DNA of 47,497 nt, taken from positions 1 through 47,497 of the IMG/VR virus record IMGVR_UViG_3300022707_001381; one strand, written 5' to 3'. The DNA comes from a virus. The notes under the pieces are model-generated. The model was not told where the DNA came from. It was given only the letters and a program-made list of their open reading frames with translations, and searched no databases. Every line of letters starts with the position of its first letter. Position 1 is the first letter of the stretch. A program made the position numbers and the translations under genes. Below are positions 1-47,497 of the stretch, one piece after another.

Positions 1-144
1 CCTTGAATAATCGCCCCATCAGCCCATGCTTTTATTTCTTTACAGTGTATGTGTGGGGTTGGTTTTTGCTTTACAAGCTCAAAAGATGCACTAAGTCCTG
101 TATATGAGTTGTTTATACAAAATTCAGACGCTTTGTTAAGTTCT
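1..144. repeat. Terminal redundancy, left copy
   Basis: Bases 1-144 recur at the right end (47345-47497). The right copy carries 9 extra bases, a second unit of a TATGTGTGG/GATGTGTGG tandem repeat; otherwise the two read the same. A gene runs in frame across the join, so the ends are the overlap of a circular assembly or true terminal redundancy of packaged DNA, and not two separate loci. Confidence 0.95.
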
Positions 145-251
145 ATTTTGTAAGTTTTATCAAGTTCGTAACAGCTAATACTTGAATCAACACAAACAAC
201 CTCATCCCCAGCCTTTAAATCATGCTCTTTTATTAGATCTTGTAGGTTCAT
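1..251 (-). CDS. Phage protein with EYRIKP-type C-terminus, 5' part (continues at right window end)
   Basis: ATG at 249-251 overlaps the stop of the YopX gene in an ATGA junction, so the two are translationally coupled. The reading frame begins MNLQDLIKEHDLKAGDEVVC and stays open to base 1. It continues at 47497 and ends at 47179. The joined product is about 135-140 residues. It belongs to a type common in phages, with a GAxIQ..W.D..P.W....EYRIKP core of unknown function. The 9-bp repeat difference between the terminal copies adds one Pro-His-Ile tripeptide. Confidence 0.8.
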   Translation of the reverse strand, partial: MNLQDLIKEHDLKAGDEVVCVDSSISCYELDKTYKIELNKASEFCINNSYTGLSASFELVKQKPTPHIHCKEIKAWADGAIIQ

Positions 252-652
252 TTCAGTAGCTCCGGATTTTGGTGAATGTTGCCGATTATTTCCATTGCTT
301 TGTTAATTGATGCTGCATAAGCAAAATTACCATAGTGGAAAGCATGGTTATTTGGGCGAAGATTTACTGTATGAAAATTTAGTGATGGATGAAGCTTTAC
401 CACAGCAATTCTCGGTATGAATTCTTCGAAACCTGGAATGTGACCCCATTTGACAATGTCACCACTGTACATATCAATATTGTTAACAGTCAATCCGGTG
501 AATTGCATTAACACATCACCAAAATCACCTCGCATTAATCTGCATAAATTTGCTGCTTGATATTGATCTTTGCATAATTTATCTGGGTTAAAATAAATCA
601 TGCTTTTGTGATTCTCATGCCAAGCTCTAAATTTTATCACTCTTATTCCCAT
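248..652 (-). CDS. YopX family protein
   Basis: 134 residues. The N-terminal IKFRAW, the central MQFTGL, the MYSGDIV segment and the C-terminal IIGNIHQNPELL match the YopX family, small phage and prophage proteins of unknown biochemical role. The ATG at 652 sits directly against an AAGGG, which is too close for normal spacing. A GTG at 640 (VIKFRAW start) fits both the family and the ribosome-binding distance and may be the true start. Its stop overlaps the next gene in an ATGA junction. A class 1 promoter lies just upstream at 675-703. Confidence 0.85.
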   Translation of the reverse strand: MGIRVIKFRAWHENHKSMIYFNPDKLCKDQYQAANLCRLMRGDFGDVLMQFTGLTVNNIDMYSGDIVKWGHIPGFEEFIPRIAVVKLHPSLNFHTVNLRPNNHAFHYGNFAYAASINKAMEIIGNIHQNPELLK

Positions 653-668
653 CCCTTATTAATTAGCT

Positions 669-716
669 TTAAACACAATAACACCAAAACACAACCTATT
701 CAAGTATTATGTTTAA
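669..716 (-). promoter_or_regulatory. Class 1 promoter with two operator-like sites (leftward, yopX-like operon)
   Basis: On the minus strand, TTGAAT (698-703) is followed after 17 bp by TATTGT (675-680). The 10-bp element occurs at 707-716, three bases upstream of the -35, and at 669-678, overlapping the -10. The upstream copy lies in the last codons of the primase gene. The arrangement matches the promoters at 42365-42406 and 44353-44394. Confidence 0.65.
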
Positions 717-1505
717 TTTATTATCAGTATTAACAATATTACCCAAAGTTTGCCATAAAACACTGTTTATATTAATCCAATCAGCCTTATGTAATTCCTC
801 AATATCATCGCAAAACAATTGATACTTAATCTTTTTTTGATTGAGTCCCTTTACTATGTGGATTAAATTGTTTAGGTCAAATATGCATACAATACAGACG
901 CCGATAAAACCGGCGTGTTGATACAATTTTATTGCCTTGAAATAGTCGAACACTAAAATAACTGTCTTGCCAGGATTGCCGAAGATCAAACAAGAACCAT
1001 AAACAAATTGCTTATTTAAATACCTGACATCAAAACCAGGACCCTCAATCATGGCCAGGCTGACCATCAGACCGTTCAAATCCGTTAACGGCACAACTTG
1101 ATAAGCACCGTTAAAATAAACACCATTGACGCATTCACAATTAGCCAATATTTCACCTGCATCATCAGCGTTACCTTTTTGACTTAATGGCAATCTTAAT
1201 TTTCTTACGGGAGCTGAAACGCGCCGTGAAATATTATCAATAAATGCGTTACTATCGATGGATGTAACCGCTTCCTTAAAGTCACAGCCCGTATATTCCA
1301 TGATAAAACCGATAACATCACCATGGACACCACAGCCAAAACAGTAATAAAATTGCTTGTCTTCTGCTACCGTGAATGATGGAGTTTTTTCACCGTGAAA
1401 TGGGCAGCATGCGCCGTAGTTTTTGCCCATCTTTTTTAAGCCGATATAGCCGTCAATTATGTCAACTATGTTTATGCTGTCTTTTAGTTGGTCTGTGTTT
1501 ATCAT
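696..1505 (-). CDS. CHC2 zinc-finger DNA primase
   Basis: 269 residues. A CHC2 zinc finger lies at the N-terminus (Cys33/34, His37, Cys55, Cys58, with CCPFHGEKTPSF and YYCFGCG). It is the DNA-reading module of DnaG-type primases, which make RNA primers for replication. The C-terminal half is much shorter than the DnaG catalytic core. It keeps a GNPGKTVILVFDYFKAIKL stretch that could be a reduced TOPRIM-like fold, so this may be a primase fragment working with the DUF3987 protein encoded upstream. Start and preceding stop overlap (ATGA), placing it in the operon with the methyltransferase and DUF3987 genes. Confidence 0.85.
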   Translation of the reverse strand: MINTDQLKDSINIVDIIDGYIGLKKMGKNYGACCPFHGEKTPSFTVAEDKQFYYCFGCGVHGDVIGFIMEYTGCDFKEAVTSIDSNAFIDNISRRVSAPVRKLRLPLSQKGNADDAGEILANCECVNGVYFNGAYQVVPLTDLNGLMVSLAMIEGPGFDVRYLNKQFVYGSCLIFGNPGKTVILVFDYFKAIKLYQHAGFIGVCIVCIFDLNNLIHIVKGLNQKKIKYQLFCDDIEELHKADWININSVLWQTLGNIVNTDNKLNIILE

Positions 1506-2227
1506 GAGTTAGCCTCGAATACTGCTTGTGAAAATCCTCGCAGTGTGGCGCTTCTTATGTTTTTAGTTCTCAATGATTTTCCGCCGCATTTTTTCCAGCC
1601 TGGGTTATCCTTAAGTAATGGTTCGATTCTCTTTTTAACTGGTTCCTTGAACCCCCCTCCGGTCCATATGCAAGTGTTTTTATTGTACCTATCCTGACCC
1701 GGGTAAATATTACTATACAAAGGGTGTTCGTCATTTTTAGGGAGATAGCCGGCATAATCACAAGGATTAAATTTAAAATCTGGCTTTCTATAAATCGTGC
1801 TTATTACACCCACAGGGTTTTCCCATCCATACGCGCAATTAAAATCATCGCCAACAAGTTTAACTAAATAAACTAAAGACATGGCATCTTGTTGGAAGTG
1901 AGGGTTAATCAACCTTTTTTTACTGAAGTGTTTAGCGCCTGCAACAGTTAAATCTGTACAGTCTGGAAAGCCAAAAACAAATTCAGCTTCACTACCAACT
2001 ATTGTTTTGATTTTTTCTATATCGACCCTAGAAGGATATTTGCAAAAACCAACAGAATTTGAATAGCTTTTAACAAACCACATACCGACATTTAAAATAT
2101 TCTCATGGTCTGACTTGGTAACTCCTTCCGGGTGTTGACCATCAAAACAATAACAAAGATAACCAGCATCAGCCCAAGGTTTAGCCATTATCCCAGTGTA
2201 ATCAAATAAAAATATTGCTTTCTTCAT
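1502..2227 (-). CDS. Dcm-like DNA cytosine methyltransferase homologue
   Basis: 241 residues. It resembles the compact phage proteins annotated as DNA cytosine methyltransferases: an N-terminal FDYTGIMAKPWADAGY segment (SAM site in the family), FPDCTDLTVAG where the catalytic Pro-Cys loop lies, ENPVGVISTIYRKPD, and a C-terminal RSATLRGFSQAVFEAN. The usual PPC/GFPCQ motif is altered to FPDCTDL, with Asp between Pro and Cys, so catalytic activity is uncertain. It overlaps both neighbours by ATGA junctions between DUF3987 and primase. A role in modifying phage DNA against host restriction is inference. Confidence 0.75.
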   Translation of the reverse strand: MKKAIFLFDYTGIMAKPWADAGYLCYCFDGQHPEGVTKSDHENILNVGMWFVKSYSNSVGFCKYPSRVDIEKIKTIVGSEAEFVFGFPDCTDLTVAGAKHFSKKRLINPHFQQDAMSLVYLVKLVGDDFNCAYGWENPVGVISTIYRKPDFKFNPCDYAGYLPKNDEHPLYSNIYPGQDRYNKNTCIWTGGGFKEPVKKRIEPLLKDNPGWKKCGGKSLRTKNIRSATLRGFSQAVFEANS

Positions 2228-3678
2228 ATCAACACCCCCAATTTAGGATTAATCGTTATATCATTGCCAATACAGACACACAAATTCAACTTCTCACAAG
2301 CTGGCAATACATTCTCGCGCAAGTAACCTGACAACTTGGCACGCCCTTTAAATATAGGTTTATGCTTCACCAGGTCACGAATAGCTGTAACCGAAACTTG
2401 ATTTTTATTCTTACTTAGGAACTTTTTAAACTGCTTAACCATTTCCTCAATTTCTGATTTGTCGCCGATAAAACCTTGGCTATCAGCAGTGGTTATATAC
2501 ATTTTTATCAACTGTTTGTATATTTTAATTGCCCATTTTACAGAGCTTTCTTCAACAACTAAAGGTGTTAATTTACCCCAGTTTTCAATGACATGAAGGA
2601 CACAAGATATTTTCATTACCTGCTTATCCATCTTACCAACTGCGCCACGCAACATGTTGTTTGAGTACATACCACCGTCTTTCAAATGTGGTTCAATTTT
2701 AGTCTTGTTTACCTTGATTGCATGAATAGCTTTATCAGAAAATGTGAATACAGTTTTATCGGAAAACACTAATTTATTAATCAACATGATGTATTTTTTT
2801 TGTATGGCTTTATCGCATGGAAAGAAATTCATGTGATCACGTTCGCCAAAAAGGTTATCTTCCCGGTAAAACAAAAATCGTTCACTTACACCGTTACCCC
2901 GAGAACCTGCAGCCAAAATGATTGGCAATGTTTCATCCTGGGCAATAACAGCAATCGAACCCCTGACATAACCCTCGCCTGATTTACGTGAAACACGGTT
3001 AGAGGAAAGCCAATCACCATCCCAAGATTGCAATATTATATCTGCATTGGTTACTGAATTTTCACTGTAAATATTTCCAATAACAACATTTATTGCCCCG
3101 GCTTCATCACTGATAATGTTCCAGGTATTGTTTTGCTTAAATGCCAGGTCTTCCAGCGCTTCTGGAGTGGTGTTACTCACAGCGTATTTATAAATAGGTG
3201 TTTCTTCAAGCTTTTCAATAGAATCAACCAAGTCATTAGTTAACGAGTCAATTTCTAAGTCTAGCTCAGCCCCCTTTAAGTCCTTCTTTAATACCTCAAT
3301 CGTGCTTTCAAGTTTATTACGTTTACCTTGCTGTTTCTTATTAAAATCAGTAAAGGCATTACGGACAGGGTTTACGTAAAAGCTATTAATTCCTGATTTA
3401 CCGGTAGACGGTGGCTGAGCAGTTATTATGTATAAGTTCACAGGGGAATCGTTCCCGTGATACTCATAACTAAACGATTTAGTCATAGCCGATGCAATTA
3501 CACCAAGACCATGAACAAATGCAGTATTAACCGGGAATTGTATTTGTGTCGCTATTTGCTGGGCAAACAGTGTTAACAAATCCTTCCTTTTAAAATCCAC
3601 AACCTGTATGTGCTCTTTAGGTGCGGTGTCAGAATCTTCTGGCATTATCGGTTCAGGCCATTCTTTTTGTTGTTCCAT
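2224..3678 (-). CDS. DUF3987 family P-loop replication protein
   Basis: 484 residues. A Walker A motif is at residues 87-96 (AQPPSTGKSG), followed by a charged helical region (about 110-165) and an acidic ISDEAG segment suited to Walker B. This is the DUF3987/YfjI arrangement, thought to be a replicative helicase or primase-helicase in phages and mobile elements. It starts the leftward early operon after one small gene and is followed by primase and a methyltransferase with overlapping codons. The C-terminal 80 residues look like a winged helix. Specific function is inferred from family and context. Confidence 0.8.
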   Translation of the reverse strand: MEQQKEWPEPIMPEDSDTAPKEHIQVVDFKRKDLLTLFAQQIATQIQFPVNTAFVHGLGVIASAMTKSFSYEYHGNDSPVNLYIITAQPPSTGKSGINSFYVNPVRNAFTDFNKKQQGKRNKLESTIEVLKKDLKGAELDLEIDSLTNDLVDSIEKLEETPIYKYAVSNTTPEALEDLAFKQNNTWNIISDEAGAINVVIGNIYSENSVTNADIILQSWDGDWLSSNRVSRKSGEGYVRGSIAVIAQDETLPIILAAGSRGNGVSERFLFYREDNLFGERDHMNFFPCDKAIQKKYIMLINKLVFSDKTVFTFSDKAIHAIKVNKTKIEPHLKDGGMYSNNMLRGAVGKMDKQVMKISCVLHVIENWGKLTPLVVEESSVKWAIKIYKQLIKMYITTADSQGFIGDKSEIEEMVKQFKKFLSKNKNQVSVTAIRDLVKHKPIFKGRAKLSGYLRENVLPACEKLNLCVCIGNDITINPKLGVLI

Positions 3679-3687
3679 GTAAACCCC

Positions 3688-3918
3688 TTACTTGGCTCTT
3701 AGAACTTGAACGGCTTTTGTGCCATCTGCCTTTTTTACTGTTGCAACCTGAAATGAAACGTTCGATTTTGCTTCATATGTCCTGGCCGCTACCGCTATTT
3801 TTTTAACATCACAATCGTTAAACCCATCAGGTAATTCTATGCCTTTACCAACTTCTAACTCATTAAATGGCCATTTTTTACGCGTTGGTTTAAATTCTTC
3901 CTTTGATATGAATTTCAT
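3688..3918 (-). CDS. Small early phage protein (KKWPFNELEVG family)
   Basis: 76 residues from ATG at 3918. An upstream in-frame ATG at 3978 would lie on top of the promoter -35 box and is rejected. The N-terminal FKPTRKKWPFNELEVGKGI is seen in small phage proteins near replication genes; the function is unknown. The rest predicts as a small beta-rich basic domain ending QVATVKKADGTKAVQVLRAK. It is the first gene of the leftward early operon and lies 9 bases ahead of the DUF3987 gene. Confidence 0.75.
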   Translation of the reverse strand: MKFISKEEFKPTRKKWPFNELEVGKGIELPDGFNDCDVKKIAVAARTYEAKSNVSFQVATVKKADGTKAVQVLRAK

Positions 3919-3949
3919 TATAAACACTCTATTTTTACAAGGAATACAT

Positions 3950-3978
3950 AGATTACACATGTTAAACGTAATTGTCAA
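3950..3978 (-). promoter_or_regulatory. Class 1 early promoter, leftward replication operon
   Basis: On the minus strand a consensus TTGACA (3973-3978) is followed after 17 bp by TAATCT (3950-3955). The spacer holds the 10-bp element TTACGTTTAA (3962-3971). A protein bound there would block polymerase. The first start codon is 32 bases downstream of the -10. Confidence 0.75.
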
Positions 3979-4002
3979 ATACAGGCAATTTTGGTGGTTT
4001 TC

Positions 4003-4287
4003 GTGGGAAAAGTGGGAAATAGGAAAAAAATAGGAAAACTTTTCCCAGTCTGTAGACTATGCTATCACTGGTCTAAGGTCGATTATGGGAAAATAGGAAG
4101 AAGTCGCCCCTCTCCCTCCATATAAATATAAATCTGTAACCACCCCTCTATATAAAAATTTATTATTTATTTATATTATTATAATTAGATAGATTTTTTT
4201 CCTATTTTCCTATTTGGTACTAAACCCTTATATGGTACGGGTTGTAGGATGGGAAAAAAATTCCCATATTTTCCTATTGTGGGAAAG
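4003..4287. other. Candidate replication origin: iteron-like repeats around an AT-rich core
   Basis: No gene lies between 3979 and 4371. The stretch holds repeated GTGGGAAA/ATAGGAAAA units in both orientations: 4003-4011, 4012-4027, 4029-4046 (ending in inverted TTTTCCCA), 4085-4100, inverted at 4194-4217, an inverted repeat at 4249-4267 (ATGGGAA and TTCCCAT arms), and more to 4287. Between them, 4118-4200 is almost pure A+T. Repeats flanking an easily melted tract, between divergent early arms and next to helicase and primase genes, is the classic look of a phage origin. Confidence 0.55.
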
Positions 4288-4297
4288 TTGTAAATAG

Positions 4298-4339
4298 TTA
4301 AATGTAATGGTTGTAATTGGTAGTTAAACGTAATAGTAT
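4298..4339 (+). promoter_or_regulatory. Class 1 promoter, rightward early genes
   Basis: TTGTAA (4311-4316) and TAGTAT (4334-4339) are 17 bp apart. Element TTAAACGTAA (4324-4333) abuts the -10, and TTAAATGTAA (4298-4307) sits three bases upstream of the -35. The order (element, 3 bp, -35, element, -10) matches the promoters at 42365-42406 and 44353-44394. Confidence 0.7.
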
Positions 4340-4371
4340 TTGGTTAGTTAAATTAATTAGGACGGAAAATC

Positions 4372-4638
4372 ATGAAATACAGTAAAGGTGACTTGGTTAT
4401 ATCCACAAAGAAAAAAATTGAATGGCTTGGTAAACATCAACCAGAATTTTTGTTGTGTGAAAAAGGGGACAGGTTAAAAATACTTAAATGCTTTCCTAAA
4501 GACGGTTTTCCAAATCATGGTGTTGATAGTTATTCAGTTCAAGATGAAGAATCTGTTTATGGTGATTTCTTTATGGAAGAAACCGATCTTGAACAACCAG
4601 TTGATAACAATGACGGTCCATCAGAAATTAAGGAATAG
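4372..4638 (+). CDS. Small hypothetical early protein
   Basis: 88 residues, first gene of the rightward small-gene operon; ATG is preceded by TAGGACGG. It begins with a KYSKGDLVIS strand typical of small SH3-like or KOW-like barrels and has an acidic tail (EETDLEQPVDNNDGPSEIKE). I do not recognise a family. It is followed by the next gene after a single base. Confidence 0.65.
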   Translation: MKYSKGDLVISTKKKIEWLGKHQPEFLLCEKGDRLKILKCFPKDGFPNHGVDSYSVQDEESVYGDFFMEETDLEQPVDNNDGPSEIKE

Positions 4639-4639
4639 C

Positions 4640-4915
4640 ATGAATAACACAATCGGAACAGAGCAATTAAAACCTATTGTTTGGATGAAGCCTGATGTTT
4701 TACCTGATAAACCAGTCGACGGAGAAGATGCTAAGCAATGTTGGGTAGCATTCGATGTGAAACATTTAAAAGAACCAGATATATTTTTAGCTAAATTTGA
4801 ATGGGGTGATTGGTATTTTGAAGGGGATTGCTTGATTAATTCTGCATGGGGTGAACTGTTAGCCTGGGCTGAATATACCCCGCCGACTTTTCAGGAGCTA
4901 TTGACTGATGACTGA
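4640..4915 (+). CDS. Small hypothetical protein, Trp-rich
   Basis: 91 residues from ATG at 4640, one base after the previous stop (AAGGAATAGC upstream supplies the ribosome site). Longer in-frame extensions upstream overlap the previous gene and look spurious. The FEWGDWYFEGDCL and ELLAWAEYTPPTFQEL segments resemble short phage proteins that describe a W-x-EY-P ending, function unknown. The stop overlaps the next start by 8 bases. Confidence 0.65.
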   Translation: MNNTIGTEQLKPIVWMKPDVLPDKPVDGEDAKQCWVAFDVKHLKEPDIFLAKFEWGDWYFEGDCLINSAWGELLAWAEYTPPTFQELLTDD

Positions 4916-5078
4916 CATATTTATATATTTTATGATTGCGTATTTTATTTTGTCTTGGAAAGACTCAGTGGTTTACAGATACAAAATAGCGTACTACGAA
5001 GTAAAACTTAAAAATTTGGGTGTTGATATTACTCATGTTGAAAACATTACGATTATAGGGGTTTTTACTGATGACTAA
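4908..5078 (+). CDS. Small membrane protein (56 aa)
   Basis: A 56-residue frame too short for usual cut-offs. ATG at 4908 overlaps the previous gene by 8 bases (ATGACTGA), and its stop overlaps the next start by 8 bases (ATGACTAA). The tight double overlap argues that it is real. Residues 4-17 (IFIYFMIAYFILSW) form one N-terminal membrane helix, followed by a charged soluble tail. Function unknown; in this position it could be an early inner-membrane protein. Confidence 0.6.
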   Translation: MTDIFIYFMIAYFILSWKDSVVYRYKIAYYEVKLKNLGVDITHVENITIIGVFTDD

Positions 5079-5394
5079 GGCAATTAAAATAGAAAACTGT
5101 CAGACTTGCCCGCATGAAGGTAAATGCAAAGCATGGACATCACTATCAAAAAGTCAACGAGTTCAATTAGCAATAGGAAATAATACGCCACATGAATTCA
5201 TACTTGCCAAGTGTCATTTAGATGATGAATTGAAATCGGAATTATCAGAATATTTATTATCAGATGATTATATAAACTTACTTGAACGTGCAATATTATC
5301 AAGATACGGAACATCATCAAACAATAAAGTGAAACATCACAGAGTTATAAATATGATCGAAAAGTTTAAACTTGATAACAAAGAAGGTAAGTAA
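5071..5394 (+). CDS. Hypothetical protein with N-terminal Cys cluster
   Basis: 107 residues. Cys10, Cys13 and Cys19 (ENCQTCPHEGKCKAW) could bind zinc with a later Cys or His. The rest is helical and charged. It overlaps its upstream neighbour by 8 bases, and its stop shares bases with the next start (TAATG). No family recognised. Confidence 0.65.
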   Translation: MTKAIKIENCQTCPHEGKCKAWTSLSKSQRVQLAIGNNTPHEFILAKCHLDDELKSELSEYLLSDDYINLLERAILSRYGTSSNNKVKHHRVINMIEKFKLDNKEGK

Positions 5395-5600
5395 TGATGC
5401 GTGAATTAACCGATTTAGAAATTTGTGAAAAGATGACTGTGATAACAATTAAAAACACGACTTTTACATACAAAAACAGCAAAGTTGCATTTGTTTGGAC
5501 TAGTAGTGAAAAGTCGTCAAAGTGCTCTTGTGGTGAAGAGTGGGAGCCAGTTAACGTCAATGATAACAGGTGTAAGAAATGTAATGGTGCAGGCTTATGA
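5394..5600 (+). CDS. Small zinc-ribbon-like protein
   Basis: 68 residues. The C-terminal half carries CSCGEEW and CKKC, four cysteines spaced as in a minimal zinc ribbon (C-x-C ... C-x2-C). It is coupled to both neighbours (TAATG upstream, ATGA downstream). Function unknown; small zinc-ribbon proteins in phage early operons often bind nucleic acid or host proteins, which is only a possibility here. Confidence 0.6.
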   Translation: MMRELTDLEICEKMTVITIKNTTFTYKNSKVAFVWTSSEKSSKCSCGEEWEPVNVNDNRCKKCNGAGL

Positions 5601-5806
5601 ACATACCAGACAATTTAAGCGCACAAGATGACCCTGCTAGTGATGGTGATGCTTTGGTTGTTATTTGTGATCAGGGTGGATGTATGAATTCAATTACTAT
5701 AGATGATGCTAGCAAAAGTGATGAGCTTGAATGTCACGGCGGCGTTACTTGTAGTTATTGTGTCGGTGAGAATATTAAGTTCCTTTTTGATAATTACGAC
5801 AAATAA
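5597..5806 (+). CDS. Small acidic Cys-containing protein
   Basis: 69 residues, strongly acidic, with six Cys (VVICDQGGC, LECHGG, TCSYC), again compatible with a metal site. ATGA overlap with the previous gene. It is the last gene of this tightly packed small-gene operon; a 60-base gap with a possible promoter follows. No homologue recognised. Confidence 0.6.
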   Translation: MNIPDNLSAQDDPASDGDALVVICDQGGCMNSITIDDASKSDELECHGGVTCSYCVGENIKFLFDNYDK

Positions 5807-5827
5807 GGTAGACATAACCAATTTTAA

Positions 5828-5836
5828 TGATAGTAT
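5828..5836 (+). promoter_or_regulatory. Possible extended -10 promoter before the lipoprotein gene
   Basis: TGATAGTAT (5828-5836) fits an extended -10 without a clear -35, 31 bases upstream of the glycerophosphodiesterase start. It could drive the unit that ends with the terminase. The hexamer match is imperfect. Confidence 0.35.
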
Positions 5837-5866
5837 ACGCGCCTTTTAAAACACGAGGGAACAAAA

Positions 5867-6481
5867 ATGTTCAAATCAATTATTATTAATTCTTTACTGG
5901 CTTTAACTCTAACGGCTTGTACCAATGCAAACAGCGCGATGCAAATATCACATCGTGGTTATGATGAAAACAAAATATCCGGGTTTATCGAGGCAGTCTT
6001 TGACGGGTTTGATTACCTTGAAACTGATGTAAGACTACGTAATGGTGAGATTGTTTTACTTCATGATGATGTTGCATGTAGTGATTGCGATAAGTTATCT
6101 ACGTTGCTTAGCTTTGCCCGGCATTACAATGTGACCGTATTTATTGAAGTCAAAGAGTATGAGGCTATCGAAAAAACTGTAGAAATTGTTAATAGATATG
6201 ATGATGTAATACTTATTTCATTCGATACCAAAACATTAATTAAGCTTAATTCTATGACAAATTATCCTCTTGGCCTGGTGACTAGTGATGCTAAAAATGT
6301 TGATGAAGTGTCTAGCATTATCGATTGGGTATTTATCAGCAAGAACTATGTCGATAACTGTGTTAGCTATTTAAAGTGTGCTGCCTGGACTATATCCAAT
6401 GATGCAGACCTTGATTTAGTTAATTCTAAGTTTGGTTTTGCTGGGCCGCTTGTTGATGCTTTTGTTATGGACCGGTGGTAA
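5867..6481 (+). CDS. Lipoprotein glycerophosphodiester phosphodiesterase (GDPD)
   Basis: 204 residues. The N-terminus is a lipoprotein signal: Lys3, a hydrophobic stretch and the lipobox LTAC with Cys18. The rest is a GDPD TIM-barrel with visible catalytic residues His29-Arg30-Gly31, Glu52 and Asp54 (LETD), His66-Asp67 (LLHDD) and FIEVK. It is somewhat shorter than usual (about 240). Such enzymes release glycerol phosphate from glycerophosphodiesters. As a periplasmic or outer-membrane lipoprotein it could alter the host envelope during infection, for example by removing a receptor or excluding other phages (inference). The tail fibre at 32066-33562 carries a second GDPD domain. Confidence 0.8.
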   Translation: MFKSIIINSLLALTLTACTNANSAMQISHRGYDENKISGFIEAVFDGFDYLETDVRLRNGEIVLLHDDVACSDCDKLSTLLSFARHYNVTVFIEVKEYEAIEKTVEIVNRYDDVILISFDTKTLIKLNSMTNYPLGLVTSDAKNVDEVSSIIDWVFISKNYVDNCVSYLKCAAWTISNDADLDLVNSKFGFAGPLVDAFVMDRW

Positions 6482-6483
6482 TT

Positions 6484-6684
6484 ATGGATGGTAATGATGA
6501 ATTGTTAGATGATTTTATATTTGACCATGAATCCCTACTTGTAGAACGTGTCACTAAGTTTGATTTAATAAAAAAAGATCAGTCACATGAGAGTAGGGTT
6601 AATGCGTTGTGCGATTCATTATGTACAGAAAAGAGCGGCTATAAATTTACAAAATGGATACGTGATATAATGGGTCAAATTTAA
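6484..6684 (+). CDS. Small hypothetical protein upstream of terminase
   Basis: 66 residues from ATG at 6484, with GGTGG eight bases upstream. A GTG at 6475 in the same frame overlaps the GDPD gene and is less likely. The N-terminus is acidic (DGNDELLDDFIFDHE), the C-terminus basic. It ends 4 bases before the small terminase frame. No family recognised. Confidence 0.55.
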   Translation: MDGNDELLDDFIFDHESLLVERVTKFDLIKKDQSHESRVNALCDSLCTEKSGYKFTKWIRDIMGQI

Positions 6685-6688
6685 TTGA

Positions 6689-7114
6689 ATGGTTAGTGTT
6701 ATGGGTAAGTTCGGTAGACCAACAATTTATACTAATGAAATGCTTGAAAAAGCGTTCGAGTATATAGGGTTGTTCGACTTAAGGCAGGGCGAAAGAGAAT
6801 GCAACGTTGACCAGGAAATTATCCCTACTGTAGTTGGTTTATGTCGATATATTGATCGCTCAAAGTCAACCGTATACTCATGGCTTAAAGATGAAGATAA
6901 AGGCGACTTTCTGGACATTGTTAGCGCATTAGAGGAAAGTCAACACATCTCTTTAGTTTCTGGAGGCCTTTCTGGCGGGTACAACCCCATGATAACTAAG
7001 CTTATTCTATACAAGCATGGTTACTCTGAAAAAATGGAAGTTGATAATACTTCTAGTGATGGGTCACATAAAGGCTTTAATTCGTTTTACGATAAGGATG
7101 AAGGAGATGGTTAA
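6689..7114 (+). CDS. Terminase small subunit (P22 gp3-like DNA-packaging protein)
   Basis: About 141 residues, or 137 if the ATG at 6701 (GKFGRPT) is used; neither start has a strong ribosome site. Motifs are GRPTIYTNEMLEKAFEYI, a helix-turn-helix-like TVVGLCRYIDRSKSTVYSWL, and NPMITKLILYKHGYSEK. All fit gp3-type small terminases, which recognise the packaging site and start headful packaging. The C-terminal tail is acidic. It overlaps the next short frame by 8 bases, and the large subunit follows. Confidence 0.85.
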   Translation: MVSVMGKFGRPTIYTNEMLEKAFEYIGLFDLRQGERECNVDQEIIPTVVGLCRYIDRSKSTVYSWLKDEDKGDFLDIVSALEESQHISLVSGGLSGGYNPMITKLILYKHGYSEKMEVDNTSSDGSHKGFNSFYDKDEGDG

Positions 7115-7391
7115 AATATTAATTGGCGGTCGTGGATCAAGTAAAAGACCAGAGGTAAGGTTTAAATCTGGTGCATATGTTGATTGGAATGAATTAGATG
7201 ATGTTGGTTCTGTGGTTGGCTTGAAACCAGAATGGGCTACGCACATTTCACAAACTCGTGCTGGTGATATGGTTTGGCTTAATACCGATAACGGCAAGAC
7301 GAAATTTATAAATAGCGATAGAGTCGTTGAGCTGCCGTTGAGTAATTACTTGTTTAGAAGGAGTAAGCCAATACCGGAAAGCTGGAATTAA
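7107..7391 (+). CDS. Small protein with terminase-like P-loop at its N-terminus
   Basis: 94 residues from ATG at 7107 (AAGG nine bases upstream), inside an overlap with the small terminase; its stop shares bases with the large terminase start (TAATG). Residues 2-14 (VKILIGGRGSSKR) closely match the Walker A region of the large terminase just downstream (VKVLKGGRASSKT), but lack the Thr/Ser after the Lys. The rest (WATHISQTRAGDMVWLN...) is unrelated to terminase and looks like a small beta domain. It may be a partial duplication fused to another module; function unknown. Confidence 0.6.
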   Translation: MVKILIGGRGSSKRPEVRFKSGAYVDWNELDDVGSVVGLKPEWATHISQTRAGDMVWLNTDNGKTKFINSDRVVELPLSNYLFRRSKPIPESWN

Positions 7392-8785
7392 TGGCCTCGT
7401 TAAACCCAAATCTAAAATCATTCTGGAAAACAAAAGCTGATGTAAAAGTATTAAAAGGCGGTCGTGCAAGCTCTAAAACATGGGACTGTGCAGGATTCGC
7501 CATTTTTTTGGCGTCTAGGTATAAAGTTAAATTCCTATGCATGCGCCAATACCAAAATAAAATCAAAGAATCTGTCTATGCAATACTGAAAATTCAAATC
7601 GAACGTTTCGGACTTTCCGAAGAGTTCGAAGTTTTAGCATCTGAAATAAAGCATAGAACCACTGGTTCATCGTTTCACTTCTACGGTATACATCGTGACA
7701 TTGCTGAGATAAAAGGCTTTGAGGGTGCTGACATTGGATGGATTGAAGAGGGTGAAGGTCTAACTAAAGATCAATGGACAGTTATTGAACCAACAATACG
7801 CGCAGAGGGTGCGGAGTGCTGGATACTGTACAACCCAAGGTTAGTCAGTGATTACGTTGAGACATTCAAGCATGACCTTGATAACGGCGTCCTTGTTCGC
7901 CAAATAAACTACGATGAAAACCCATTCCTATCAAATACCATGCTTCGTAAAATAGCCAGGATGAAAGACCAGGACTATGAAGAGTACGAACACATTTATC
8001 TTGGCATACCAAAAGCCGATGATGATGATGTGGTTATTAAAAGGTCCTGGATAGAAGCCGCTATTGATGCTCATATTAAGTTAGGAATTGAACCATCAGG
8101 CAGTCATAGGATAGGATTCGACGTTGCTGATGGTGGTAAGGATTTATGCTCACAGATACATGCGCATGGGATAGTTGCCTTATGGGGTGAGCACTGGAAA
8201 GCTAAAGAGGATGAGCTAGATGAAAGTTGTGCAAGGGTTTACAATCGCGCTTTTGGTTTTAATGCTGAGATTGATTATGATTCTATTGGTGTTGGTGCTG
8301 GTTGCGGTCCATTGTTTAGAAAGCTTAATGAATCTCGTCAGCATGAAAATGGCTACATTCAGGTCAAATACAAAAAATTCATAGCCGGCGCTGGCGTTAT
8401 CGACCCTGGCGGGTATTACATTGATGCCGGAGATGAAAAGACAACCAATAAAGATTTCTTCGAAAACCTAAAGGCTCAATCATGGTGGATGGTGGCTGAT
8501 AGGTTTAGAAACACTTACAATGCGGTAATAAAAGGCACTGCGTTTGACGAATCTGAACTTATTAGTATTAGCTCTGATATGGCAAACTTAGGAAATTTGG
8601 TTACTGAGCTTTCGACGCCTAGAAGAAGATTTAGCAAATCCGGTAAAGTTATGGTTGAAAGTAAGGAAGAATTGAAGAAACGTGAAGTGGATTCCCCCAA
8701 TGATGCAGATGCATTTATTAATGCTTTCTCACCCAAAGAGAGTAACGGCGCCATGGACTTAATGTTTCAGTCTAATTTGAATTAA
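7391..8785 (+). CDS. Terminase large subunit (Sf6 gp2-like)
   Basis: 464 residues, normal for this family (Sf6 gp2 about 470). ATPase motor: Walker A-like GGRASSKT (residues 23-30) and Walker B DIGWIEEGEGL (about 114-124). RNase H-like nuclease: GFDVADGGKD (about 243) and DYDSIGVGAG (about 295) with DADAFINAF near 438 supply the acidic metal ligands. It pumps DNA into the procapsid and cuts it when full. A terminator follows at once, and the portal it must dock to is encoded far away on the other strand. Confidence 0.95.
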   Translation: MASLNPNLKSFWKTKADVKVLKGGRASSKTWDCAGFAIFLASRYKVKFLCMRQYQNKIKESVYAILKIQIERFGLSEEFEVLASEIKHRTTGSSFHFYGIHRDIAEIKGFEGADIGWIEEGEGLTKDQWTVIEPTIRAEGAECWILYNPRLVSDYVETFKHDLDNGVLVRQINYDENPFLSNTMLRKIARMKDQDYEEYEHIYLGIPKADDDDVVIKRSWIEAAIDAHIKLGIEPSGSHRIGFDVADGGKDLCSQIHAHGIVALWGEHWKAKEDELDESCARVYNRAFGFNAEIDYDSIGVGAGCGPLFRKLNESRQHENGYIQVKYKKFIAGAGVIDPGGYYIDAGDEKTTNKDFFENLKAQSWWMVADRFRNTYNAVIKGTAFDESELISISSDMANLGNLVTELSTPRRRFSKSGKVMVESKEELKKREVDSPNDADAFINAFSPKESNGAMDLMFQSNLN

Positions 8786-8808
8786 AGCCGCTGTTGCGGC
8801 TTTGTTTA
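8784..8808 (+). terminator. Rho-independent terminator after terminase
   Basis: Eight-base stem AAAGCCGC (8784-8791) with GCGGCTTT (8796-8803), loop TGTT, then a short T-rich tail. It ends the rightward early/terminase unit just before a convergent minus-strand gene. Confidence 0.75.
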
Positions 8809-8810
8809 GC

Positions 8811-8999
8811 TTAACGATGACTTACATCACCGTTAACTGTAAAATTTATATTTCCAGTTAATTCGATATTTCCAGTTAATTCTACATCTTGAACAACCCC
8901 GTCAATAATTACCTTTCCATCTGTAATTAACACGTTATTACCTCGAAAGTTTTTACCATCGATAACAACCGTTCCTGGGTCGTTCATTGTTAATTTCAT
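8811..8999 (-). CDS. Small beta-repeat phage protein
   Basis: 62 residues with strand-turn repeats (TVVIDGKNF, NVLITDGKVIIDG, VELTGNIELTGNINFTVNGDV). It predicts as an all-beta protein of a type often seen in phage genomes without known role. ATG has a good AAAAGGAAATAAC site. It lies 43 bases downstream of the adenine methyltransferase gene, with a GCCC-TTGC-GGGC hairpin between them (9018-9029), and probably shares its transcript. Confidence 0.6.
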   Translation of the reverse strand: MKLTMNDPGTVVIDGKNFRGNNVLITDGKVIIDGVVQDVELTGNIELTGNINFTVNGDVSHR

Positions 9000-9042
9000 G
9001 TTATTTCCTTTTAATACGCCCTTGCGGGCTGTTTGTTTGGTT

Positions 9043-9771
9043 TTATTTATTTATAACAACCAGCATAGTTGAAATATTAGTTCCGCTCTCTTTAAATGCA
9101 CCTTGTGGTATTTCTTCAGTATATGAATCAACAGAACTTAACCATTCGCGGAATGATATTTGTTTTTTCTGACTTCCATGGACCCAGCTTTTACTCATAA
9201 TAGAAACAAGTAAGCCACCTTCATGTAAAAACTTGTACATGTGCAATACGTGATCAACATCCTGATTTTTTGTAAATGGCGGATTTGCCACTATCCTTTT
9301 ATATTTTATATGTTCTTCCGGATTAATATTAAGAAAATCTAACGGTGTTAATTCTTTTTCATATTTTCTATTTAACACTTTTATGTTTTCTGGCATTAAT
9401 TCGATCATACTAGCGTGAGCGCCAAGCTCAACAATTCCATCAACAATAGCCCCTTGTCCTGCGCTAGGCTCAAGAACTAACATATCAGAATGAATACAAG
9501 CATGATTCATTAGTAAATCAACAACACCTGAAGGAGTAGGGAAAAATTGAAACTTCTTTTTATCGTTAATTACTTCACCACCGACAAGCCTAGACTGTAC
9601 AATAGATGCATCTTCAGAGAACTCAAACCCACATTTTTTATACTTTCCACCAGCAGTAATTAAACATTTCTTTACCTGACTATAGTTATCAAACTGTTCA
9701 TCTTTAGGTAATTCCAAACGATTACCATTAACTGTCATTTTTTTTATTGAATTTATTAAATCTTCTTTCAC
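9043..9771 (-). CDS. Class I SAM-dependent DNA adenine methyltransferase
   Basis: 242 residues from a GTG at 9771 with an AAAAAGGAA site. SAM-binding motif I is VLEPSAGQGAIVDG, the acidic motif II IELMPEN follows, and the catalytic motif IV is NPPF (VANPPFTKNQDVDH). This order fits N6-adenine methyltransferases of the gamma-like class. The first 80 residues have no recognised domain. No restriction partner is visible, so protection of phage DNA is the likely purpose (inference). It is encoded against the surrounding late genes, behind a divergent class 1 promoter. Confidence 0.85.
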   Translation of the reverse strand: MKEDLINSIKKMTVNGNRLELPKDEQFDNYSQVKKCLITAGGKYKKCGFEFSEDASIVQSRLVGGEVINDKKKFQFFPTPSGVVDLLMNHACIHSDMLVLEPSAGQGAIVDGIVELGAHASMIELMPENIKVLNRKYEKELTPLDFLNINPEEHIKYKRIVANPPFTKNQDVDHVLHMYKFLHEGGLLVSIMSKSWVHGSQKKQISFREWLSSVDSYTEEIPQGAFKESGTNISTMLVVINK

Positions 9772-9800
9772 GGTATTTCCTTTTTAATTATCTCGTTTCG

Positions 9801-9902
9801 TTGTGTTTATTTAACAACCCCAACATTAAACACAACAAACCCAAATGTAAAGAACTATTTAGCTATTGTGTTTAAATGATTGTTGTGGTAGATTGTGTTT
9901 AG
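9801..9902. promoter_or_regulatory. Divergent class 1 promoters with four operator-like sites
   Basis: Rightward: TTGTGT (9866-9871), 17 bp, TAGATT (9889-9894). Leftward: TTTACA (complement of 9846-9851), 17 bp, TAATGT (9823-9828). The 10-bp element occurs at 9801-9810 (TTGTGTTTAT), 9826-9835, 9866-9875 and 9893-9902, covering the core of both. One regulator could control the methyltransferase and the small-gene operon together. Confidence 0.6.
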
Positions 9903-9927
9903 TTAAATTACTTAGGAATGAAGAAAT

Positions 9928-10212
9928 ATGAATAAATTAAAAATAATACAAATACAAGCAATGTTAAATGATGAGTATTGGCAAGGTGTTATTCTTGGTT
10001 TGGGTAATGACGGTGTTACTTATCAATATGACGGGTCAGGATGGAGCGTATATGCACCAGCTATAGATATGTCTCACTCTGAAAGCCAAGGTGATGAAGA
10101 ACATGAAAGAATTGATGTATTCCAAGAGATGAACATCAATGAAATACCAACGGTTTTAAATGGTATGTTGAGCGCATTAACAACCACTAAACATAAGGGG
10201 CAGCAAAGATGA
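9928..10212 (+). CDS. Small hypothetical protein
   Basis: 94 residues, first gene of a six-gene small operon behind the divergent promoter; ATG is preceded by TAGGAATGAAG. It has a beta-rich N-terminal half and an acidic middle (SESQGDEEHERIDVF). No recognised family. Its stop region overlaps the next gene (ATGA). Confidence 0.6.
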   Translation: MNKLKIIQIQAMLNDEYWQGVILGLGNDGVTYQYDGSGWSVYAPAIDMSHSESQGDEEHERIDVFQEMNINEIPTVLNGMLSALTTTKHKGQQR

Positions 10213-10421
10213 CCTGCGACTACTGTAAAGAACCATCTAAATACCAATTACAAAATGGAGAGAGATTTTGTGAATTATGCATTAAAAAGAAGTCAGTAAT
10301 TTTAACAATAGACAAATGCATAGAATACTTAACTAAAAATAAAACACAAATTAGTGAAGAGCAAAGTACTAAGTTGTCTATGCTGTGGGTAGATTCAGAA
10401 TTGAAACATATTGAACCCTAA
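10209..10421 (+). CDS. Small zinc-finger-like protein
   Basis: 70 residues. The N-terminal CDYC and CELC pairs, 16 residues apart, look like a treble-clef or ribbon zinc site. A helical tail follows. ATGA overlap with the previous gene. The role is unknown; the layout suits a small nucleic-acid or protein-binding adaptor. Confidence 0.6.
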   Translation: MTCDYCKEPSKYQLQNGERFCELCIKKKSVILTIDKCIEYLTKNKTQISEEQSTKLSMLWVDSELKHIEP

Positions 10422-10441
10422 ACTTAAAGAGGAATAAGATA

Positions 10442-10687
10442 ATGGAAGTTAAATTTATAGAAAAATACACAAAGCTAGGCGATATCAAAGAAGGGCAAGT
10501 TGCAGTTTCAAAGGACAGAAAAGAGTTCTTTGTATGCTGCTACTATTGGTGTGCTACTTTAAAATTAAATAAGAAAATCATAATAAACTTAAATTATTTA
10601 TCTAACAACCAGTACACGGAAACTTTAGATTTAGAGCAGCTAGTAAAGATACTAAAGAGAGGAGATAAGTTTGTTTGTGAAGTTTAA
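10442..10687 (+). CDS. Small hypothetical protein
   Basis: 81 residues, start preceded by AGAGGAATAAGATA. Basic, with a CCYYWC cluster in the middle and a beta-rich appearance. No recognised family; it sits in the small-gene operon between 9928 and 11454. Confidence 0.55.
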   Translation: MEVKFIEKYTKLGDIKEGQVAVSKDRKEFFVCCYYWCATLKLNKKIIINLNYLSNNQYTETLDLEQLVKILKRGDKFVCEV

Positions 10688-10701
10688 CAAGGAATAAACA
10701 A

Positions 10702-10911
10702 ATGTCAGATATATTTGAAATAGTTAAAAAGCTAAGAAATAAGGAGAATGTTATAATCCCTAATAACTATTCTTTTACAGTGATGCAACAAATACAAGAT
10801 CACGCTGATGAAATAGGATATTTAGAACCCATTAAATTTAAGCCTTACGACGATAAACACACTTTATTGACGTTAGATATTCAAACTAAACAGATAACAC
10901 CTGGTAACTAG
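10702..10911 (+). CDS. Small hypothetical protein
   Basis: 69 residues, start preceded by AAGGAATAAACAA. It has a helical N-terminus (FEIVKKLRNKEN) followed by short strands. No recognised family; same operon as its neighbours. Confidence 0.55.
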   Translation: MSDIFEIVKKLRNKENVIIPNNYSFTVMQQIQDHADEIGYLEPIKFKPYDDKHTLLTLDIQTKQITPGN

Positions 10912-10939
10912 TAATTAAAATAAGGTAAAGGTAAATAAG

Positions 10940-11227
10940 ATGAAACACAACATTGAAAAAATAATACCTGAGAAAAAAGTTACGGTAGTTGATTTTAAAA
11001 CTTGTGATATATGTAAAAGACCTGACAGAGCCAGTACTTCAAGAGTTGATACATGTGATTTAGACAATGTCGAGATAGAGTATAACGATGTAGAATGTAG
11101 ATATCCTGAATGCGGTAGTGGTGAAAAATACATTTATGACATATGTGAGGAATGCTTTAAAGAAAAAGTTATACCGGCTTTATGTGCACTTGGCGCTGAA
11201 CCATCCATAGAACCGTGGGACTACTAA
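10940..11227 (+). CDS. Cys-rich small protein, likely metal-binding
   Basis: 95 residues with CDIC near the N-terminus and a second set (VECRYPECGSG, DICEEC) further on, consistent with one or two zinc sites. Start preceded by AAGGTAAAGGTAAATAAG. Function unknown. Confidence 0.6.
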   Translation: MKHNIEKIIPEKKVTVVDFKTCDICKRPDRASTSRVDTCDLDNVEIEYNDVECRYPECGSGEKYIYDICEECFKEKVIPALCALGAEPSIEPWDY

Positions 11228-11244
11228 CAAATAAGGTAAATAAT

Positions 11245-11454
11245 ATGAGCGAGAAAACAGAAATATCACCCATAGGATTATTCTTTTCAATACTGGCACT
11301 GATTATATTTACATTTTTAGCATATAAAATAACAGGTGAAAGTATTTTGCTGTCAATATTAATTGGTCCAATTGTAGCTGCATCAGCTTGTCGTCCAGCA
11401 AATACAGAATATGGCAATAAGTATTTTATGTGGATGCGAGATAAGAAACCATAA
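11245..11454 (+). CDS. Small two-helix membrane protein
   Basis: 69 residues from ATG at 11245 with AAGG upstream; an earlier in-frame start overlaps the previous gene and is rejected. Two hydrophobic segments (IGLFFSILALIIFTFLAY and ILLSILIGPIVAASAC) make a hairpin in the inner membrane, with a short basic tail. Last gene of the small operon; the overlapping terminator and promoter follow. It could be holin-like or an envelope effector; nothing decides between them. Confidence 0.6.
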   Translation: MSEKTEISPIGLFFSILALIIFTFLAYKITGESILLSILIGPIVAASACRPANTEYGNKYFMWMRDKKP

Positions 11455-11475
11455 ATTAACCTAAATAAAAAACCA

Positions 11476-11484
11476 TGCTATACT
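11476..11484 (+). promoter_or_regulatory. Class 2 (late) promoter, prohead/capsid unit
   Basis: TGCTATACT (11476-11484) is an extended -10; no good -35 and no 10-bp element are present. The expected start is near 11491, just after the 5' arm of the hairpin at 11486-11510. The longer match CCATGCTAYAMTA is shared with 24053-24064, and TGCTATAMTAGCCC with the portal promoter on the other strand. Confidence 0.7.
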
Positions 11485-11485
11485 A

Positions 11486-11510
11486 GCCCCAATCAACAAA
11501 GGGGCTTTTT
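11486..11510 (+). terminator. Terminator hairpin overlapping the late promoter start site
   Basis: GCCCC (11486-11490) pairs with GGGGC (11501-11505), followed by TTTTT (11506-11510) and, one base on, the ATG of the prohead gene. RNA coming from the small-gene operon would contain both arms and terminate. RNA started at 11491 lacks the 5' arm. The same layout is found before the portal gene. Confidence 0.7.
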
Positions 11511-11511
11511 C

Positions 11512-13212
11512 ATGCCACAGAAAATATTAAAAAGAAAAGCGTTACACCTTAATTCAAGTCTTACCGCAAACGCTATTATCACCAATAAAGAGGTCTACGG
11601 GGCCAACCATATCGTCATTGAGGGCGCTGGCTCTATCATTGCTGATACTGTGATGAATGGCATCTTTTACCCGAGAGATGAAGTTATAGCCCTTGCAAAT
11701 CGAACGAAAGCAGATATTCATGCACCATCAGGTCATCCAGTCGATGAAGATGGTAACTTTATTAGTGCCGGTCACCCCATGGCAACCCAGCAAAATTTTA
11801 TCGGCGCCATAAGTAATAATTACCGAATGAATGGTGATCGACTTGTCCGGGATATCTCAATAAACCCTGAAATTGCTAATCGATTTTCTGATGGCAAGGA
11901 AATAATTCGTCGCATAGAAAACGAAGAGGATACCGATACGTCAACCGGTTTATTGCTTCAATTAGAAGAGAAAAGCGGCGTTGGCAATGATGGGGAACCA
12001 TTTAAGTTTATAGCGCGAAATATGGAGCTAGACCATGACGCTATATTGATTAAAGAACGTGGTGCGGCAACATCATTACAAGGTGTTGGCATGTTTGCCA
12101 ATGCAAAAGGTGATGAGTTCACCGTTGACGAATACACAATTAACGCATCAATACCAGCCATGAATTTATCTTTGGCACCGAACGATTTCGTATGGAATGA
12201 GTCGGAAGCACTAGCCAGAATTAAAGAGTTCACCAACAGCAAAGATAAGCCGAGCTCAAACTTCCGTAGATTCTTCCTAAACTTCGACCAGTCAAATGTC
12301 GATTCGTTTGATAGCTACACCAATTTGTTTGCTGATGTTATTAATGGTGTGCCACATGCCGTAAAAGCACCAATAGAAGCTGTAAAAAATAACGTTAATG
12401 CAACGGCTTATAATGAGAGGTTTGTTAACAATAAAGATGGTGTAATCTCAAAAGCATGGAATGTAATTAAATCTATATTCATGAGTAATAAAGATTTAAG
12501 CCATAGTGATATCGAAAATAAAATACATGAAAAGCTAAACGAAGGTCGTACAGGTGATATACGTCACCTATGGCCCATGGAGATATTCGACACCAAGTTT
12601 GTTTATAGGTCCGATAATGATACACTGTTCATGCAATCATACGCTTTGGTAGATGATGATGTGGTTTTCATTGGAGAGCGCACAGAAGTCGAACGTGTGG
12701 TAGAATTTAAAACAGTTAGTAACAACAACGGAGATCGCATTATGCGTGAGAAAGTCATTAAGGCATTAAATGCCGCAAATGTAAACATAGAAGGCTTAGA
12801 CGATGATGCGATCTTTGCAAAATTTGAAAGCCTTAATAAACAGGATGACGAAAATTTGACTGAGGAAGAAATCCTCAAGAGAAAAAAGGAGAAGGGCAAA
12901 GGTAAAAAGTCTGAACATAATAGTTTGACTTTGGACGATATCACAGCAGTCGTGAACGCAGCTATTAAACCTCTTCAAGATAAGATAGACGCTAATACCG
13001 ACAAAGAACTAGATAACCTAGTTGAGCAAGTCGAAAAACTTGATATAGGGATCAGCAAAGAAGCTGCTAAAACTATGGGTGTAAATTCATGTAAAGATGT
13101 TTTAGCCAAAAATGGTGTTACTGCTTTTAATAGTTCTGGCGGCTATACTCAACATAATAATTCAGAAGACGGGTGCTCAACCCTGACTCTTCCAACTTCG
13201 GTTAAGGAGTAA
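11512..13212 (+). CDS. DUF2213 prohead protein (protease/scaffold)
   Basis: 566 residues. The N-terminal 230 residues (LTANAIITNKEVYG, GIFYPRDEVIAL, IHAPSGHPVDEDGNFISAGHP, IARNMELDHDAIL) match the DUF2213 family, which accompanies DUF1073 portals and is thought to act as prohead protease or scaffold. Residues about 430-510 are a highly charged coiled-coil-like region (EEEILKRKKEKGKGKK), as in scaffolding domains. The middle segment (WNESEALARIKEF ... SFDSYTNLFADVI) recurs in relatives. It lies directly ahead of decoration and capsid genes. Confidence 0.8.
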   Translation: MPQKILKRKALHLNSSLTANAIITNKEVYGANHIVIEGAGSIIADTVMNGIFYPRDEVIALANRTKADIHAPSGHPVDEDGNFISAGHPMATQQNFIGAISNNYRMNGDRLVRDISINPEIANRFSDGKEIIRRIENEEDTDTSTGLLLQLEEKSGVGNDGEPFKFIARNMELDHDAILIKERGAATSLQGVGMFANAKGDEFTVDEYTINASIPAMNLSLAPNDFVWNESEALARIKEFTNSKDKPSSNFRRFFLNFDQSNVDSFDSYTNLFADVINGVPHAVKAPIEAVKNNVNATAYNERFVNNKDGVISKAWNVIKSIFMSNKDLSHSDIENKIHEKLNEGRTGDIRHLWPMEIFDTKFVYRSDNDTLFMQSYALVDDDVVFIGERTEVERVVEFKTVSNNNGDRIMREKVIKALNAANVNIEGLDDDAIFAKFESLNKQDDENLTEEEILKRKKEKGKGKKSEHNSLTLDDITAVVNAAIKPLQDKIDANTDKELDNLVEQVEKLDIGISKEAAKTMGVNSCKDVLAKNGVTAFNSSGGYTQHNNSEDGCSTLTLPTSVKE

Positions 13213-13215
13213 ATC

Positions 13216-13653
13216 ATGGCTGATAAAGGCAAAAGATTAATATTCTCCGATGGTGAGACTTTAAATGCTACCGAAGGTTTAGCGGCTGATGGCACAATAA
13301 AACCTGGTATGTCAGTTCTTCACACTGCTACCACAATTGCAAGAAGTACCAATGCTAGTACTGTTTTCGGTTATCCACATTTATTTGCTGATTACGATAT
13401 GTTGCACGGCAGAACGGTTGATGATTTGTGGGTATCTGGTGACACCTTAATTGCTCGTGAATTAACCCAGGGTAAAAAAGCAAACCTTATAGTTACCGCT
13501 GTTAATTCTACAGCAAGGGGTATTGCGCTAACTTCAAACGGTGATGGCACGCTAAAGGTTGCTGACGTTGCTGATTTAGATTATGTGTTAGCATATACAG
13601 ACGAAATTTTAAACATTGCAGGCGTTGGCTTAATGCGCGTCAAAGGAGCTTAA
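13216..13653 (+). CDS. Capsid decoration / structural cement protein
   Basis: 145 residues, beta-rich, Gly/Ala/Thr-rich, with no membrane segment. Its position between the DUF2213 gene and the major capsid gene (3 bases from each) is where HK97-like phages encode the cement or decoration protein that stabilises the expanded shell. Sequence-level recognition is moderate (GKKANLIVTAVNSTARGIAL). Confidence 0.7.
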   Translation: MADKGKRLIFSDGETLNATEGLAADGTIKPGMSVLHTATTIARSTNASTVFGYPHLFADYDMLHGRTVDDLWVSGDTLIARELTQGKKANLIVTAVNSTARGIALTSNGDGTLKVADVADLDYVLAYTDEILNIAGVGLMRVKGA

Positions 13654-13655
13654 TC

Positions 13656-14708
13656 ATGATTTTTGACACAGCAATATGCCAAGGTAATGCAGCAGACCTT
13701 AGAGCTATGGCAGCTCAATATGCATACGTAAACGCTCAGCGAGATGATCCGCGTCATGCGCTACCACTTAGTATGTTTGCAAACTCAGGCACTAAACCGC
13801 TTGATTTATTCCGTGAATGGGATAATCAAACAGTTGCACAATTCAGACTTGATGAAGGTGATAATATTCTAAATCGTTTATTGCCACTATCACGATCTAC
13901 AAATATTGGGCGAACTGTTTTAGAAAATGCGCGCGCTTCTGATGCGGGTGATTTTACACAATCAATGAGTGGTGAAGAGGGATCTCGCTACGACAATGTT
14001 GATTACGATTTAAATCAAACAATTATTCCTGTAGGTCTGAATGGATATAAGCGTAATTGGCGTGAAAACCAACAGTTGAATCTTGAAGACTTTAACGATG
14101 CATCAAACCAGCAACGTGAAGCCGTTCGAACACACAGACAAGGTGTTATCGGTACATTCATGGATGGGCATAAAAACAAAGATGGTCAATTTATTGTTGA
14201 AAAGGGATCTCAGTGGCAGGGCGTTAGAGCTGACAGTCGTGTTGATCAAATTGATTTAGGTGCAGGTGGTTTAAATGTTGATTTAACATTGTCAACAACT
14301 ACAGGTACATCAATTTTTAATGCTTTCCTTGAGATGGCACGTATTAGAGCTGTTGATAATAAGGTTTCTGCAGGTGCTATTTATTTCGTATCGCCAACAA
14401 TATTTTTCAACTTGATGCGCGATTTTGCTACTGAATTTAATGGCAAGTCCATTAAAAACAAAATCATGGAAATTGAAGGCATTTTAGGTATTGAGATGAC
14501 AAGTGTGTTAATTGGAAACCAAGTGCTTTCAATTCCGTTTCAAACTACATTTATTCAACCTGTGGTTGGTATGGGAGTTAGCACAATAGCCCGTTCTCGT
14601 CCTAATTGGAACGACCCATTTGCATTCGAAGTTGTTTCAGCTATCGGTTGGAATGTTAAGACCGACTTTGGATCAGCTAACCGCGCGCTTCAGTACGCAT
14701 CAGATTAG
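13656..14708 (+). CDS. Major capsid protein (HK97-fold)
   Basis: 350 residues. Its position, length and overall pattern fit the major capsid proteins that go with DUF1073 portals and DUF2213 proteins: an extended N-arm region (DLFREWDNQTVAQFRLDEGD), a spine-helix-like segment (NQQREAVRTHRQGVIG), and a C-terminal ending FEVVSAIGWNVKTDFGSANR. It forms the icosahedral shell. No separate delta domain is obvious; the scaffold is presumably supplied by the DUF2213 protein. Confidence 0.85.
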   Translation: MIFDTAICQGNAADLRAMAAQYAYVNAQRDDPRHALPLSMFANSGTKPLDLFREWDNQTVAQFRLDEGDNILNRLLPLSRSTNIGRTVLENARASDAGDFTQSMSGEEGSRYDNVDYDLNQTIIPVGLNGYKRNWRENQQLNLEDFNDASNQQREAVRTHRQGVIGTFMDGHKNKDGQFIVEKGSQWQGVRADSRVDQIDLGAGGLNVDLTLSTTTGTSIFNAFLEMARIRAVDNKVSAGAIYFVSPTIFFNLMRDFATEFNGKSIKNKIMEIEGILGIEMTSVLIGNQVLSIPFQTTFIQPVVGMGVSTIARSRPNWNDPFAFEVVSAIGWNVKTDFGSANRALQYASD

Positions 14709-14716
14709 GAGGAATC

Positions 14717-14971
14717 ATGGCTAAGAAAAATTATGTAGTTAAACGTGCTGGTACTTATGGCATTGTAGGTCGTGTTTTTGAGAAAGATTTTGGCAAAGAT
14801 GGTTTAACAGATCGTCAAAAGCTTTTAATTAAAGAGTATAAAAAGCCTGTTGTTAAGGTTGACAATACTGAAGAGTTAAAATCTTTAAAGTCTGATCTTG
14901 AAGTTGCTTTAAGTGAAAATAAAAAGTTAAAGTCTGATCTTGAAGTTGCTTTAAAGCCTAAAGAAAAGTAA
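14717..14971 (+). CDS. Small protein with internal C-terminal repeat
   Basis: 84 residues, very basic. The C-terminal third is two copies of LKSDLEVAL, 14 residues apart, encoded by a 28-base identical direct repeat (14885-14912 and 14927-14954). The heptad-like pattern suggests a short coiled coil. It lies 8 bases after the capsid gene with an AGGAGG site and is followed by a terminator. Possibly a minor head or assembly protein; not recognised. Confidence 0.65.
   Translation: MAKKNYVVKRAGTYGIVGRVFEKDFGKDGLTDRQKLLIKEYKKPVVKVDNTEELKSLKSDLEVALSENKKLKSDLEVALKPKEK
14885..14954 (+). repeat. 28-bp direct repeat inside a gene
   Basis: Two identical 28-base copies (14885-14912, 14927-14954), period 42 bases or 14 codons, both encoding LKSDLEVAL. 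Identity at the DNA level, including third positions, points to a recent duplication. Confidence 0.85.
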
Positions 14972-14988
14972 CCTTTACAATGTAGATC

Positions 14989-15015
14989 AAAAGCCACTTT
15001 AACCGGTGGCTTTTT
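14989..15015 (+). terminator. Rho-independent terminator after capsid unit
   Basis: AAAAGCCAC (14989-14997) pairs with GTGGCTTTT (15006-15014), with the T-run continuing to 15015. It separates the prohead/capsid transcript from the decoration genes downstream. Confidence 0.8.
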
Positions 15016-15029
15016 CATTTTCGGCCAAC

Positions 15030-15058
15030 TTGCATTACGTTTAACCAGGGTTTATAAT
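15030..15058 (+). promoter_or_regulatory. Class 1 promoter before decoration/beta-helix genes
   Basis: TTGCAT (15030-15035), 17 bp spacer, TATAAT (15053-15058), with the 10-bp element TTACGTTTAA at 15035-15044 inside the spacer. This is the strongest -10 of the class and shows that the element system also reaches into the late region. Confidence 0.7.
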
Positions 15059-15128
15059 GTTTAAACTTTAAACAAGCATTACAAAGCAAAAATAAAAACC
15101 AGATACATGCTTAATTCTGGAGATAAAT

Positions 15129-15449
15129 ATGAGTTGGTCACTAGCAGGAACTTCAACAGTAAACGTAAAAAAATTTAAAGGAATTACTTCATTTGCACAG
15201 GGCGGTATGAGTACTATACCTATTGAAGATATAGCGGTTGATATATCTAGAATTATAGTAATAACAGCAACGGTAGATAATTCAACATCACCATCATTAC
15301 CTTCACTAGTTCCAACGGAGTTCTCTGCCAGCGGTGGGCTTCAATTCAGCGTATGGATTGATTATACTGGCATACACCTAAAATTACATCCAACTAATAG
15401 CGCATTTATATTAAATAGAGAGTTCTATGTCTTAATTGTTTTTGCATAA
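15129..15449 (+). CDS. Small beta-rich putative virion protein
   Basis: 106 residues, start preceded by TCTGGAGATAAAT. The pattern RIIVITATVDN ... FSVWIDYTGIHLKLHPTNSAF ... FYVLIVFA resembles the C-terminal tip domain of many phage fibre or appendage proteins, where a single beta sandwich trimerises. Together with the following genes it probably decorates the head; this is inferred from position. Confidence 0.5.
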   Translation: MSWSLAGTSTVNVKKFKGITSFAQGGMSTIPIEDIAVDISRIIVITATVDNSTSPSLPSLVPTEFSASGGLQFSVWIDYTGIHLKLHPTNSAFILNREFYVLIVFA

Positions 15450-15494
15450 ATATATATGCCTACCATAAAAACAACCAAAATGTTAATATATGCC

Positions 15495-15500
15495 TATACT
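15495..15500 (+). promoter_or_regulatory. Possible -10 box before the 15520 gene
   Basis: TATACT at 15495-15500 with TG three bases upstream of it (TGCCTATACT) resembles the class 2 extended -10 with one extra base. It is 20 bases before the ATG. No clear -35. Confidence 0.35.
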
Positions 15501-15519
15501 TGACAAATAGGACTGTATT

Positions 15520-15813
15520 ATGGCAGACACTAGACCTGATATAACTTTACCAGCAAACACACAAGTAGATCTTTATGCTGCTTTAAATGCACAAGGTGGA
15601 TTTCCCGCTGTATCAGTTGGTACTCAAATATCCGTTCAAAACAAAGGGGGTGTAAAAATTGAACTGAGAACAAAGGCAACTACACCATCTTCAACTGATG
15701 GATCAAATGATTTGGATATCGGCAATCAGCAGTTTGTTAATGAAACTGGTGATTCAGGGGCTTTTGCATTTAGTCCTGGTGTAGAATCTATAATCAATGT
15801 AAGGGTTTTTTGA
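15520..15813 (+). CDS. Small putative virion protein
   Basis: 97 residues, beta-rich, soluble. It has a regular strand pattern (DITLPANTQVDLYAAL, VGTQISVQNKGGVKIELRT, ESIINVRVF) like single-domain decoration or head-fibre adaptor proteins. It is one base from the next gene, so the two are likely translated together. Role inferred from context only. Confidence 0.5.
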   Translation: MADTRPDITLPANTQVDLYAALNAQGGFPAVSVGTQISVQNKGGVKIELRTKATTPSSTDGSNDLDIGNQQFVNETGDSGAFAFSPGVESIINVRVF

Positions 15814-15814
15814 T

Positions 15815-17041
15815 ATGACATTCAAGCCATCAACCGATGGTGACGCTGAAGTTGACCCGATAGTTATTAAGGTTAGTTCTCTTTCTGATCTACCATCACC
15901 AGTAGGTGACGTAATAACAGTGGTTAATGGTAAAGTATACGACTGGAAAGGAATAGTTGATATAAGCCCTAATAGATTGTTATTCCCAACCGGCAGTACA
16001 ATTACATTTCGAGGCTCATCAAGCCTTCAAGACACCGTTGTTTCGAACGTGTCAGGGGATTTTATCACAGGTCAGGACGTGTTTATTACAATGGATCAGC
16101 TTTCGTTTGAAACTCCTAACGCTGATTTTTTTGATATAACTCAAACTTCTCTAACAAATATCATAATGACGTTTGTTGATATTCTTGATTACAATACACT
16201 AGGTAGTATAACTGATACGGATTACGTACTGATGGACAATATGTTCATAGACGGAAGAAATAGCGTTGGAGGACTTAGTTTCTTCGGGACTTGCGGGATA
16301 CTGCTGTTAACAAATACTCAGCTTCCAGGGTTTAGGGGTACGCTAGTAAACTTAGGGACTGCAATATTTACTGATATATTTCTTCGTAACGATATAATTA
16401 CAATTGACAGAACAGATCCACTTCAAATAATCATGCTAGGTACTTCTGATAATGGAAATATTGATATTCCATTGAGTGGCTTCGGTCGAGTTGATAACGT
16501 ACATATACGACAAACAAATGTCAACGATCCCGTTGTAACATCTGCAATACAAAACGTTGAAATAGGTGATAAGTATTGGTGGTTTAGTGGGAATCCAACC
16601 GCTCCAGATAGCCGTCATTTTGCGCAGATAGATAGTGAAGCAAACACAAACACAACCGTACTATCATTACCTGACACTTTTGTCCAGGTTACGACAGATA
16701 ACGCCATGCTTGTCGAAGCTCAACGATTTAAACTAAATGTTAGTAATGAATTAGAGTTTGATGCTATACAGTCGGTAATAGTTACATTTATAGTTAATAT
16801 CGCTGCTGAAAAGGCATCGGGTGGTTCAGCTGTTTACAAATTTACCGTGTTTAAAAACGGGCTTGCCGGTGACAAAGTTGCGCTATCCTTCCCACTTGAG
16901 GTTAAAACAACAGTTGGAACAATATCATTCACAGGTCAAACTACGCTAATTGATGGGGATGTTTTAGATGTTTTTGTCCAGGGAGTTGGCCACAGTGATA
17001 ATATAAACATTATAACACTTTCATTCCAAATTAACGGATAA
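15815..17041 (+). CDS. Beta-helix head/appendage protein A with jelly-roll-like C-terminus
   Basis: 408 residues. Residues about 50-260 are short repeating strands rich in Ile, Asn and Gly, typical of a right-handed parallel beta-helix. After a linker (YWWFSGNPTAPDSRHFAQI) the last 130 residues (about 275-408) look like a C1q/TNF-like jelly roll: SVIVTFIVNIAAEKASGGSA and KFTVFKNGL. It is paralogous to the next gene over the linker and C-terminus. Trimeric beta-helix proteins are usually fibres or tailspikes; the place between capsid and connector genes suggests head-attached fibres (inference). Confidence 0.6.
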   Translation: MTFKPSTDGDAEVDPIVIKVSSLSDLPSPVGDVITVVNGKVYDWKGIVDISPNRLLFPTGSTITFRGSSSLQDTVVSNVSGDFITGQDVFITMDQLSFETPNADFFDITQTSLTNIIMTFVDILDYNTLGSITDTDYVLMDNMFIDGRNSVGGLSFFGTCGILLLTNTQLPGFRGTLVNLGTAIFTDIFLRNDIITIDRTDPLQIIMLGTSDNGNIDIPLSGFGRVDNVHIRQTNVNDPVVTSAIQNVEIGDKYWWFSGNPTAPDSRHFAQIDSEANTNTTVLSLPDTFVQVTTDNAMLVEAQRFKLNVSNELEFDAIQSVIVTFIVNIAAEKASGGSAVYKFTVFKNGLAGDKVALSFPLEVKTTVGTISFTGQTTLIDGDVLDVFVQGVGHSDNINIITLSFQING

Positions 17042-17044
17042 CGA

Positions 17045-17050
17045 TATAAT
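17045..17050 (+). promoter_or_regulatory. Possible -10 box before the 17115 gene
   Basis: A consensus TATAAT at 17045-17050 lies in the 73-base gap between the two beta-helix genes. No convincing -35 is visible, so this is tentative. Confidence 0.35.
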
Positions 17051-17114
17051 ATATGATCGAACTTAAATACACTTCAAATATATTTTTAGTTATTAATGTA
17101 AGGATGTTTTAATT

Positions 17115-18314
17115 ATGGCTTTTGGTAGTCCATTAGATGGTTTGGCGGATTTTGAACCTTTAGAAAACGAAAGAAATATAAACCGAGAATCTGACTTTGA
17201 TAACCAAACAGCTACAGATATAATATTGACGCCTGGTGTTTTTTATAAAATTGGAGCTAGCTTTTCAACATCTAAAAAATTTACCACTCAGGGCGGAGTT
17301 ATGGAGGGGCTTAGATCTGCGTCCATCATAACTTTTACTGGTTCCGGCTCAATGTTTACGAACACGGATGGAACATTTAGAATAAGTGATATCTTTATTG
17401 ATTGCCCAGGCGCTACAGTTTTTGAATGCATTGGTGATGACACTGGAAATGTAGGGCATAGGGTAAATGCTACAGGGGTAGTTGTCATAAGCTGCTTAAA
17501 AGTTATGACCTCTACAGGCGCAGGCGCACAAATTTTCGACTTGGTTCAAGTTGGTAATTTGATTGGTACTACTGCTTTTTCATTTACAGGAACGTCCCCT
17601 GCAGTTGTTTTTAACTTTTCTCGTGTTGCTGTTTTTAACATGATAGCATCATCAATCGGTTTTGATTTTGGCTCTACTGTAGTAGAAGAAGTAGAAATCG
17701 GAAATGTTATTTTATCCGGAGATGCAACTGCTACGGCTATATCTGGTTTGCCTTCAAGCGGAAATATAACACCTAACAATTTAGGGATGGTTGATAATTG
17801 TAACTTTTCAGATTTTACTACGCAGTTATCTGGTATTTCTGAGGATGATATAAGATGGCGGTTTAACGGTAACGCTCAAATACCTAACTCAAAAGCCATA
17901 GGAATGGTTTCAGTTAACAATAATGTTACAGAAACCGCAATAACCACCATTAACACCCCTGTAAAAATGAATGCTACATTCGTAACTGATGTAGCATCAG
18001 GTTTTATCGCTGACGGGACGGGAAGGTTGACATTCATTTCAGAAACAGACGAAAAGTTAGCTATAGACGGAACAGCAACACTGCTGACAGCTTCTGGCGG
18101 TTCAGATACACAGGTGAGCTCGTATATTGCAATAAATGGAACAGAGGTTGACTCAACAGTGAAGCAAGGGACGGCAACATCAACAAAGGCAGCACCTTTG
18201 TCTATGATTTGGGAGCATAACTTCACAAAAGATGATTTTATTGAAGTTTTTTTAGAGAACAATACTGGTATGGTCAACTTGGTTGGGAAACAGGCCGTTT
18301 TAAGAATAAGATAG
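17115..18314 (+). CDS. Beta-helix head/appendage protein B (paralogue of A)
   Basis: 399 residues. Repeating strands at about 45-235 suggest a beta-helix. The linker DIRWRFNGNAQIPNSKAIGMVS matches that of protein A (YWWFSGNPTAPDSRHFAQID) in the same place, and the C-terminal 130 residues have the same jelly-roll-like pattern. The N-terminal helices diverge strongly. Two tandem, diverged copies could give alternative or mixed fibres, or separate binding specificities. Confidence 0.6.
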   Translation: MAFGSPLDGLADFEPLENERNINRESDFDNQTATDIILTPGVFYKIGASFSTSKKFTTQGGVMEGLRSASIITFTGSGSMFTNTDGTFRISDIFIDCPGATVFECIGDDTGNVGHRVNATGVVVISCLKVMTSTGAGAQIFDLVQVGNLIGTTAFSFTGTSPAVVFNFSRVAVFNMIASSIGFDFGSTVVEEVEIGNVILSGDATATAISGLPSSGNITPNNLGMVDNCNFSDFTTQLSGISEDDIRWRFNGNAQIPNSKAIGMVSVNNNVTETAITTINTPVKMNATFVTDVASGFIADGTGRLTFISETDEKLAIDGTATLLTASGGSDTQVSSYIAINGTEVDSTVKQGTATSTKAAPLSMIWEHNFTKDDFIEVFLENNTGMVNLVGKQAVLRIR

Positions 18315-18360
18315 CTTTATAATATTGCATTTTATTTGAATGATTATTGATTTGATAATA

Positions 18361-18369
18361 TGGTACAAT
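18361..18369 (+). promoter_or_regulatory. Possible class 2 promoter
   Basis: TGGTACAAT (18361-18369) is an extended -10, 31 bases before the ATG of the next gene. It is similar to TGCTACAAT at 24056. No operator-like element is present. Confidence 0.45.
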
Positions 18370-18400
18370 TGCAATAATGAACAAATAGGAATAAATCGAC

Positions 18401-18784
18401 ATGGCATTATTTACAGTAAACAAGCCGCTTGACGCGATATCAACCGACATAAGCGCAAACATTCTTGATTTGAATGCTGCACCTCATACTTTTGTCACGA
18501 CAAATTTTAAACAGATTCTATGGATTGAGAATAATGAAGCTGTTCCGTTAACCATTACGGTGTTGGGCCAAGGTGTTACGGTTGCTAATTGCCCTGGCAT
18601 TGGTTCTGTAACTTTGGCTTCGATAAGTAATAATGTAATAGTCGTTGCTGCTGCTGCTACTGTTGCCATCAGTGTACAATTGCTTTCTAGTTATATGGGT
18701 GCTACTGGCACAACCGTTGATGTGACTGTTGCTGGATCAACCGCACCTTCATTGGCGTTTGCATGGCTGAATGATTACAGCTAA
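18401..18784 (+). CDS. Small beta-rich putative virion protein
   Basis: 127 residues, hydrophobic and small-residue rich but without a clear membrane helix; it predicts as a beta sandwich (PLTITVLGQGVTVANC, SISNNVIVVAAAATVAISVQL). Last gene of the decoration block, followed by a strong terminator. Probably a decoration or appendage protein. Confidence 0.5.
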   Translation: MALFTVNKPLDAISTDISANILDLNAAPHTFVTTNFKQILWIENNEAVPLTITVLGQGVTVANCPGIGSVTLASISNNVIVVAAAATVAISVQLLSSYMGATGTTVDVTVAGSTAPSLAFAWLNDYS

Positions 18785-18786
18785 AG

Positions 18787-18811
18787 AAAAAGGGGCTCAC
18801 GCCCCCTTTTT
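18787..18811 (+). terminator. Strong rho-independent terminator
   Basis: AAAAAGGGG (18787-18795) pairs with CCCCTTTTT (18803-18811). It closes the decoration block and, being symmetric, could also stop the convergent minus-strand cassette whose last stop codon lies in its loop. Confidence 0.85.
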
Positions 18812-18967
18812 GATAAGTATATCAATGTGTATTTTGGCTAGTATTGCGCCTTTTAATTTTCCCTCGTTAAAAAATCCTTTTATGTACCTACCAAAATATT
18901 GAATGTGTGTGTTCCTACTTATTGGCATGTATTTAATTGTGTATCTTTTATATTTTATGTGATCCAT
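18797..18967 (-). CDS. Small basic protein (56 aa), last gene of moron cassette
   Basis: A 56-residue frame below usual length cut-offs. ATG at 18967 shares bases with the upstream stop (TAATG), with GAAGG nearby, and its TGA lies inside the terminator loop. It is strongly basic (MDHIKYKRYTIKY ... FFNEGKLKGAILAKI). The tight overlap with the upstream gene supports it. No family recognised. Confidence 0.55.
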   Translation of the reverse strand: MDHIKYKRYTIKYMPISRNTHIQYFGRYIKGFFNEGKLKGAILAKIHIDILIKKGA

Positions 18968-19158
18968 TATTTAGCCTTCAGTTTTATTGTTTCATTGCAG
19001 GTGAATGACGTCCTCACATATTTATGTCTTTTCTTTGTTTCAGCCAACCATTTGTTTCCAGCTTTAATACAACTTGATTGACTACCCATTTCTATTGCTG
19101 TTATTGCTAAAGCCTCACCGTTGAAGGTCATGGTTAATATCAATATAAATACGTTCAT
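18967..19158 (-). CDS. Small exported protein with signal peptide
   Basis: 63 residues. The N-terminus (MNVFILILTMTFNGEALA) reads as a Sec signal peptide with an A-x-A cleavage site near residue 18, leaving about 45 basic residues with two cysteines (SSCIKAG, TSFTC) that may form a disulphide in the periplasm. TAATG overlaps on both sides. Export fits a role at the host envelope; function unknown. Confidence 0.6.
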   Translation of the reverse strand: MNVFILILTMTFNGEALAITAIEMGSQSSCIKAGNKWLAETKKRHKYVRTSFTCNETIKLKAK

Positions 19159-19934
19159 TATTTAACTACCCATTTAACGCCAGGAATGTCACCGTTAATA
19201 ATAGTTTTCAATAGCCCTTTAGGTGATAGCCCGTCAAGCATTAAGCAACTCATGGCGCTAACAGCAGTATCAATAGCTAGTTCTTTATCTGTTTTTGTTT
19301 CGATTGGTTTGTGAATAACACGACTACAACAATTTTCTATGAATGCTATTTCACCAAAAACCTTAGTTTTAAAGCACAAAATACCATCGCCAATATATGT
19401 TATTACTGCTTCGTCATGATGCACTCTATCCTTTGAATCGCTGTCTATAATTATGTTTGATATCATACCGACAACAGGGTTTTCACCAGCTTCTTTCATT
19501 TCTTTGGTGTAGATTGGTTTTTTAATTTTTAATGGTGGTGGATCTCTATTTATAAACATATCAAGCTTACGCTCACCATCAATAAGTTTTTTACCTAAAC
19601 CGTTTACACCGTTTCGCTCATTTAACCAAACTTTCTGCTCAGCCAAATAAATCTCATATAGTGCTTTTATGTTTGGTTTCCATTTTTCTAAGTAGTTATA
19701 ACCATCACCAACAGGCCACCCATGACCGTATGCATTAAGCCCATCTGATTCGCGTCCATTTTTATACGTTGCAATAACAGGCACCCAATCAGCAACAGGC
19801 TGCTCACCTGTGTTTTCTCTGTCTGCGAATGAGACTATGAATGTTTGTTCATCAAAGCAAACCCAGTTATCAGAGCTTATTGTTTTTATGCCTTTATCTT
19901 TCAACCAGTCAGTTGGCACTCTAATGTCACTCAT
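19158..19934 (-). CDS. Hypothetical soluble protein of moron cassette
   Basis: 258 residues, no signal or membrane segment. The N-terminal part (WVCFDEQTFIVSFADRENTGEQPVADWVPV and the later GWPVGDGYNYLEKWKP) resembles sequences in phage proteins of unknown function. The C-terminal 70 residues include VISCCS-like IENCCSRVIH. It overlaps its neighbours by ATGA (upstream) and TAATG (downstream), so it is co-translated with a membrane protein and an exported protein. Confidence 0.6.
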   Translation of the reverse strand: MSDIRVPTDWLKDKGIKTISSDNWVCFDEQTFIVSFADRENTGEQPVADWVPVIATYKNGRESDGLNAYGHGWPVGDGYNYLEKWKPNIKALYEIYLAEQKVWLNERNGVNGLGKKLIDGERKLDMFINRDPPPLKIKKPIYTKEMKEAGENPVVGMISNIIIDSDSKDRVHHDEAVITYIGDGILCFKTKVFGEIAFIENCCSRVIHKPIETKTDKELAIDTAVSAMSCLMLDGLSPKGLLKTIINGDIPGVKWVVK

Positions 19935-20194
19935 GATCTAACCACCAAAACAGCAATAATCATTGAAATAAATCCAAGTATTGGAAATAACACACTCTTA
20001 GCTAACTGCATATACCTGTACTTATCAGATTTCAAGTCAATAGGATTTTCTGATAAAAGCTCTTCAAGTGTTCTTTGTGATAGCACTAAATTGCCATCAT
20101 CTAACCAGTAAACTTTATTACCTGCCCCTTTTATATAAAAAAGAGTGCCAAGTTTATAATCTGCTGCTGGGTTTTGATTTGTTTGGTTATTCAT
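19931..20194 (-). CDS. Tail-anchored membrane protein, first gene of moron cassette
   Basis: 87 residues from ATG at 20194 with AAAAGGAATAATT upstream; an earlier in-frame start overlaps the promoter and is rejected. A soluble, polar N-terminal 60 residues precede one C-terminal hydrophobic helix (SVLFPILGFISMIIAVLVV), so the domain faces the cytoplasm. First of four overlapping genes that run against the late genes. Superinfection exclusion is a reasonable guess, without direct support. Confidence 0.6.
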   Translation of the reverse strand: MNNQTNQNPAADYKLGTLFYIKGAGNKVYWLDDGNLVLSQRTLEELLSENPIDLKSDKYRYMQLAKSVLFPILGFISMIIAVLVVRS

Positions 20195-20217
20195 AATTAT
20201 TCCTTTTAATTGATTTC

Positions 20218-20275
20218 CTAAACACAATACAACACTTAAACGTAACTTGCAACACCTTTTGTAAAATGCTATTAT
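20218..20275. promoter_or_regulatory. Divergent class 1 promoters sharing one -35 box
   Basis: The palindrome TTGCAA (20247-20252) serves as -35 on both strands. Rightward the -10 is TATTAT (20270-20275), 17 bp away and preceded by TG. Leftward the -10 is TATTGT (20224-20229), also 17 bp away. The 10-bp element lies at 20236-20245, inside the leftward spacer and one base from the shared -35, and again at 20218-20227. One bound protein could switch both directions. Confidence 0.65.
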
Positions 20276-20302
20276 ATTTAAAAATAAACAACAGGCATAA
20301 AA

Positions 20303-20734
20303 ATGAAATTAGAGCAGTTTGAGGTATTACTAGAATTCCACTTGGGTTTGATTCGCGCTGAAATAAAGCCGACAACTACTATAGGTGCAAGAAAAAAACT
20401 AGTTGATGGTATTTTTTCTGCAGATAATAGCACCATAAAAAGAGAAGTTGAAAACCTCGTTAACAAATTAAATAGTAGATTTGTTTCACTGCAAGGATGG
20501 GTTAAATCAAAATCTATTAATGAGAAAATTAAATTATATAACAGTAATAACAATAGAAATCCTAGTGATGACGTGTTTTATGCTACATTTAAATGGATGG
20601 TTAATCCTGATGAGCGCGGTCTAATGTATCAAACATCAATAGAGCATGGTATTAACCCGCAATGCATGAAAGCATTAAAACCAAGAATTGAAAGGTGGGA
20701 TTCTTACGCGATCAAGTTGATTGATACACTGTAA
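20303..20734 (+). CDS. Hypothetical protein
   Basis: 143 residues, mostly helical, basic, no membrane segment or signal. First plus-strand gene after the moron cassette. The C-terminal part (FKWMVNPDERGLMYQTSIEHGINPQCMKALKPRIERWDSYA) has no recognised family. Followed by genes for membrane proteins, so a lysis or accessory role is possible. Confidence 0.55.
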   Translation: MKLEQFEVLLEFHLGLIRAEIKPTTTIGARKKLVDGIFSADNSTIKREVENLVNKLNSRFVSLQGWVKSKSINEKIKLYNSNNNRNPSDDVFYATFKWMVNPDERGLMYQTSIEHGINPQCMKALKPRIERWDSYAIKLIDTL

Positions 20735-20775
20735 TTTTGTACAATTGTATTTCTTATAATTATCGAGTATTTATT

Positions 20776-20844
20776 ATGTATTTATTTATTGAAGTTAAAG
20801 GCAAGGACGATGACGATGGAACAGGCACAAAGCCGCCACCATAG
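20776..20844 (+). CDS. Possible 22-residue peptide
   Basis: A short frame (MYLFIEVKGKDDDDGTGTKP plus two residues) ends three bases before the next start. The ribosome site is weak. Its position fills an otherwise empty 113-base gap; coding status is uncertain. Confidence 0.25.
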   Translation: MYLFIEVKGKDDDDGTGTKPPP

Positions 20845-20847
20845 ACA

Positions 20848-21363
20848 ATGATTGAATTTGTTTTTAGTGAAGCAATATTTGTTAATGCGTTGATACTTTC
20901 GCCTTATTTAATACTGCTTATATTAAAGTTTACAGCTGCGAGATTCAAAGTCTTCGCGGCTGTTTTTTTATGTATAGTTATCAGTCACACTCCGCTATAT
21001 TTAATTATGGACAATATACATAGATATTCTTTTTTGTCGATTGTTTACATCATTGCATGCAGGAATATAACTAATAAAAAAGTTTCTGCAACTTGCTGTA
21101 TAATGGCTATATTCGAATTATCAATGGTTATTGATAGGTATGTCAATGCAGGCGTTGAAACTTGGCTTTATATTTATTTTGAAGAAATCACACTTATTAT
21201 TCACAGCCTTATCATTTCTGCTTTCTTTAAGTGGGAATTTAACTGGAGGCGGGGAGCTGTGGGATCTGCTGTTGATTATATGCGTAAGTTATTACGTAAT
21301 ATGCGCTATGCATCACGTTTATGTTATGATTACATCATTAATCAAAAGCGACAAATTGAGTAA
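20848..21363 (+). CDS. Polytopic membrane protein (holin candidate)
   Basis: 171 residues with about four or five hydrophobic helices (ALILSPYLILLIL, VFAAVFLCIVI, FLSIVYIIAC, ATCCIMAIFELSMV, TLIIHSLIISAFF) and a basic C-terminal tail. It lies just before an XhlA-like gene, so a role in lysis (holin) is likely but inferred. The last third overlaps another frame (21140-21376) that also encodes membrane helices. Confidence 0.55.
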   Translation: MIEFVFSEAIFVNALILSPYLILLILKFTAARFKVFAAVFLCIVISHTPLYLIMDNIHRYSFLSIVYIIACRNITNKKVSATCCIMAIFELSMVIDRYVNAGVETWLYIYFEEITLIIHSLIISAFFKWEFNWRRGAVGSAVDYMRKLLRNMRYASRLCYDYIINQKRQIE

Positions 21364-21376
21364 ATCTGATGAGTGA
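21140..21376 (+). CDS. Possible overlapping membrane protein in alternative frame
   Basis: About 78 residues from ATG at 21140 (or 21146, with AGG upstream), read in another frame within the holin candidate and ending 8 bases into the next gene. It holds two hydrophobic segments (LLFTALSFLLSLSG and LWDLLLIICVSYYVICAMHHVYVM) and a charged end KSDKLSKSDE. It could be an embedded lysis gene or the true 3' part reached by a frameshift. Unproven. Confidence 0.3.
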   Translation: MSMQALKLGFIFILKKSHLLFTALSFLLSLSGNLTGGGELWDLLLIICVSYYVICAMHHVYVMITSLIKSDKLSKSDE

Positions 21377-21647
21377 TGACAAATTAGAGAAAATTGAAGT
21401 TAGCTTAACTGAGCTGATCAAAGAAGTATCTTTACTTATCGGAGAATTTAAATGGTATAGAAAAGAAGTTAGTGAACTAAAGGCTGACATAAAAAGCCAA
21501 GATGGTAGGCTTAGAGTTTTAGAGACTAAGATGCCATCACTAGAAGAAATGAAAGATAACAATAATAAAATAAGAAACTCGGTTATTGCCTCACTAGCAA
21601 TAGCCGTTATCATTGGCGGAATTATAGCAAAAGTCGCGGGGGCATAA
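21369..21647 (+). CDS. XhlA-like membrane-anchored coiled-coil protein
   Basis: 92 residues. A long amphipathic helix (about 1-65: LTELIKEVSLLIGEFKWY, VSELKADIKSQDGRLRVLE) ends in a C-terminal membrane helix (SVIASLAIAVIIGGIIAKV). This is the layout of XhlA/hemolysin-type phage proteins that assist holins. It overlaps the next gene by one base. Lysis role inferred from architecture. Confidence 0.6.
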   Translation: MSDDKLEKIEVSLTELIKEVSLLIGEFKWYRKEVSELKADIKSQDGRLRVLETKMPSLEEMKDNNNKIRNSVIASLAIAVIIGGIIAKVAGA

Positions 21648-22039
21648 TGGCAATACCAATAACAGTAGCAGAAATACAGGCGCTTTGTCCTTCATCGTTA
21701 CCTGATGCGTTAATTAGTGATTTAATATGCACGGTTGCCGATGCAATGGAAACATGCGTTGAATCTGCTTATCCGCTGTGTTTAGCAAAAAGCATTCTTC
21801 AATATACTGTTTGCCATTTAGTTCTTAATTCTGTTGGTGGCGAAATCAAATCAGAACGGGCTCCAAATGGTTCAAGTACAACATTCGAGAACCATAACGG
21901 AGGCGAAGGGTTAAAGTCTACTTCATTTGGTCGTCTAGTTATCAGCCTTGATACTGGGCTTTGTTATAACTCACTATTCGCACCTACATTCTTATTTTTA
22001 TCTGGTGGTAATCCAGCCACTCCTAATGGGGTTTGTTAA
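21647..22039 (+). CDS. Head-tail connector (adaptor) protein
   Basis: 130 residues. First of a run of four or five short genes with overlapping start and stop codons leading to the tail genes, where siphoviruses encode adaptor, stopper, tail-completion and terminator proteins. The N-terminal half is helical (VAEIQALCPSSLPDALISDLICTVADAMETCVESAY), as in gp6-like adaptors that bind the portal ring. It is unusually rich in Cys. Confidence 0.65.
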   Translation: MAIPITVAEIQALCPSSLPDALISDLICTVADAMETCVESAYPLCLAKSILQYTVCHLVLNSVGGEIKSERAPNGSSTTFENHNGGEGLKSTSFGRLVISLDTGLCYNSLFAPTFLFLSGGNPATPNGVC

Positions 22040-22389
22040 TGACTAGATCAACAGCAAGAGCAGCAACAAAAACTGTGACAATTTGGCCGGTAATAGGAAA
22101 AGATCCATATACAGGTTTAACCTATGGCCCACCAATCACAGAAAAAACAACTTTCGAACAAGGTAGCACACGTCAATATAATGACAGTAAAGGAAATGCC
22201 TTTATTCCTCGTTCAATTTATTGGTATGAAATAAGCGCTAACGGTGTGCCAAAGTTAAATGATGCCATTGCATTAGGCGATCATACTGCTGTGCCTGATC
22301 CTATAAATGTTAAGGTTGTTGAATTTGTCAAGGTTAGTAAGTTGCAGGATGGTATTCGTCAGATTGATGATGTTATGGTTTTAACATGA
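22039..22389 (+). CDS. Head closure (stopper)-like protein
   Basis: 116 residues from ATG at 22039 (TAATG with the previous gene). Small beta-rich protein (KTVTIWPVIGKDPYTGLTYGPPI, FIPRSIYWYEISANGVPKLNDAIALGDHT) resembling head-closure proteins that plug the connector after packaging. Assignment rests on order and fold-like pattern. Confidence 0.6.
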   Translation: MTRSTARAATKTVTIWPVIGKDPYTGLTYGPPITEKTTFEQGSTRQYNDSKGNAFIPRSIYWYEISANGVPKLNDAIALGDHTAVPDPINVKVVEFVKVSKLQDGIRQIDDVMVLT

Positions 22390-22610
22390 TAAGAAGTTAC
22401 GCTGGTTATGAAAAATACGAATCTGCTATTTTAGATAAAGTTATGATGCATTGTTTTTTTACGCAATCTGCGCCTGACTTGGGATTTGTTCTCGGTAGCC
22501 CAGTTTACTCTATAGGCTTTAACGAATTAATAGATCTTAAGTTTATTAAGATGCGGCTTTATTACAGTGTTAGGTGGGCTTTAAGATGCCAGTCAATAAA
22601 GCAAAGTTAA
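22386..22610 (+). CDS. Small protein of connector operon
   Basis: 74 residues, ATGA overlap with the stopper gene and about 25 bases of overlap with the next. No recognised family. The coding potential is weaker than that of its neighbours, but it fills the gap in an otherwise continuous operon. Confidence 0.45.
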   Translation: MIRSYAGYEKYESAILDKVMMHCFFTQSAPDLGFVLGSPVYSIGFNELIDLKFIKMRLYYSVRWALRCQSIKQS

Positions 22611-23008
22611 AAATATTAAAAGACAACATGAAGCGCACATTCAAAGATATTAGTGATAAAAAAGCGCCTCAGTTTGTTAGTGCTGTTTTGTCTATTGGTG
22701 AAAATCATTCTAAGGAATTGGCACCTGTTGCTTATTCTTTTTTGATAAATAATATAATAAAAGATTTAAATGTTTCTGGCAGTAAAGTTACCGGAACTTT
22801 AACTTATGCTCAAAATTATGCCGCTGCATTGGAATTCAGAACTGATTGGAAACCTAAGCCACCACCAAAATATGGCAATAAGAAAAAAGGTATTGCACCG
22901 GCACCAGCTTGGAATCCAAACGCTACGCCTCATTATCTTAAGCGGGGTTTCGAAGATCAAGAGAGCCAAGCGCTGATTAAAAGAGTTGAGGGGATATTCA
23001 AGATATGA
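22586..23008 (+). CDS. HK97 gp10-like tail completion protein
   Basis: 140 residues from ATG at 22586 (a GTG at 22574 is possible). Pattern typical of HK97 gp10-like proteins: an N-terminal helix (KLKILKDNMKRTFKDI), SYSFLINNIIKDLN-like strand, VTGTLTYAQNYAAALEF, and the C-terminal NATPHYLKRGFEDQE, which resembles the family's P-F-L..A......E end. It joins head connector to tail. Confidence 0.7.
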   Translation: MPVNKAKLKILKDNMKRTFKDISDKKAPQFVSAVLSIGENHSKELAPVAYSFLINNIIKDLNVSGSKVTGTLTYAQNYAAALEFRTDWKPKPPPKYGNKKKGIAPAPAWNPNATPHYLKRGFEDQESQALIKRVEGIFKI

Positions 23009-23451
23009 GCACAATAGCAGATTTAGAAGTCAAACAACTTGAAGATCACTTAACTTCTGGAGGCTTCTTTGCACCTTTTACTGATATTTTAGGAAATAAT
23101 CAGCCAGCGCCAACATTCCAGTCGTTCGAATTAGATTTAACCAATGGAACGGTTGACCGTAATGAGCGAGTTATCATGATCCGAAACTCTGGAAATATAA
23201 CAGCTTCAACCCGAACATTTTTCAAAGAAAGATTTATGTTAGTTTTAGTTGTTGGCCGTGTTGGTGAAAGTGATCGCGTTATTGTCAATGGACTCGCCGA
23301 AGATATAGAAGATTATTTAGTTAAAAACTTCTCTGATGGTGCATGTATTGCCAATATTGTTAGCTCAGGTGTAAGTCCTACATTCATCACCGAAGATGGT
23401 CGCCGGGCGTTTGAAATAAATATTACTGTAATGTTTAATATTATTCGTTGA
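23005..23451 (+). CDS. Tail terminator protein
   Basis: 148 residues, ATGA overlap with gp10-like gene. Mixed alpha/beta protein with LEVKQLEDHL and central strands (FMLVLVVGRVGES), ending in a hydrophobic strand (FEINITVMFNIIR), like the small terminators that cap the tail tube. Position just before the tube protein (after the RNA block) agrees. Its stop codon overlaps the -35 of a strong promoter. Confidence 0.65.
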   Translation: MSTIADLEVKQLEDHLTSGGFFAPFTDILGNNQPAPTFQSFELDLTNGTVDRNERVIMIRNSGNITASTRTFFKERFMLVLVVGRVGESDRVIVNGLAEDIEDYLVKNFSDGACIANIVSSGVSPTFITEDGRRAFEINITVMFNIIR

Positions 23452-23476
23452 CATTGTGTTTAATGTGTTTTATATT
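23448..23476 (+). promoter_or_regulatory. Strong class 1 promoter for the non-coding RNA block
   Basis: TTGACA (23448-23453), exactly 17 bp, TATATT (23471-23476), with element TTGTGTTTAA (23454-23463) directly after the -35. The expected start is near 23483. No gene follows for over 600 bases, so it must serve the RNA described at 23483-24042. Confidence 0.75.
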
Positions 23477-23628
23477 TAAGTTGATTTTAAGTGTAACTAT
23501 ATAGTCTGTATACAAGAGTGAGTTAGTGTTTAATTCCTGCAACGCGTTAAACAGCATAATACCTACCTTGCAAGCTAGTTCACTTTTTATACAGATTATA
23601 ACGCAAGTATTTTACATTTAGATTTTAA

Positions 23629-23656
23629 TTGACGCTAGGAAAGACTAGAATATAAT
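23629..23656 (+). promoter_or_regulatory. Second promoter inside the RNA block
   Basis: TTGACG (23629-23634), 16 bp, TATAAT (23651-23656). A start near 23663 would give a shorter RNA of about 380 nt that still includes the 23692-23767 helix, the tRNA-like element and the terminator. It lacks the 10-bp element of class 1. Confidence 0.55.
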
Positions 23657-23779
23657 TAACCTCTCGTTCACACATTGAAACATCGTGTGGGATTTACTGG
23701 TAAATCGACTGAGCAGGACACTCGGGGTATTTGAAAAGCCATTGGTACTATTTTACCACCAGTAAATTATAACTATTAC

Positions 23780-23858
23780 ATCGACGTACGCAAATTGGTA
23801 ATCCGCCGACTAAGCGTTATGCCGGTATTTGCAGGTTCGAGTCCTGCCGTCGATACCA
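23780..23858 (+). tRNA. tRNA-like element with encoded CCA and an enlarged anticodon loop
   Basis: A perfect 7-bp acceptor stem (ATCGACG 23780-23786 with CGTCGAT 23848-23854), A73 and CCA (23856-23858). The T arm is canonical (GCAGG, loop TTCGAGT, CCTGC, 23831-23847). U8-A9 is present, and a weak D arm with the usual A-GG-A loop (23789-23805). The anticodon arm is abnormal: CCGAC (23806-23810) pairs with GCCGG (23821-23825) with an A-C mismatch and encloses a 10-base loop TAAGCGTTAT, so no anticodon can be assigned. It may be a tRNA mimic or a processing signal within the larger RNA. Confidence 0.6.
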
Positions 23859-24012
23859 AATTCATGAAGTATCAAGCAGTGTTAGCGATGCCCTAGTTAA
23901 CATTAAAAATCTGCCGTAAAAGCCGGTTTGAGGAGCCATTATTTTAAATAAGAATATTAGAGTTTCAATTGCTCTACAAAATGGTAGGTTTACCGATATT
24001 TTTATTATAATC

Positions 24013-24038
24013 AAAACCCTCTTAATTGAGGGTTTTTT
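24013..24038 (+). terminator. Terminator of the RNA block
   Basis: AAAACCCTC (24013-24021) pairs with GAGGGTTTT (24028-24036), loop TTAATT, T-run to 24038. It isolates the RNA block from the tail genes. Confidence 0.9.
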
Positions 24039-24055
24039 ATTACCCACAATTCCAT

Positions 24056-24063
24056 GCTACAAT
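24056..24063 (+). promoter_or_regulatory. Class 2 (late) promoter, tail genes
   Basis: TGCTACAAT (24055-24063 including the TG) shares CCATGCTAYAMTA with the prohead promoter at 11474-11485. It is directly after the terminator and 39 bases before the tail tube gene. No operator-like element. Confidence 0.65.
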
Positions 24064-24101
24064 ACTATCGAATTAATTATAAATTACTCGGAGCATAAAA
24101 C

Positions 24102-24590
24102 ATGGCGATTTGTAGCACTTCCACAAATAACCCAGGCAAAAACGTTGCTGTCGAATTCGCTATTGGTTGTGGCGATGATGATTTTTTAACTAACACTTAC
24201 AAACCACTAGGAACGATAAACGCTAAGGATTTAACTTTTGCTGCTGTTGAAACTGACAATACCAATGATCTATCTGGCTCTACATCTTCATCAATTATAG
24301 TTAGAACTAGCTTCGATTTAACGGTTGCTGGTTTTACAACTAATGTCGATTCTGCAACTTCTGCGCAAAACGAATTAGTAACTTATTACTTTGCTGAGCT
24401 CCAAGCAGGAAGACAACCAACCGTCTGGATAAAAATATCTGGCCCAAACTACCCTAGAACCTGGCATATTTTTATGAATTACAAAGGCGGCGGGGAAGGG
24501 TTTGGCACTGATGATCTGCAAAGTATCTCATTTGACTTTAGTGTTACCGATACGGGCACGGCAATTAATAACGCAGTAAACTTAAGTTAA
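24102..24590 (+). CDS. Tail tube protein
   Basis: 162 residues, soluble, beta-rich; pattern of siphovirus tube proteins (VAVEFAIGCGDDDF, LTFAAVETDNTNDLSGS, SFDLTVAGFTT, ISFDFSVTDTG). It polymerises into the tail tube around the tape measure. First gene of the tail unit; it overlaps the next start by one base (TAATG). Confidence 0.8.
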   Translation: MAICSTSTNNPGKNVAVEFAIGCGDDDFLTNTYKPLGTINAKDLTFAAVETDNTNDLSGSTSSSIIVRTSFDLTVAGFTTNVDSATSAQNELVTYYFAELQAGRQPTVWIKISGPNYPRTWHIFMNYKGGGEGFGTDDLQSISFDFSVTDTGTAINNAVNLS

Positions 24591-25162
24591 TGCTAAAAAA
24601 TTACGGGCATGCGTCAATAAAATGGCAAGGTGAAGAATATCACCTTGCTCCTACCTTTGCCAATATTGCAAAAATTGGTACGCCTACCGAGATAATATAC
24701 GATTTCAAGTCGTTCATTTCTACTGATAACATTTGGCACAAATTTAATATTTCCTTGGTTGTATTGGATGCCTGTAGTGATAAAAAAATACCAGAAGAAT
24801 TAACCGGAAGAATGCAGTTCAGTGAGCGCCAACAGAAATTCTTATATGTTAAACCTTCTCACGGGTTACCAATGATAAACGATGTCATTGTACTTGCTGA
24901 GCATTGTTTTCTGCACGGCGTTTGTGGAAAGTCTGATAAAAAGGGCAAAGGTGAGGCTATCGATTCTTTTGATGTATATGAGTACATGGAGCTTGCCAGG
25001 GTTCATCTTGGATTGTCTTCCGAAGAAGCCGGTAACATGACCATGACTGAATTCGTCAGAATGACAGATGCTAAATTTCCACCTCAAAATAATGGCGAAG
25101 TTACCAAAGAAGAAAGCGACGATCTTTTTGGTTGGCTTCAAGAAAAAAATAAGGTTCACTAA
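24590..25162 (+). CDS. Tail assembly chaperone-like protein
   Basis: 190 residues between tube and tape measure genes, the standard place of the assembly chaperone (lambda gpG). The C-terminal part (YEYMELARVHLGLSSEEAGNMTMTEFVRMTDAKFP) has the helix pair common to chaperone C-termini that bind the tape measure. No second frame with a slippery site was obvious, so a gpG-GT style frameshift is not claimed. TAATG overlap with the tape measure. Confidence 0.65.
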   Translation: MLKNYGHASIKWQGEEYHLAPTFANIAKIGTPTEIIYDFKSFISTDNIWHKFNISLVVLDACSDKKIPEELTGRMQFSERQQKFLYVKPSHGLPMINDVIVLAEHCFLHGVCGKSDKKGKGEAIDSFDVYEYMELARVHLGLSSEEAGNMTMTEFVRMTDAKFPPQNNGEVTKEESDDLFGWLQEKNKVH

Positions 25163-27453
25163 TGGCTAATGCTGGTTCTATTGAGTATATCGTTGAAGCT
25201 GATACAGCGGCAATGCTAAAGGCTGAAGCCGTGGTGAATAAATCTTTAAATAAAATAACTAAAGATTTCGACAAAGCCGACAAGTCAGTAAGGAAGTTTG
25301 AAAAGACACAAAAGTCAGCCGGTAACTCAATAAACGTTATGGGTCAGGTTTTAGATAAAAATGGCAATATAGTTGTAGGGCTAACACTTAAATACAGGAA
25401 ACTAGCAAACGAAGCAAGTAATTCATTTAACAAATTAAGCACTAAAGTTTCAAAAAGCGTAAAAGGTGTAAACAAAGGCCTTGCAGGAATGAGTAGGAAT
25501 GCTGGTCAAGCCGGTATACAATTTCAACAATTTATAGGGCAAGTTCAGGGTGGTCAAAATGCACTTTTAGCATTTTCACAACAAGGCGCCGATTTAGGTA
25601 TTGTTTTAGGTCTTCCTTTAGTTGGTGCAATAGTAGGTATATCGGCATCAATTCTCGGATTGCTGTTACCTACACTATTTAAATCTAAAAATAGCATGAC
25701 TGAGTTAGAGGAAATAGCTAAAAAACTTGGTAAAACATTAAAAGAAACTGCTGATGGAACGAATGTTTTATCTGAAAGAATACTTAAACTAGCAAAAAGA
25801 TCTGAATCACTAGCCAAGATAGAAATATCTAAAGGTATTGTAAATTCAGAAGATCAGATCAAGAAGTCAATAAAAGCAATAACCGAAACAGTTGAAAAAG
25901 GTAATTTCACCTTTAGAGAATCATATTCAGAGACCTTTGACGCTGTACTAAATTCAACAACAAAAACTTATGATGAAGTATTAAAGTCAACAAGATCGTT
26001 TACGGGTCTTTTAGACAAAGGATTAAGAGGTGCTTCATTAAATGAAATTGGCGCATTAGAAAGGAACACAAGAGCTTTAAGGAAAGAGTTTGGCCTCAGC
26101 CAAGAACAAGCAATTAGGCTTGGTGTTTCCGTATCAAATGTCTTTACGGATAAATCTATTTTATCAGCAAAATCTCTTGAAAACGTACTTTCTGATTTAA
26201 ACGATGAAACAGTTGGAGCAAACAAAAAGCTTGTAAATTTATCATCGTCTTTAATTCCATTATTTCAAAAGATATTTGCCGGTGTAGATAATGTAAACCT
26301 ATTAAGACAGGCTTTTACTGATCTAGGTGCAGCACTAGAAAAAGGTGAAAAGGAAGTATCTAAATACGATGAAACTATCAAAGGTATAGAGCAATCGTTA
26401 AAAGCTCAAACTGTAGCCCTGGAAGAGGGAGAAGAGGCCGCATTTAGATTCGCCATTGCTCAACAACTGGGGTTAAAAGTTGGCGAACAAATACCAGCTT
26501 CACTTGATAAGCAGATCGCCGCATTATTTGAATTAAAAGAAGCACAAGAAGCAACCAGAGAAGATGAGGTAGCAACAAAAACACTTAAAGGTAAAGTTCT
26601 GTTTCTGGGTATTGATGAAGAAGAGAAGCTAACAGCTAAATTTGAAAGGGAAAATGAGCTACTACGTCAGGCTAGAGAAAAAGACATATTAACTGAACTT
26701 GATTTTTTAGAAAGAAAAGAAGTACTTGAGTCTCAGCACGAAGCAAACTTAAAAAAATTGAGAGACAAATCAACCAATGATGCAATATTAAATTTTGAAG
26801 CGCTAGAGAATCAAGTTATAGGCACATTTGCCAGTATAGCGTCAGGTGCGCAAGAGGGTGAGTCAGCTATAAAAAGCCTTGCACAATCAATATTAACCCA
26901 AATGCTTGGCGCCTTGATAAAGTTAGGAATACAGGCTGTCGTGGGTCAAACAACCGTCGCAGCAACCACCATTGCAACTGCTGGCGCTATGTCTGCAGCT
27001 TTAGCAACTCCGGCGGCGCTAATGTCACTTGCTACCGCTGGAGCCAATTCCGTCCCTGCTTCTGCTGGTATAACCGCAACCGTTGGTTTAGCTAATGGCT
27101 TGGCCATACCAGGTTTAGAGCATGGCGGAGCAGCACAAGCCGGTAAGCTATTTCAAGTTGGTGAAGGTGGCAAACCTGAAATATTCACATCTGGCGGTAA
27201 AAACTTCATGATCCCAGGTGATAGTGGAACGGTAACATCTAACGATGATGCTTTCGGAAACCAACAAGTTCAAATGAATGTTACAATTGAAAATAATGTT
27301 TCAAACGCTGATATTCAAACAAGAATGAGCGAGGATGGTAGAAATATGAGGATAATGATTAATGAAGTTGCCAGCCAGATCAATTCTGGTCAAGGTGCGA
27401 TATCGAAAGCATTAAGAAATTCAACCAATACCACATTTAGGGCTAACAGATAA
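25162..27453 (+). CDS. Tail tape measure protein
   Basis: 763 residues, the second longest product here. An N-terminal coiled coil (AMLKAEAVVNKSLNKITKDF), a hydrophobic patch (VLGLPLVGAIVGISASILGLLLP, about 150-172), long charged helices (about 370-540), and another hydrophobic Ala/Gly-rich stretch (about 600-640), ending with a GEGGKPEIF motif common in tape measures. It sets tail length; at about 0.15 nm per residue this predicts a tail near 115 nm. Confidence 0.9.
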   Translation: MANAGSIEYIVEADTAAMLKAEAVVNKSLNKITKDFDKADKSVRKFEKTQKSAGNSINVMGQVLDKNGNIVVGLTLKYRKLANEASNSFNKLSTKVSKSVKGVNKGLAGMSRNAGQAGIQFQQFIGQVQGGQNALLAFSQQGADLGIVLGLPLVGAIVGISASILGLLLPTLFKSKNSMTELEEIAKKLGKTLKETADGTNVLSERILKLAKRSESLAKIEISKGIVNSEDQIKKSIKAITETVEKGNFTFRESYSETFDAVLNSTTKTYDEVLKSTRSFTGLLDKGLRGASLNEIGALERNTRALRKEFGLSQEQAIRLGVSVSNVFTDKSILSAKSLENVLSDLNDETVGANKKLVNLSSSLIPLFQKIFAGVDNVNLLRQAFTDLGAALEKGEKEVSKYDETIKGIEQSLKAQTVALEEGEEAAFRFAIAQQLGLKVGEQIPASLDKQIAALFELKEAQEATREDEVATKTLKGKVLFLGIDEEEKLTAKFERENELLRQAREKDILTELDFLERKEVLESQHEANLKKLRDKSTNDAILNFEALENQVIGTFASIASGAQEGESAIKSLAQSILTQMLGALIKLGIQAVVGQTTVAATTIATAGAMSAALATPAALMSLATAGANSVPASAGITATVGLANGLAIPGLEHGGAAQAGKLFQVGEGGKPEIFTSGGKNFMIPGDSGTVTSNDDAFGNQQVQMNVTIENNVSNADIQTRMSEDGRNMRIMINEVASQINSGQGAISKALRNSTNTTFRANR

Positions 27454-27971
27454 TGGCATTAATTGAATATCCTTGTAAGCTGCCTGACTTTAAGCTTGGC
27501 AAAAGAAGGCATGAGCAGCAAACGTTCAGGACTAATCAACCTTTTGCCGGGCAGTTATTTATCGAGCATATCACCGATGATACCCCTGTTACATGGGAGG
27601 TAACAATAACAGCTGTAGGGAGAACGCAAGCAAGAATGTTTCAGGATTTTTTGCGTCAAATATGTGACGGTAGCCCATTTAATAAATGCATACTTACCGA
27701 GGAAGGTTTTATAGTTCATGAAGTAAGATTTATTGAATTTCCATTATCACCCGTTCAAATAGGAACCGGACAAGCTTGGGAATATTCAGGCGTAATATAT
27801 GCAACAAAATTAATACAAGAAGATGCCTTGATCTGCGCACCTGGATTGATAGCGAATAATTTAGATGATGCAGCTTGTTTAGATAGGATAGTTAACAGCA
27901 TTTGGCCACGTGTTAATATTCCACCGCCTTTGCTTGATTTTTCCATTAACCAAAATTGGCCGGAAGTATAA
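27453..27971 (+). CDS. Minor tail protein downstream of tape measure
   Basis: 172 residues, TAATG overlap with the tape measure gene and the same with the next gene. Its beta-rich sequence with PVTWEVTITAVGRTQARMFQDFL resembles small distal-tail or minor tail proteins. The position matches lambda gpM/gpL-like genes. Exact family not recognised. Confidence 0.6.
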   Translation: MALIEYPCKLPDFKLGKRRHEQQTFRTNQPFAGQLFIEHITDDTPVTWEVTITAVGRTQARMFQDFLRQICDGSPFNKCILTEEGFIVHEVRFIEFPLSPVQIGTGQAWEYSGVIYATKLIQEDALICAPGLIANNLDDAACLDRIVNSIWPRVNIPPPLLDFSINQNWPEV

Positions 27972-28492
27972 TGACAACACCATTTTATAGTGATCAGCAA
28001 CGTGAGTATTGGGTTAAAAGACCAGGGGACATAAAGCTATTCCAGTTTTGGACGGTTGAATTTCAACATCCTGATTTTGGCTTTGTGAGATTGGTTGAAA
28101 ATCAATTTGTTGATAAGCAATTTGATGTTGATGGAACATTGGAAACTTTCACCGCTGTTTCAATGCAGGTGCCAAAGGTAACCAATCAAGAAACAGATAC
28201 CACTAAAGCAGGAACAATAATTTTTGGTAGAATAGGTATACAGTTCAGAAGAAAGTTATTCATGATCACGCCACTAGGGGCTATAACATCACCAATAACA
28301 GTCAAACTTAGGCAGTATCAAAAGAATTTAGTTAGTCCAATTTACGAGCGCAGACTTTACGTTGCTAAGGATGGTATAAGTATAACTGCTGAGAATGTGA
28401 ATGTGAGGCTATCGGTTGATAACCCCGCTAAATTGACGCAGGAATCACAGTTTTATGATCCTAGTATTTGGATTGGCTTACGGGCTATCTAG
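27971..28492 (+). CDS. DUF1833 family minor tail protein
   Basis: 173 residues from ATG at 27971. The FWTVEFQHPDFG ... FVRLVENQFVD opening and the later strand pattern (RIGIQFRRKLFMI) fit DUF1833, found next to NlpC/P60 genes in tail modules. Probably a hub or distal tail component. Its end overlaps by 8 bases with a convergent minus-strand gene. Confidence 0.7.
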   Translation: MTTPFYSDQQREYWVKRPGDIKLFQFWTVEFQHPDFGFVRLVENQFVDKQFDVDGTLETFTAVSMQVPKVTNQETDTTKAGTIIFGRIGIQFRRKLFMITPLGAITSPITVKLRQYQKNLVSPIYERRLYVAKDGISITAENVNVRLSVDNPAKLTQESQFYDPSIWIGLRAI

Positions 28493-28769
28493 GTATTGAC
28501 TTATGTGAGCAACCTTTATTTCCCTCGGCAATATACCCTTTATAAAAATCAGGTTTATTCATTACGGGTTGCTCGTCGTTAACTACTAATCTTGTAACGT
28601 CAAACCAATTACCCTCCTGAGTTTTACCTTCTTTACATACTGGTGGTGTTATTACAGCTTGAACGCAACCGTATAAGTCGAATGAAACTGTAGTTATAAC
28701 TCCTGAAAAACCTGTTACGGCATCTTTTGCTTTTTTACCTAATAATTCAATGTGCTTATTACTTTGCAT
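28485..28769 (-). CDS. Small phage protein (VTGFSGVITTVSFDLYGC family)
   Basis: 94 residues. The LLGKKAKDAVTGFSGVITTVSFDLYGCVQAVITPP and WFDVTRL segments are typical of a widespread small phage protein of unknown function, probably a small SH3-like barrel. It overlaps the upstream gene by 11 bases. With its partner it forms a two-gene minus-strand insert in the tail module. Confidence 0.7.
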   Translation of the reverse strand: MQSNKHIELLGKKAKDAVTGFSGVITTVSFDLYGCVQAVITPPVCKEGKTQEGNWFDVTRLVVNDEQPVMNKPDFYKGYIAEGNKGCSHKSIPR

Positions 28770-29028
28770 CTTTATTTTCTCCGTTTTTGTATTTAGCCAG
28801 TTCGGCCTTTAATTCGGCAATTTCTTGCTCTGGTGATTTGTAATCAACCGCGTAAAATTTTGATTTTATTTCTTCGTTACTTATGGGTGGATCGTAATTT
28901 ATTTCTTCAATTTTAACCCAACCCAGAGGTAAACCAGCACCACAAATTAAAGAATCAAAATAATAAATAGGACTACCATCAGAATTTAGTCCTGTAACGT
29001 AAACATGTACTTTTATTTGGTTATCCAT
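28759..29028 (-). CDS. Small hypothetical moron protein
   Basis: 89 residues. The N-terminal 40 are beta-rich (VHVYVTGLNSDGSPIYYFDS), the C-terminus a charged helix (EQEIAELKAELAKYKNG). It starts behind the class 1 promoter at 29057-29085, with AAGGGAAATT upstream. No recognised family. Confidence 0.6.
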   Translation of the reverse strand: MDNQIKVHVYVTGLNSDGSPIYYFDSLICGAGLPLGWVKIEEINYDPPISNEEIKSKFYAVDYKSPEQEIAELKAELAKYKNGENKDAK

Positions 29029-29048
29029 TAATTTCCCTTAATAAGGTT

Positions 29049-29085
29049 TTAAACATAATGCTAACACATGTAAACATAATATCAA
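29049..29085 (-). promoter_or_regulatory. Class 1 promoter for the tail-module moron pair
   Basis: Minus-strand TTGATA (29080-29085) is followed by element TTATGTTTAC (29070-29079) and a weak -10 (TAGCAT at 29058-29063, 16 bp). A second element lies at 29049-29058. Weaker -10 than the other members. Confidence 0.5.
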
Positions 29086-29129
29086 TACCTATTTTATGTT
29101 AAACTTAATAAAAATATAAAGGGGCATTT

Positions 29130-29546
29130 ATGGATCAGCATGAATTTATAAGTAAAACGTTACATTTACCATGGGTGAATCGGCAATCAAGTTTTATCTC
29201 GGTCGATTGCTGGGGGTTAGTTTTACTCTACTATAATCATGTTTTATGCATTAAATTACCTGAGATAAAAGGATACAAAAAAGGAAGTTGCGACACTGGT
29301 CAGGGTTGGGATAATGGCATTGACCAGTGGGATAAATTAGAAATACCAGAGCAAAACGCAATATTTACATGCTACAAATCAGGTAGACCAATTCATGTTG
29401 GCATATTAATTTCAAAAACAAAAGTTTTGCACGCCAGAGGATTTATTGATAATCCTGGTAAAGTTGAAATTCATAGTGTAAGAGCAATTGAAGCTATATA
29501 TGGTAAAATGACTTATCACAAATTTAAAGGTTTGAATAATGCCTAA
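29130..29546 (+). CDS. NlpC/P60 family tail peptidase
   Basis: 138 residues, a typical single-domain size. Catalytic residues are visible: Cys27 in SVDCWGLV, His89 in PIHVGILI and His101 in VLHARG. In siphoviruses this protein (lambda gpK-like) sits at the tail tip and cuts peptidoglycan during DNA entry. It overlaps the J-like gene by 8 bases. Confidence 0.85.
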   Translation: MDQHEFISKTLHLPWVNRQSSFISVDCWGLVLLYYNHVLCIKLPEIKGYKKGSCDTGQGWDNGIDQWDKLEIPEQNAIFTCYKSGRPIHVGILISKTKVLHARGFIDNPGKVEIHSVRAIEAIYGKMTYHKFKGLNNA

Positions 29547-32055
29547 GCTAATTATACAAAACGGTCAGGCTAGTTATAGCAGTAAAGAAATATTTGATTT
29601 CGACGATGGGTTAAATGCTACCCAAATGATAATGAAGCATTTTCCTGATGGCGTCGATCCTGATAGTTATGACATTTATATAAACCGTGAAAAGATTAAC
29701 CTGTACGATGAGCCTGATGAAAAATTATTCATGGCTTTATCAGATCATATAGTGACGGTTATCAATGAGGTTAAAGGCGTTGGAGTTGTTGCTGGTAATC
29801 TTGCATCTGTTTTTGTTGCTTCAAATATTATTTTAGCATTTGTCCCAAAATTACCGGGCAACGTTGGTCAGAGAAAAGATAGCCCGAATAATAACCTTCA
29901 AGCTCAGACGAATATAGCAAGACCATATCAGGCATACCCTTTGATTTTTGGTAGTCCGAGAGCTTTCCCAGACTTGACTGGTGAGCCGATAATTGAATAC
30001 GTAGAAAATCAAAAAATAGTAACTCAGTTTATGAATATTGGCGTTGGTCTATTCGATATAACTCAGATAAGGGCAGGAGAAACACCTCTTGGTAACTTTG
30101 TCGGGGCATCATCAACTATATTCGAGCCCGTAAATAGAGTTGTTACCGTGCCAGAATTGACCACGTCATTTGCATCTAATGAGGTTGACGGTCAGGAGTT
30201 GTTAGGAATAAATGAAGGTGCAAGCGGTGTAACATATAACCTTGTTGAAAGTGGCGTTGGTAATGCTGATTTTGCGGGGTTGGCTTTTGTGTTTGATGTT
30301 TTAAAGGACGTTGAATCAGACGCATTAAAAGCTGCTTTTGATGCTGCAGCATCCTATCATTTAGATTTGCAATACAATAGGGATGTGGACGGTCTTGGGA
30401 ACTTTCAATTATCTAGTGGGTCTGGTGCCGTATCTTCTGTCGTTTTAGATGGATTCATGACATTTTACACCATAACAATAGATAATTTCACAGGACCGGC
30501 ATCTAATCCAACTGCATCACCTAAATATCAAGGTCCATTTGTTGCTACTGAAAAAAGCGGTCTAATTATTGGCCCGATAAAATCAGCTGTTGACGCTTCT
30601 GAATTATGGCTTGATATTATTTTTCAGCGAGGGTTGAAAGGAACTGTTGATATAGAACTTACTACTCAAGAGCTTGACGGTCAAGGAGGTTTGCCAATTG
30701 GCGCGCCTGTTGTTGATAACTTTTCATTCACTGATGATACATTAGAGCAGTTGTTTTTCACTCATAAAAAAGTATTTTCAACTAAACAATTTTTTCAATT
30801 CTCAGTACAAAGAACTAATGAAGCATTGCAGAATTCAAGCACTCCAGATCAAGCAAAATTTGAAGCGGCTAAGTCGATTAATAACTTTACTAATTTGACA
30901 TTTCAAAATAATACATTGATAAAAATTGTGGTTCCTGCAACGGTAAACGCTACTTCATTACGTGAAAATCAAATAAACTTATCACTTACTAGTAAATTAA
31001 TCACGTATGACGGTGTTAATGTAGTAACGACGCCTACAGCATCCAGAAAAATGGCGGACGCTTTATTGCACATGTACGTTGATTTTTTCGGCTTAGATCC
31101 GAACACGCTTGCACTTGATGAGCTTTACGAAATACAAAACAGACTTGATTTAGCAAACCCCGCTCTTGCATCATTCGACTTTACATTTGATGATATAGAC
31201 GTTTCTCTCGATGAAAGAATGGACAGTATATTGCAAGTCTCCAGGTGCTTTAAATGGCTTGATGGTGATGTTTATAGGTTTGGTAGGGATGATACTAGAG
31301 AGTTTGCATCGACGACAATAACTAGGCGCGATTTAGCTACTGAAAGAGATTATTCGATAAGCTTTAACCCTCAATTATTAGAGGCTTTTGATTCGGTAAA
31401 GGTTGAATTTGTCAATCCGGTAACAAACAAAAATGATTATATATTCAGAACGTTCGACGCTAACAGTGTTGATCCTGAAAACCCAACGGTTATAGATGGT
31501 GTTGGTAGTAACCCTAAAACAATGCAACTAGCTGGTTGTAAAGAATCATTCAATGCCATAAATAGAGCAGAACTGGAAATAAGAAAATTAATTTACCAAA
31601 GATATGTTTTGACAGATACCATGTTTCCCGTTGGTATGCTTTTAGATAGGGGTGATATGGTTATTTATGCTGAGCAGTATGACAGTGATCTATTTGACGG
31701 TGAAATATTGAGCGTAACTGGTGATATAGCGTCAACAAGTGAATCGATTGATTTTAGTACGGGGCCGTTTGTTGTTCATTATATGGTTGATGATGGCACC
31801 AAGATTGGCCCATTTGACATTACTGAGGTACAAGGTCAGCCATTTAAATTTCAAAGTAATGGGTTGAGTCAAGTGTTTGTTAAGGATTCAATGCTAGGGT
31901 TTGAAATACAAACAGGCTCAAGGTACATAATAGGCAAAACTATTGATATAGATGCGGCTAGGTGGTCTATTGTTGAAAAAGATGCAGTGGGTAATAATGT
32001 ACAGTTAACTATGGTAAACTACGATTCAAGAGTTTATGACTTCGATAATTTATAA
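29539..32055 (+). CDS. Tail tip / host-specificity protein J-like
   Basis: 838 residues, the largest product. Follows NlpC/P60, as gene J does in lambda-like tails. The N-terminal part holds VVAGNLASVFVASNIILAFVP (hydrophobic) and PYQAYPLIFGSPRAFPDL, typical of tip proteins; the C-terminal third has YSISFNPQLLEAFDSVKVEF and RAELEIRKLIYQRYVLTDTMFPVGMLLDRGDMV, the baseplate-hub-like region seen in J homologues. It forms the tail hub and carries receptor-binding parts. A middle segment (about 200-460) looks inserted or variable. Confidence 0.8.
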   Translation: MPKLIIQNGQASYSSKEIFDFDDGLNATQMIMKHFPDGVDPDSYDIYINREKINLYDEPDEKLFMALSDHIVTVINEVKGVGVVAGNLASVFVASNIILAFVPKLPGNVGQRKDSPNNNLQAQTNIARPYQAYPLIFGSPRAFPDLTGEPIIEYVENQKIVTQFMNIGVGLFDITQIRAGETPLGNFVGASSTIFEPVNRVVTVPELTTSFASNEVDGQELLGINEGASGVTYNLVESGVGNADFAGLAFVFDVLKDVESDALKAAFDAAASYHLDLQYNRDVDGLGNFQLSSGSGAVSSVVLDGFMTFYTITIDNFTGPASNPTASPKYQGPFVATEKSGLIIGPIKSAVDASELWLDIIFQRGLKGTVDIELTTQELDGQGGLPIGAPVVDNFSFTDDTLEQLFFTHKKVFSTKQFFQFSVQRTNEALQNSSTPDQAKFEAAKSINNFTNLTFQNNTLIKIVVPATVNATSLRENQINLSLTSKLITYDGVNVVTTPTASRKMADALLHMYVDFFGLDPNTLALDELYEIQNRLDLANPALASFDFTFDDIDVSLDERMDSILQVSRCFKWLDGDVYRFGRDDTREFASTTITRRDLATERDYSISFNPQLLEAFDSVKVEFVNPVTNKNDYIFRTFDANSVDPENPTVIDGVGSNPKTMQLAGCKESFNAINRAELEIRKLIYQRYVLTDTMFPVGMLLDRGDMVIYAEQYDSDLFDGEILSVTGDIASTSESIDFSTGPFVVHYMVDDGTKIGPFDITEVQGQPFKFQSNGLSQVFVKDSMLGFEIQTGSRYIIGKTIDIDAARWSIVEKDAVGNNVQLTMVNYDSRVYDFDNL

Positions 32056-32065
32056 GGCGGATTAA

Positions 32066-33562
32066 ATGGGTTGCGAAACCAATGATTGCACTGATGTAGC
32101 CGCTTCATGTGCAAAATCAAAAAATGAAGTGTTAGGCACAACCAGCGCTGATGCACTGGCATGTAACGCATCTACTATCGATACAGTAGTTAACGGCGTT
32201 GGTGTTGCAGTAAATAGACTTGGCAATCAATTAAATTCGCTTTCACAGCTTGAATCAAATTATACAATTACGGCAATAAATGGCGGGATTTGGGCAGCTG
32301 GTCAAGCATTCACCGCATTTAATCAATTCATGGTTTTTAATCAAGTTGCTTATCAACCTAAAATTACAACAACTTTGCCTTATATTGTTGGAGCTGATCC
32401 TACAATTGATCCAAACGTTGAGCCTGTACCAGTATCTTTAGGTGTATCGAAATCATTTGATCTAACGGCAACATTATTAACACAAGATCTAAACAGCCTT
32501 CAAGTTGTAACAACCAGAGATGGAATAGTTACAGGTGATAATTTTGGCGGTGTATTTTCTCCTACCGGTGCAACAATACCAGGTAACGCTGGGACTGTTG
32601 ATGTTATAACAGCAAAGATTTATGATTTAAATGGTATTGAATTTAAACTTATATCCCAAAAAATAAGATTAGAGACGCTAAACGTTCAATACTCAGAAAC
32701 ACCAGCCATTGTATTAGGTTACATCATAGAGTTAAGGAAAGCTGCGTTTACTCCAGATATCAGCCCGAAATATGATGTTAGCGTTCCGTTTTTTGGTCGA
32801 GATGCTTTCACTACAGATTGGGAAACCTCACTACATAGAGGGCTTGCAACTCATAATCCTGAAAACACAGAAATAGCTTTTACTTTGGGTCAAAAGACCA
32901 CGATAAGAGGTAATAAAACATTTTGGGAAATGGACGTACAAATAAGCTCAGATAATATTGCATTTGTTTTTCACGATGAAACTGTTGACAACTTAACTGA
33001 TGGAACAGGTGTAGCAAGATCGCTTACTATCGCACAATTACAAGCTTTAAAATTTGACAGGACCACGGGCACTATATTTGAAGAAGGGGTAAGAATACCT
33101 TTACTTGAAGATGTAATAAAGGCCGCAGCTGTACGAGGTGTTAAGCTTGAAATAGAAATGAAACGTTATGGTCTACCTGTAACTTTAGCTGATTTTACGG
33201 TAATGACTGATTTAATCAAAAAATATTCAATGTCAAATAGCACAACATATTCCTCATTTGAAATAGATGACATAGTTACTATAAGAGGGTTAGATAGTCA
33301 AGGTGGCCTTGCATTAGCTTCACAAACGCCATTAGCGAATATAGCTGATTTGGAAACATTAAGATTGCTATCTTTAGGATCAAATAGGCAACCAGTGCTG
33401 GCAAAATCAATAGTGCAATGGACTGATGATCCGACTGACGTTGCGGTTTGTCATTCTTTTGGCGTTGACTGCATAGCATTTACAGCAACAAAGGGCCGTG
33501 AACTAATAACTTTTTCAGAGATTGGCATACATAAAATACATACCAACAGTAATATAAGGTAA
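32066..33562 (+). CDS. Tail fibre with glycerophosphodiester phosphodiesterase domain
   Basis: 498 residues. Residues 1-115 are an attachment domain shared with the protein at 34386. Residues about 125-245 are a beta linker. From about 254 a GDPD domain carries all family landmarks: His257-Arg-Gly, PENT, Glu288 and Asp290 (WEMD), His303-Asp304 (FHDETVD) and LEIEMK. It would hydrolyse glycerophosphodiester-containing surface polymers or lipids during adsorption, like a depolymerase. The substrate is unknown. Confidence 0.85.
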   Translation: MGCETNDCTDVAASCAKSKNEVLGTTSADALACNASTIDTVVNGVGVAVNRLGNQLNSLSQLESNYTITAINGGIWAAGQAFTAFNQFMVFNQVAYQPKITTTLPYIVGADPTIDPNVEPVPVSLGVSKSFDLTATLLTQDLNSLQVVTTRDGIVTGDNFGGVFSPTGATIPGNAGTVDVITAKIYDLNGIEFKLISQKIRLETLNVQYSETPAIVLGYIIELRKAAFTPDISPKYDVSVPFFGRDAFTTDWETSLHRGLATHNPENTEIAFTLGQKTTIRGNKTFWEMDVQISSDNIAFVFHDETVDNLTDGTGVARSLTIAQLQALKFDRTTGTIFEEGVRIPLLEDVIKAAAVRGVKLEIEMKRYGLPVTLADFTVMTDLIKKYSMSNSTTYSSFEIDDIVTIRGLDSQGGLALASQTPLANIADLETLRLLSLGSNRQPVLAKSIVQWTDDPTDVAVCHSFGVDCIAFTATKGRELITFSEIGIHKIHTNSNIR

Positions 33563-33571
33563 TTCTATATA

Positions 33572-34372
33572 ATGAAAATACCAATTAATAAACTATTTAA
33601 TCAAGAACCTTGGGTGCAGACAACAACAGGCACCGGAGCTATAACGTTTTTCGACAATCCTGAAAACGCTCAATCTACTGGCGATTTAGTAAGAACAATA
33701 GGTAATAACACTAGTCAGGCAACAGTACATCATGATTTTAGCTTGTCGCCTGGTGAAACAATAGAGGTTGATGTAATTGCTAGGAACTTACCTGGATTTG
33801 TTGATACAGGTTCAATATACCTAGAATCCCCTATTGGCAATAGAGTTGCTGAGGTATTTGTTACGTCAACAAACTTTCAAGATTCAATTGCTTTAGTTTG
33901 GACTTCACCATTTAACGAAGGCTTTGCCATGACTCTTGTTAGGGTTGTTTTTGGCTCTGCAAGTACTCGTGATTCTCAAGTTGAATTTTATAGACCAAGG
34001 GTTAGGCTTTACAATGGTCTTTTAGCTAGTCGTCGAGTTTTGATGGATGGTGAAATTGATATAACAGCAGGTGTTTATACTTTACTTTCAGATGGTGATC
34101 CATTCAACGTTGACCCTGCAACTATAATTAGGAATGGTGCAACAGGTGAGTTGGAAATAAGACCGCACATGGAATCATCTTCACCTTACAGGGGTAAAGT
34201 TCATATAACACCGATAAGGTCAGGCGCTTCCAAAAAGTATTACATAGAGGCTAGATATACAGTATCAACAGGAAAAATACAGATAGGTTTCTTTGACATG
34301 GGGACTAGTGCGGCTGTTGATGTCAATGCGCTAGTTGATACGCAACTATTTGCTTTTTCTGTTTATATATAA
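33572..34372 (+). CDS. Putative minor tail / fibre-associated protein
   Basis: 266 residues, all-beta pattern with two likely sandwich domains (about 20-150, VHHDFSLSPGETIEVDVIARNLP; and 160-266). The first looks like a carbohydrate-binding module, the second like an appendage tip. No signal or membrane segment. It sits between two fibre genes that share an N-terminal domain. Confidence 0.5.
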   Translation: MKIPINKLFNQEPWVQTTTGTGAITFFDNPENAQSTGDLVRTIGNNTSQATVHHDFSLSPGETIEVDVIARNLPGFVDTGSIYLESPIGNRVAEVFVTSTNFQDSIALVWTSPFNEGFAMTLVRVVFGSASTRDSQVEFYRPRVRLYNGLLASRRVLMDGEIDITAGVYTLLSDGDPFNVDPATIIRNGATGELEIRPHMESSSPYRGKVHITPIRSGASKKYYIEARYTVSTGKIQIGFFDMGTSAAVDVNALVDTQLFAFSVYI

Positions 34373-34385
34373 TTAAGGTTTTAAT

Positions 34386-35054
34386 ATGGCTACTCCAGAC
34401 TCGTGTACATTATCATCAGCAGAGCCGTTAGGCACTAACAGCGATAATGCATTAAACTGTAATTCATCTGTTTTAGATTCTGTGGTTAACGGCACCGTAA
34501 CTGTAGTCAGTAGAATAGGTAAAAATTTAAATTCATTGGCGCAGATAGAAGCTAATTATATAATTAGCGCTATAAACGGCGGTGTTTGGGATACAGGGAT
34601 ATCATTCACCGCATTTAATCAATTCATGGTTTTTAGCGGTACTGCATATAAAGTTAAGATCACAACAACTTTGCCATTTGTTTCAGGCGCAACTCCTGAT
34701 TTGGCATTTGTTGAGCCTGTGCCCGCTTCATTTGTTGACTTGGCGAATAATCAAACAGGTACGGCATATACATTGATCTTGTCTGATAATAATAAAACAA
34801 TATGGATGAATAACGCAGCATCTAACACTTTGACAATACCTACTAACGCCTCAGTTGCTTTTGCTGTAAATGATATTATTATGATTGTTATGGAAGGTGT
34901 AGGTGTAACAAAAATAGCTTCTGACACTGGCGTAACCTTGAACGGTGTTCTTGATGGTAGTGGGGATTTAACATCGCAATATGCAGCGGTCACTTTAATA
35001 AAAAGAGGGACTAATTCATGGGTTGCCATTGGTAATATGGGTGCTATTACATGA
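34386..35054 (+). CDS. Second tail fibre sharing the attachment domain
   Basis: 222 residues. Residues 1-115 match the N-terminus of the GDPD fibre (ALNCNSSVLDSVVNG / ALACNASTIDTVVNG; FTAFNQFMVF in both). The C-terminal 100 residues instead are a small beta domain of the kind found at fibre ends (YTLILSDNNKTIWMNNAASNTLTIP, SWVAIGNMG). At DNA level 34603-34635 is identical to 32307-32339. ATGA-type overlap with the next gene. Confidence 0.75.
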   Translation: MATPDSCTLSSAEPLGTNSDNALNCNSSVLDSVVNGTVTVVSRIGKNLNSLAQIEANYIISAINGGVWDTGISFTAFNQFMVFSGTAYKVKITTTLPFVSGATPDLAFVEPVPASFVDLANNQTGTAYTLILSDNNKTIWMNNAASNTLTIPTNASVAFAVNDIIMIVMEGVGVTKIASDTGVTLNGVLDGSGDLTSQYAAVTLIKRGTNSWVAIGNMGAIT

Positions 35055-35719
35055 ATTTATTACGTACTGCTATGCAGCAAGCCAAAGCAGGTCCGCCACT
35101 TGTTACGGGATCATTTAATTTAACAGCTAATACGAATGCAGCTGGAATTACCTGGGATGGTTTTAATTTTTGGTGTGCTGATAATGTAACAAATGCAATA
35201 TTTCAATATAATACAAACGGTATTTACACTGGTTTCAGCTTCTCAACTGCAGCAGAGCATGCATCAACAAGAGATGTAACAATTAACGTCTCAAATCTTG
35301 CTGTGGTTGGTAATACAAGCGACACTGTCACAAGATGGAGTAAGTTAGGTGCTAATTTAGGTGTTATATTTGCAGTGACTCCAGAAGATGACCAGGCGCT
35401 AGGTGTTGATTTTGATGGGGTTAACTTCTGGGTTTGTGGTTTTACTAACTTAAGGGTTTACAAGTATGATTCGTTAGGTATTTATACCGGTATTAGTTTT
35501 TCAATATCTGGTGAAACAGTAAATCCACGAGGGGTATCATCAATAAATAATGATTTATGGGTTGCTGGCACTGTAGAAGATAAAGTATTTAAATATTCAA
35601 AGTCAGGTGTTTACTCGGGTATTTCCGTTGCAACAGCTGCGTTACCAATGGGTTGTTTGGCTATAGATAATAGCCTTTGGGTAGTGAATGGTAACGTAGC
35701 AACAGAGCACGCAATTTAA
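35051..35719 (+). CDS. Beta-propeller-like tail protein
   Basis: 222 residues. Four or five repeats of about 43 residues with ITWDGFNFWCADN, VDFDGVNFWVCG, SINNDLWVAGT and AIDNSLWVVNG, each followed by a Y...GIYTG(F/I)SFS turn. This resembles an NHL/SMP30-type propeller. Likely a receptor-binding or fibre-tip protein. Last gene of the tail unit, followed by a weak terminator. Confidence 0.65.
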   Translation: MNLLRTAMQQAKAGPPLVTGSFNLTANTNAAGITWDGFNFWCADNVTNAIFQYNTNGIYTGFSFSTAAEHASTRDVTINVSNLAVVGNTSDTVTRWSKLGANLGVIFAVTPEDDQALGVDFDGVNFWVCGFTNLRVYKYDSLGIYTGISFSISGETVNPRGVSSINNDLWVAGTVEDKVFKYSKSGVYSGISVATAALPMGCLAIDNSLWVVNGNVATEHAI

Positions 35720-35729
35720 TAAATCAATG

Positions 35730-35760
35730 TCCTGTCGTTTTTCCATAACGGGATTATTTT
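35730..35760 (+). terminator. Weak terminator after tail genes
   Basis: TCCTGT (35730-35735) pairs with ACGGGA (35748-35753) with one G-U pair, 12-base loop, followed by TTATTTTT. It fits the end of the long tail transcript, facing convergent minus-strand genes. Confidence 0.5.
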
Positions 35761-35763
35761 TAC

Positions 35764-36144
35764 TCAAGTAATCTTAACATTAAAGTTATCACCTAAAATA
35801 CTCATCAAGTGGGCTAGAGTTTTTCGACTATTTGTTACCATGATCCCGTTATGGCTGTTTTTGATAGAATCGCCGACTAAAATACAGCCTTTTGTTTGGT
35901 TAACCCAATTACCTGCATGTATTTGTACGTAAAACCTATCATGAACATTTTCAAGTTCAATGCAAAGCCCATTTTTACGACTTTTTATTTTGCTGGCCGC
36001 ATAACCATCTTTTGGAATACAACTGATATCTGATTCGTTGTTTTTCCATGGTGGCTCTAACGTAAAGCATTTAAAGTCACTTCCCTCAATGGTTAACTCG
36101 CCCATTGTCGCATATGGTAAATACCATCTATTAATTGTTATCAT
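35764..36144 (-). CDS. DUF5675 family protein (possible cell-wall enzyme)
   Basis: 126 residues from ATG at 36144 with AGGAG seven bases upstream; a longer frame start at 36162 lacks this. The pattern RWYLP..TMGELTIEG, FTLEPPWKNN, SCIPKDGY, and especially IHAGNW(6 aa)KGCILVGDS fits DUF5675. His76 with Gly86-Cys87 recalls the H...GC active site of L,D-transpeptidases, so a peptidoglycan role, possibly in lysis, is conceivable. No other endolysin candidate is visible in the genome. Confidence 0.65.
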   Translation of the reverse strand: MITINRWYLPYATMGELTIEGSDFKCFTLEPPWKNNESDISCIPKDGYAASKIKSRKNGLCIELENVHDRFYVQIHAGNWVNQTKGCILVGDSIKNSHNGIMVTNSRKTLAHLMSILGDNFNVKIT

Positions 36145-36152
36145 AATTTCTC

Positions 36153-36383
36153 CTAAATACATTCGTCATCATCGTCTTCACATTTATTTGTTAATGCTAA
36201 TGTTTCGCATAAGTGTTTTCTATTATCACAAAAAGATTGTTTCTTACCTGAATTCTTTACCCTTTCCCAAATAACTTTAGCAACAGAATACAAGTTTGCA
36301 GCCCTTTTATACTGGCCTTCTTGCTCATTTAATATTGCCTCTGATTGCTTTTTCCTTGCTCTAATTGCTTGTGTCGTTGTCAT
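36153..36383 (-). CDS. ANR/PerC-like small transcriptional regulator
   Basis: 76 residues from ATG at 36383. The longer frame start at 36443 lies within the promoter's -35 and cannot be used from it. The QEGQYKRAANLYSVAKVIWERV ... SFCDNRKHLC pattern matches ANR/PerC-type regulators of enterobacterial virulence and phages, with the A-R-W-x-C-x-R-x-x-C-like end. The C-terminus is acidic (KCEDDDDECI). It could modulate host or phage transcription; target unknown. Confidence 0.65.
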   Translation of the reverse strand: MTTTQAIRARKKQSEAILNEQEGQYKRAANLYSVAKVIWERVKNSGKKQSFCDNRKHLCETLALTNKCEDDDDECI

Positions 36384-36401
36384 TTTAATGCCATGTTTCT
36401 G

Positions 36402-36454
36402 TTGATTTGTATTTAATTTAGTGTATATTGTGTTTAATGTCAAATTAAACGTAA
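36402..36454. promoter_or_regulatory. Divergent class 1 promoters
   Basis: Leftward: TTGACA (36438-36443), 17 bp, TAAATT (36415-36420). Rightward: TTGATT (36402-36407), 16 bp, TATATT (36424-36429). Elements at 36428-36437 (in the leftward spacer, at the rightward start site) and 36445-36454. They control the ANR-like gene and the four small rightward genes. Confidence 0.65.
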
Positions 36455-36464
36455 AGAAAATAAT

Positions 36465-36845
36465 ATGAGAGATTTAACGCAAGAAGAAATAGACGAAGCT
36501 CCTGAATGGGCATTAAATTTTAGAGTTATTGAAAATAATTTTACACCAAAAATAATAAGTTACAACTGTGGAAGCAACAAGAAAAAATCACAAGCCTATT
36601 ACCTTGATCACAAAACATGGACTCCAATATGTTTTGGGGCTACTCAGCACGAAGAATTCAAACCAATACCCCGAGAAAAGTTTGATATAAATAAGTATTA
36701 TGAGGATAGAAATAATTATGACGACCCTTATATATGTACAAAAATTGACGGGGATGATTGTTGTATTGTTGATGGTTCTTTAGGTAAAGAAGATGCAATA
36801 GCAATAGCCAAATACTTCAAACTAACACCGGAAGATTTAAAATGA
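36465..36845 (+). CDS. Hypothetical protein
   Basis: 126 residues, acidic, start with AACGTAAAG-AAAATAAT upstream. It begins DLTQEEIDEAPEWA, a form common in small phage early proteins, and ends in a helix (KEDAIAIAKYFKLTPEDLK). ATGA overlap with the next gene. Function unknown. Confidence 0.6.
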   Translation: MRDLTQEEIDEAPEWALNFRVIENNFTPKIISYNCGSNKKKSQAYYLDHKTWTPICFGATQHEEFKPIPREKFDINKYYEDRNNYDDPYICTKIDGDDCCIVDGSLGKEDAIAIAKYFKLTPEDLK

Positions 36846-37078
36846 AAAAACAAGAAGCAATACAATGGTGCGTAGAGAATGTTAACACCTGGCCTAGCAA
36901 TACCAAAGGAATTGTCAGCACTCCTGATGGTTGGCGTTGGATTAAATCAACTGATGATGATACTGGTTATGTTGATATGATTTTGATTAACGGCTCATTT
37001 AATGAGTTTATTAATAAGTGTGATTGGATTGATGCTTTGATGAAGCCGCATAGTGATAGTGAGAGTGTTTTTGGTTAA
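36842..37078 (+). CDS. Hypothetical protein
   Basis: 78 residues. The ENVNTWPSNTKGIVSTPDGWRWIKS pattern (W-P ... P-x-GW-x-W) occurs in small phage proteins of unknown function. Coupled to its upstream neighbour by ATGA. Confidence 0.6.
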   Translation: MKKQEAIQWCVENVNTWPSNTKGIVSTPDGWRWIKSTDDDTGYVDMILINGSFNEFINKCDWIDALMKPHSDSESVFG

Positions 37079-37104
37079 ACGGCACAGGCTAAAGGAGAAT
37101 AACA

Positions 37105-37446
37105 GTGTTTGAAAATATAAAGTTTAAATCTATTGAAGTAGGTAGAAGGCGCACCAATGGTTTATTTGTAAATATAATAATCAGGGGTAGGTTAATATCT
37201 GGTGTGTTTTCTTCCGAAGCTACAGATAAGTTAAATGAAATTTGCCCTGAATATTCTTCATTGAATATACGTGTCGCTAATGGGTCAATATTTGGTTTTA
37301 ATCCTATTGTTGGAACCGTAAAAAAGAAGTGTAAAACACATTTTGGGATGACTTGCTTACGTGACCATGTGAAGACTTTAAAAAAAGGCCGTTACAAGTT
37401 AACACTCTATAAAGACATGTTGGTATGTGACCTTAACAGCCAATAA
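37105..37446 (+). CDS. Hypothetical protein
   Basis: 113 residues from GTG at 37105 with AAAGGAGAATAACA upstream. Basic, mixed alpha/beta. No recognised family; third gene of the small operon. Confidence 0.55.
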   Translation: MFENIKFKSIEVGRRRTNGLFVNIIIRGRLISGVFSSEATDKLNEICPEYSSLNIRVANGSIFGFNPIVGTVKKKCKTHFGMTCLRDHVKTLKKGRYKLTLYKDMLVCDLNSQ

Positions 37447-37468
37447 TTTAAATAAGGAACAGTAAATA

Positions 37469-37711
37469 ATGAAAGCAATAAAAATTGAAAATACCGATCT
37501 TATAAATAAAATAAGAACTGACTATATGATGAACCAAATTTACCGCATGGCAAGTCAAGAGGGTATTGGAGAAAAAGCTATGCTTATAAAGGCCGTTATT
37601 TGCCTACTAAATTTAAAAGAAGAAGCTTTCCAAGAAAAGGTTGATGAATTAATGAGACGTCCTAGCAATAAAATAATGGAACAATTTAACTTAACAACTA
37701 AAGATAATTAA
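37469..37711 (+). CDS. Hypothetical helical protein
   Basis: 80 residues, mostly helical (LINKIRTDYMMNQIYRMASQEG, MLIKAVICLLNL). AAGGAACAGTAAATA site. Its end overlaps by 4 bases with the convergent MuF gene. No recognised family. Confidence 0.55.
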   Translation: MKAIKIENTDLINKIRTDYMMNQIYRMASQEGIGEKAMLIKAVICLLNLKEEAFQEKVDELMRRPSNKIMEQFNLTTKDN

Positions 37712-38685
37712 CCAACCAACAAAAGCTTATCACGCCGCTTAGCCATACGGTCAAGTAAATCCTGCTGCAAAACTTCTCCAGTCTTTTTATTAACTAGGAC
37801 TGGTGATTGCGAGCAAAGGCAATTAATAGCGTTACCATTCCTAGCGTAAAACTCTCTAACCTCATCAGTGGTATATGTTCTGCCATGCCTTTTTATATGA
37901 ACTATCCTTGATGTAGGAGCCAAAGCACTAAACCAAAGCGATAGCATACCCCACTCAGAATCACCATAAACATCTTCGTTAAGTTCATCAGTCTCAACGC
38001 CACCAGCCGTTCGGTATGAATTTAATATTTCAGTTCTAGCTATTCTTTGGGCACGATTAAAGCTTACTTTAACTCGTTCAGTGATGTTTTTACTTAATTC
38101 TCGTACACCAATACCATCAATCATGCCTCTTGCTAAAGTATTGGATAAGTCAGCCCTAGTTGAGTCTGACAGCCCTTTCATAGATTCAAAGGTTCGTGCC
38201 TGAACAAGTCCGACCCGCTTTTGAAATCCCCGGCTAAAAATTATCGAATCTAATCGTATTAATCGCATGTCTCTTGATAGTTCAGGGTCAACAGCCTCAA
38301 CCGTAGCTATATTTTTAGATGACTGCAGTACGTCACTAGTACCATCTTCATAAGCCTGGGTAAGGTTGGTATTTAACCACCACCTTTGAGTAAAAAAACC
38401 ACTAGGGTTATCAAGTAATTCGTCATTTAAAAGCTCTTGAATGAACGTGTTTATGTTTTGAAATCGAGCAACATCAATTTGATATTCATATTTTATATTT
38501 GCGGATATTACACGTTTATCAAGGGTGCCAATTAATTGGCGCATACCTTTATCGATACGTAGATACCTTGCAACAAGCTTTCTTTTTGCGCCTCGGATAT
38601 TATTAAACTGTGCAGCAGGATCGGCAGCGTTACGCGGTACAATTGGATTGCCTATGTCACTTTTCCGTAATGAATTAATTTTCAT
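37708..38685 (-). CDS. MuF-like minor head protein
   Basis: 325 residues. A central helical SPP1 gp7/Mu gpF-type domain: SDSTRADLSNTLARGMIDGIGVRELS and RAQRIARTEILNSYRTAGG (about 155-225), followed by NAINCLCSQSPV near residue 290, the counterpart of the family's H-x-NC-x-C motif. Minor head proteins of this type sit inside the procapsid near the portal. It overlaps the portal gene by 11 bases, the usual order portal then MuF, but here on the opposite strand to terminase and capsid. Confidence 0.85.
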   Translation of the reverse strand: MKINSLRKSDIGNPIVPRNAADPAAQFNNIRGAKRKLVARYLRIDKGMRQLIGTLDKRVISANIKYEYQIDVARFQNINTFIQELLNDELLDNPSGFFTQRWWLNTNLTQAYEDGTSDVLQSSKNIATVEAVDPELSRDMRLIRLDSIIFSRGFQKRVGLVQARTFESMKGLSDSTRADLSNTLARGMIDGIGVRELSKNITERVKVSFNRAQRIARTEILNSYRTAGGVETDELNEDVYGDSEWGMLSLWFSALAPTSRIVHIKRHGRTYTTDEVREFYARNGNAINCLCSQSPVLVNKKTGEVLQQDLLDRMAKRRDKLLLVG

Positions 38686-40099
38686 TAAAAGGGCCGCTAC
38701 TTGGATTCAGATCATCCTCTCCAAATTCTTCTAGACTACCAAGTACTTCTATTTCACCTTCATGACCAGAAGTTTTTAGCATTAACTCATCTGAAAATAA
38801 AGGTGCTTTCCTTCCTGAGTTAAATCTTCTTTCGTTGATGTTTTCCATTTTATCAGCTAAGTCTAATTTATCACTTGAAGAATCTTCTTGTAGATCATCC
38901 CAGGTAACTTTAATTTCATCGTCAGGCTCACGAACAACGCCTATTTTGATTAAATATTTTAGGAAGCCAATAATAATAGCTGGGGTAATAAAGTTTTCAC
39001 GGCGACTAGTTGCTGTTTCATTGAATGCTGTTTCATTGCCAGTACTAGCCTGTTTATTCATTTGTACGCCTATTAACTCACTTGCTGGCGTATTTATTGA
39101 TGATGCATAAACGTTTAATGAATTGGTAAATGGTTGAGTTGGATCGGCTAATGTTGATTGTAAAGTGTGAATATCCATACCGTAAATAGTTAAGTTTGGC
39201 GAGTCGCCACGATTGAAATTATCAACATTTTCATCGTAGGTTGCTTTAAACTTCTCATCCTTCAATGCCTGAGCAACTTGATTGTCATTTACATTTGTAA
39301 TAAATCTTTGCTTTGAATTCTTCCTCAAACCAGTTTGACCACTGGCGCAAATTATTTCAAGATCCATTAAAGCATTAAATCCTGCTTCATTAGCTGGTAT
39401 GCCAAAAATGCTACCATCGTCGGCACCTTCAGCAACAGGAAATACACGACTGGGATCTAATCGTATTTGCTTATTATCAATTGGATTTCTGTCACCAAAA
39501 ACCTCTTCACGCAAGTTATAATGTGAAGGCATCCCATAATCAGCACTATTTATATCTGAATTTGTTCCAACATCGGTAACATCAACTTGTGATTCAAACT
39601 TAGGTACTAATTTTATTAATGCCTCTACGCTGTTTACTTTTGTTATTGGCTTATCAGGATCGTTTGATTCTTGCTCTTTAACTACCGGTAAAATAACTGC
39701 ATATCGGCCAACGCGCTGACGCCAATCAACACCCTTTAGCCTAGCAAATAAGAAATGTTTTTCTATTAATACTGCAACATCTTGCTCGAATGGTGTTAAC
39801 GCGCGATCACCATCTTTTTCACCATCTGTGATGATAGGGTTACTTTGCCAACACTTATCAACAATTTTATGAATACCGGCATGAGCAATACCGAATCTTG
39901 ATTGCATATTCCAGTGATCACCAAAATTTAGTAATTTTGGATAACCTGCAGAAGACCAATAATCAATATTTGTATTTGAATTATGATATGTTCCTGTTAG
40001 GTGATATCCGAACATAGAACTTCGTCTATTACCAGAAAAACCTCTTCCATCTGTATTGGCTAGTAATTTCTTCGCACGCTTTTGTTTTTTACTCGGCAT
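38675..40099 (-). CDS. Portal protein (DUF1073 family)
   Basis: 474 residues, normal for DUF1073 portals. Landmarks: FGIAHAGIHKIVDKCWQSNP near residues 69-88, RLKGVDWRQRVGRYAVILPV, IRLDPSRVFPVAEG, TPASELIGVQMNKQASTGNETAFN, and an acidic C-terminal tail. Twelve copies form the DNA channel docked by terminase. It begins a separate late unit at the end of the leftward operon, behind a class 2 promoter with overlapping hairpin. Confidence 0.9.
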   Translation of the reverse strand: MPSKKQKRAKKLLANTDGRGFSGNRRSSMFGYHLTGTYHNSNTNIDYWSSAGYPKLLNFGDHWNMQSRFGIAHAGIHKIVDKCWQSNPIITDGEKDGDRALTPFEQDVAVLIEKHFLFARLKGVDWRQRVGRYAVILPVVKEQESNDPDKPITKVNSVEALIKLVPKFESQVDVTDVGTNSDINSADYGMPSHYNLREEVFGDRNPIDNKQIRLDPSRVFPVAEGADDGSIFGIPANEAGFNALMDLEIICASGQTGLRKNSKQRFITNVNDNQVAQALKDEKFKATYDENVDNFNRGDSPNLTIYGMDIHTLQSTLADPTQPFTNSLNVYASSINTPASELIGVQMNKQASTGNETAFNETATSRRENFITPAIIIGFLKYLIKIGVVREPDDEIKVTWDDLQEDSSSDKLDLADKMENINERRFNSGRKAPLFSDELMLKTSGHEGEIEVLGSLEEFGEDDLNPSSGPFNEN

Positions 40100-40104
40100 A
40101 ATAA

Positions 40105-40127
40105 AGCCCTATTTGATTTATAGGGCT
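40105..40127 (-). terminator. Terminator hairpin overlapping portal promoter start site
   Basis: Read on the minus strand, AGCCCTA (40127-40121) pairs with TAGGGCT (40111-40105), loop of 9, then TTATT and the portal ATG. The predicted start near 40121 leaves most of the 5' arm out of new transcripts. Read-through from the Dam-type gene would make both arms. Layout identical to 11486-11510. Confidence 0.65.
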
Positions 40128-40136
40128 ATTATAGCA
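40128..40136 (-). promoter_or_regulatory. Class 2 (late) promoter, portal-MuF unit
   Basis: Minus-strand TGCTATAAT (40136-40128), an ideal extended -10, without the 10-bp element. It is followed at once by AGCCC, as at the prohead promoter (TGCTATACTAGCCC). Confidence 0.7.
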
Positions 40137-40157
40137 GGATTGTTTTTTATTATATAA

Positions 40158-40736
40158 TTACTGGTTATCGAATGCTTTTTTATTTCTATTAAACCTTACA
40201 TACTTGGCCTGTCCACCATTATTAAAGGGAGTCCATAAAGGGAAGCAAACAGGAAAGTTTGCACCAGATTTAACGTGCTTGTTTTGTTTTTTACACCATC
40301 TAGTAAATGGTGTTCCATCATGTTTTAAGAATTGAATTCTACCATCTGGAACATAGATGAAAGTAGCTTTTCTTTCCACCTCTTGGAACCAATCTACATC
40401 TGGGGCATGTTTTACGCACCCTAAAACAAACGCACCATAAATAGACTCTTGCCAAGCGGTTAAAGTGAATATTTTTGATTGACTGAATGGTGGATTCATC
40501 CATAGACAATTTGTTTGATCATATCCTGTATTTATTTTATGAAGTTTGTCAGCCCAATTTTTATCCAGTGCATTATCTTCTTTACTCCAAAAGCTTTTTG
40601 ATACTGCACTTTTTTCAGTAGCGCAAACATCGTGCATAATATTTACATTTACAACTGATTCTAATTGATTAATAAGCCAGCGAGGTGTCATTGAGTTGTC
40701 GGCTTCACTCTCGCCACTGTGATATGCTTTATCCAT
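40158..40736 (-). CDS. Phage N6-adenine DNA methyltransferase (Dam family)
   Basis: 192 residues. The SMTPRWLINQLESV opening, catalytic motif NPPF (CLWMNPPFSQSK), and FIYVPDGRIQF with HDGTPFTR and GANFPVCFPLW match the short phage Dam-type family (PF05869). It methylates adenine in DNA. A TATAGGAAATGTA site precedes the ATG. It is one of three methyltransferase genes in the genome and is set apart by a 246-base non-coding gap from the gene upstream. Confidence 0.85.
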   Translation of the reverse strand: MDKAYHSGESEADNSMTPRWLINQLESVVNVNIMHDVCATEKSAVSKSFWSKEDNALDKNWADKLHKINTGYDQTNCLWMNPPFSQSKIFTLTAWQESIYGAFVLGCVKHAPDVDWFQEVERKATFIYVPDGRIQFLKHDGTPFTRWCKKQNKHVKSGANFPVCFPLWTPFNNGGQAKYVRFNRNKKAFDNQ

Positions 40737-40982
40737 TACATTTCCTATAAAAGTTGTAAGTTATAACCCTAATCGGCCAAGCGGGTTAGTCTTGATGTAG
40801 GAACAAACACGTAATCGAGGAAGAAACGCGCAAAAACCTTACCTACTCATTTACTGTGATCCGTTGTGCTTTAGTGCAAGGAGTGCAACGTCAATGTTGC
40901 GACCATTCAACCTTGTATCGAGCAAGATAACGCTACAACGGCAGTCATCATATACGCATGAGTTACCACGTATTATTGTTTG
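40737..40982. other. 246-base non-coding stretch, visibly less AT-rich
   Basis: No open frame longer than about 15 codons with a good start. It has a hairpin TAACCC/GGGTTA (about 40763-40787), GCAAC/GTTGC around 40945-40960 in the GTGCAACGTCAATGTTGC stretch, and repeated GTGCAA words. It looks richer in G+C than its surroundings. It may hold a small RNA or a relic; I cannot tell. Confidence 0.4.
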
Positions 40983-41984
40983 TTAAAACTTACTTGTTAT
41001 TTCTTCGTCAGTTGGTTCTATTTTTGGTTCAACTTTTTGGGGTTCTGGTTTATTTTCTGCTATTTTTGCCGGGTCGAATGGTTTAGTTGCCACACCTTCA
41101 TTTATTGGAAATTCTTCCTTATTCATTTCATCAATAGCTTGTGCTGATGCCCACAATGAAGATTTTAACGTTTGCATTTTATCCTGCATAGGCTGTGGCA
41201 TAGCTAACCATGCTTTTTTTAGTGAATCACAACCATCATTGGAAGCTAATTGCATCTTATTACGGTAGCTTTCCATTTCTTCGTCGACATCGCCAGAGTT
41301 AACCCATTCAAGAATTTTACGACCTGTTTCTATGCCGAGATAATTACTTCCATCACCGAATGCTGATTTTAAATCTTTAGGTATTTTAATGTGCTGTTGA
41401 TTCATCCCTTCATTGAAAAGCATTACACTAGCTGTCATTTCAAATAAGAAATTCTTTTCACATAATGGCTGCACACCGATACTTTTTGGATTGCTTGGAT
41501 TGCTAAAATCCATTTTTTCAGCTGCACGTATACATGCGATTATATGCATATCAGATTGTAACAGGGTCATCATAAACTTATTTTTATGTTCGTATTTTGC
41601 CTTTTTCCAATCCGCCATTTTCTTGCCGCGCAACAATGGTGCTTCTGCTATCTCCATGCAGCCAGATTCCCATTCATGAGATACAGAATCAATTATCAGC
41701 ACCTTAACGCCAGCCTGTTGAAATTCCTTTATTGCTGTTGCGTATCTTTCAGGTGAAAATGGATAGAATAAATCACCTATCATAAACTGACCATCTAACT
41801 CATTAGCATAAAGTGAACCTCGGCGATTTTCAGTGTCAAGGAATCCTATCTCGTTTGCGTTATCTACCATGCCCCTTGCTATGTATAATGCAGTTAGTGT
41901 TTTGCCGCTTCCTGATTGCCCTGCTAATCCTATTACCAATTTTGAACCTGCTCTTACTGCTGGGCGTATGTTTAGGATGCTCAT
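40983..41984 (-). CDS. RecA-like P-loop ATPase (Sak4-like recombination protein)
   Basis: 333 residues. Walker A AGQSGSGKT (residues 21-29), Walker B VLIIDSVSHEW (about 94-104), and an FLDTEN segment after the first strand are as in the RecA-core ATPases grouped as phage Sak4-like annealing proteins. The C-terminal 40 residues are Pro/Glu/Lys-rich and disordered. It is next to an exonuclease gene (DUF3799), the standard pairing for phage homologous recombination. ATGA overlap with its upstream neighbour. Confidence 0.7.
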   Translation of the reverse strand: MSILNIRPAVRAGSKLVIGLAGQSGSGKTLTALYIARGMVDNANEIGFLDTENRRGSLYANELDGQFMIGDLFYPFSPERYATAIKEFQQAGVKVLIIDSVSHEWESGCMEIAEAPLLRGKKMADWKKAKYEHKNKFMMTLLQSDMHIIACIRAAEKMDFSNPSNPKSIGVQPLCEKNFLFEMTASVMLFNEGMNQQHIKIPKDLKSAFGDGSNYLGIETGRKILEWVNSGDVDEEMESYRNKMQLASNDGCDSLKKAWLAMPQPMQDKMQTLKSSLWASAQAIDEMNKEEFPINEGVATKPFDPAKIAENKPEPQKVEPKIEPTDEEITSKF

Positions 41985-42334
41985 GGTTTAACACCTAAAA
42001 TTTCAGACATCATGTTATCAATGGCTAGAGTTATTTTTGCTCTAGTTGTAGGATCTTGTCTAAGGGTGTTTACTGTTTTTTCAACCTCTCCGCCAAATTT
42101 TGAAATAATAACTTTTGCTAATTTAGCTTTCATCTCACTTTTAATTTGAATTTTAAAGTCACAAGAAGACATTAGCTCATTAACTGCTTCTGACGCCATT
42201 GATTGCAATGATTCCTTTTCGCTTTTAAGTGCATCATTTATAGCTAGAACTAATGGTGAATTGTAACTTAGTAATGACGATTCAATTGCTTTGCTGATCG
42301 CTTTTTCTGCTGATAGTAATAATTCTGATTTCAT
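41981..42334 (-). CDS. Hypothetical helical protein of recombination operon
   Basis: 117 residues, all helical, no motif recognised. It lies between the exonuclease and ATPase genes, starts the unit behind the class 1 promoter at 42365-42393, and has AGGAAATATT before the ATG. A role in recombination is inferred from place only. Confidence 0.55.
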   Translation of the reverse strand: MKSELLLSAEKAISKAIESSLLSYNSPLVLAINDALKSEKESLQSMASEAVNELMSSCDFKIQIKSEMKAKLAKVIISKFGGEVEKTVNTLRQDPTTRAKITLAIDNMMSEILGVKP

Positions 42335-42364
42335 AATATTTCCTAAAAGTTAAAACCTGCAATA

Positions 42365-42406
42365 ATAATATTACGTTTAATTAGTTAATGCAAGTATTAT
42401 GTTTAA
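42365..42406 (-). promoter_or_regulatory. Class 1 promoter, ATPase/recombination unit
   Basis: Minus strand: TTGCAT (42388-42393), 17 bp, TATTAT (42365-42370). Elements: 42371-42380, abutting the -10, and 42397-42406, three bases upstream of the -35. The second overlaps the stop of the exonuclease gene. Confidence 0.75.
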
Positions 42407-43371
42407 TTAAAACCATAACGCTTAGCAATATAATCAGACGTAGGCAAATTAACCGGACCGTCGAAATATGCGGGCCAAACATCTGTTTTTTTACATTGGT
42501 CAAATCGAATCAAAGCACTAATGTATTGTTCACGTCCTACTTGCAACTGTTCATCAGTCAAATAATAAAGTTGATGTATGAATGGTGACTTTTTCCCTTG
42601 AGCCAATAAAGCCGCTTTGAAATGTTTTGAGTAAACAGCCGACAAAATATCGCATGTAAATGCTTGTTTAAACCAATAACCGGCTTCGTGTGCTTGCCTA
42701 GCGAACTGCTCTGGGTTCATTCTTGCCGTGGTTTTATAGTCAGGAACCACGCAGTCATGTGTAATTATATCCGGCCTTACTTTTACTTTGTGCCAAACAT
42801 CATTTATTAACAATTCGCAAAAAATAGAAGTTTCAACCGTGGCACCTTTAAATAATTCCAAGTTACTTTCATCTGCAAATAGAGCACGCCTCATTTGCAT
42901 TATATTGTCGTGATCCTCACCTTTTACCAATGTTATTTGTTTTTCTTCACAATTAAGCTCTTGGATTCGATCATCTAACGCGAGTATTTTTACGTCAGGG
43001 TCAATGTTAATAGCTCGTTGAACAAGTTCATAAAATGGCTTGTTTGAATATCCTGGTATACCATGGTCCTTAATGAATTTCTTAATGCCTGCATCACTTG
43101 TTAAATAATTCTCATCATCAGACTTTGTTATTTTCCTGGCAAATTGCTCTTCAAATAAATCGGGTTCAAGCATGGCCGCATGACTTGCTGTACCAAAATG
43201 TAATGCGGCTGACTGTTCTTTTTCTCCGAAATGAGCATCAGCTGGGCACTCTGCGAATATGTTAAATAATTCTGACCCACTGGCATAGTCTTTGTATTTT
43301 TCACCGTGGTAATCATCGTTTGATAGCTCACCGTTTGGATATACGGTTACATTTTGTATTCCGATTATCAT
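42403..43371 (-). CDS. PD-(D/E)XK exonuclease (DUF3799, RecE-like)
   Basis: 322 residues. Family landmarks: SNDDYHGEKYKDYASGSELF near the N-terminus, AALHFGTASHAAMLEP (about 55-72), and the catalytic core VRPDIITHDCVVPDYKTTAR (about 208-227), with Asp and the D-x-K pair. These nucleases resect double-stranded DNA ends to give single strands for an annealing protein. It overlaps its upstream neighbour by ATGA. Confidence 0.85.
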   Translation of the reverse strand: MIIGIQNVTVYPNGELSNDDYHGEKYKDYASGSELFNIFAECPADAHFGEKEQSAALHFGTASHAAMLEPDLFEEQFARKITKSDDENYLTSDAGIKKFIKDHGIPGYSNKPFYELVQRAINIDPDVKILALDDRIQELNCEEKQITLVKGEDHDNIMQMRRALFADESNLELFKGATVETSIFCELLINDVWHKVKVRPDIITHDCVVPDYKTTARMNPEQFARQAHEAGYWFKQAFTCDILSAVYSKHFKAALLAQGKKSPFIHQLYYLTDEQLQVGREQYISALIRFDQCKKTDVWPAYFDGPVNLPTSDYIAKRYGFN

Positions 43372-43733
43372 CTCGACACCTTATCTTTTAAATTATGATA
43401 CTTATTAATCCACTCATCTTTTGATTTTTTAAGGTATGCACATGATCGCTCTAATTTTTCTATTTCTTTTCTTGATAGCTCACTGCTTATTTTGCAAAAT
43501 TCACGTCTAGCAATACTTAACGGAGTTGTCGCCTCATGACCCGTTGATTCATACCCACTAAAACAACCTTCTGTTAATCCGTGAATTATTTGGTCTGAAA
43601 CATGCTTTATTATTTCGTCACTACAACTCAATTGTTCTATTAACTGCTTTTCCTGATCACCTGAAAGGCTACTAAGCAAATCAACTATATTAATTTTTAA
43701 ATCGTCACCGTCTAATTTTGTTGAGATACTCAT
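43368..43733 (-). CDS. Hypothetical protein of recombination operon
   Basis: 121 residues, acidic then basic, helical. The IVDLLSSLSGDQEKQLIEQLSCSDEIIKHVSDQIIHGLTEG region recurs in phage proteins near recombination genes, without known function. The C-terminus is coiled-coil-like. ATGA overlaps on both sides. Confidence 0.6.
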   Translation of the reverse strand: MSISTKLDGDDLKINIVDLLSSLSGDQEKQLIEQLSCSDEIIKHVSDQIIHGLTEGCFSGYESTGHEATTPLSIARREFCKISSELSRKEIEKLERSCAYLKKSKDEWINKYHNLKDKVSR

Positions 43734-44320
43734 AGTGAACCGCCATTAATTGATTTCAACAACAAACGAGAAGCTTTAAACCTTAATATTGGCCGTTCTT
43801 TGCAATGAACTTGTTCGCCAGTGCTGGGGTTTCTTTTAAAGCCTGCTGGATGTATTGAAAAATAAAAAACGCCTAAACCCCTTAATTCCATACGACAAAG
43901 ACCCTTAGAAACACCATCTAGATAATCAATAAATACATCAAATGCGGCTCTTGCTTCTTCTAGACTTACATTGGCTAATGATGAAATTATTGAACATATT
44001 TTTGGTATGGATGCTTTTTCACTATCATCTTTACTTTTACCAAAAGTGATAACTTTCCTGGCCGTAATTAAGTGATAATCGCCATTTTTAGGGTTTCTTC
44101 CTGCACGCTCTTCTTTATGATTAGTTGATAATATGCCACAACCTTTAATGGCGACTTTTTGCCCATCAGTTAACAGAGCTATCATGCAATCAGTCACCGA
44201 TTGAATGATGATTTTTGCTTTAGACTTTTTCATCCCAGTAACTATTGACAAAGTGTTTGATATCCTTACTTTTGTTACTGTCATTACTTTTCTAGCATCT
44301 GGCTTTCTATTGATTCGCAT
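43730..44320 (-). CDS. Single-chain tandem HU/IHF-like DNA-binding protein
   Basis: 196 residues, twice the usual HU length (about 90). Repeat 1 (about 13-95): VRISNTLSIVTGMKKSKAK, VAIKGCGILS, and GRNP with ITARKVITFG. Repeat 2 (about 107-193): IISSLANVSLEEARAAFDVF, MELRGLGVFYF, and KRNPSTGEQ with ERPILRFKASRLL. HU works as a dimer with two DNA-inserting arms tipped by Pro; both arms appear here in one chain, so the protein should fold as a pseudodimer. Arm prolines remain in both. It heads the recombination unit behind a class 1 promoter. Confidence 0.8.
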   Translation of the reverse strand: MRINRKPDARKVMTVTKVRISNTLSIVTGMKKSKAKIIIQSVTDCMIALLTDGQKVAIKGCGILSTNHKEERAGRNPKNGDYHLITARKVITFGKSKDDSEKASIPKICSIISSLANVSLEEARAAFDVFIDYLDGVSKGLCRMELRGLGVFYFSIHPAGFKRNPSTGEQVHCKERPILRFKASRLLLKSINGGSL

Positions 44321-44352
44321 TTTAATTGCCTTTAGTTATTGAGTTCTTAATA

Positions 44353-44394
44353 AATATAGTACGTTGCGTTTAGTAAATCAAGAGTTATGTTTAA
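44353..44394 (-). promoter_or_regulatory. Class 1 promoter, double-HU/recombination unit
   Basis: Minus strand: TTGATT (44376-44381), 17 bp, TATATT (44353-44358). Elements: 44364-44373 (TTGCGTTTAG) in the spacer and 44385-44394 (TTATGTTTAA) three bases upstream of the -35. Spacing matches 42365-42406. Confidence 0.7.
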
Positions 44395-44830
44395 TTTTAT
44401 TTGAGAAATAATCTCGGATTGCTTCAAGGGCTGCTTGGTATCCGTATGCGACAATTGAAATATAACCTCTTGCCTGACAATTCAATAGGAATGTTTTTTG
44501 CTCTGGTTTGATTTCGCTGTCAGCTTTACGTGATCGTTTTAGCTCTAAAACTAACCCATGACTTCCGCATGATGGCACCATTGTTATCCAGTCTGAAACG
44601 CCCTTTTTACGGCCGTACTTTTTTAAGTCGGCGCCGTACTGAGCGCCACCTGTGCCACCTTCATTCACAACATGAAACATCATCGAATATTCTTCAGGAA
44701 ACCTAACACTACAAGCTGAATTCAAATCAATCTGCTCGCACTTCTCCTTACGAGATTTCATATTGCTGGCATTTAATACATCATCCCAATAACACAGAAT
44801 ACCCGAACGGTTTCGTTTTTTGATTATCAT
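44378..44830 (-). CDS. VRR-NUC domain nuclease
   Basis: 150 residues. The core KKGVSDWITMVPSCGSHGLVLELKRSRKADSEIKPEQKTFLLNCQARGY shows the GxxD ... ExK active-site pattern and the trailing PEQ motif of VRR-NUC nucleases, PD-(D/E)XK enzymes found with helicases in phages and linked to resolving branched DNA. ATGA overlap with the upstream gene. Confidence 0.85.
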   Translation of the reverse strand: MIIKKRNRSGILCYWDDVLNASNMKSRKEKCEQIDLNSACSVRFPEEYSMMFHVVNEGGTGGAQYGADLKKYGRKKGVSDWITMVPSCGSHGLVLELKRSRKADSEIKPEQKTFLLNCQARGYISIVAYGYQAALEAIRDYFSNKIKHNS

Positions 44831-45024
44831 CTCTTCACCTTTTTGCGCATTTTTTTAGCGGCAGTCACGGCCTGTTCAATTAACTTAGATGCCGTGTTAA
44901 ACTTATTTTTCTTAAAGTCATCACAAGCGCCAGTCGCCGCATTTCTTGATGTTATTTCGTCGCAATTTTCAGACTTACACCTTTTGTAAACTGCTTTGTA
45001 TATCATGTCGATAGCGCTTGTCAT
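44827..45024 (-). CDS. Small basic hypothetical protein
   Basis: 65 residues from ATG at 45024, in an ATGA overlap with the previous gene (a longer frame start at 45054 overlaps it more and is rejected). Helical and very basic at the end (AAKKMRKKVKR); could bind nucleic acid. No family recognised. Confidence 0.6.
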   Translation of the reverse strand: MTSAIDMIYKAVYKRCKSENCDEITSRNAATGACDDFKKNKFNTASKLIEQAVTAAKKMRKKVKR

Positions 45025-45284
45025 AGTCTTGCCTCTATTTTGTATGCTAGCCACGCTCTAAAAGGGGTTTCTCTTTTAAACCCTGATTTTGATCCACTAA
45101 AAAAAGCATGTTCTAATTTCTTTTCAGCGTCATGTTTGTAATCGCTATCTAAATCAGCATTGGTTCGTAGAATTAAGTTATCCTCAGAAAGTTCTTTTTT
45201 ATCGCCGGTTAATTCTTCAACTTTTTGCTCAAGCTCTTCGATTTTTTCAATTAACTGTTCTTTGGTCATTTCGTTTGTATTCAT
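45021..45284 (-). CDS. Small coiled-coil protein
   Basis: 87 residues. Residues about 8-45 form a heptad-rich acidic coiled coil (LIEKIEELEQKVEELTGDKK). The C-terminus (FFSGSKSGFKRETPFRAWLAYK) is of a type seen in small phage proteins. It overlaps the helicase gene by 4 bases. Function unknown. Confidence 0.6.
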   Translation of the reverse strand: MNTNEMTKEQLIEKIEELEQKVEELTGDKKELSEDNLILRTNADLDSDYKHDAEKKLEHAFFSGSKSGFKRETPFRAWLAYKIEARL

Positions 45285-47182
45285 GCTACCCTCTTGCCCC
45301 CTTTAGTCGTTTTACCACTATTAAATTTCAATCCATGTACAACTGATTGACCCTTTTCATTAATACGATGCGTTGCAAAAACTGGTATATCAAACATGGC
45401 TTTATTGTTAATCACTTGTGGTGCAGTCATTGACATTATACTCATTTGATATGAATGACCGTTTATGTGACGGTTAACGAATCCAGATTGCCAAGTTCGT
45501 TTGCCACCTTCTTTAATGGCCCAGTAATCAACGTTGGCTATTTCCTGCTTTCCGGTTTCATCGAAAACATCAAAGTAATACTTAACATTTATTGCATCGC
45601 TGTTTTTACCTGTAACGCTTATAGCCATTCTAAGAACAGGCTTCCAGTCATGGAGACCATACGATGTATTTGATAACTTGGCGTTTGGATCAATCAGTGT
45701 ATTATCACAAATACGACAATAACGAGCGGCAATGTCATTTTCTGCGCCACAACCTTTATTTTTAAGCAGGCCATTTACCATATGATCATCACACGTTCTT
45801 GATTTCCAAAAGTATGCGCATCTACCGTCTTTTTCTTTTTTACTTTCGCCTTTGCAGCGCCTGGCATGCTCGCCGTTTTCTGTCTGGCATGTAGGGCATG
45901 TAATAGGATCGCCGCTATCTTTTGACTTTTGCAGGTCAGCATCTTCAAGCAATGGATCATCAAACATTTCATGCATAGACGCCATGGTTCCAGAATAATC
46001 AAGCACTAGGTGATCACTCTTTTCATACCCTAGTTTTTTATGCTCATCCTTGAGTAAGCGCATGCCACGACCTAGTAATTGAGTTAAAAGCGTAAGGCTA
46101 CCAATGCGACGAAGTAACACGCTGACATCCCACAACGGCACGTTAACACCTGTCGTTAAGCATCCTATTTGTACGATATATTTATACCTAAATGTGCCTC
46201 GATCATTTAACTTACCGTGCTTTGCGTCTCGAAGTATTTGTTGCCGGTTTTTCTTGCCTGTATCTATGGTGATAATTGCATATTCATCATCAGGCAATAC
46301 GCTGACAGCTTCTTTACAATGTTTGGCACCTGCACAAGTGATCAACACACATAGCCTATCTTTAACTATTCTAATGACGTCCATCATTATCGATTTAGTT
46401 AGTTCTATGTTCATTTTATCGTGCATTGCTTCCATATCAGCATTAGAAAAATCTTTTGTGCCATGCTCTTCAATATCATCGAATTCAGACAGGTCATAAC
46501 CGGCATCTTGATCAGGTACGCCAAAAATTGTTGGTACAATATAACTATTATCAACAAGGAATTTACGGCCAATTTCTGGTAATATTACCTGCTTCCAGAA
46601 TGGTCCCTTTATTGATTCAACACCTCGATATGGAGATCCTGTCATACCTAAAATAACTAGCTTAGGGTTTAGCACTTTGAAATGGTTTAAAATTTTTGAA
46701 TAGCACTTGTCGCCACCTTTGATAACGTCCTCCCAATTTACTTGATGGCACTCGTCGATTAAAATTATATGAGGTATCCATTTTGTTCTTGCTTTTGGGT
46801 CAAGTAATCCGTATTTATCACTTAAATGATTTGTAATAGTTCCCTCAGTACCTACCACAGTTGAATAATGCGTTGATTTACGGTCAAGGCTTGCAGAAAA
46901 TACAGAGCAATTAGAACCCATGTTAAAAACTTCTTCGGAATCTTGCTCGACCAGCTCACCCGTGCGGGCAAGTATCAACAATCTAGCGCCAACATTTTGA
47001 CAGTGGCTTGCGATTGCCCCGGCAATAATGGTTTTACCTGCAGCTACATAAGCATTTATATAGGCTGGAGTTGGTTTAATTTCACCTGATAATTGCTTCC
47101 TAATGTGGTCAAGCGAGTCTTGAATAACTTCCCATTGGAATTCATACGGCGTTATTTTGCCTAGCTTTGGTATCTCGATCAT
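45281..47182 (-). CDS. DEAD/DEAH-type SF2 helicase with zinc ribbons
   Basis: 633 residues. Walker A VAAGKT (residues 46-51), motif II DECH (143-146), motif III TGSPYRG, motif VI QLLGRGMRL: a full SF2 helicase core. At about 430-510 two cysteine clusters (CPTCQTENGEHARRC, and CGAENDIAARYCRIC) look like zinc ribbons. The C-terminal 130 residues are a beta-rich domain. It probably unwinds DNA in phage replication or repair. ATGA overlaps with both neighbours. Confidence 0.85.
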   Translation of the reverse strand: MIEIPKLGKITPYEFQWEVIQDSLDHIRKQLSGEIKPTPAYINAYVAAGKTIIAGAIASHCQNVGARLLILARTGELVEQDSEEVFNMGSNCSVFSASLDRKSTHYSTVVGTEGTITNHLSDKYGLLDPKARTKWIPHIILIDECHQVNWEDVIKGGDKCYSKILNHFKVLNPKLVILGMTGSPYRGVESIKGPFWKQVILPEIGRKFLVDNSYIVPTIFGVPDQDAGYDLSEFDDIEEHGTKDFSNADMEAMHDKMNIELTKSIMMDVIRIVKDRLCVLITCAGAKHCKEAVSVLPDDEYAIITIDTGKKNRQQILRDAKHGKLNDRGTFRYKYIVQIGCLTTGVNVPLWDVSVLLRRIGSLTLLTQLLGRGMRLLKDEHKKLGYEKSDHLVLDYSGTMASMHEMFDDPLLEDADLQKSKDSGDPITCPTCQTENGEHARRCKGESKKEKDGRCAYFWKSRTCDDHMVNGLLKNKGCGAENDIAARYCRICDNTLIDPNAKLSNTSYGLHDWKPVLRMAISVTGKNSDAINVKYYFDVFDETGKQEIANVDYWAIKEGGKRTWQSGFVNRHINGHSYQMSIMSMTAPQVINNKAMFDIPVFATHRINEKGQSVVHGLKFNSGKTTKGGKRVA

Positions 47183-47497
47183 GAGTTACCTTTTAACAAT
47201 TCAACTTTTGCCTGTAAATTAGCTATCTGATGTTTTATTTTTATGATTTCTTCGGTGTTGTCTGGTTTGTCTGGCTTTATACGGTATTCCCAATCAGCAA
47301 ACCAACATGGATCGCAATCGTACCATTTGCCATGAGGATGTTTACCTTGAATAATCGCCCCATCAGCCCATGCTTTTATTTCTTTACAGTGTATGTGTGG
47401 GATGTGTGGGGTTGGTTTTTGCTTTACAAGCTCAAAAGATGCACTAAGTCCTGTATATGAGTTGTTTATACAAAATTCAGACGCTTTGTTAAGTTCT
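47179..47497 (-). CDS. Phage protein with EYRIKP-type C-terminus, 3' part (continues at window start)
   Basis: The frame runs from the window edge to TGA at 47179, overlapping the helicase start (ATGA). Visible: KAWADGAIIQGKHPHGKWYD, DPCWFADWEYRIKPDKPD, and a coiled-coil tail (IIKIKHQIANLQAKVELLKG). The rest is at 1-251. Compared with the left copy, this one has an extra Pro-His-Ile from the 9-bp repeat. Confidence 0.8.
   Translation of the reverse strand, partial: ELNKASEFCINNSYTGLSASFELVKQKPTPHIPHIHCKEIKAWADGAIIQGKHPHGKWYDCDPCWFADWEYRIKPDKPDNTEEIIKIKHQIANLQAKVELLKGNS
47345..47497. repeat. Terminal redundancy, right copy
   Basis: Matches 1-144 except for 9 extra bases (GATGTGTGG, about 47401-47409), an added copy of a 9-bp tandem unit. 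In frame with the gene that spans the junction. Confidence 0.95.

Follow-up and report, generated by a model that had tools for sequence, protein, structure and literature searches.

Morons carry their own promoter and terminator, are inserted among late genes, and are absent or different in relatives. In the aca-acr operons of anti-CRISPR phages, small accessory genes are found beside a small gene encoding a probable helix-turn-helix (HTH) protein, and aca genes have served to find anti-CRISPRs. Bacterial bidirectional promoters described so far in two reports have the -10 element in common and close start sites (PMC12825309, PMC10268837), the latter being 7-25 bp apart in the shared -10 type (PMC10268837).

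The locus described here lies in IMG/VR virus record IMGVR_UViG_3300022707_001381, of which positions 1 to 47,497 (47,497 bases) were analysed as one stretch, referred to as the window. We consider it fairly probable that four small genes on its minus strand are one allele of an insulated cargo slot, which would be regulated by a divergently encoded 143-aa protein and would belong to a clade of apparently virulent marine siphophages.

According to PHROGs, the terminase, capsid, tail tube, tape measure and tail proteins of the window are all encoded on the plus strand. By capsid protein, the closest named phages are Vibrio phages 1.247, 1.214, 1.013 and 1.122 (58-59% identity), which rank first among 335 matching records. 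Scanning of 74 window ORFs gave no hit named as integrase, excisionase or CI-type repressor, in a record that may be incomplete. As no lysogeny gene is named and the capsid is akin to those of Vibrio phages, the phage is treated as a probably virulent marine siphophage. The lack of a named integrase or repressor also makes a lysogen-protecting role of the cargo less likely, and a role in prophage maintenance was discarded on this ground. The portal and head-morphogenesis genes of the window (37708-40099) lie on the minus strand, distant from the genes for terminase (7391-8785) and capsid (13656-14708), which are on the plus strand, whereas in the Vibrio relatives they come after the terminase on the same strand. 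Three separate minus-strand window genes (1502-2227, 9043-9771 and 40158-40736) match DNA methyltransferase families in PHROGs.

The minus-strand operon and its products

The preliminary description of this locus had four overlapping minus-strand genes running against the late genes, and all four (A to D) lie where it placed them (Table 1), with overlaps of merely 4, 1 and 1 bases at junctions reading ATGA (A/B) and TAATG (B/C and C/D). The sites ahead of the starts are AAGGA for A, GGTGG for B and GAAGG for D, while C has only a weak one. This coupled chain comprises four ORFs and three links, while the deepest chain in 200 simulated 5-kb sequences (first-order Markov) had two ORFs, at 0.015 links per sequence. 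As judged from such sequence features, A-B-C-D is a real, compact, translationally coupled cargo operon.

Table 1. Features of the slot in the window, and the slot cargo of related loci (bare numbers are product lengths in aa)
Feature	Position	Strand	Remarks
Left flanking late gene, 127 aa	18401..18784	plus	Fixed slot border; homologues with 40-64% identity in relatives
Hairpin, predicted terminator	18785..18812	both sides	Would serve late gene and cargo operon; stem 18792-18805
Gene D	18797-18967	minus	56-aa basic protein
Gene C	18967-19158	minus	63 aa, probably exported, two cysteines
Gene B	19158-19934	minus	258-aa soluble two-part protein, mobile phage accessory family
Gene A	19931-20194	minus	87 aa, C-terminal hydrophobic segment, tail-anchored by prediction
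Tandem RYGTTTA boxes, candidate operator	20237-20243 and 20219-20225	minus	18 bp apart, upstream of cargo
-10-like hexamer TATTGT, predicted cargo promoter	20224..20229	minus	17 bp from common -35
Palindromic -35 hexamer TTGCAA (predicted)	20247..20252	both directions	Invariant in 7/7 slot promoters
-10-like hexamer TATTAT, 143-aa gene	20270..20275	plus	Assigned by sequence
143-aa all-helical protein, probable HTH regulator	20303-20734	plus	Divergent from cargo, promoter region in common
Right flanking gene, 171 aa	20848..21363	plus	phrog_20960, function unknown
Window slot cargo		minus	A-B-C-D
L008 slot cargo		minus	Tail-anchored analogue, then ~300-aa B relative
L010 slot cargo		minus	184, 100, 182, 61, 67 and serine resolvase; no B
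L011 slot cargo		minus	88, 58, 276 (B-like), 44, 78 (lipoprotein-like by eye)
L014 slot cargo		minus	383 (B relative), 69
L016 slot cargo		minus	290 (B relative), alone
Slots cut by contig ends		minus	L047 (B relative, 44, 86 with TM segment); L049 (72, 67); L002 (52)

The operon had also been credited with its own operator-bearing promoter and a common terminator, and operator-like boxes, promoter hexamers and a two-strand hairpin were indeed found, from which both elements are predicted. The hairpin folds on either strand (-13.9 and -18.6 kcal/mol), sits between the convergent late gene and gene D, the last codons of which fall within it, and is present at the same place, the left end, in 9/9 loci inspected (window, L002, L008, L010, L011, L014, L016, L047 and L049). 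With a predicted promoter of its own and a terminator presumably shared with the late gene, the minus-strand unit is moron-like and self-contained, and it opposes the late genes.

Among the four products, A could plausibly be tail-anchored, as it is hydrophobic near its C-terminus only (mean KD 2.73 over residues 67-85); B lacks TM segments, in agreement with a soluble protein; and D is basic, with a net charge of +9. C, for which a signal peptide had been proposed, has a hydrophobic N-terminal stretch ending in ALA, followed by two cysteines, but its n-region is devoid of the usual positive charge. C weakly matches phrog_5579 (E 2.3e-4, function unknown), which occurs in 1/17 records, namely the window, and D weakly matches phrog_33691 (E 0.0047). 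Pfam, PHROGs and PADLOC gave no functional result for A, B, C, D or the 143-aa gene. No relative was obtained by tblastn in 'phages' with A, B, C and the 143-aa gene, or by scanning viral contigs with peptide patterns of A or of B singly and genome contigs with a pattern of B only.

Slot content in related phages

Loci were collected with the tail-tube protein, the 143-aa divergent gene and the left flanking gene. Complete slots, with both flanks, are present on six contigs (window, L008, L010, L011, L014 and L016). Among the ten left-flank loci, the window included, a minus-strand gene comes next in nine and is absent in one (L053). Minus-strand genes thus recur at the same position with differing content and, as far as DNA features go, the loci show a fixed frame (late gene, hairpin, minus-strand operon, predicted divergent promoter and plus-strand 143-aa gene) around changing cargo. 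The slot of L010 has a serine resolvase gene at its terminator end (1114-1659; Pfam Resolvase, E 8.6e-36), which could help cargo exchange.

The four genes had been read in the preliminary description as one four-part, envelope-spanning system, in which an inner-membrane A, a cytoplasmic B and a periplasmic C would work with D, serving superinfection exclusion or anti-defence. This is consistent with the tight translational coupling of the genes, with the prediction of a membrane product and of an exported product among the four, and with the small membrane or lipoprotein-like genes that adjoin B relatives in L008, L011 and L047. However, the four genes are not conserved as a unit, which was a check proposed with that reading: when all locus ORFs down to a length of 40 or 45 aa were compared by blastp with the proteins of the window, neither C nor D had a relative in other slots; the only counterpart of A there is a sequence-unrelated tail-anchored analogue in L008; and B occurs without A, C and D, both in other slots (alone in L016) and in other genomic places, an independence that had been named in advance as speaking against a single system. 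Homology between A and the L008 analogue was considered and rejected, their local alignment score being matched by 58% of shuffles. Moreover, PADLOC returned no defence-related match (0/10 proteins at E up to 0.01, with A, B, C and D all lacking one), and the conserved set of membrane or exported products that would characterize superinfection exclusion was not found in these slots. As slot content differs among relatives and the B family is found elsewhere, we favour a cargo slot; a single envelope-spanning system appears improbable, and superinfection exclusion or anti-defence is a guess as to what the cargo does.

B belongs to a mosaic family, with relatives in 13/17 records examined by a 15-row profile; for nine of these 13, which contributed rows to the profile, the match is by construction, and the remaining four comprise three named phages and the L010 record. 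Relatives in other gene neighbourhoods are carried by Shewanella phages 1/4 and 3/49, Vibrio phage 1.076.O (host Shewanella) and several metagenomic phages, so that B-type genes extend to Shewanella phages and exist outside the slot, including in phages without it. The L010 record has a slot without B, yet a B-like gene is present elsewhere in that record. One locus (L046) was found when genome contigs were searched with the B alignment, and it lies in a phage-like neighbourhood of an Immundisolibacteraceae metagenome-assembled genome. The AlphaFold2 model of B (mean pLDDT 71.6) has a confident N-terminal half and an uncertain small C-terminal barrel, the best structure matches of which are SH3-like folds with Z of 4.4 or less, too weak for assigning a function; five BFVD matches, with E values up to 1e-3, are to viral proteins for which the listing names no function. 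Among the matches listed by Foldseek and VIA-align against the PDB, neither the B model nor the 143-aa model had a clear relative.

Two further observations concern B-type genes. In L002, a B-like protein is encoded in another minus-strand accessory block (1506-3240), which follows the terminase gene, so that phages of this family may harbour more than a single accessory site of this kind. A 126-aa gene of the window (36465-36845), 16 kb from B, has homologues immediately before B relatives in L031 and L032.

The changing content might also reflect a neutral build-up, at an intergenic position that tolerates insertions, of accessory genes without relation to one another; the 143-aa protein would then regulate only itself or be another accessory gene. 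Such a build-up would fit the strong turnover, the absence of known functions for nearly all the families, and the four related Vibrio phages, which have none or one plus-strand gene at this position before the head-completion gene. It would not account so readily for the retention of promoter and terminator hairpin where the cargo is not retained, for the translational coupling, or for the recurrence of B-type genes in 5/6 complete slots, the window counted and L011 included by motif only (its B-like protein is tied to the family by motif and, via L008, by phrog_3483, with no direct blastp link to window B). We regard neutral build-up as rather unlikely and proceed with the regulated cargo slot.

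The divergent gene, its promoter and a candidate operator

No other gene of the unit is as constant as the 143-aa gene, which the preliminary description overlooked. Its product is 32-43% identical to six aligned homologues, and the gene is present in 4/17 records examined, in one copy each, all four being slot-bearing. The AF2 model is all-helical and confident (pLDDT 92.5), and the segment I..AA....VN.QSVK.L.PR fits, by eye, what we take to be a helix-turn-helix pattern. KorA, on a par with unrelated folds, is among the best structure matches of the model (Z 5.6 and rmsd 2.2 over 53 residues) and aligns with the profile of the 143-aa protein in the same register as in the structure match (hhalign probability 46% over 35 columns). 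Pfam and NCBIfam gave no match to a curated KorA/TrfB family at E up to 1 for 7/7 members of the 143-aa family, and searches of Pfam, NCBIfam and PDB sequences gave no support for an HTH. A tandem duplication of one HTH was tried as an explanation of the two halves and rejected (0.2% probability on comparing their profiles). The protein is likely to bind DNA; it is probably an HTH protein, and we infer a regulatory role.

Within the intergenic DNA of the seven slot promoters, TAAACACAA and TTGCAA are invariant (7/7). TTGCAA is its own reverse complement, and a -10-like hexamer stands 16-18 bp off on both sides in all seven, an arrangement with a chance of about 3% at one random site. As the hexamer is palindromic and flanked in this way, one -35 would serve both directions; the predicted start sites, estimated from hexamer positions, are about 65 bp apart. 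The promoter pattern was found in 14 stretches of viral contigs, three of which are the known slot contigs L008, L010 and L011. The other 11 were judged to be chance occurrences: eight lie inside ORFs of unrelated viruses, two over gene starts (L026 and L030) and one between genes (L021).

RYGTTTA boxes, which form the candidate operator, are frequent between genes of the window (18 observed, 5.0 expected). As the window had supplied the motif, other records provide the independent tests, with 22 boxes in the L010 record (8.5 expected), 23 in the L016 record (7.1 expected) and six in the analysed part of the L008 record (2.3 expected). Between genes, tandem pairs with a spacing of 17-28 bp occur in 4/4 records with the 143-aa gene (5, 1, 3 and 2 pairs) and in 0/11 without it, the latter being 11 of the 13 records (of 17) that lack the gene, five of them not full length. 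When the slot's own pair is subtracted, four pairs are left in the window and one in L008. Two Vibrio phages show a mild excess of single boxes (z 2.1 and 2.7), and box pairs are found in either orientation relative to neighbouring genes. As the phages bearing the 143-aa gene are probably one clade, descent alone could explain the correlation. Boxes elsewhere between window genes, often tandem, are at 670, 9803-9902, 15037-15063, 23431-23532, 29050-29077, 42373-42405 and 44366-44393, and a phage-wide regulon is possible.

Proposed mechanism and comparison with known systems

In the cargo slot as we envisage it, the 143-aa protein would act via the tandem RYGTTTA boxes and set the timing of expression both of the cargo and of its own gene. 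As RNA polymerase can hold the common -35 in only one orientation at once, the two directions should compete, for example in such a way that an early burst of cargo expression is later limited by the regulator. More speculatively, the cargo proteins would act separately on the host in early infection, A at the membrane, B in the cytoplasm, C after export and D as a basic protein; they would be encoded together through the common slot rather than through membership of one complex. Position, small size, membrane or export features and rapid turnover make host take-over or counter-defence the most likely role, which is our best guess. No link of any cargo protein to a host target was found, PADLOC being silent. 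A wider proposal is possible, if on the doubtful side: that the 143-aa protein founds a new phage regulator family with a single copy per genome; that tandem RTTRYGTTTA is read genome-wide; and that cargo and regulator expression are mutually exclusive via the palindromic -35, any cargo in the slot coming under that timing.

If the cargo slot is real, its frame (hairpin, common -35 promoter and 143-aa gene) provides a searchable handle, and the genes that it encloses in other phages are candidate host-interaction cargo, similar to the way in which aca genes have led to anti-CRISPRs. Competition between opposed RNA polymerases would find a natural test case in the single palindromic -35.

Like morons, the slot has a predicted promoter and terminator of its own among opposite-strand genes, and relatives differ at the site; no prophage sign, by contrast, was found among the window ORFs scanned, and its cargo is under a conserved promoter that belongs to the slot. 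As in aca-acr operons, small accessory genes are paired with a small probable HTH gene, but here the regulator gene is divergent and outside the cargo operon. In the weak KorA matches given above, the 143-aa protein would have an N-terminal QF...TI..A...LVDG and helices in the same register in common with the KorA/TrfB plasmid repressors; it differs from them in its length of 143 aa, with a second helical half, and in matching none of the Pfam or NCBIfam families.

Bacterial bidirectional promoters likewise use one hexamer for two opposite transcripts, and polymerases may compete there (PMC12825309, PMC10268837). The slot, however, has the -35 rather than the -10 in common, which sets it apart from the shared -10 type; a limited literature search, not aimed at that alone, met no description of phage promoters sharing a -35. 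Fixed flanks with variable accessory cargo have been described for another system (PMC9122126). Compared with that system, the present slot is placed between the head and the neck genes of a phage that appears to be virulent, is without known defence genes according to PADLOC, and has a conserved divergent gene and promoter.

Follow-up and report, generated by a model that had tools for sequence, protein, structure and literature searches.

A tRNA-like domain with an encoded CCA end and an aberrant anticodon region in a tail-gene gap of a siphophage genome

Discussion of phage tRNAs has mostly centred on help with decoding or on the replacement of host tRNAs that have been cleaved. Phage-encoded tRNAs, such as those of T5 and the tRNA-Asn of Pseudoalteromonas phage C7, share an encoded CCA, acceptor and T arms and a cargo position with the tRNA-like domain described here, that of C7 lying at the same locus, whereas our domain has no decoding arm and lies inside a longer non-coding unit with predicted structure on both sides. 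The mascRNA/MEN-beta tRNA-like RNA (RF01684) likewise combines an acceptor stem and T arm with reduced other arms, is an RNase P substrate and does not decode; it differs as an animal nuclear RNA without an encoded CCA, and homology is not claimed. By analogy, RNAs of the mascRNA type are those that our domain would most resemble in its way of working. The tRNA-like domain of tmRNA (RF00023) is also an acceptor/T half without an anticodon arm, but tmRNA has an mRNA-like tag region, and none was recognised in the stretch analysed here (positions 1 to 47,497 of IMG/VR record IMGVR_UViG_3300022707_001381, hereafter the window). Neither ARAGORN nor the Rfam tmRNA model, a tRNA-like domain joined to an mRNA-like tag, found a match in the window. 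GOLLD and ROOL, large structured phage RNAs, are similar in kind, and GOLLD is linked to tRNAs; neither gave an Rfam match in the window or the relatives searched. Tandem modules of Pseudoalteromonas phages, for which we coin the name GGU-helix-A-ACC, occupy the same gap before the major tail gene and have tRNA-like contents in several cases. Our literature search returned no paper describing a tRNA-like non-coding RNA of a phage at a tail locus.

The window is a linear virus record of 47.5 kb with a siphophage gene set comprising terminase, portal, head, neck/tail-completion, major tail protein, tape measure and tail protein genes and a recombination/replication block. The gap between the tail-completion-like and major tail protein genes measures 650 nt, is without a convincing gene and houses the tRNA-like domain, and a tRNA-model search found no second tRNA in the window. 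The gap borders and the parts of the domain are as follows:

23005-23451, plus strand: tail-completion-like gene (phrog_782), left gap border; 28-68% identity in six relatives
24102-24590, plus strand: major tail protein gene (phrog_853), right gap border
23780-23858, plus strand: tRNA-like domain with encoded ACCA
23789-23805, plus strand: D-arm-like segment CGCA-AAUUGGUAA-UCCG, 3/4 pairs, GG in the loop (direct reading)
23806-23825, plus strand: anticodon-arm position CCGAC-UAAGCGUUAU-GCCGG, A-C mismatch, 10-nt loop (direct reading)
23812-23820, plus strand: AAGCGUUAU, common to the tRNA-like domain of relative L003, at equal distance to the T arm
23831-23858, plus strand: T arm, acceptor 3' strand and ACCA, undamaged

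The acceptor stem (23780-23786 with 23848-23854) is Watson-Crick paired at 7/7 positions and the T stem (23831-23835 with 23843-23847) is paired at 5/5, the T loop is UUCGAGU, in keeping with the consensus, and positions 23855-23858 encode ACCA. A preliminary description of the letters had reported an intact acceptor stem, T arm and CCA, and on the cloverleaf layout its A-C mismatch in the anticodon arm, 10-base loop and missing base 26 were all seen again; it had overlooked that U33 is absent and that the D stem (CGCA/UCCG) contains a C-C mismatch. The 5-bp anticodon stem, 7-nt loop and U33 of a decoding tRNA are not found in the domain, while the parts expected of an RNase P substrate are all present, with 7 + 5 bp for an acceptor/T stack of about 12 bp, UUCGAGU as T loop and ACCA as 3' RCCA.

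The Rfam tRNA model (RF00005) scored the domain at 32.3 bits (threshold 29, E 8.7e-5), again over the cut-off in a repeat search; a default whole-window Rfam scan did not call it. ARAGORN, named as a check in the preliminary description, rejected the domain, while the Rfam tRNA threshold was passed. The window contains one perfect acceptor stem and T arm with a TTCRANY loop; 100 shuffled windows gave one in all, and none with NCCA. The tRNA-like domain is not a chance product. The minimum free energy of the isolated element was -23.5 kcal/mol, against -13.8 kcal/mol for the cloverleaf, and the predicted pair probability was 0.7-1.0 for the acceptor and T stems and 0.01 or less for the cloverleaf D and anticodon stems. 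Since the latter are absent from the thermodynamic fold, "anticodon arm" is used here as a positional label only.

BLAST of the gap or the element against phages gave only terminator-like and generic T-arm similarity, with weak matches to several tRNA species; prophages in bacterial genomes gave a single weak partial match, in Rhizobium. The exact T-arm/acceptor pattern had no match in IMG/VR. The window element is without a close homologue, and selection on this copy is presumed.

The remaining features of the gap are:

23448-23476, plus strand: promoter-like TTGACA-17-TATATT where the upstream gene ends, probably driving the cargo; 11/12 consensus
23629-23656, plus strand: second promoter-like TTGACG-16-TATAAT; 11/12 sigma-70-like consensus
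23669-23689, plus strand: small hairpin CACAC..GUGUG near the inferred RNA 5' end (predicted fold)
23692-23767, plus strand: stem-loop with a 10-bp helix AUUUACUGGU/ACCAGUAAAU, upstream of the tRNA-like domain (predicted fold)
23956-24001, plus strand: 3' domain common with relative L002, 87% over 46 nt
24013-24041, plus strand: terminator-like hairpin AAAACCCTC-TTAATT-GAGGGTTTT followed by T; arms 24013-24021/24028-24036, 100% complementary

With promoter-like sequences and a terminator-like hairpin flanking the domain, the gap has the look of a transcription unit of its own, about 380-560 nt long. The tail-completion gene has the first promoter-like sequence at its stop codon, and in L002, L062, L064 and phage H103 comparable sequences were seen by eye at the same place. 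Shuffled sequences gave 3.3 matches per region at 9/12 or better, and both promoter-like sequences are therefore suggestive only. The hairpin at 24013-24041 also occurs in L002; a stricter tool rule for terminators did not call it. Within the 3' domain, GGUA-GGUU-UACC in one sequence stands against UGUA-GGUU-UACA in the other, one compensatory change in a small hairpin, and in L002 the 46-nt stretch overlaps a possible small ORF.

One strand of the upstream hairpin (23700-23726) is complementary, with interruptions, to the T arm/acceptor/CCA half at 23838-23858 (TGGTA..TCGAC..GCAGGAC). In the fold of the longer RNA, pairing of the upstream hairpin with the tRNA-like domain was 3.6-4.3 kcal/mol better than forming the domain, in a model that leaves out tRNA tertiary contacts and co-transcriptional folding; this competing predicted fold counsels caution on tRNA-like folding. 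A functional antisense pairing of the two was considered and found not convincing, its significance against shuffles being borderline: the duplex energy of -43.4 kcal/mol was reached by 27/1000 shuffled upstream and 61/1000 shuffled domain sequences, and the score of the local alignment by 102/1000 shuffles.

Relatives were collected via the flanking proteins, and in them the tail-completion/major-tail gap is, to judge from its contents, a cargo site. It holds small membrane-protein ORFs in L062, a reverse-strand gene that is PAPS reductase-like by eye in L066, apparent reverse-strand genes in L004 and L005, a secreted-protein ORF with a structured stretch in L064 and L037, and small ORFs in L002. 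In several of L062, L064, L066, L004 and L005 a promoter-like sequence precedes the cargo and a terminator-like hairpin follows it. The nearest relatives (L002, L004, L005, L062 and L066) thus carry genes or other sequence in the gap and no tRNA-like domain. Phage C7 (L056) has a canonical tRNA-Asn(GUU) there (1619-1693, 74.9 bits), preceded at 1541-1617 by a poorer, GCCA-ended tRNA-like element, and the gap of L003 has two tRNA-like elements. The second of these matched RF01684 weakly (16.7 bits, E 0.62), and its T arm matches the tRNA-like part of RF00023. When the records of eleven relatives and the window were searched with the tRNA model, matches fell only at the gap locus, apart from weak sub-threshold ones. 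In phage XCL1123 and contig L039 the same flanks are joined without a tRNA-like insert (TTTAAACGCAA/TCACTTAACAG), and the insert therefore comes and goes as a unit.

Two further tRNA-like RNAs lie in the gap of phage H103 (L008, 2154-2220; GGCGAGG..CCTCGCC-ACCA) and of contig L046 (3009-3075; GGTGCGG..CCGCACC-ACCA). Both have a 7/7 acceptor stem, a 4-bp D arm, a T arm and ACCA, with a 4-bp arm and 3-nt loop where the anticodon arm is expected. Neither matches the Rfam tRNA model, and they have therefore been overlooked by standard annotation. Of 67 positions, 13 differ between the two. Eight of the differences make up compensatory double changes at four pairs, namely 3 and 5 of the acceptor stem and 10-25 and 12-23 of the D stem, and none of the 13 breaks a pair. 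This pattern arose in 0/20,000 trials when 13 changes were placed at random, and sliding the partner columns by 1-3 gave no double change against four in register. The covariation, which is that of two sequences and has a weak shuffle control (28/500), demonstrates at the level of sequence that an anticodon-less tRNA-like structure is under selection in H103 and L046. They share with the window the gap, an acceptor stem, T arm and ACCA, and a non-decoding middle, with the major caveat that these are structurally different RNAs whose tail protein is only about 30% identical to that of the window. The mini-arm pattern CACTTGYAGTG was found only in the H103 and L046 records; the window, whose middle differs, has neither this mini-arm nor sequence homology to the two.

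A closer link exists with L003, whose major tail protein is 65% identical to that of the window. The nine-base run AAGCGUUAU lies exactly 13 nt before GGUUCGA both in the L003 tRNA-like domain and in the window, a register match that was spotted after the fact and occurred in 2/20,000 shuffles. There is moderate evidence that the two domains are homologous, with the loop sequence apparently kept and not the surrounding stems. A search of IMG/VR for AAGCGTTAT with a T arm returned 26 stretches, among which only L003 comes from this locus; the others read as different tRNA genes.

The gap, its tRNA-like structure and the recurrence of tRNAs or tRNA-like RNAs at this place can be read from the letters themselves. 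The explanation that we favour, and hold to be somewhat probable, is a non-decoding tRNA-like domain within an independently transcribed phage non-coding RNA that is carried as cargo between tail genes. Promoter use, RNase P cleavage, a benefit to the phage and a binding partner are what we infer for it, as follows. A host-like promoter would give rise to an RNA of about 380-560 nt with its 3' end at the 24013-24041 hairpin. Of the tRNA, the stack of acceptor stem and T arm, the D/T-loop elbow nucleotides and ACCA would be kept, the anticodon region being free to change. Host RNase P would read the 12-bp acceptor/T stack and ACCA and cut at 23780, which would free the upstream hairpin RNA from a product beginning with, or equal to, the tRNA-like domain. 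A stable CCA-ended product might then mark and protect the RNA end, or occupy host factors that read the acceptor stem, T arm and CCA. RNase P is reported to bind the T-arm/acceptor stack and to measure from the elbow (PMC4919913), and Cas12a3 engages the tRNA tail, acceptor stem and T arm (PMC12851939), while PrrC is reported to read the anticodon sequence and the paired anticodon stem and to need base modifications too (PMC3014915). Because the kept parts fit RNase P and Cas12a3 and the lost parts are those of PrrC, an acceptor-side module is favoured and an anticodon-nuclease decoy disfavoured. A processing signal for the surrounding RNA, one of the roles offered in the preliminary description, appears plausible. 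Its proposal of a molecule that undergoes processing or binding as a tRNA does, yet does not decode normally, gains support from the CCA-ended, covarying, anticodon-less RNAs of H103 and L046 at the same place, although decay stands as a rival. Non-decoding tRNA-like RNAs that are kept at one locus with a covarying shape would point to another phage use of tRNA mimicry, either in RNA processing or in decoying readers of the acceptor and T arms. As H103 and C7, two named isolated phages, carry examples, the question is open to experiment.

The strongest rival is a decayed phage tRNA gene, a cargo tRNA that recently lost its D and anticodon arms and whose other half is merely undamaged as yet; we regard this as a real possibility, if a somewhat doubtful one. 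Damage is seen in the D stem, anticodon stem, loop length, U33 and base 26 alike, the absence of the element from the nearest relatives makes it dispensable, and the AAGCGUUAU match with L003 could reflect the common ancestry of a dying tRNA. The preliminary description had held that relatives with a normal anticodon arm at this place would speak for decay, and the canonical tRNA-Asn of C7 is such a case. On the other hand, the part that is damaged is the part that L003 conserves, while the stems differ, and anticodon-less tRNA-like RNAs at the locus are under selection in H103 and L046. The intact arms, from which simple decay had been argued against, do tell against it, but weakly: no lesion falls in about 32 constrained acceptor/T/CCA positions against 4-5 elsewhere, a crude count with a rough p of 0.01-0.04 that is not decisive.

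A decoy or competitor for readers of the acceptor stem, T arm and CCA, such as Cas12a3 with its cleavage of tRNA CCA tails, is distinctly unlikely as the function of the domain. Exactly those parts are retained in the window, H103 and L046, but a single RNA would have to reach a high level against the whole tRNA pool. A decoy for anticodon-loop nucleases of host defence (PrrC, PARIS AriB, retron effectors) is very improbable; this role had also been suggested from the letters and is weak here with the anticodon sequence and paired stem read by PrrC lost. L046 does have a tRNA-Lys(UUU)-like domain at the locus, and tRNA-Lys(UUU) is what PrrC cleaves; phage tRNAs rescue phages from such systems (PMC11555353); the same report found these tRNAs inactive once the anticodon or stem-loops were altered, and the anticodon sequence, modifications and paired stem that PrrC needs (PMC3014915) are absent in the window, H103 and L046. 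It is hardly credible that the domain is a decoding tRNA with an enlarged anticodon loop for frameshifting or recoding: the acceptor and T arms could perhaps be charged, but U33 is missing, the D and anticodon stems are mismatched, predicted folds contain no stable anticodon arm and ARAGORN rejected it. An attP, the attachment site of a phage, arisen as a copy of a tRNA gene of the host, is suggested by the perfect tRNA 3' half and is extremely unlikely given the location inside the structural gene cluster, the presence of a 5' half and the lack of an integrase among the proteins scanned.

The GGU-helix-A-ACC modules were defined by an inner helix and GGU/ACC closing pairs with one A on the 3' side, and 12 of them were found in the relatives, with 71/72 inner pairs formed and several pair types per position. 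The window was tried as a member of this scaffold and rejected, as 23452-24101 contains no closing motif. Modules lie at:

L042: 2317-2414 and 2486-2560
L046: 3106-3183 and 3255-3364
L054: 1501-1598
L056: 1717-1854
L058: 2151-2226 and 2294-2352
L008: 2251-2348
L003: 2010-2109
L037: 2390-2454

In the loci searched, Rfam gave no match to the module itself at E 0.1 or better, and no plasmid copies of the scaffold were found. Its inner helix covaries strongly and its contents vary, being tRNA-like in some only; sometimes two modules stand in tandem, each then followed by a terminator-like hairpin. At L054 1501-1580 (phage PS_L5, upstream of the terminase) and L057 1501-1578 (PHS21), the module is 83-85% identical to those of L008 and L042. 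Such identity in apparently unrelated Pseudoalteromonas phages, at differing genomic places, suggests horizontal exchange of non-coding RNA, and the swappable modules at the locus, GGU-helix-A-ACC included, may constitute a new RNA family. A bolder reading, which we think unlikely and put forward tentatively, is that these marine siphophages have in their tail-gene gap a dedicated site for a new modular kind of non-coding RNA. Its modules would pass from phage to phage and mimic tRNAs, to counter tRNA-directed defence or tRNA-handling enzymes of the host, and the window would carry one such mimic. The modules, on that equally tentative reading, would be either CCA-ended without an anticodon or set in a GGU-helix-A-ACC scaffold by which the CCA position is hidden.

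Two of the modules with tRNA-like contents are these. In L046, 3106-3183 is a tRNA-Lys(UUU)-like domain in the GGU..A-ACC scaffold, with the 3' end ACAACC and no CCA; tRNA-Lys(UUU) is a target of PrrC and PARIS. In C7, 1717-1854, after the tRNA-Asn, is a tRNA-like element that has acceptor, D and T arms; its acceptor and T arm are separated by about 98 nt, which mostly replace the anticodon arm.
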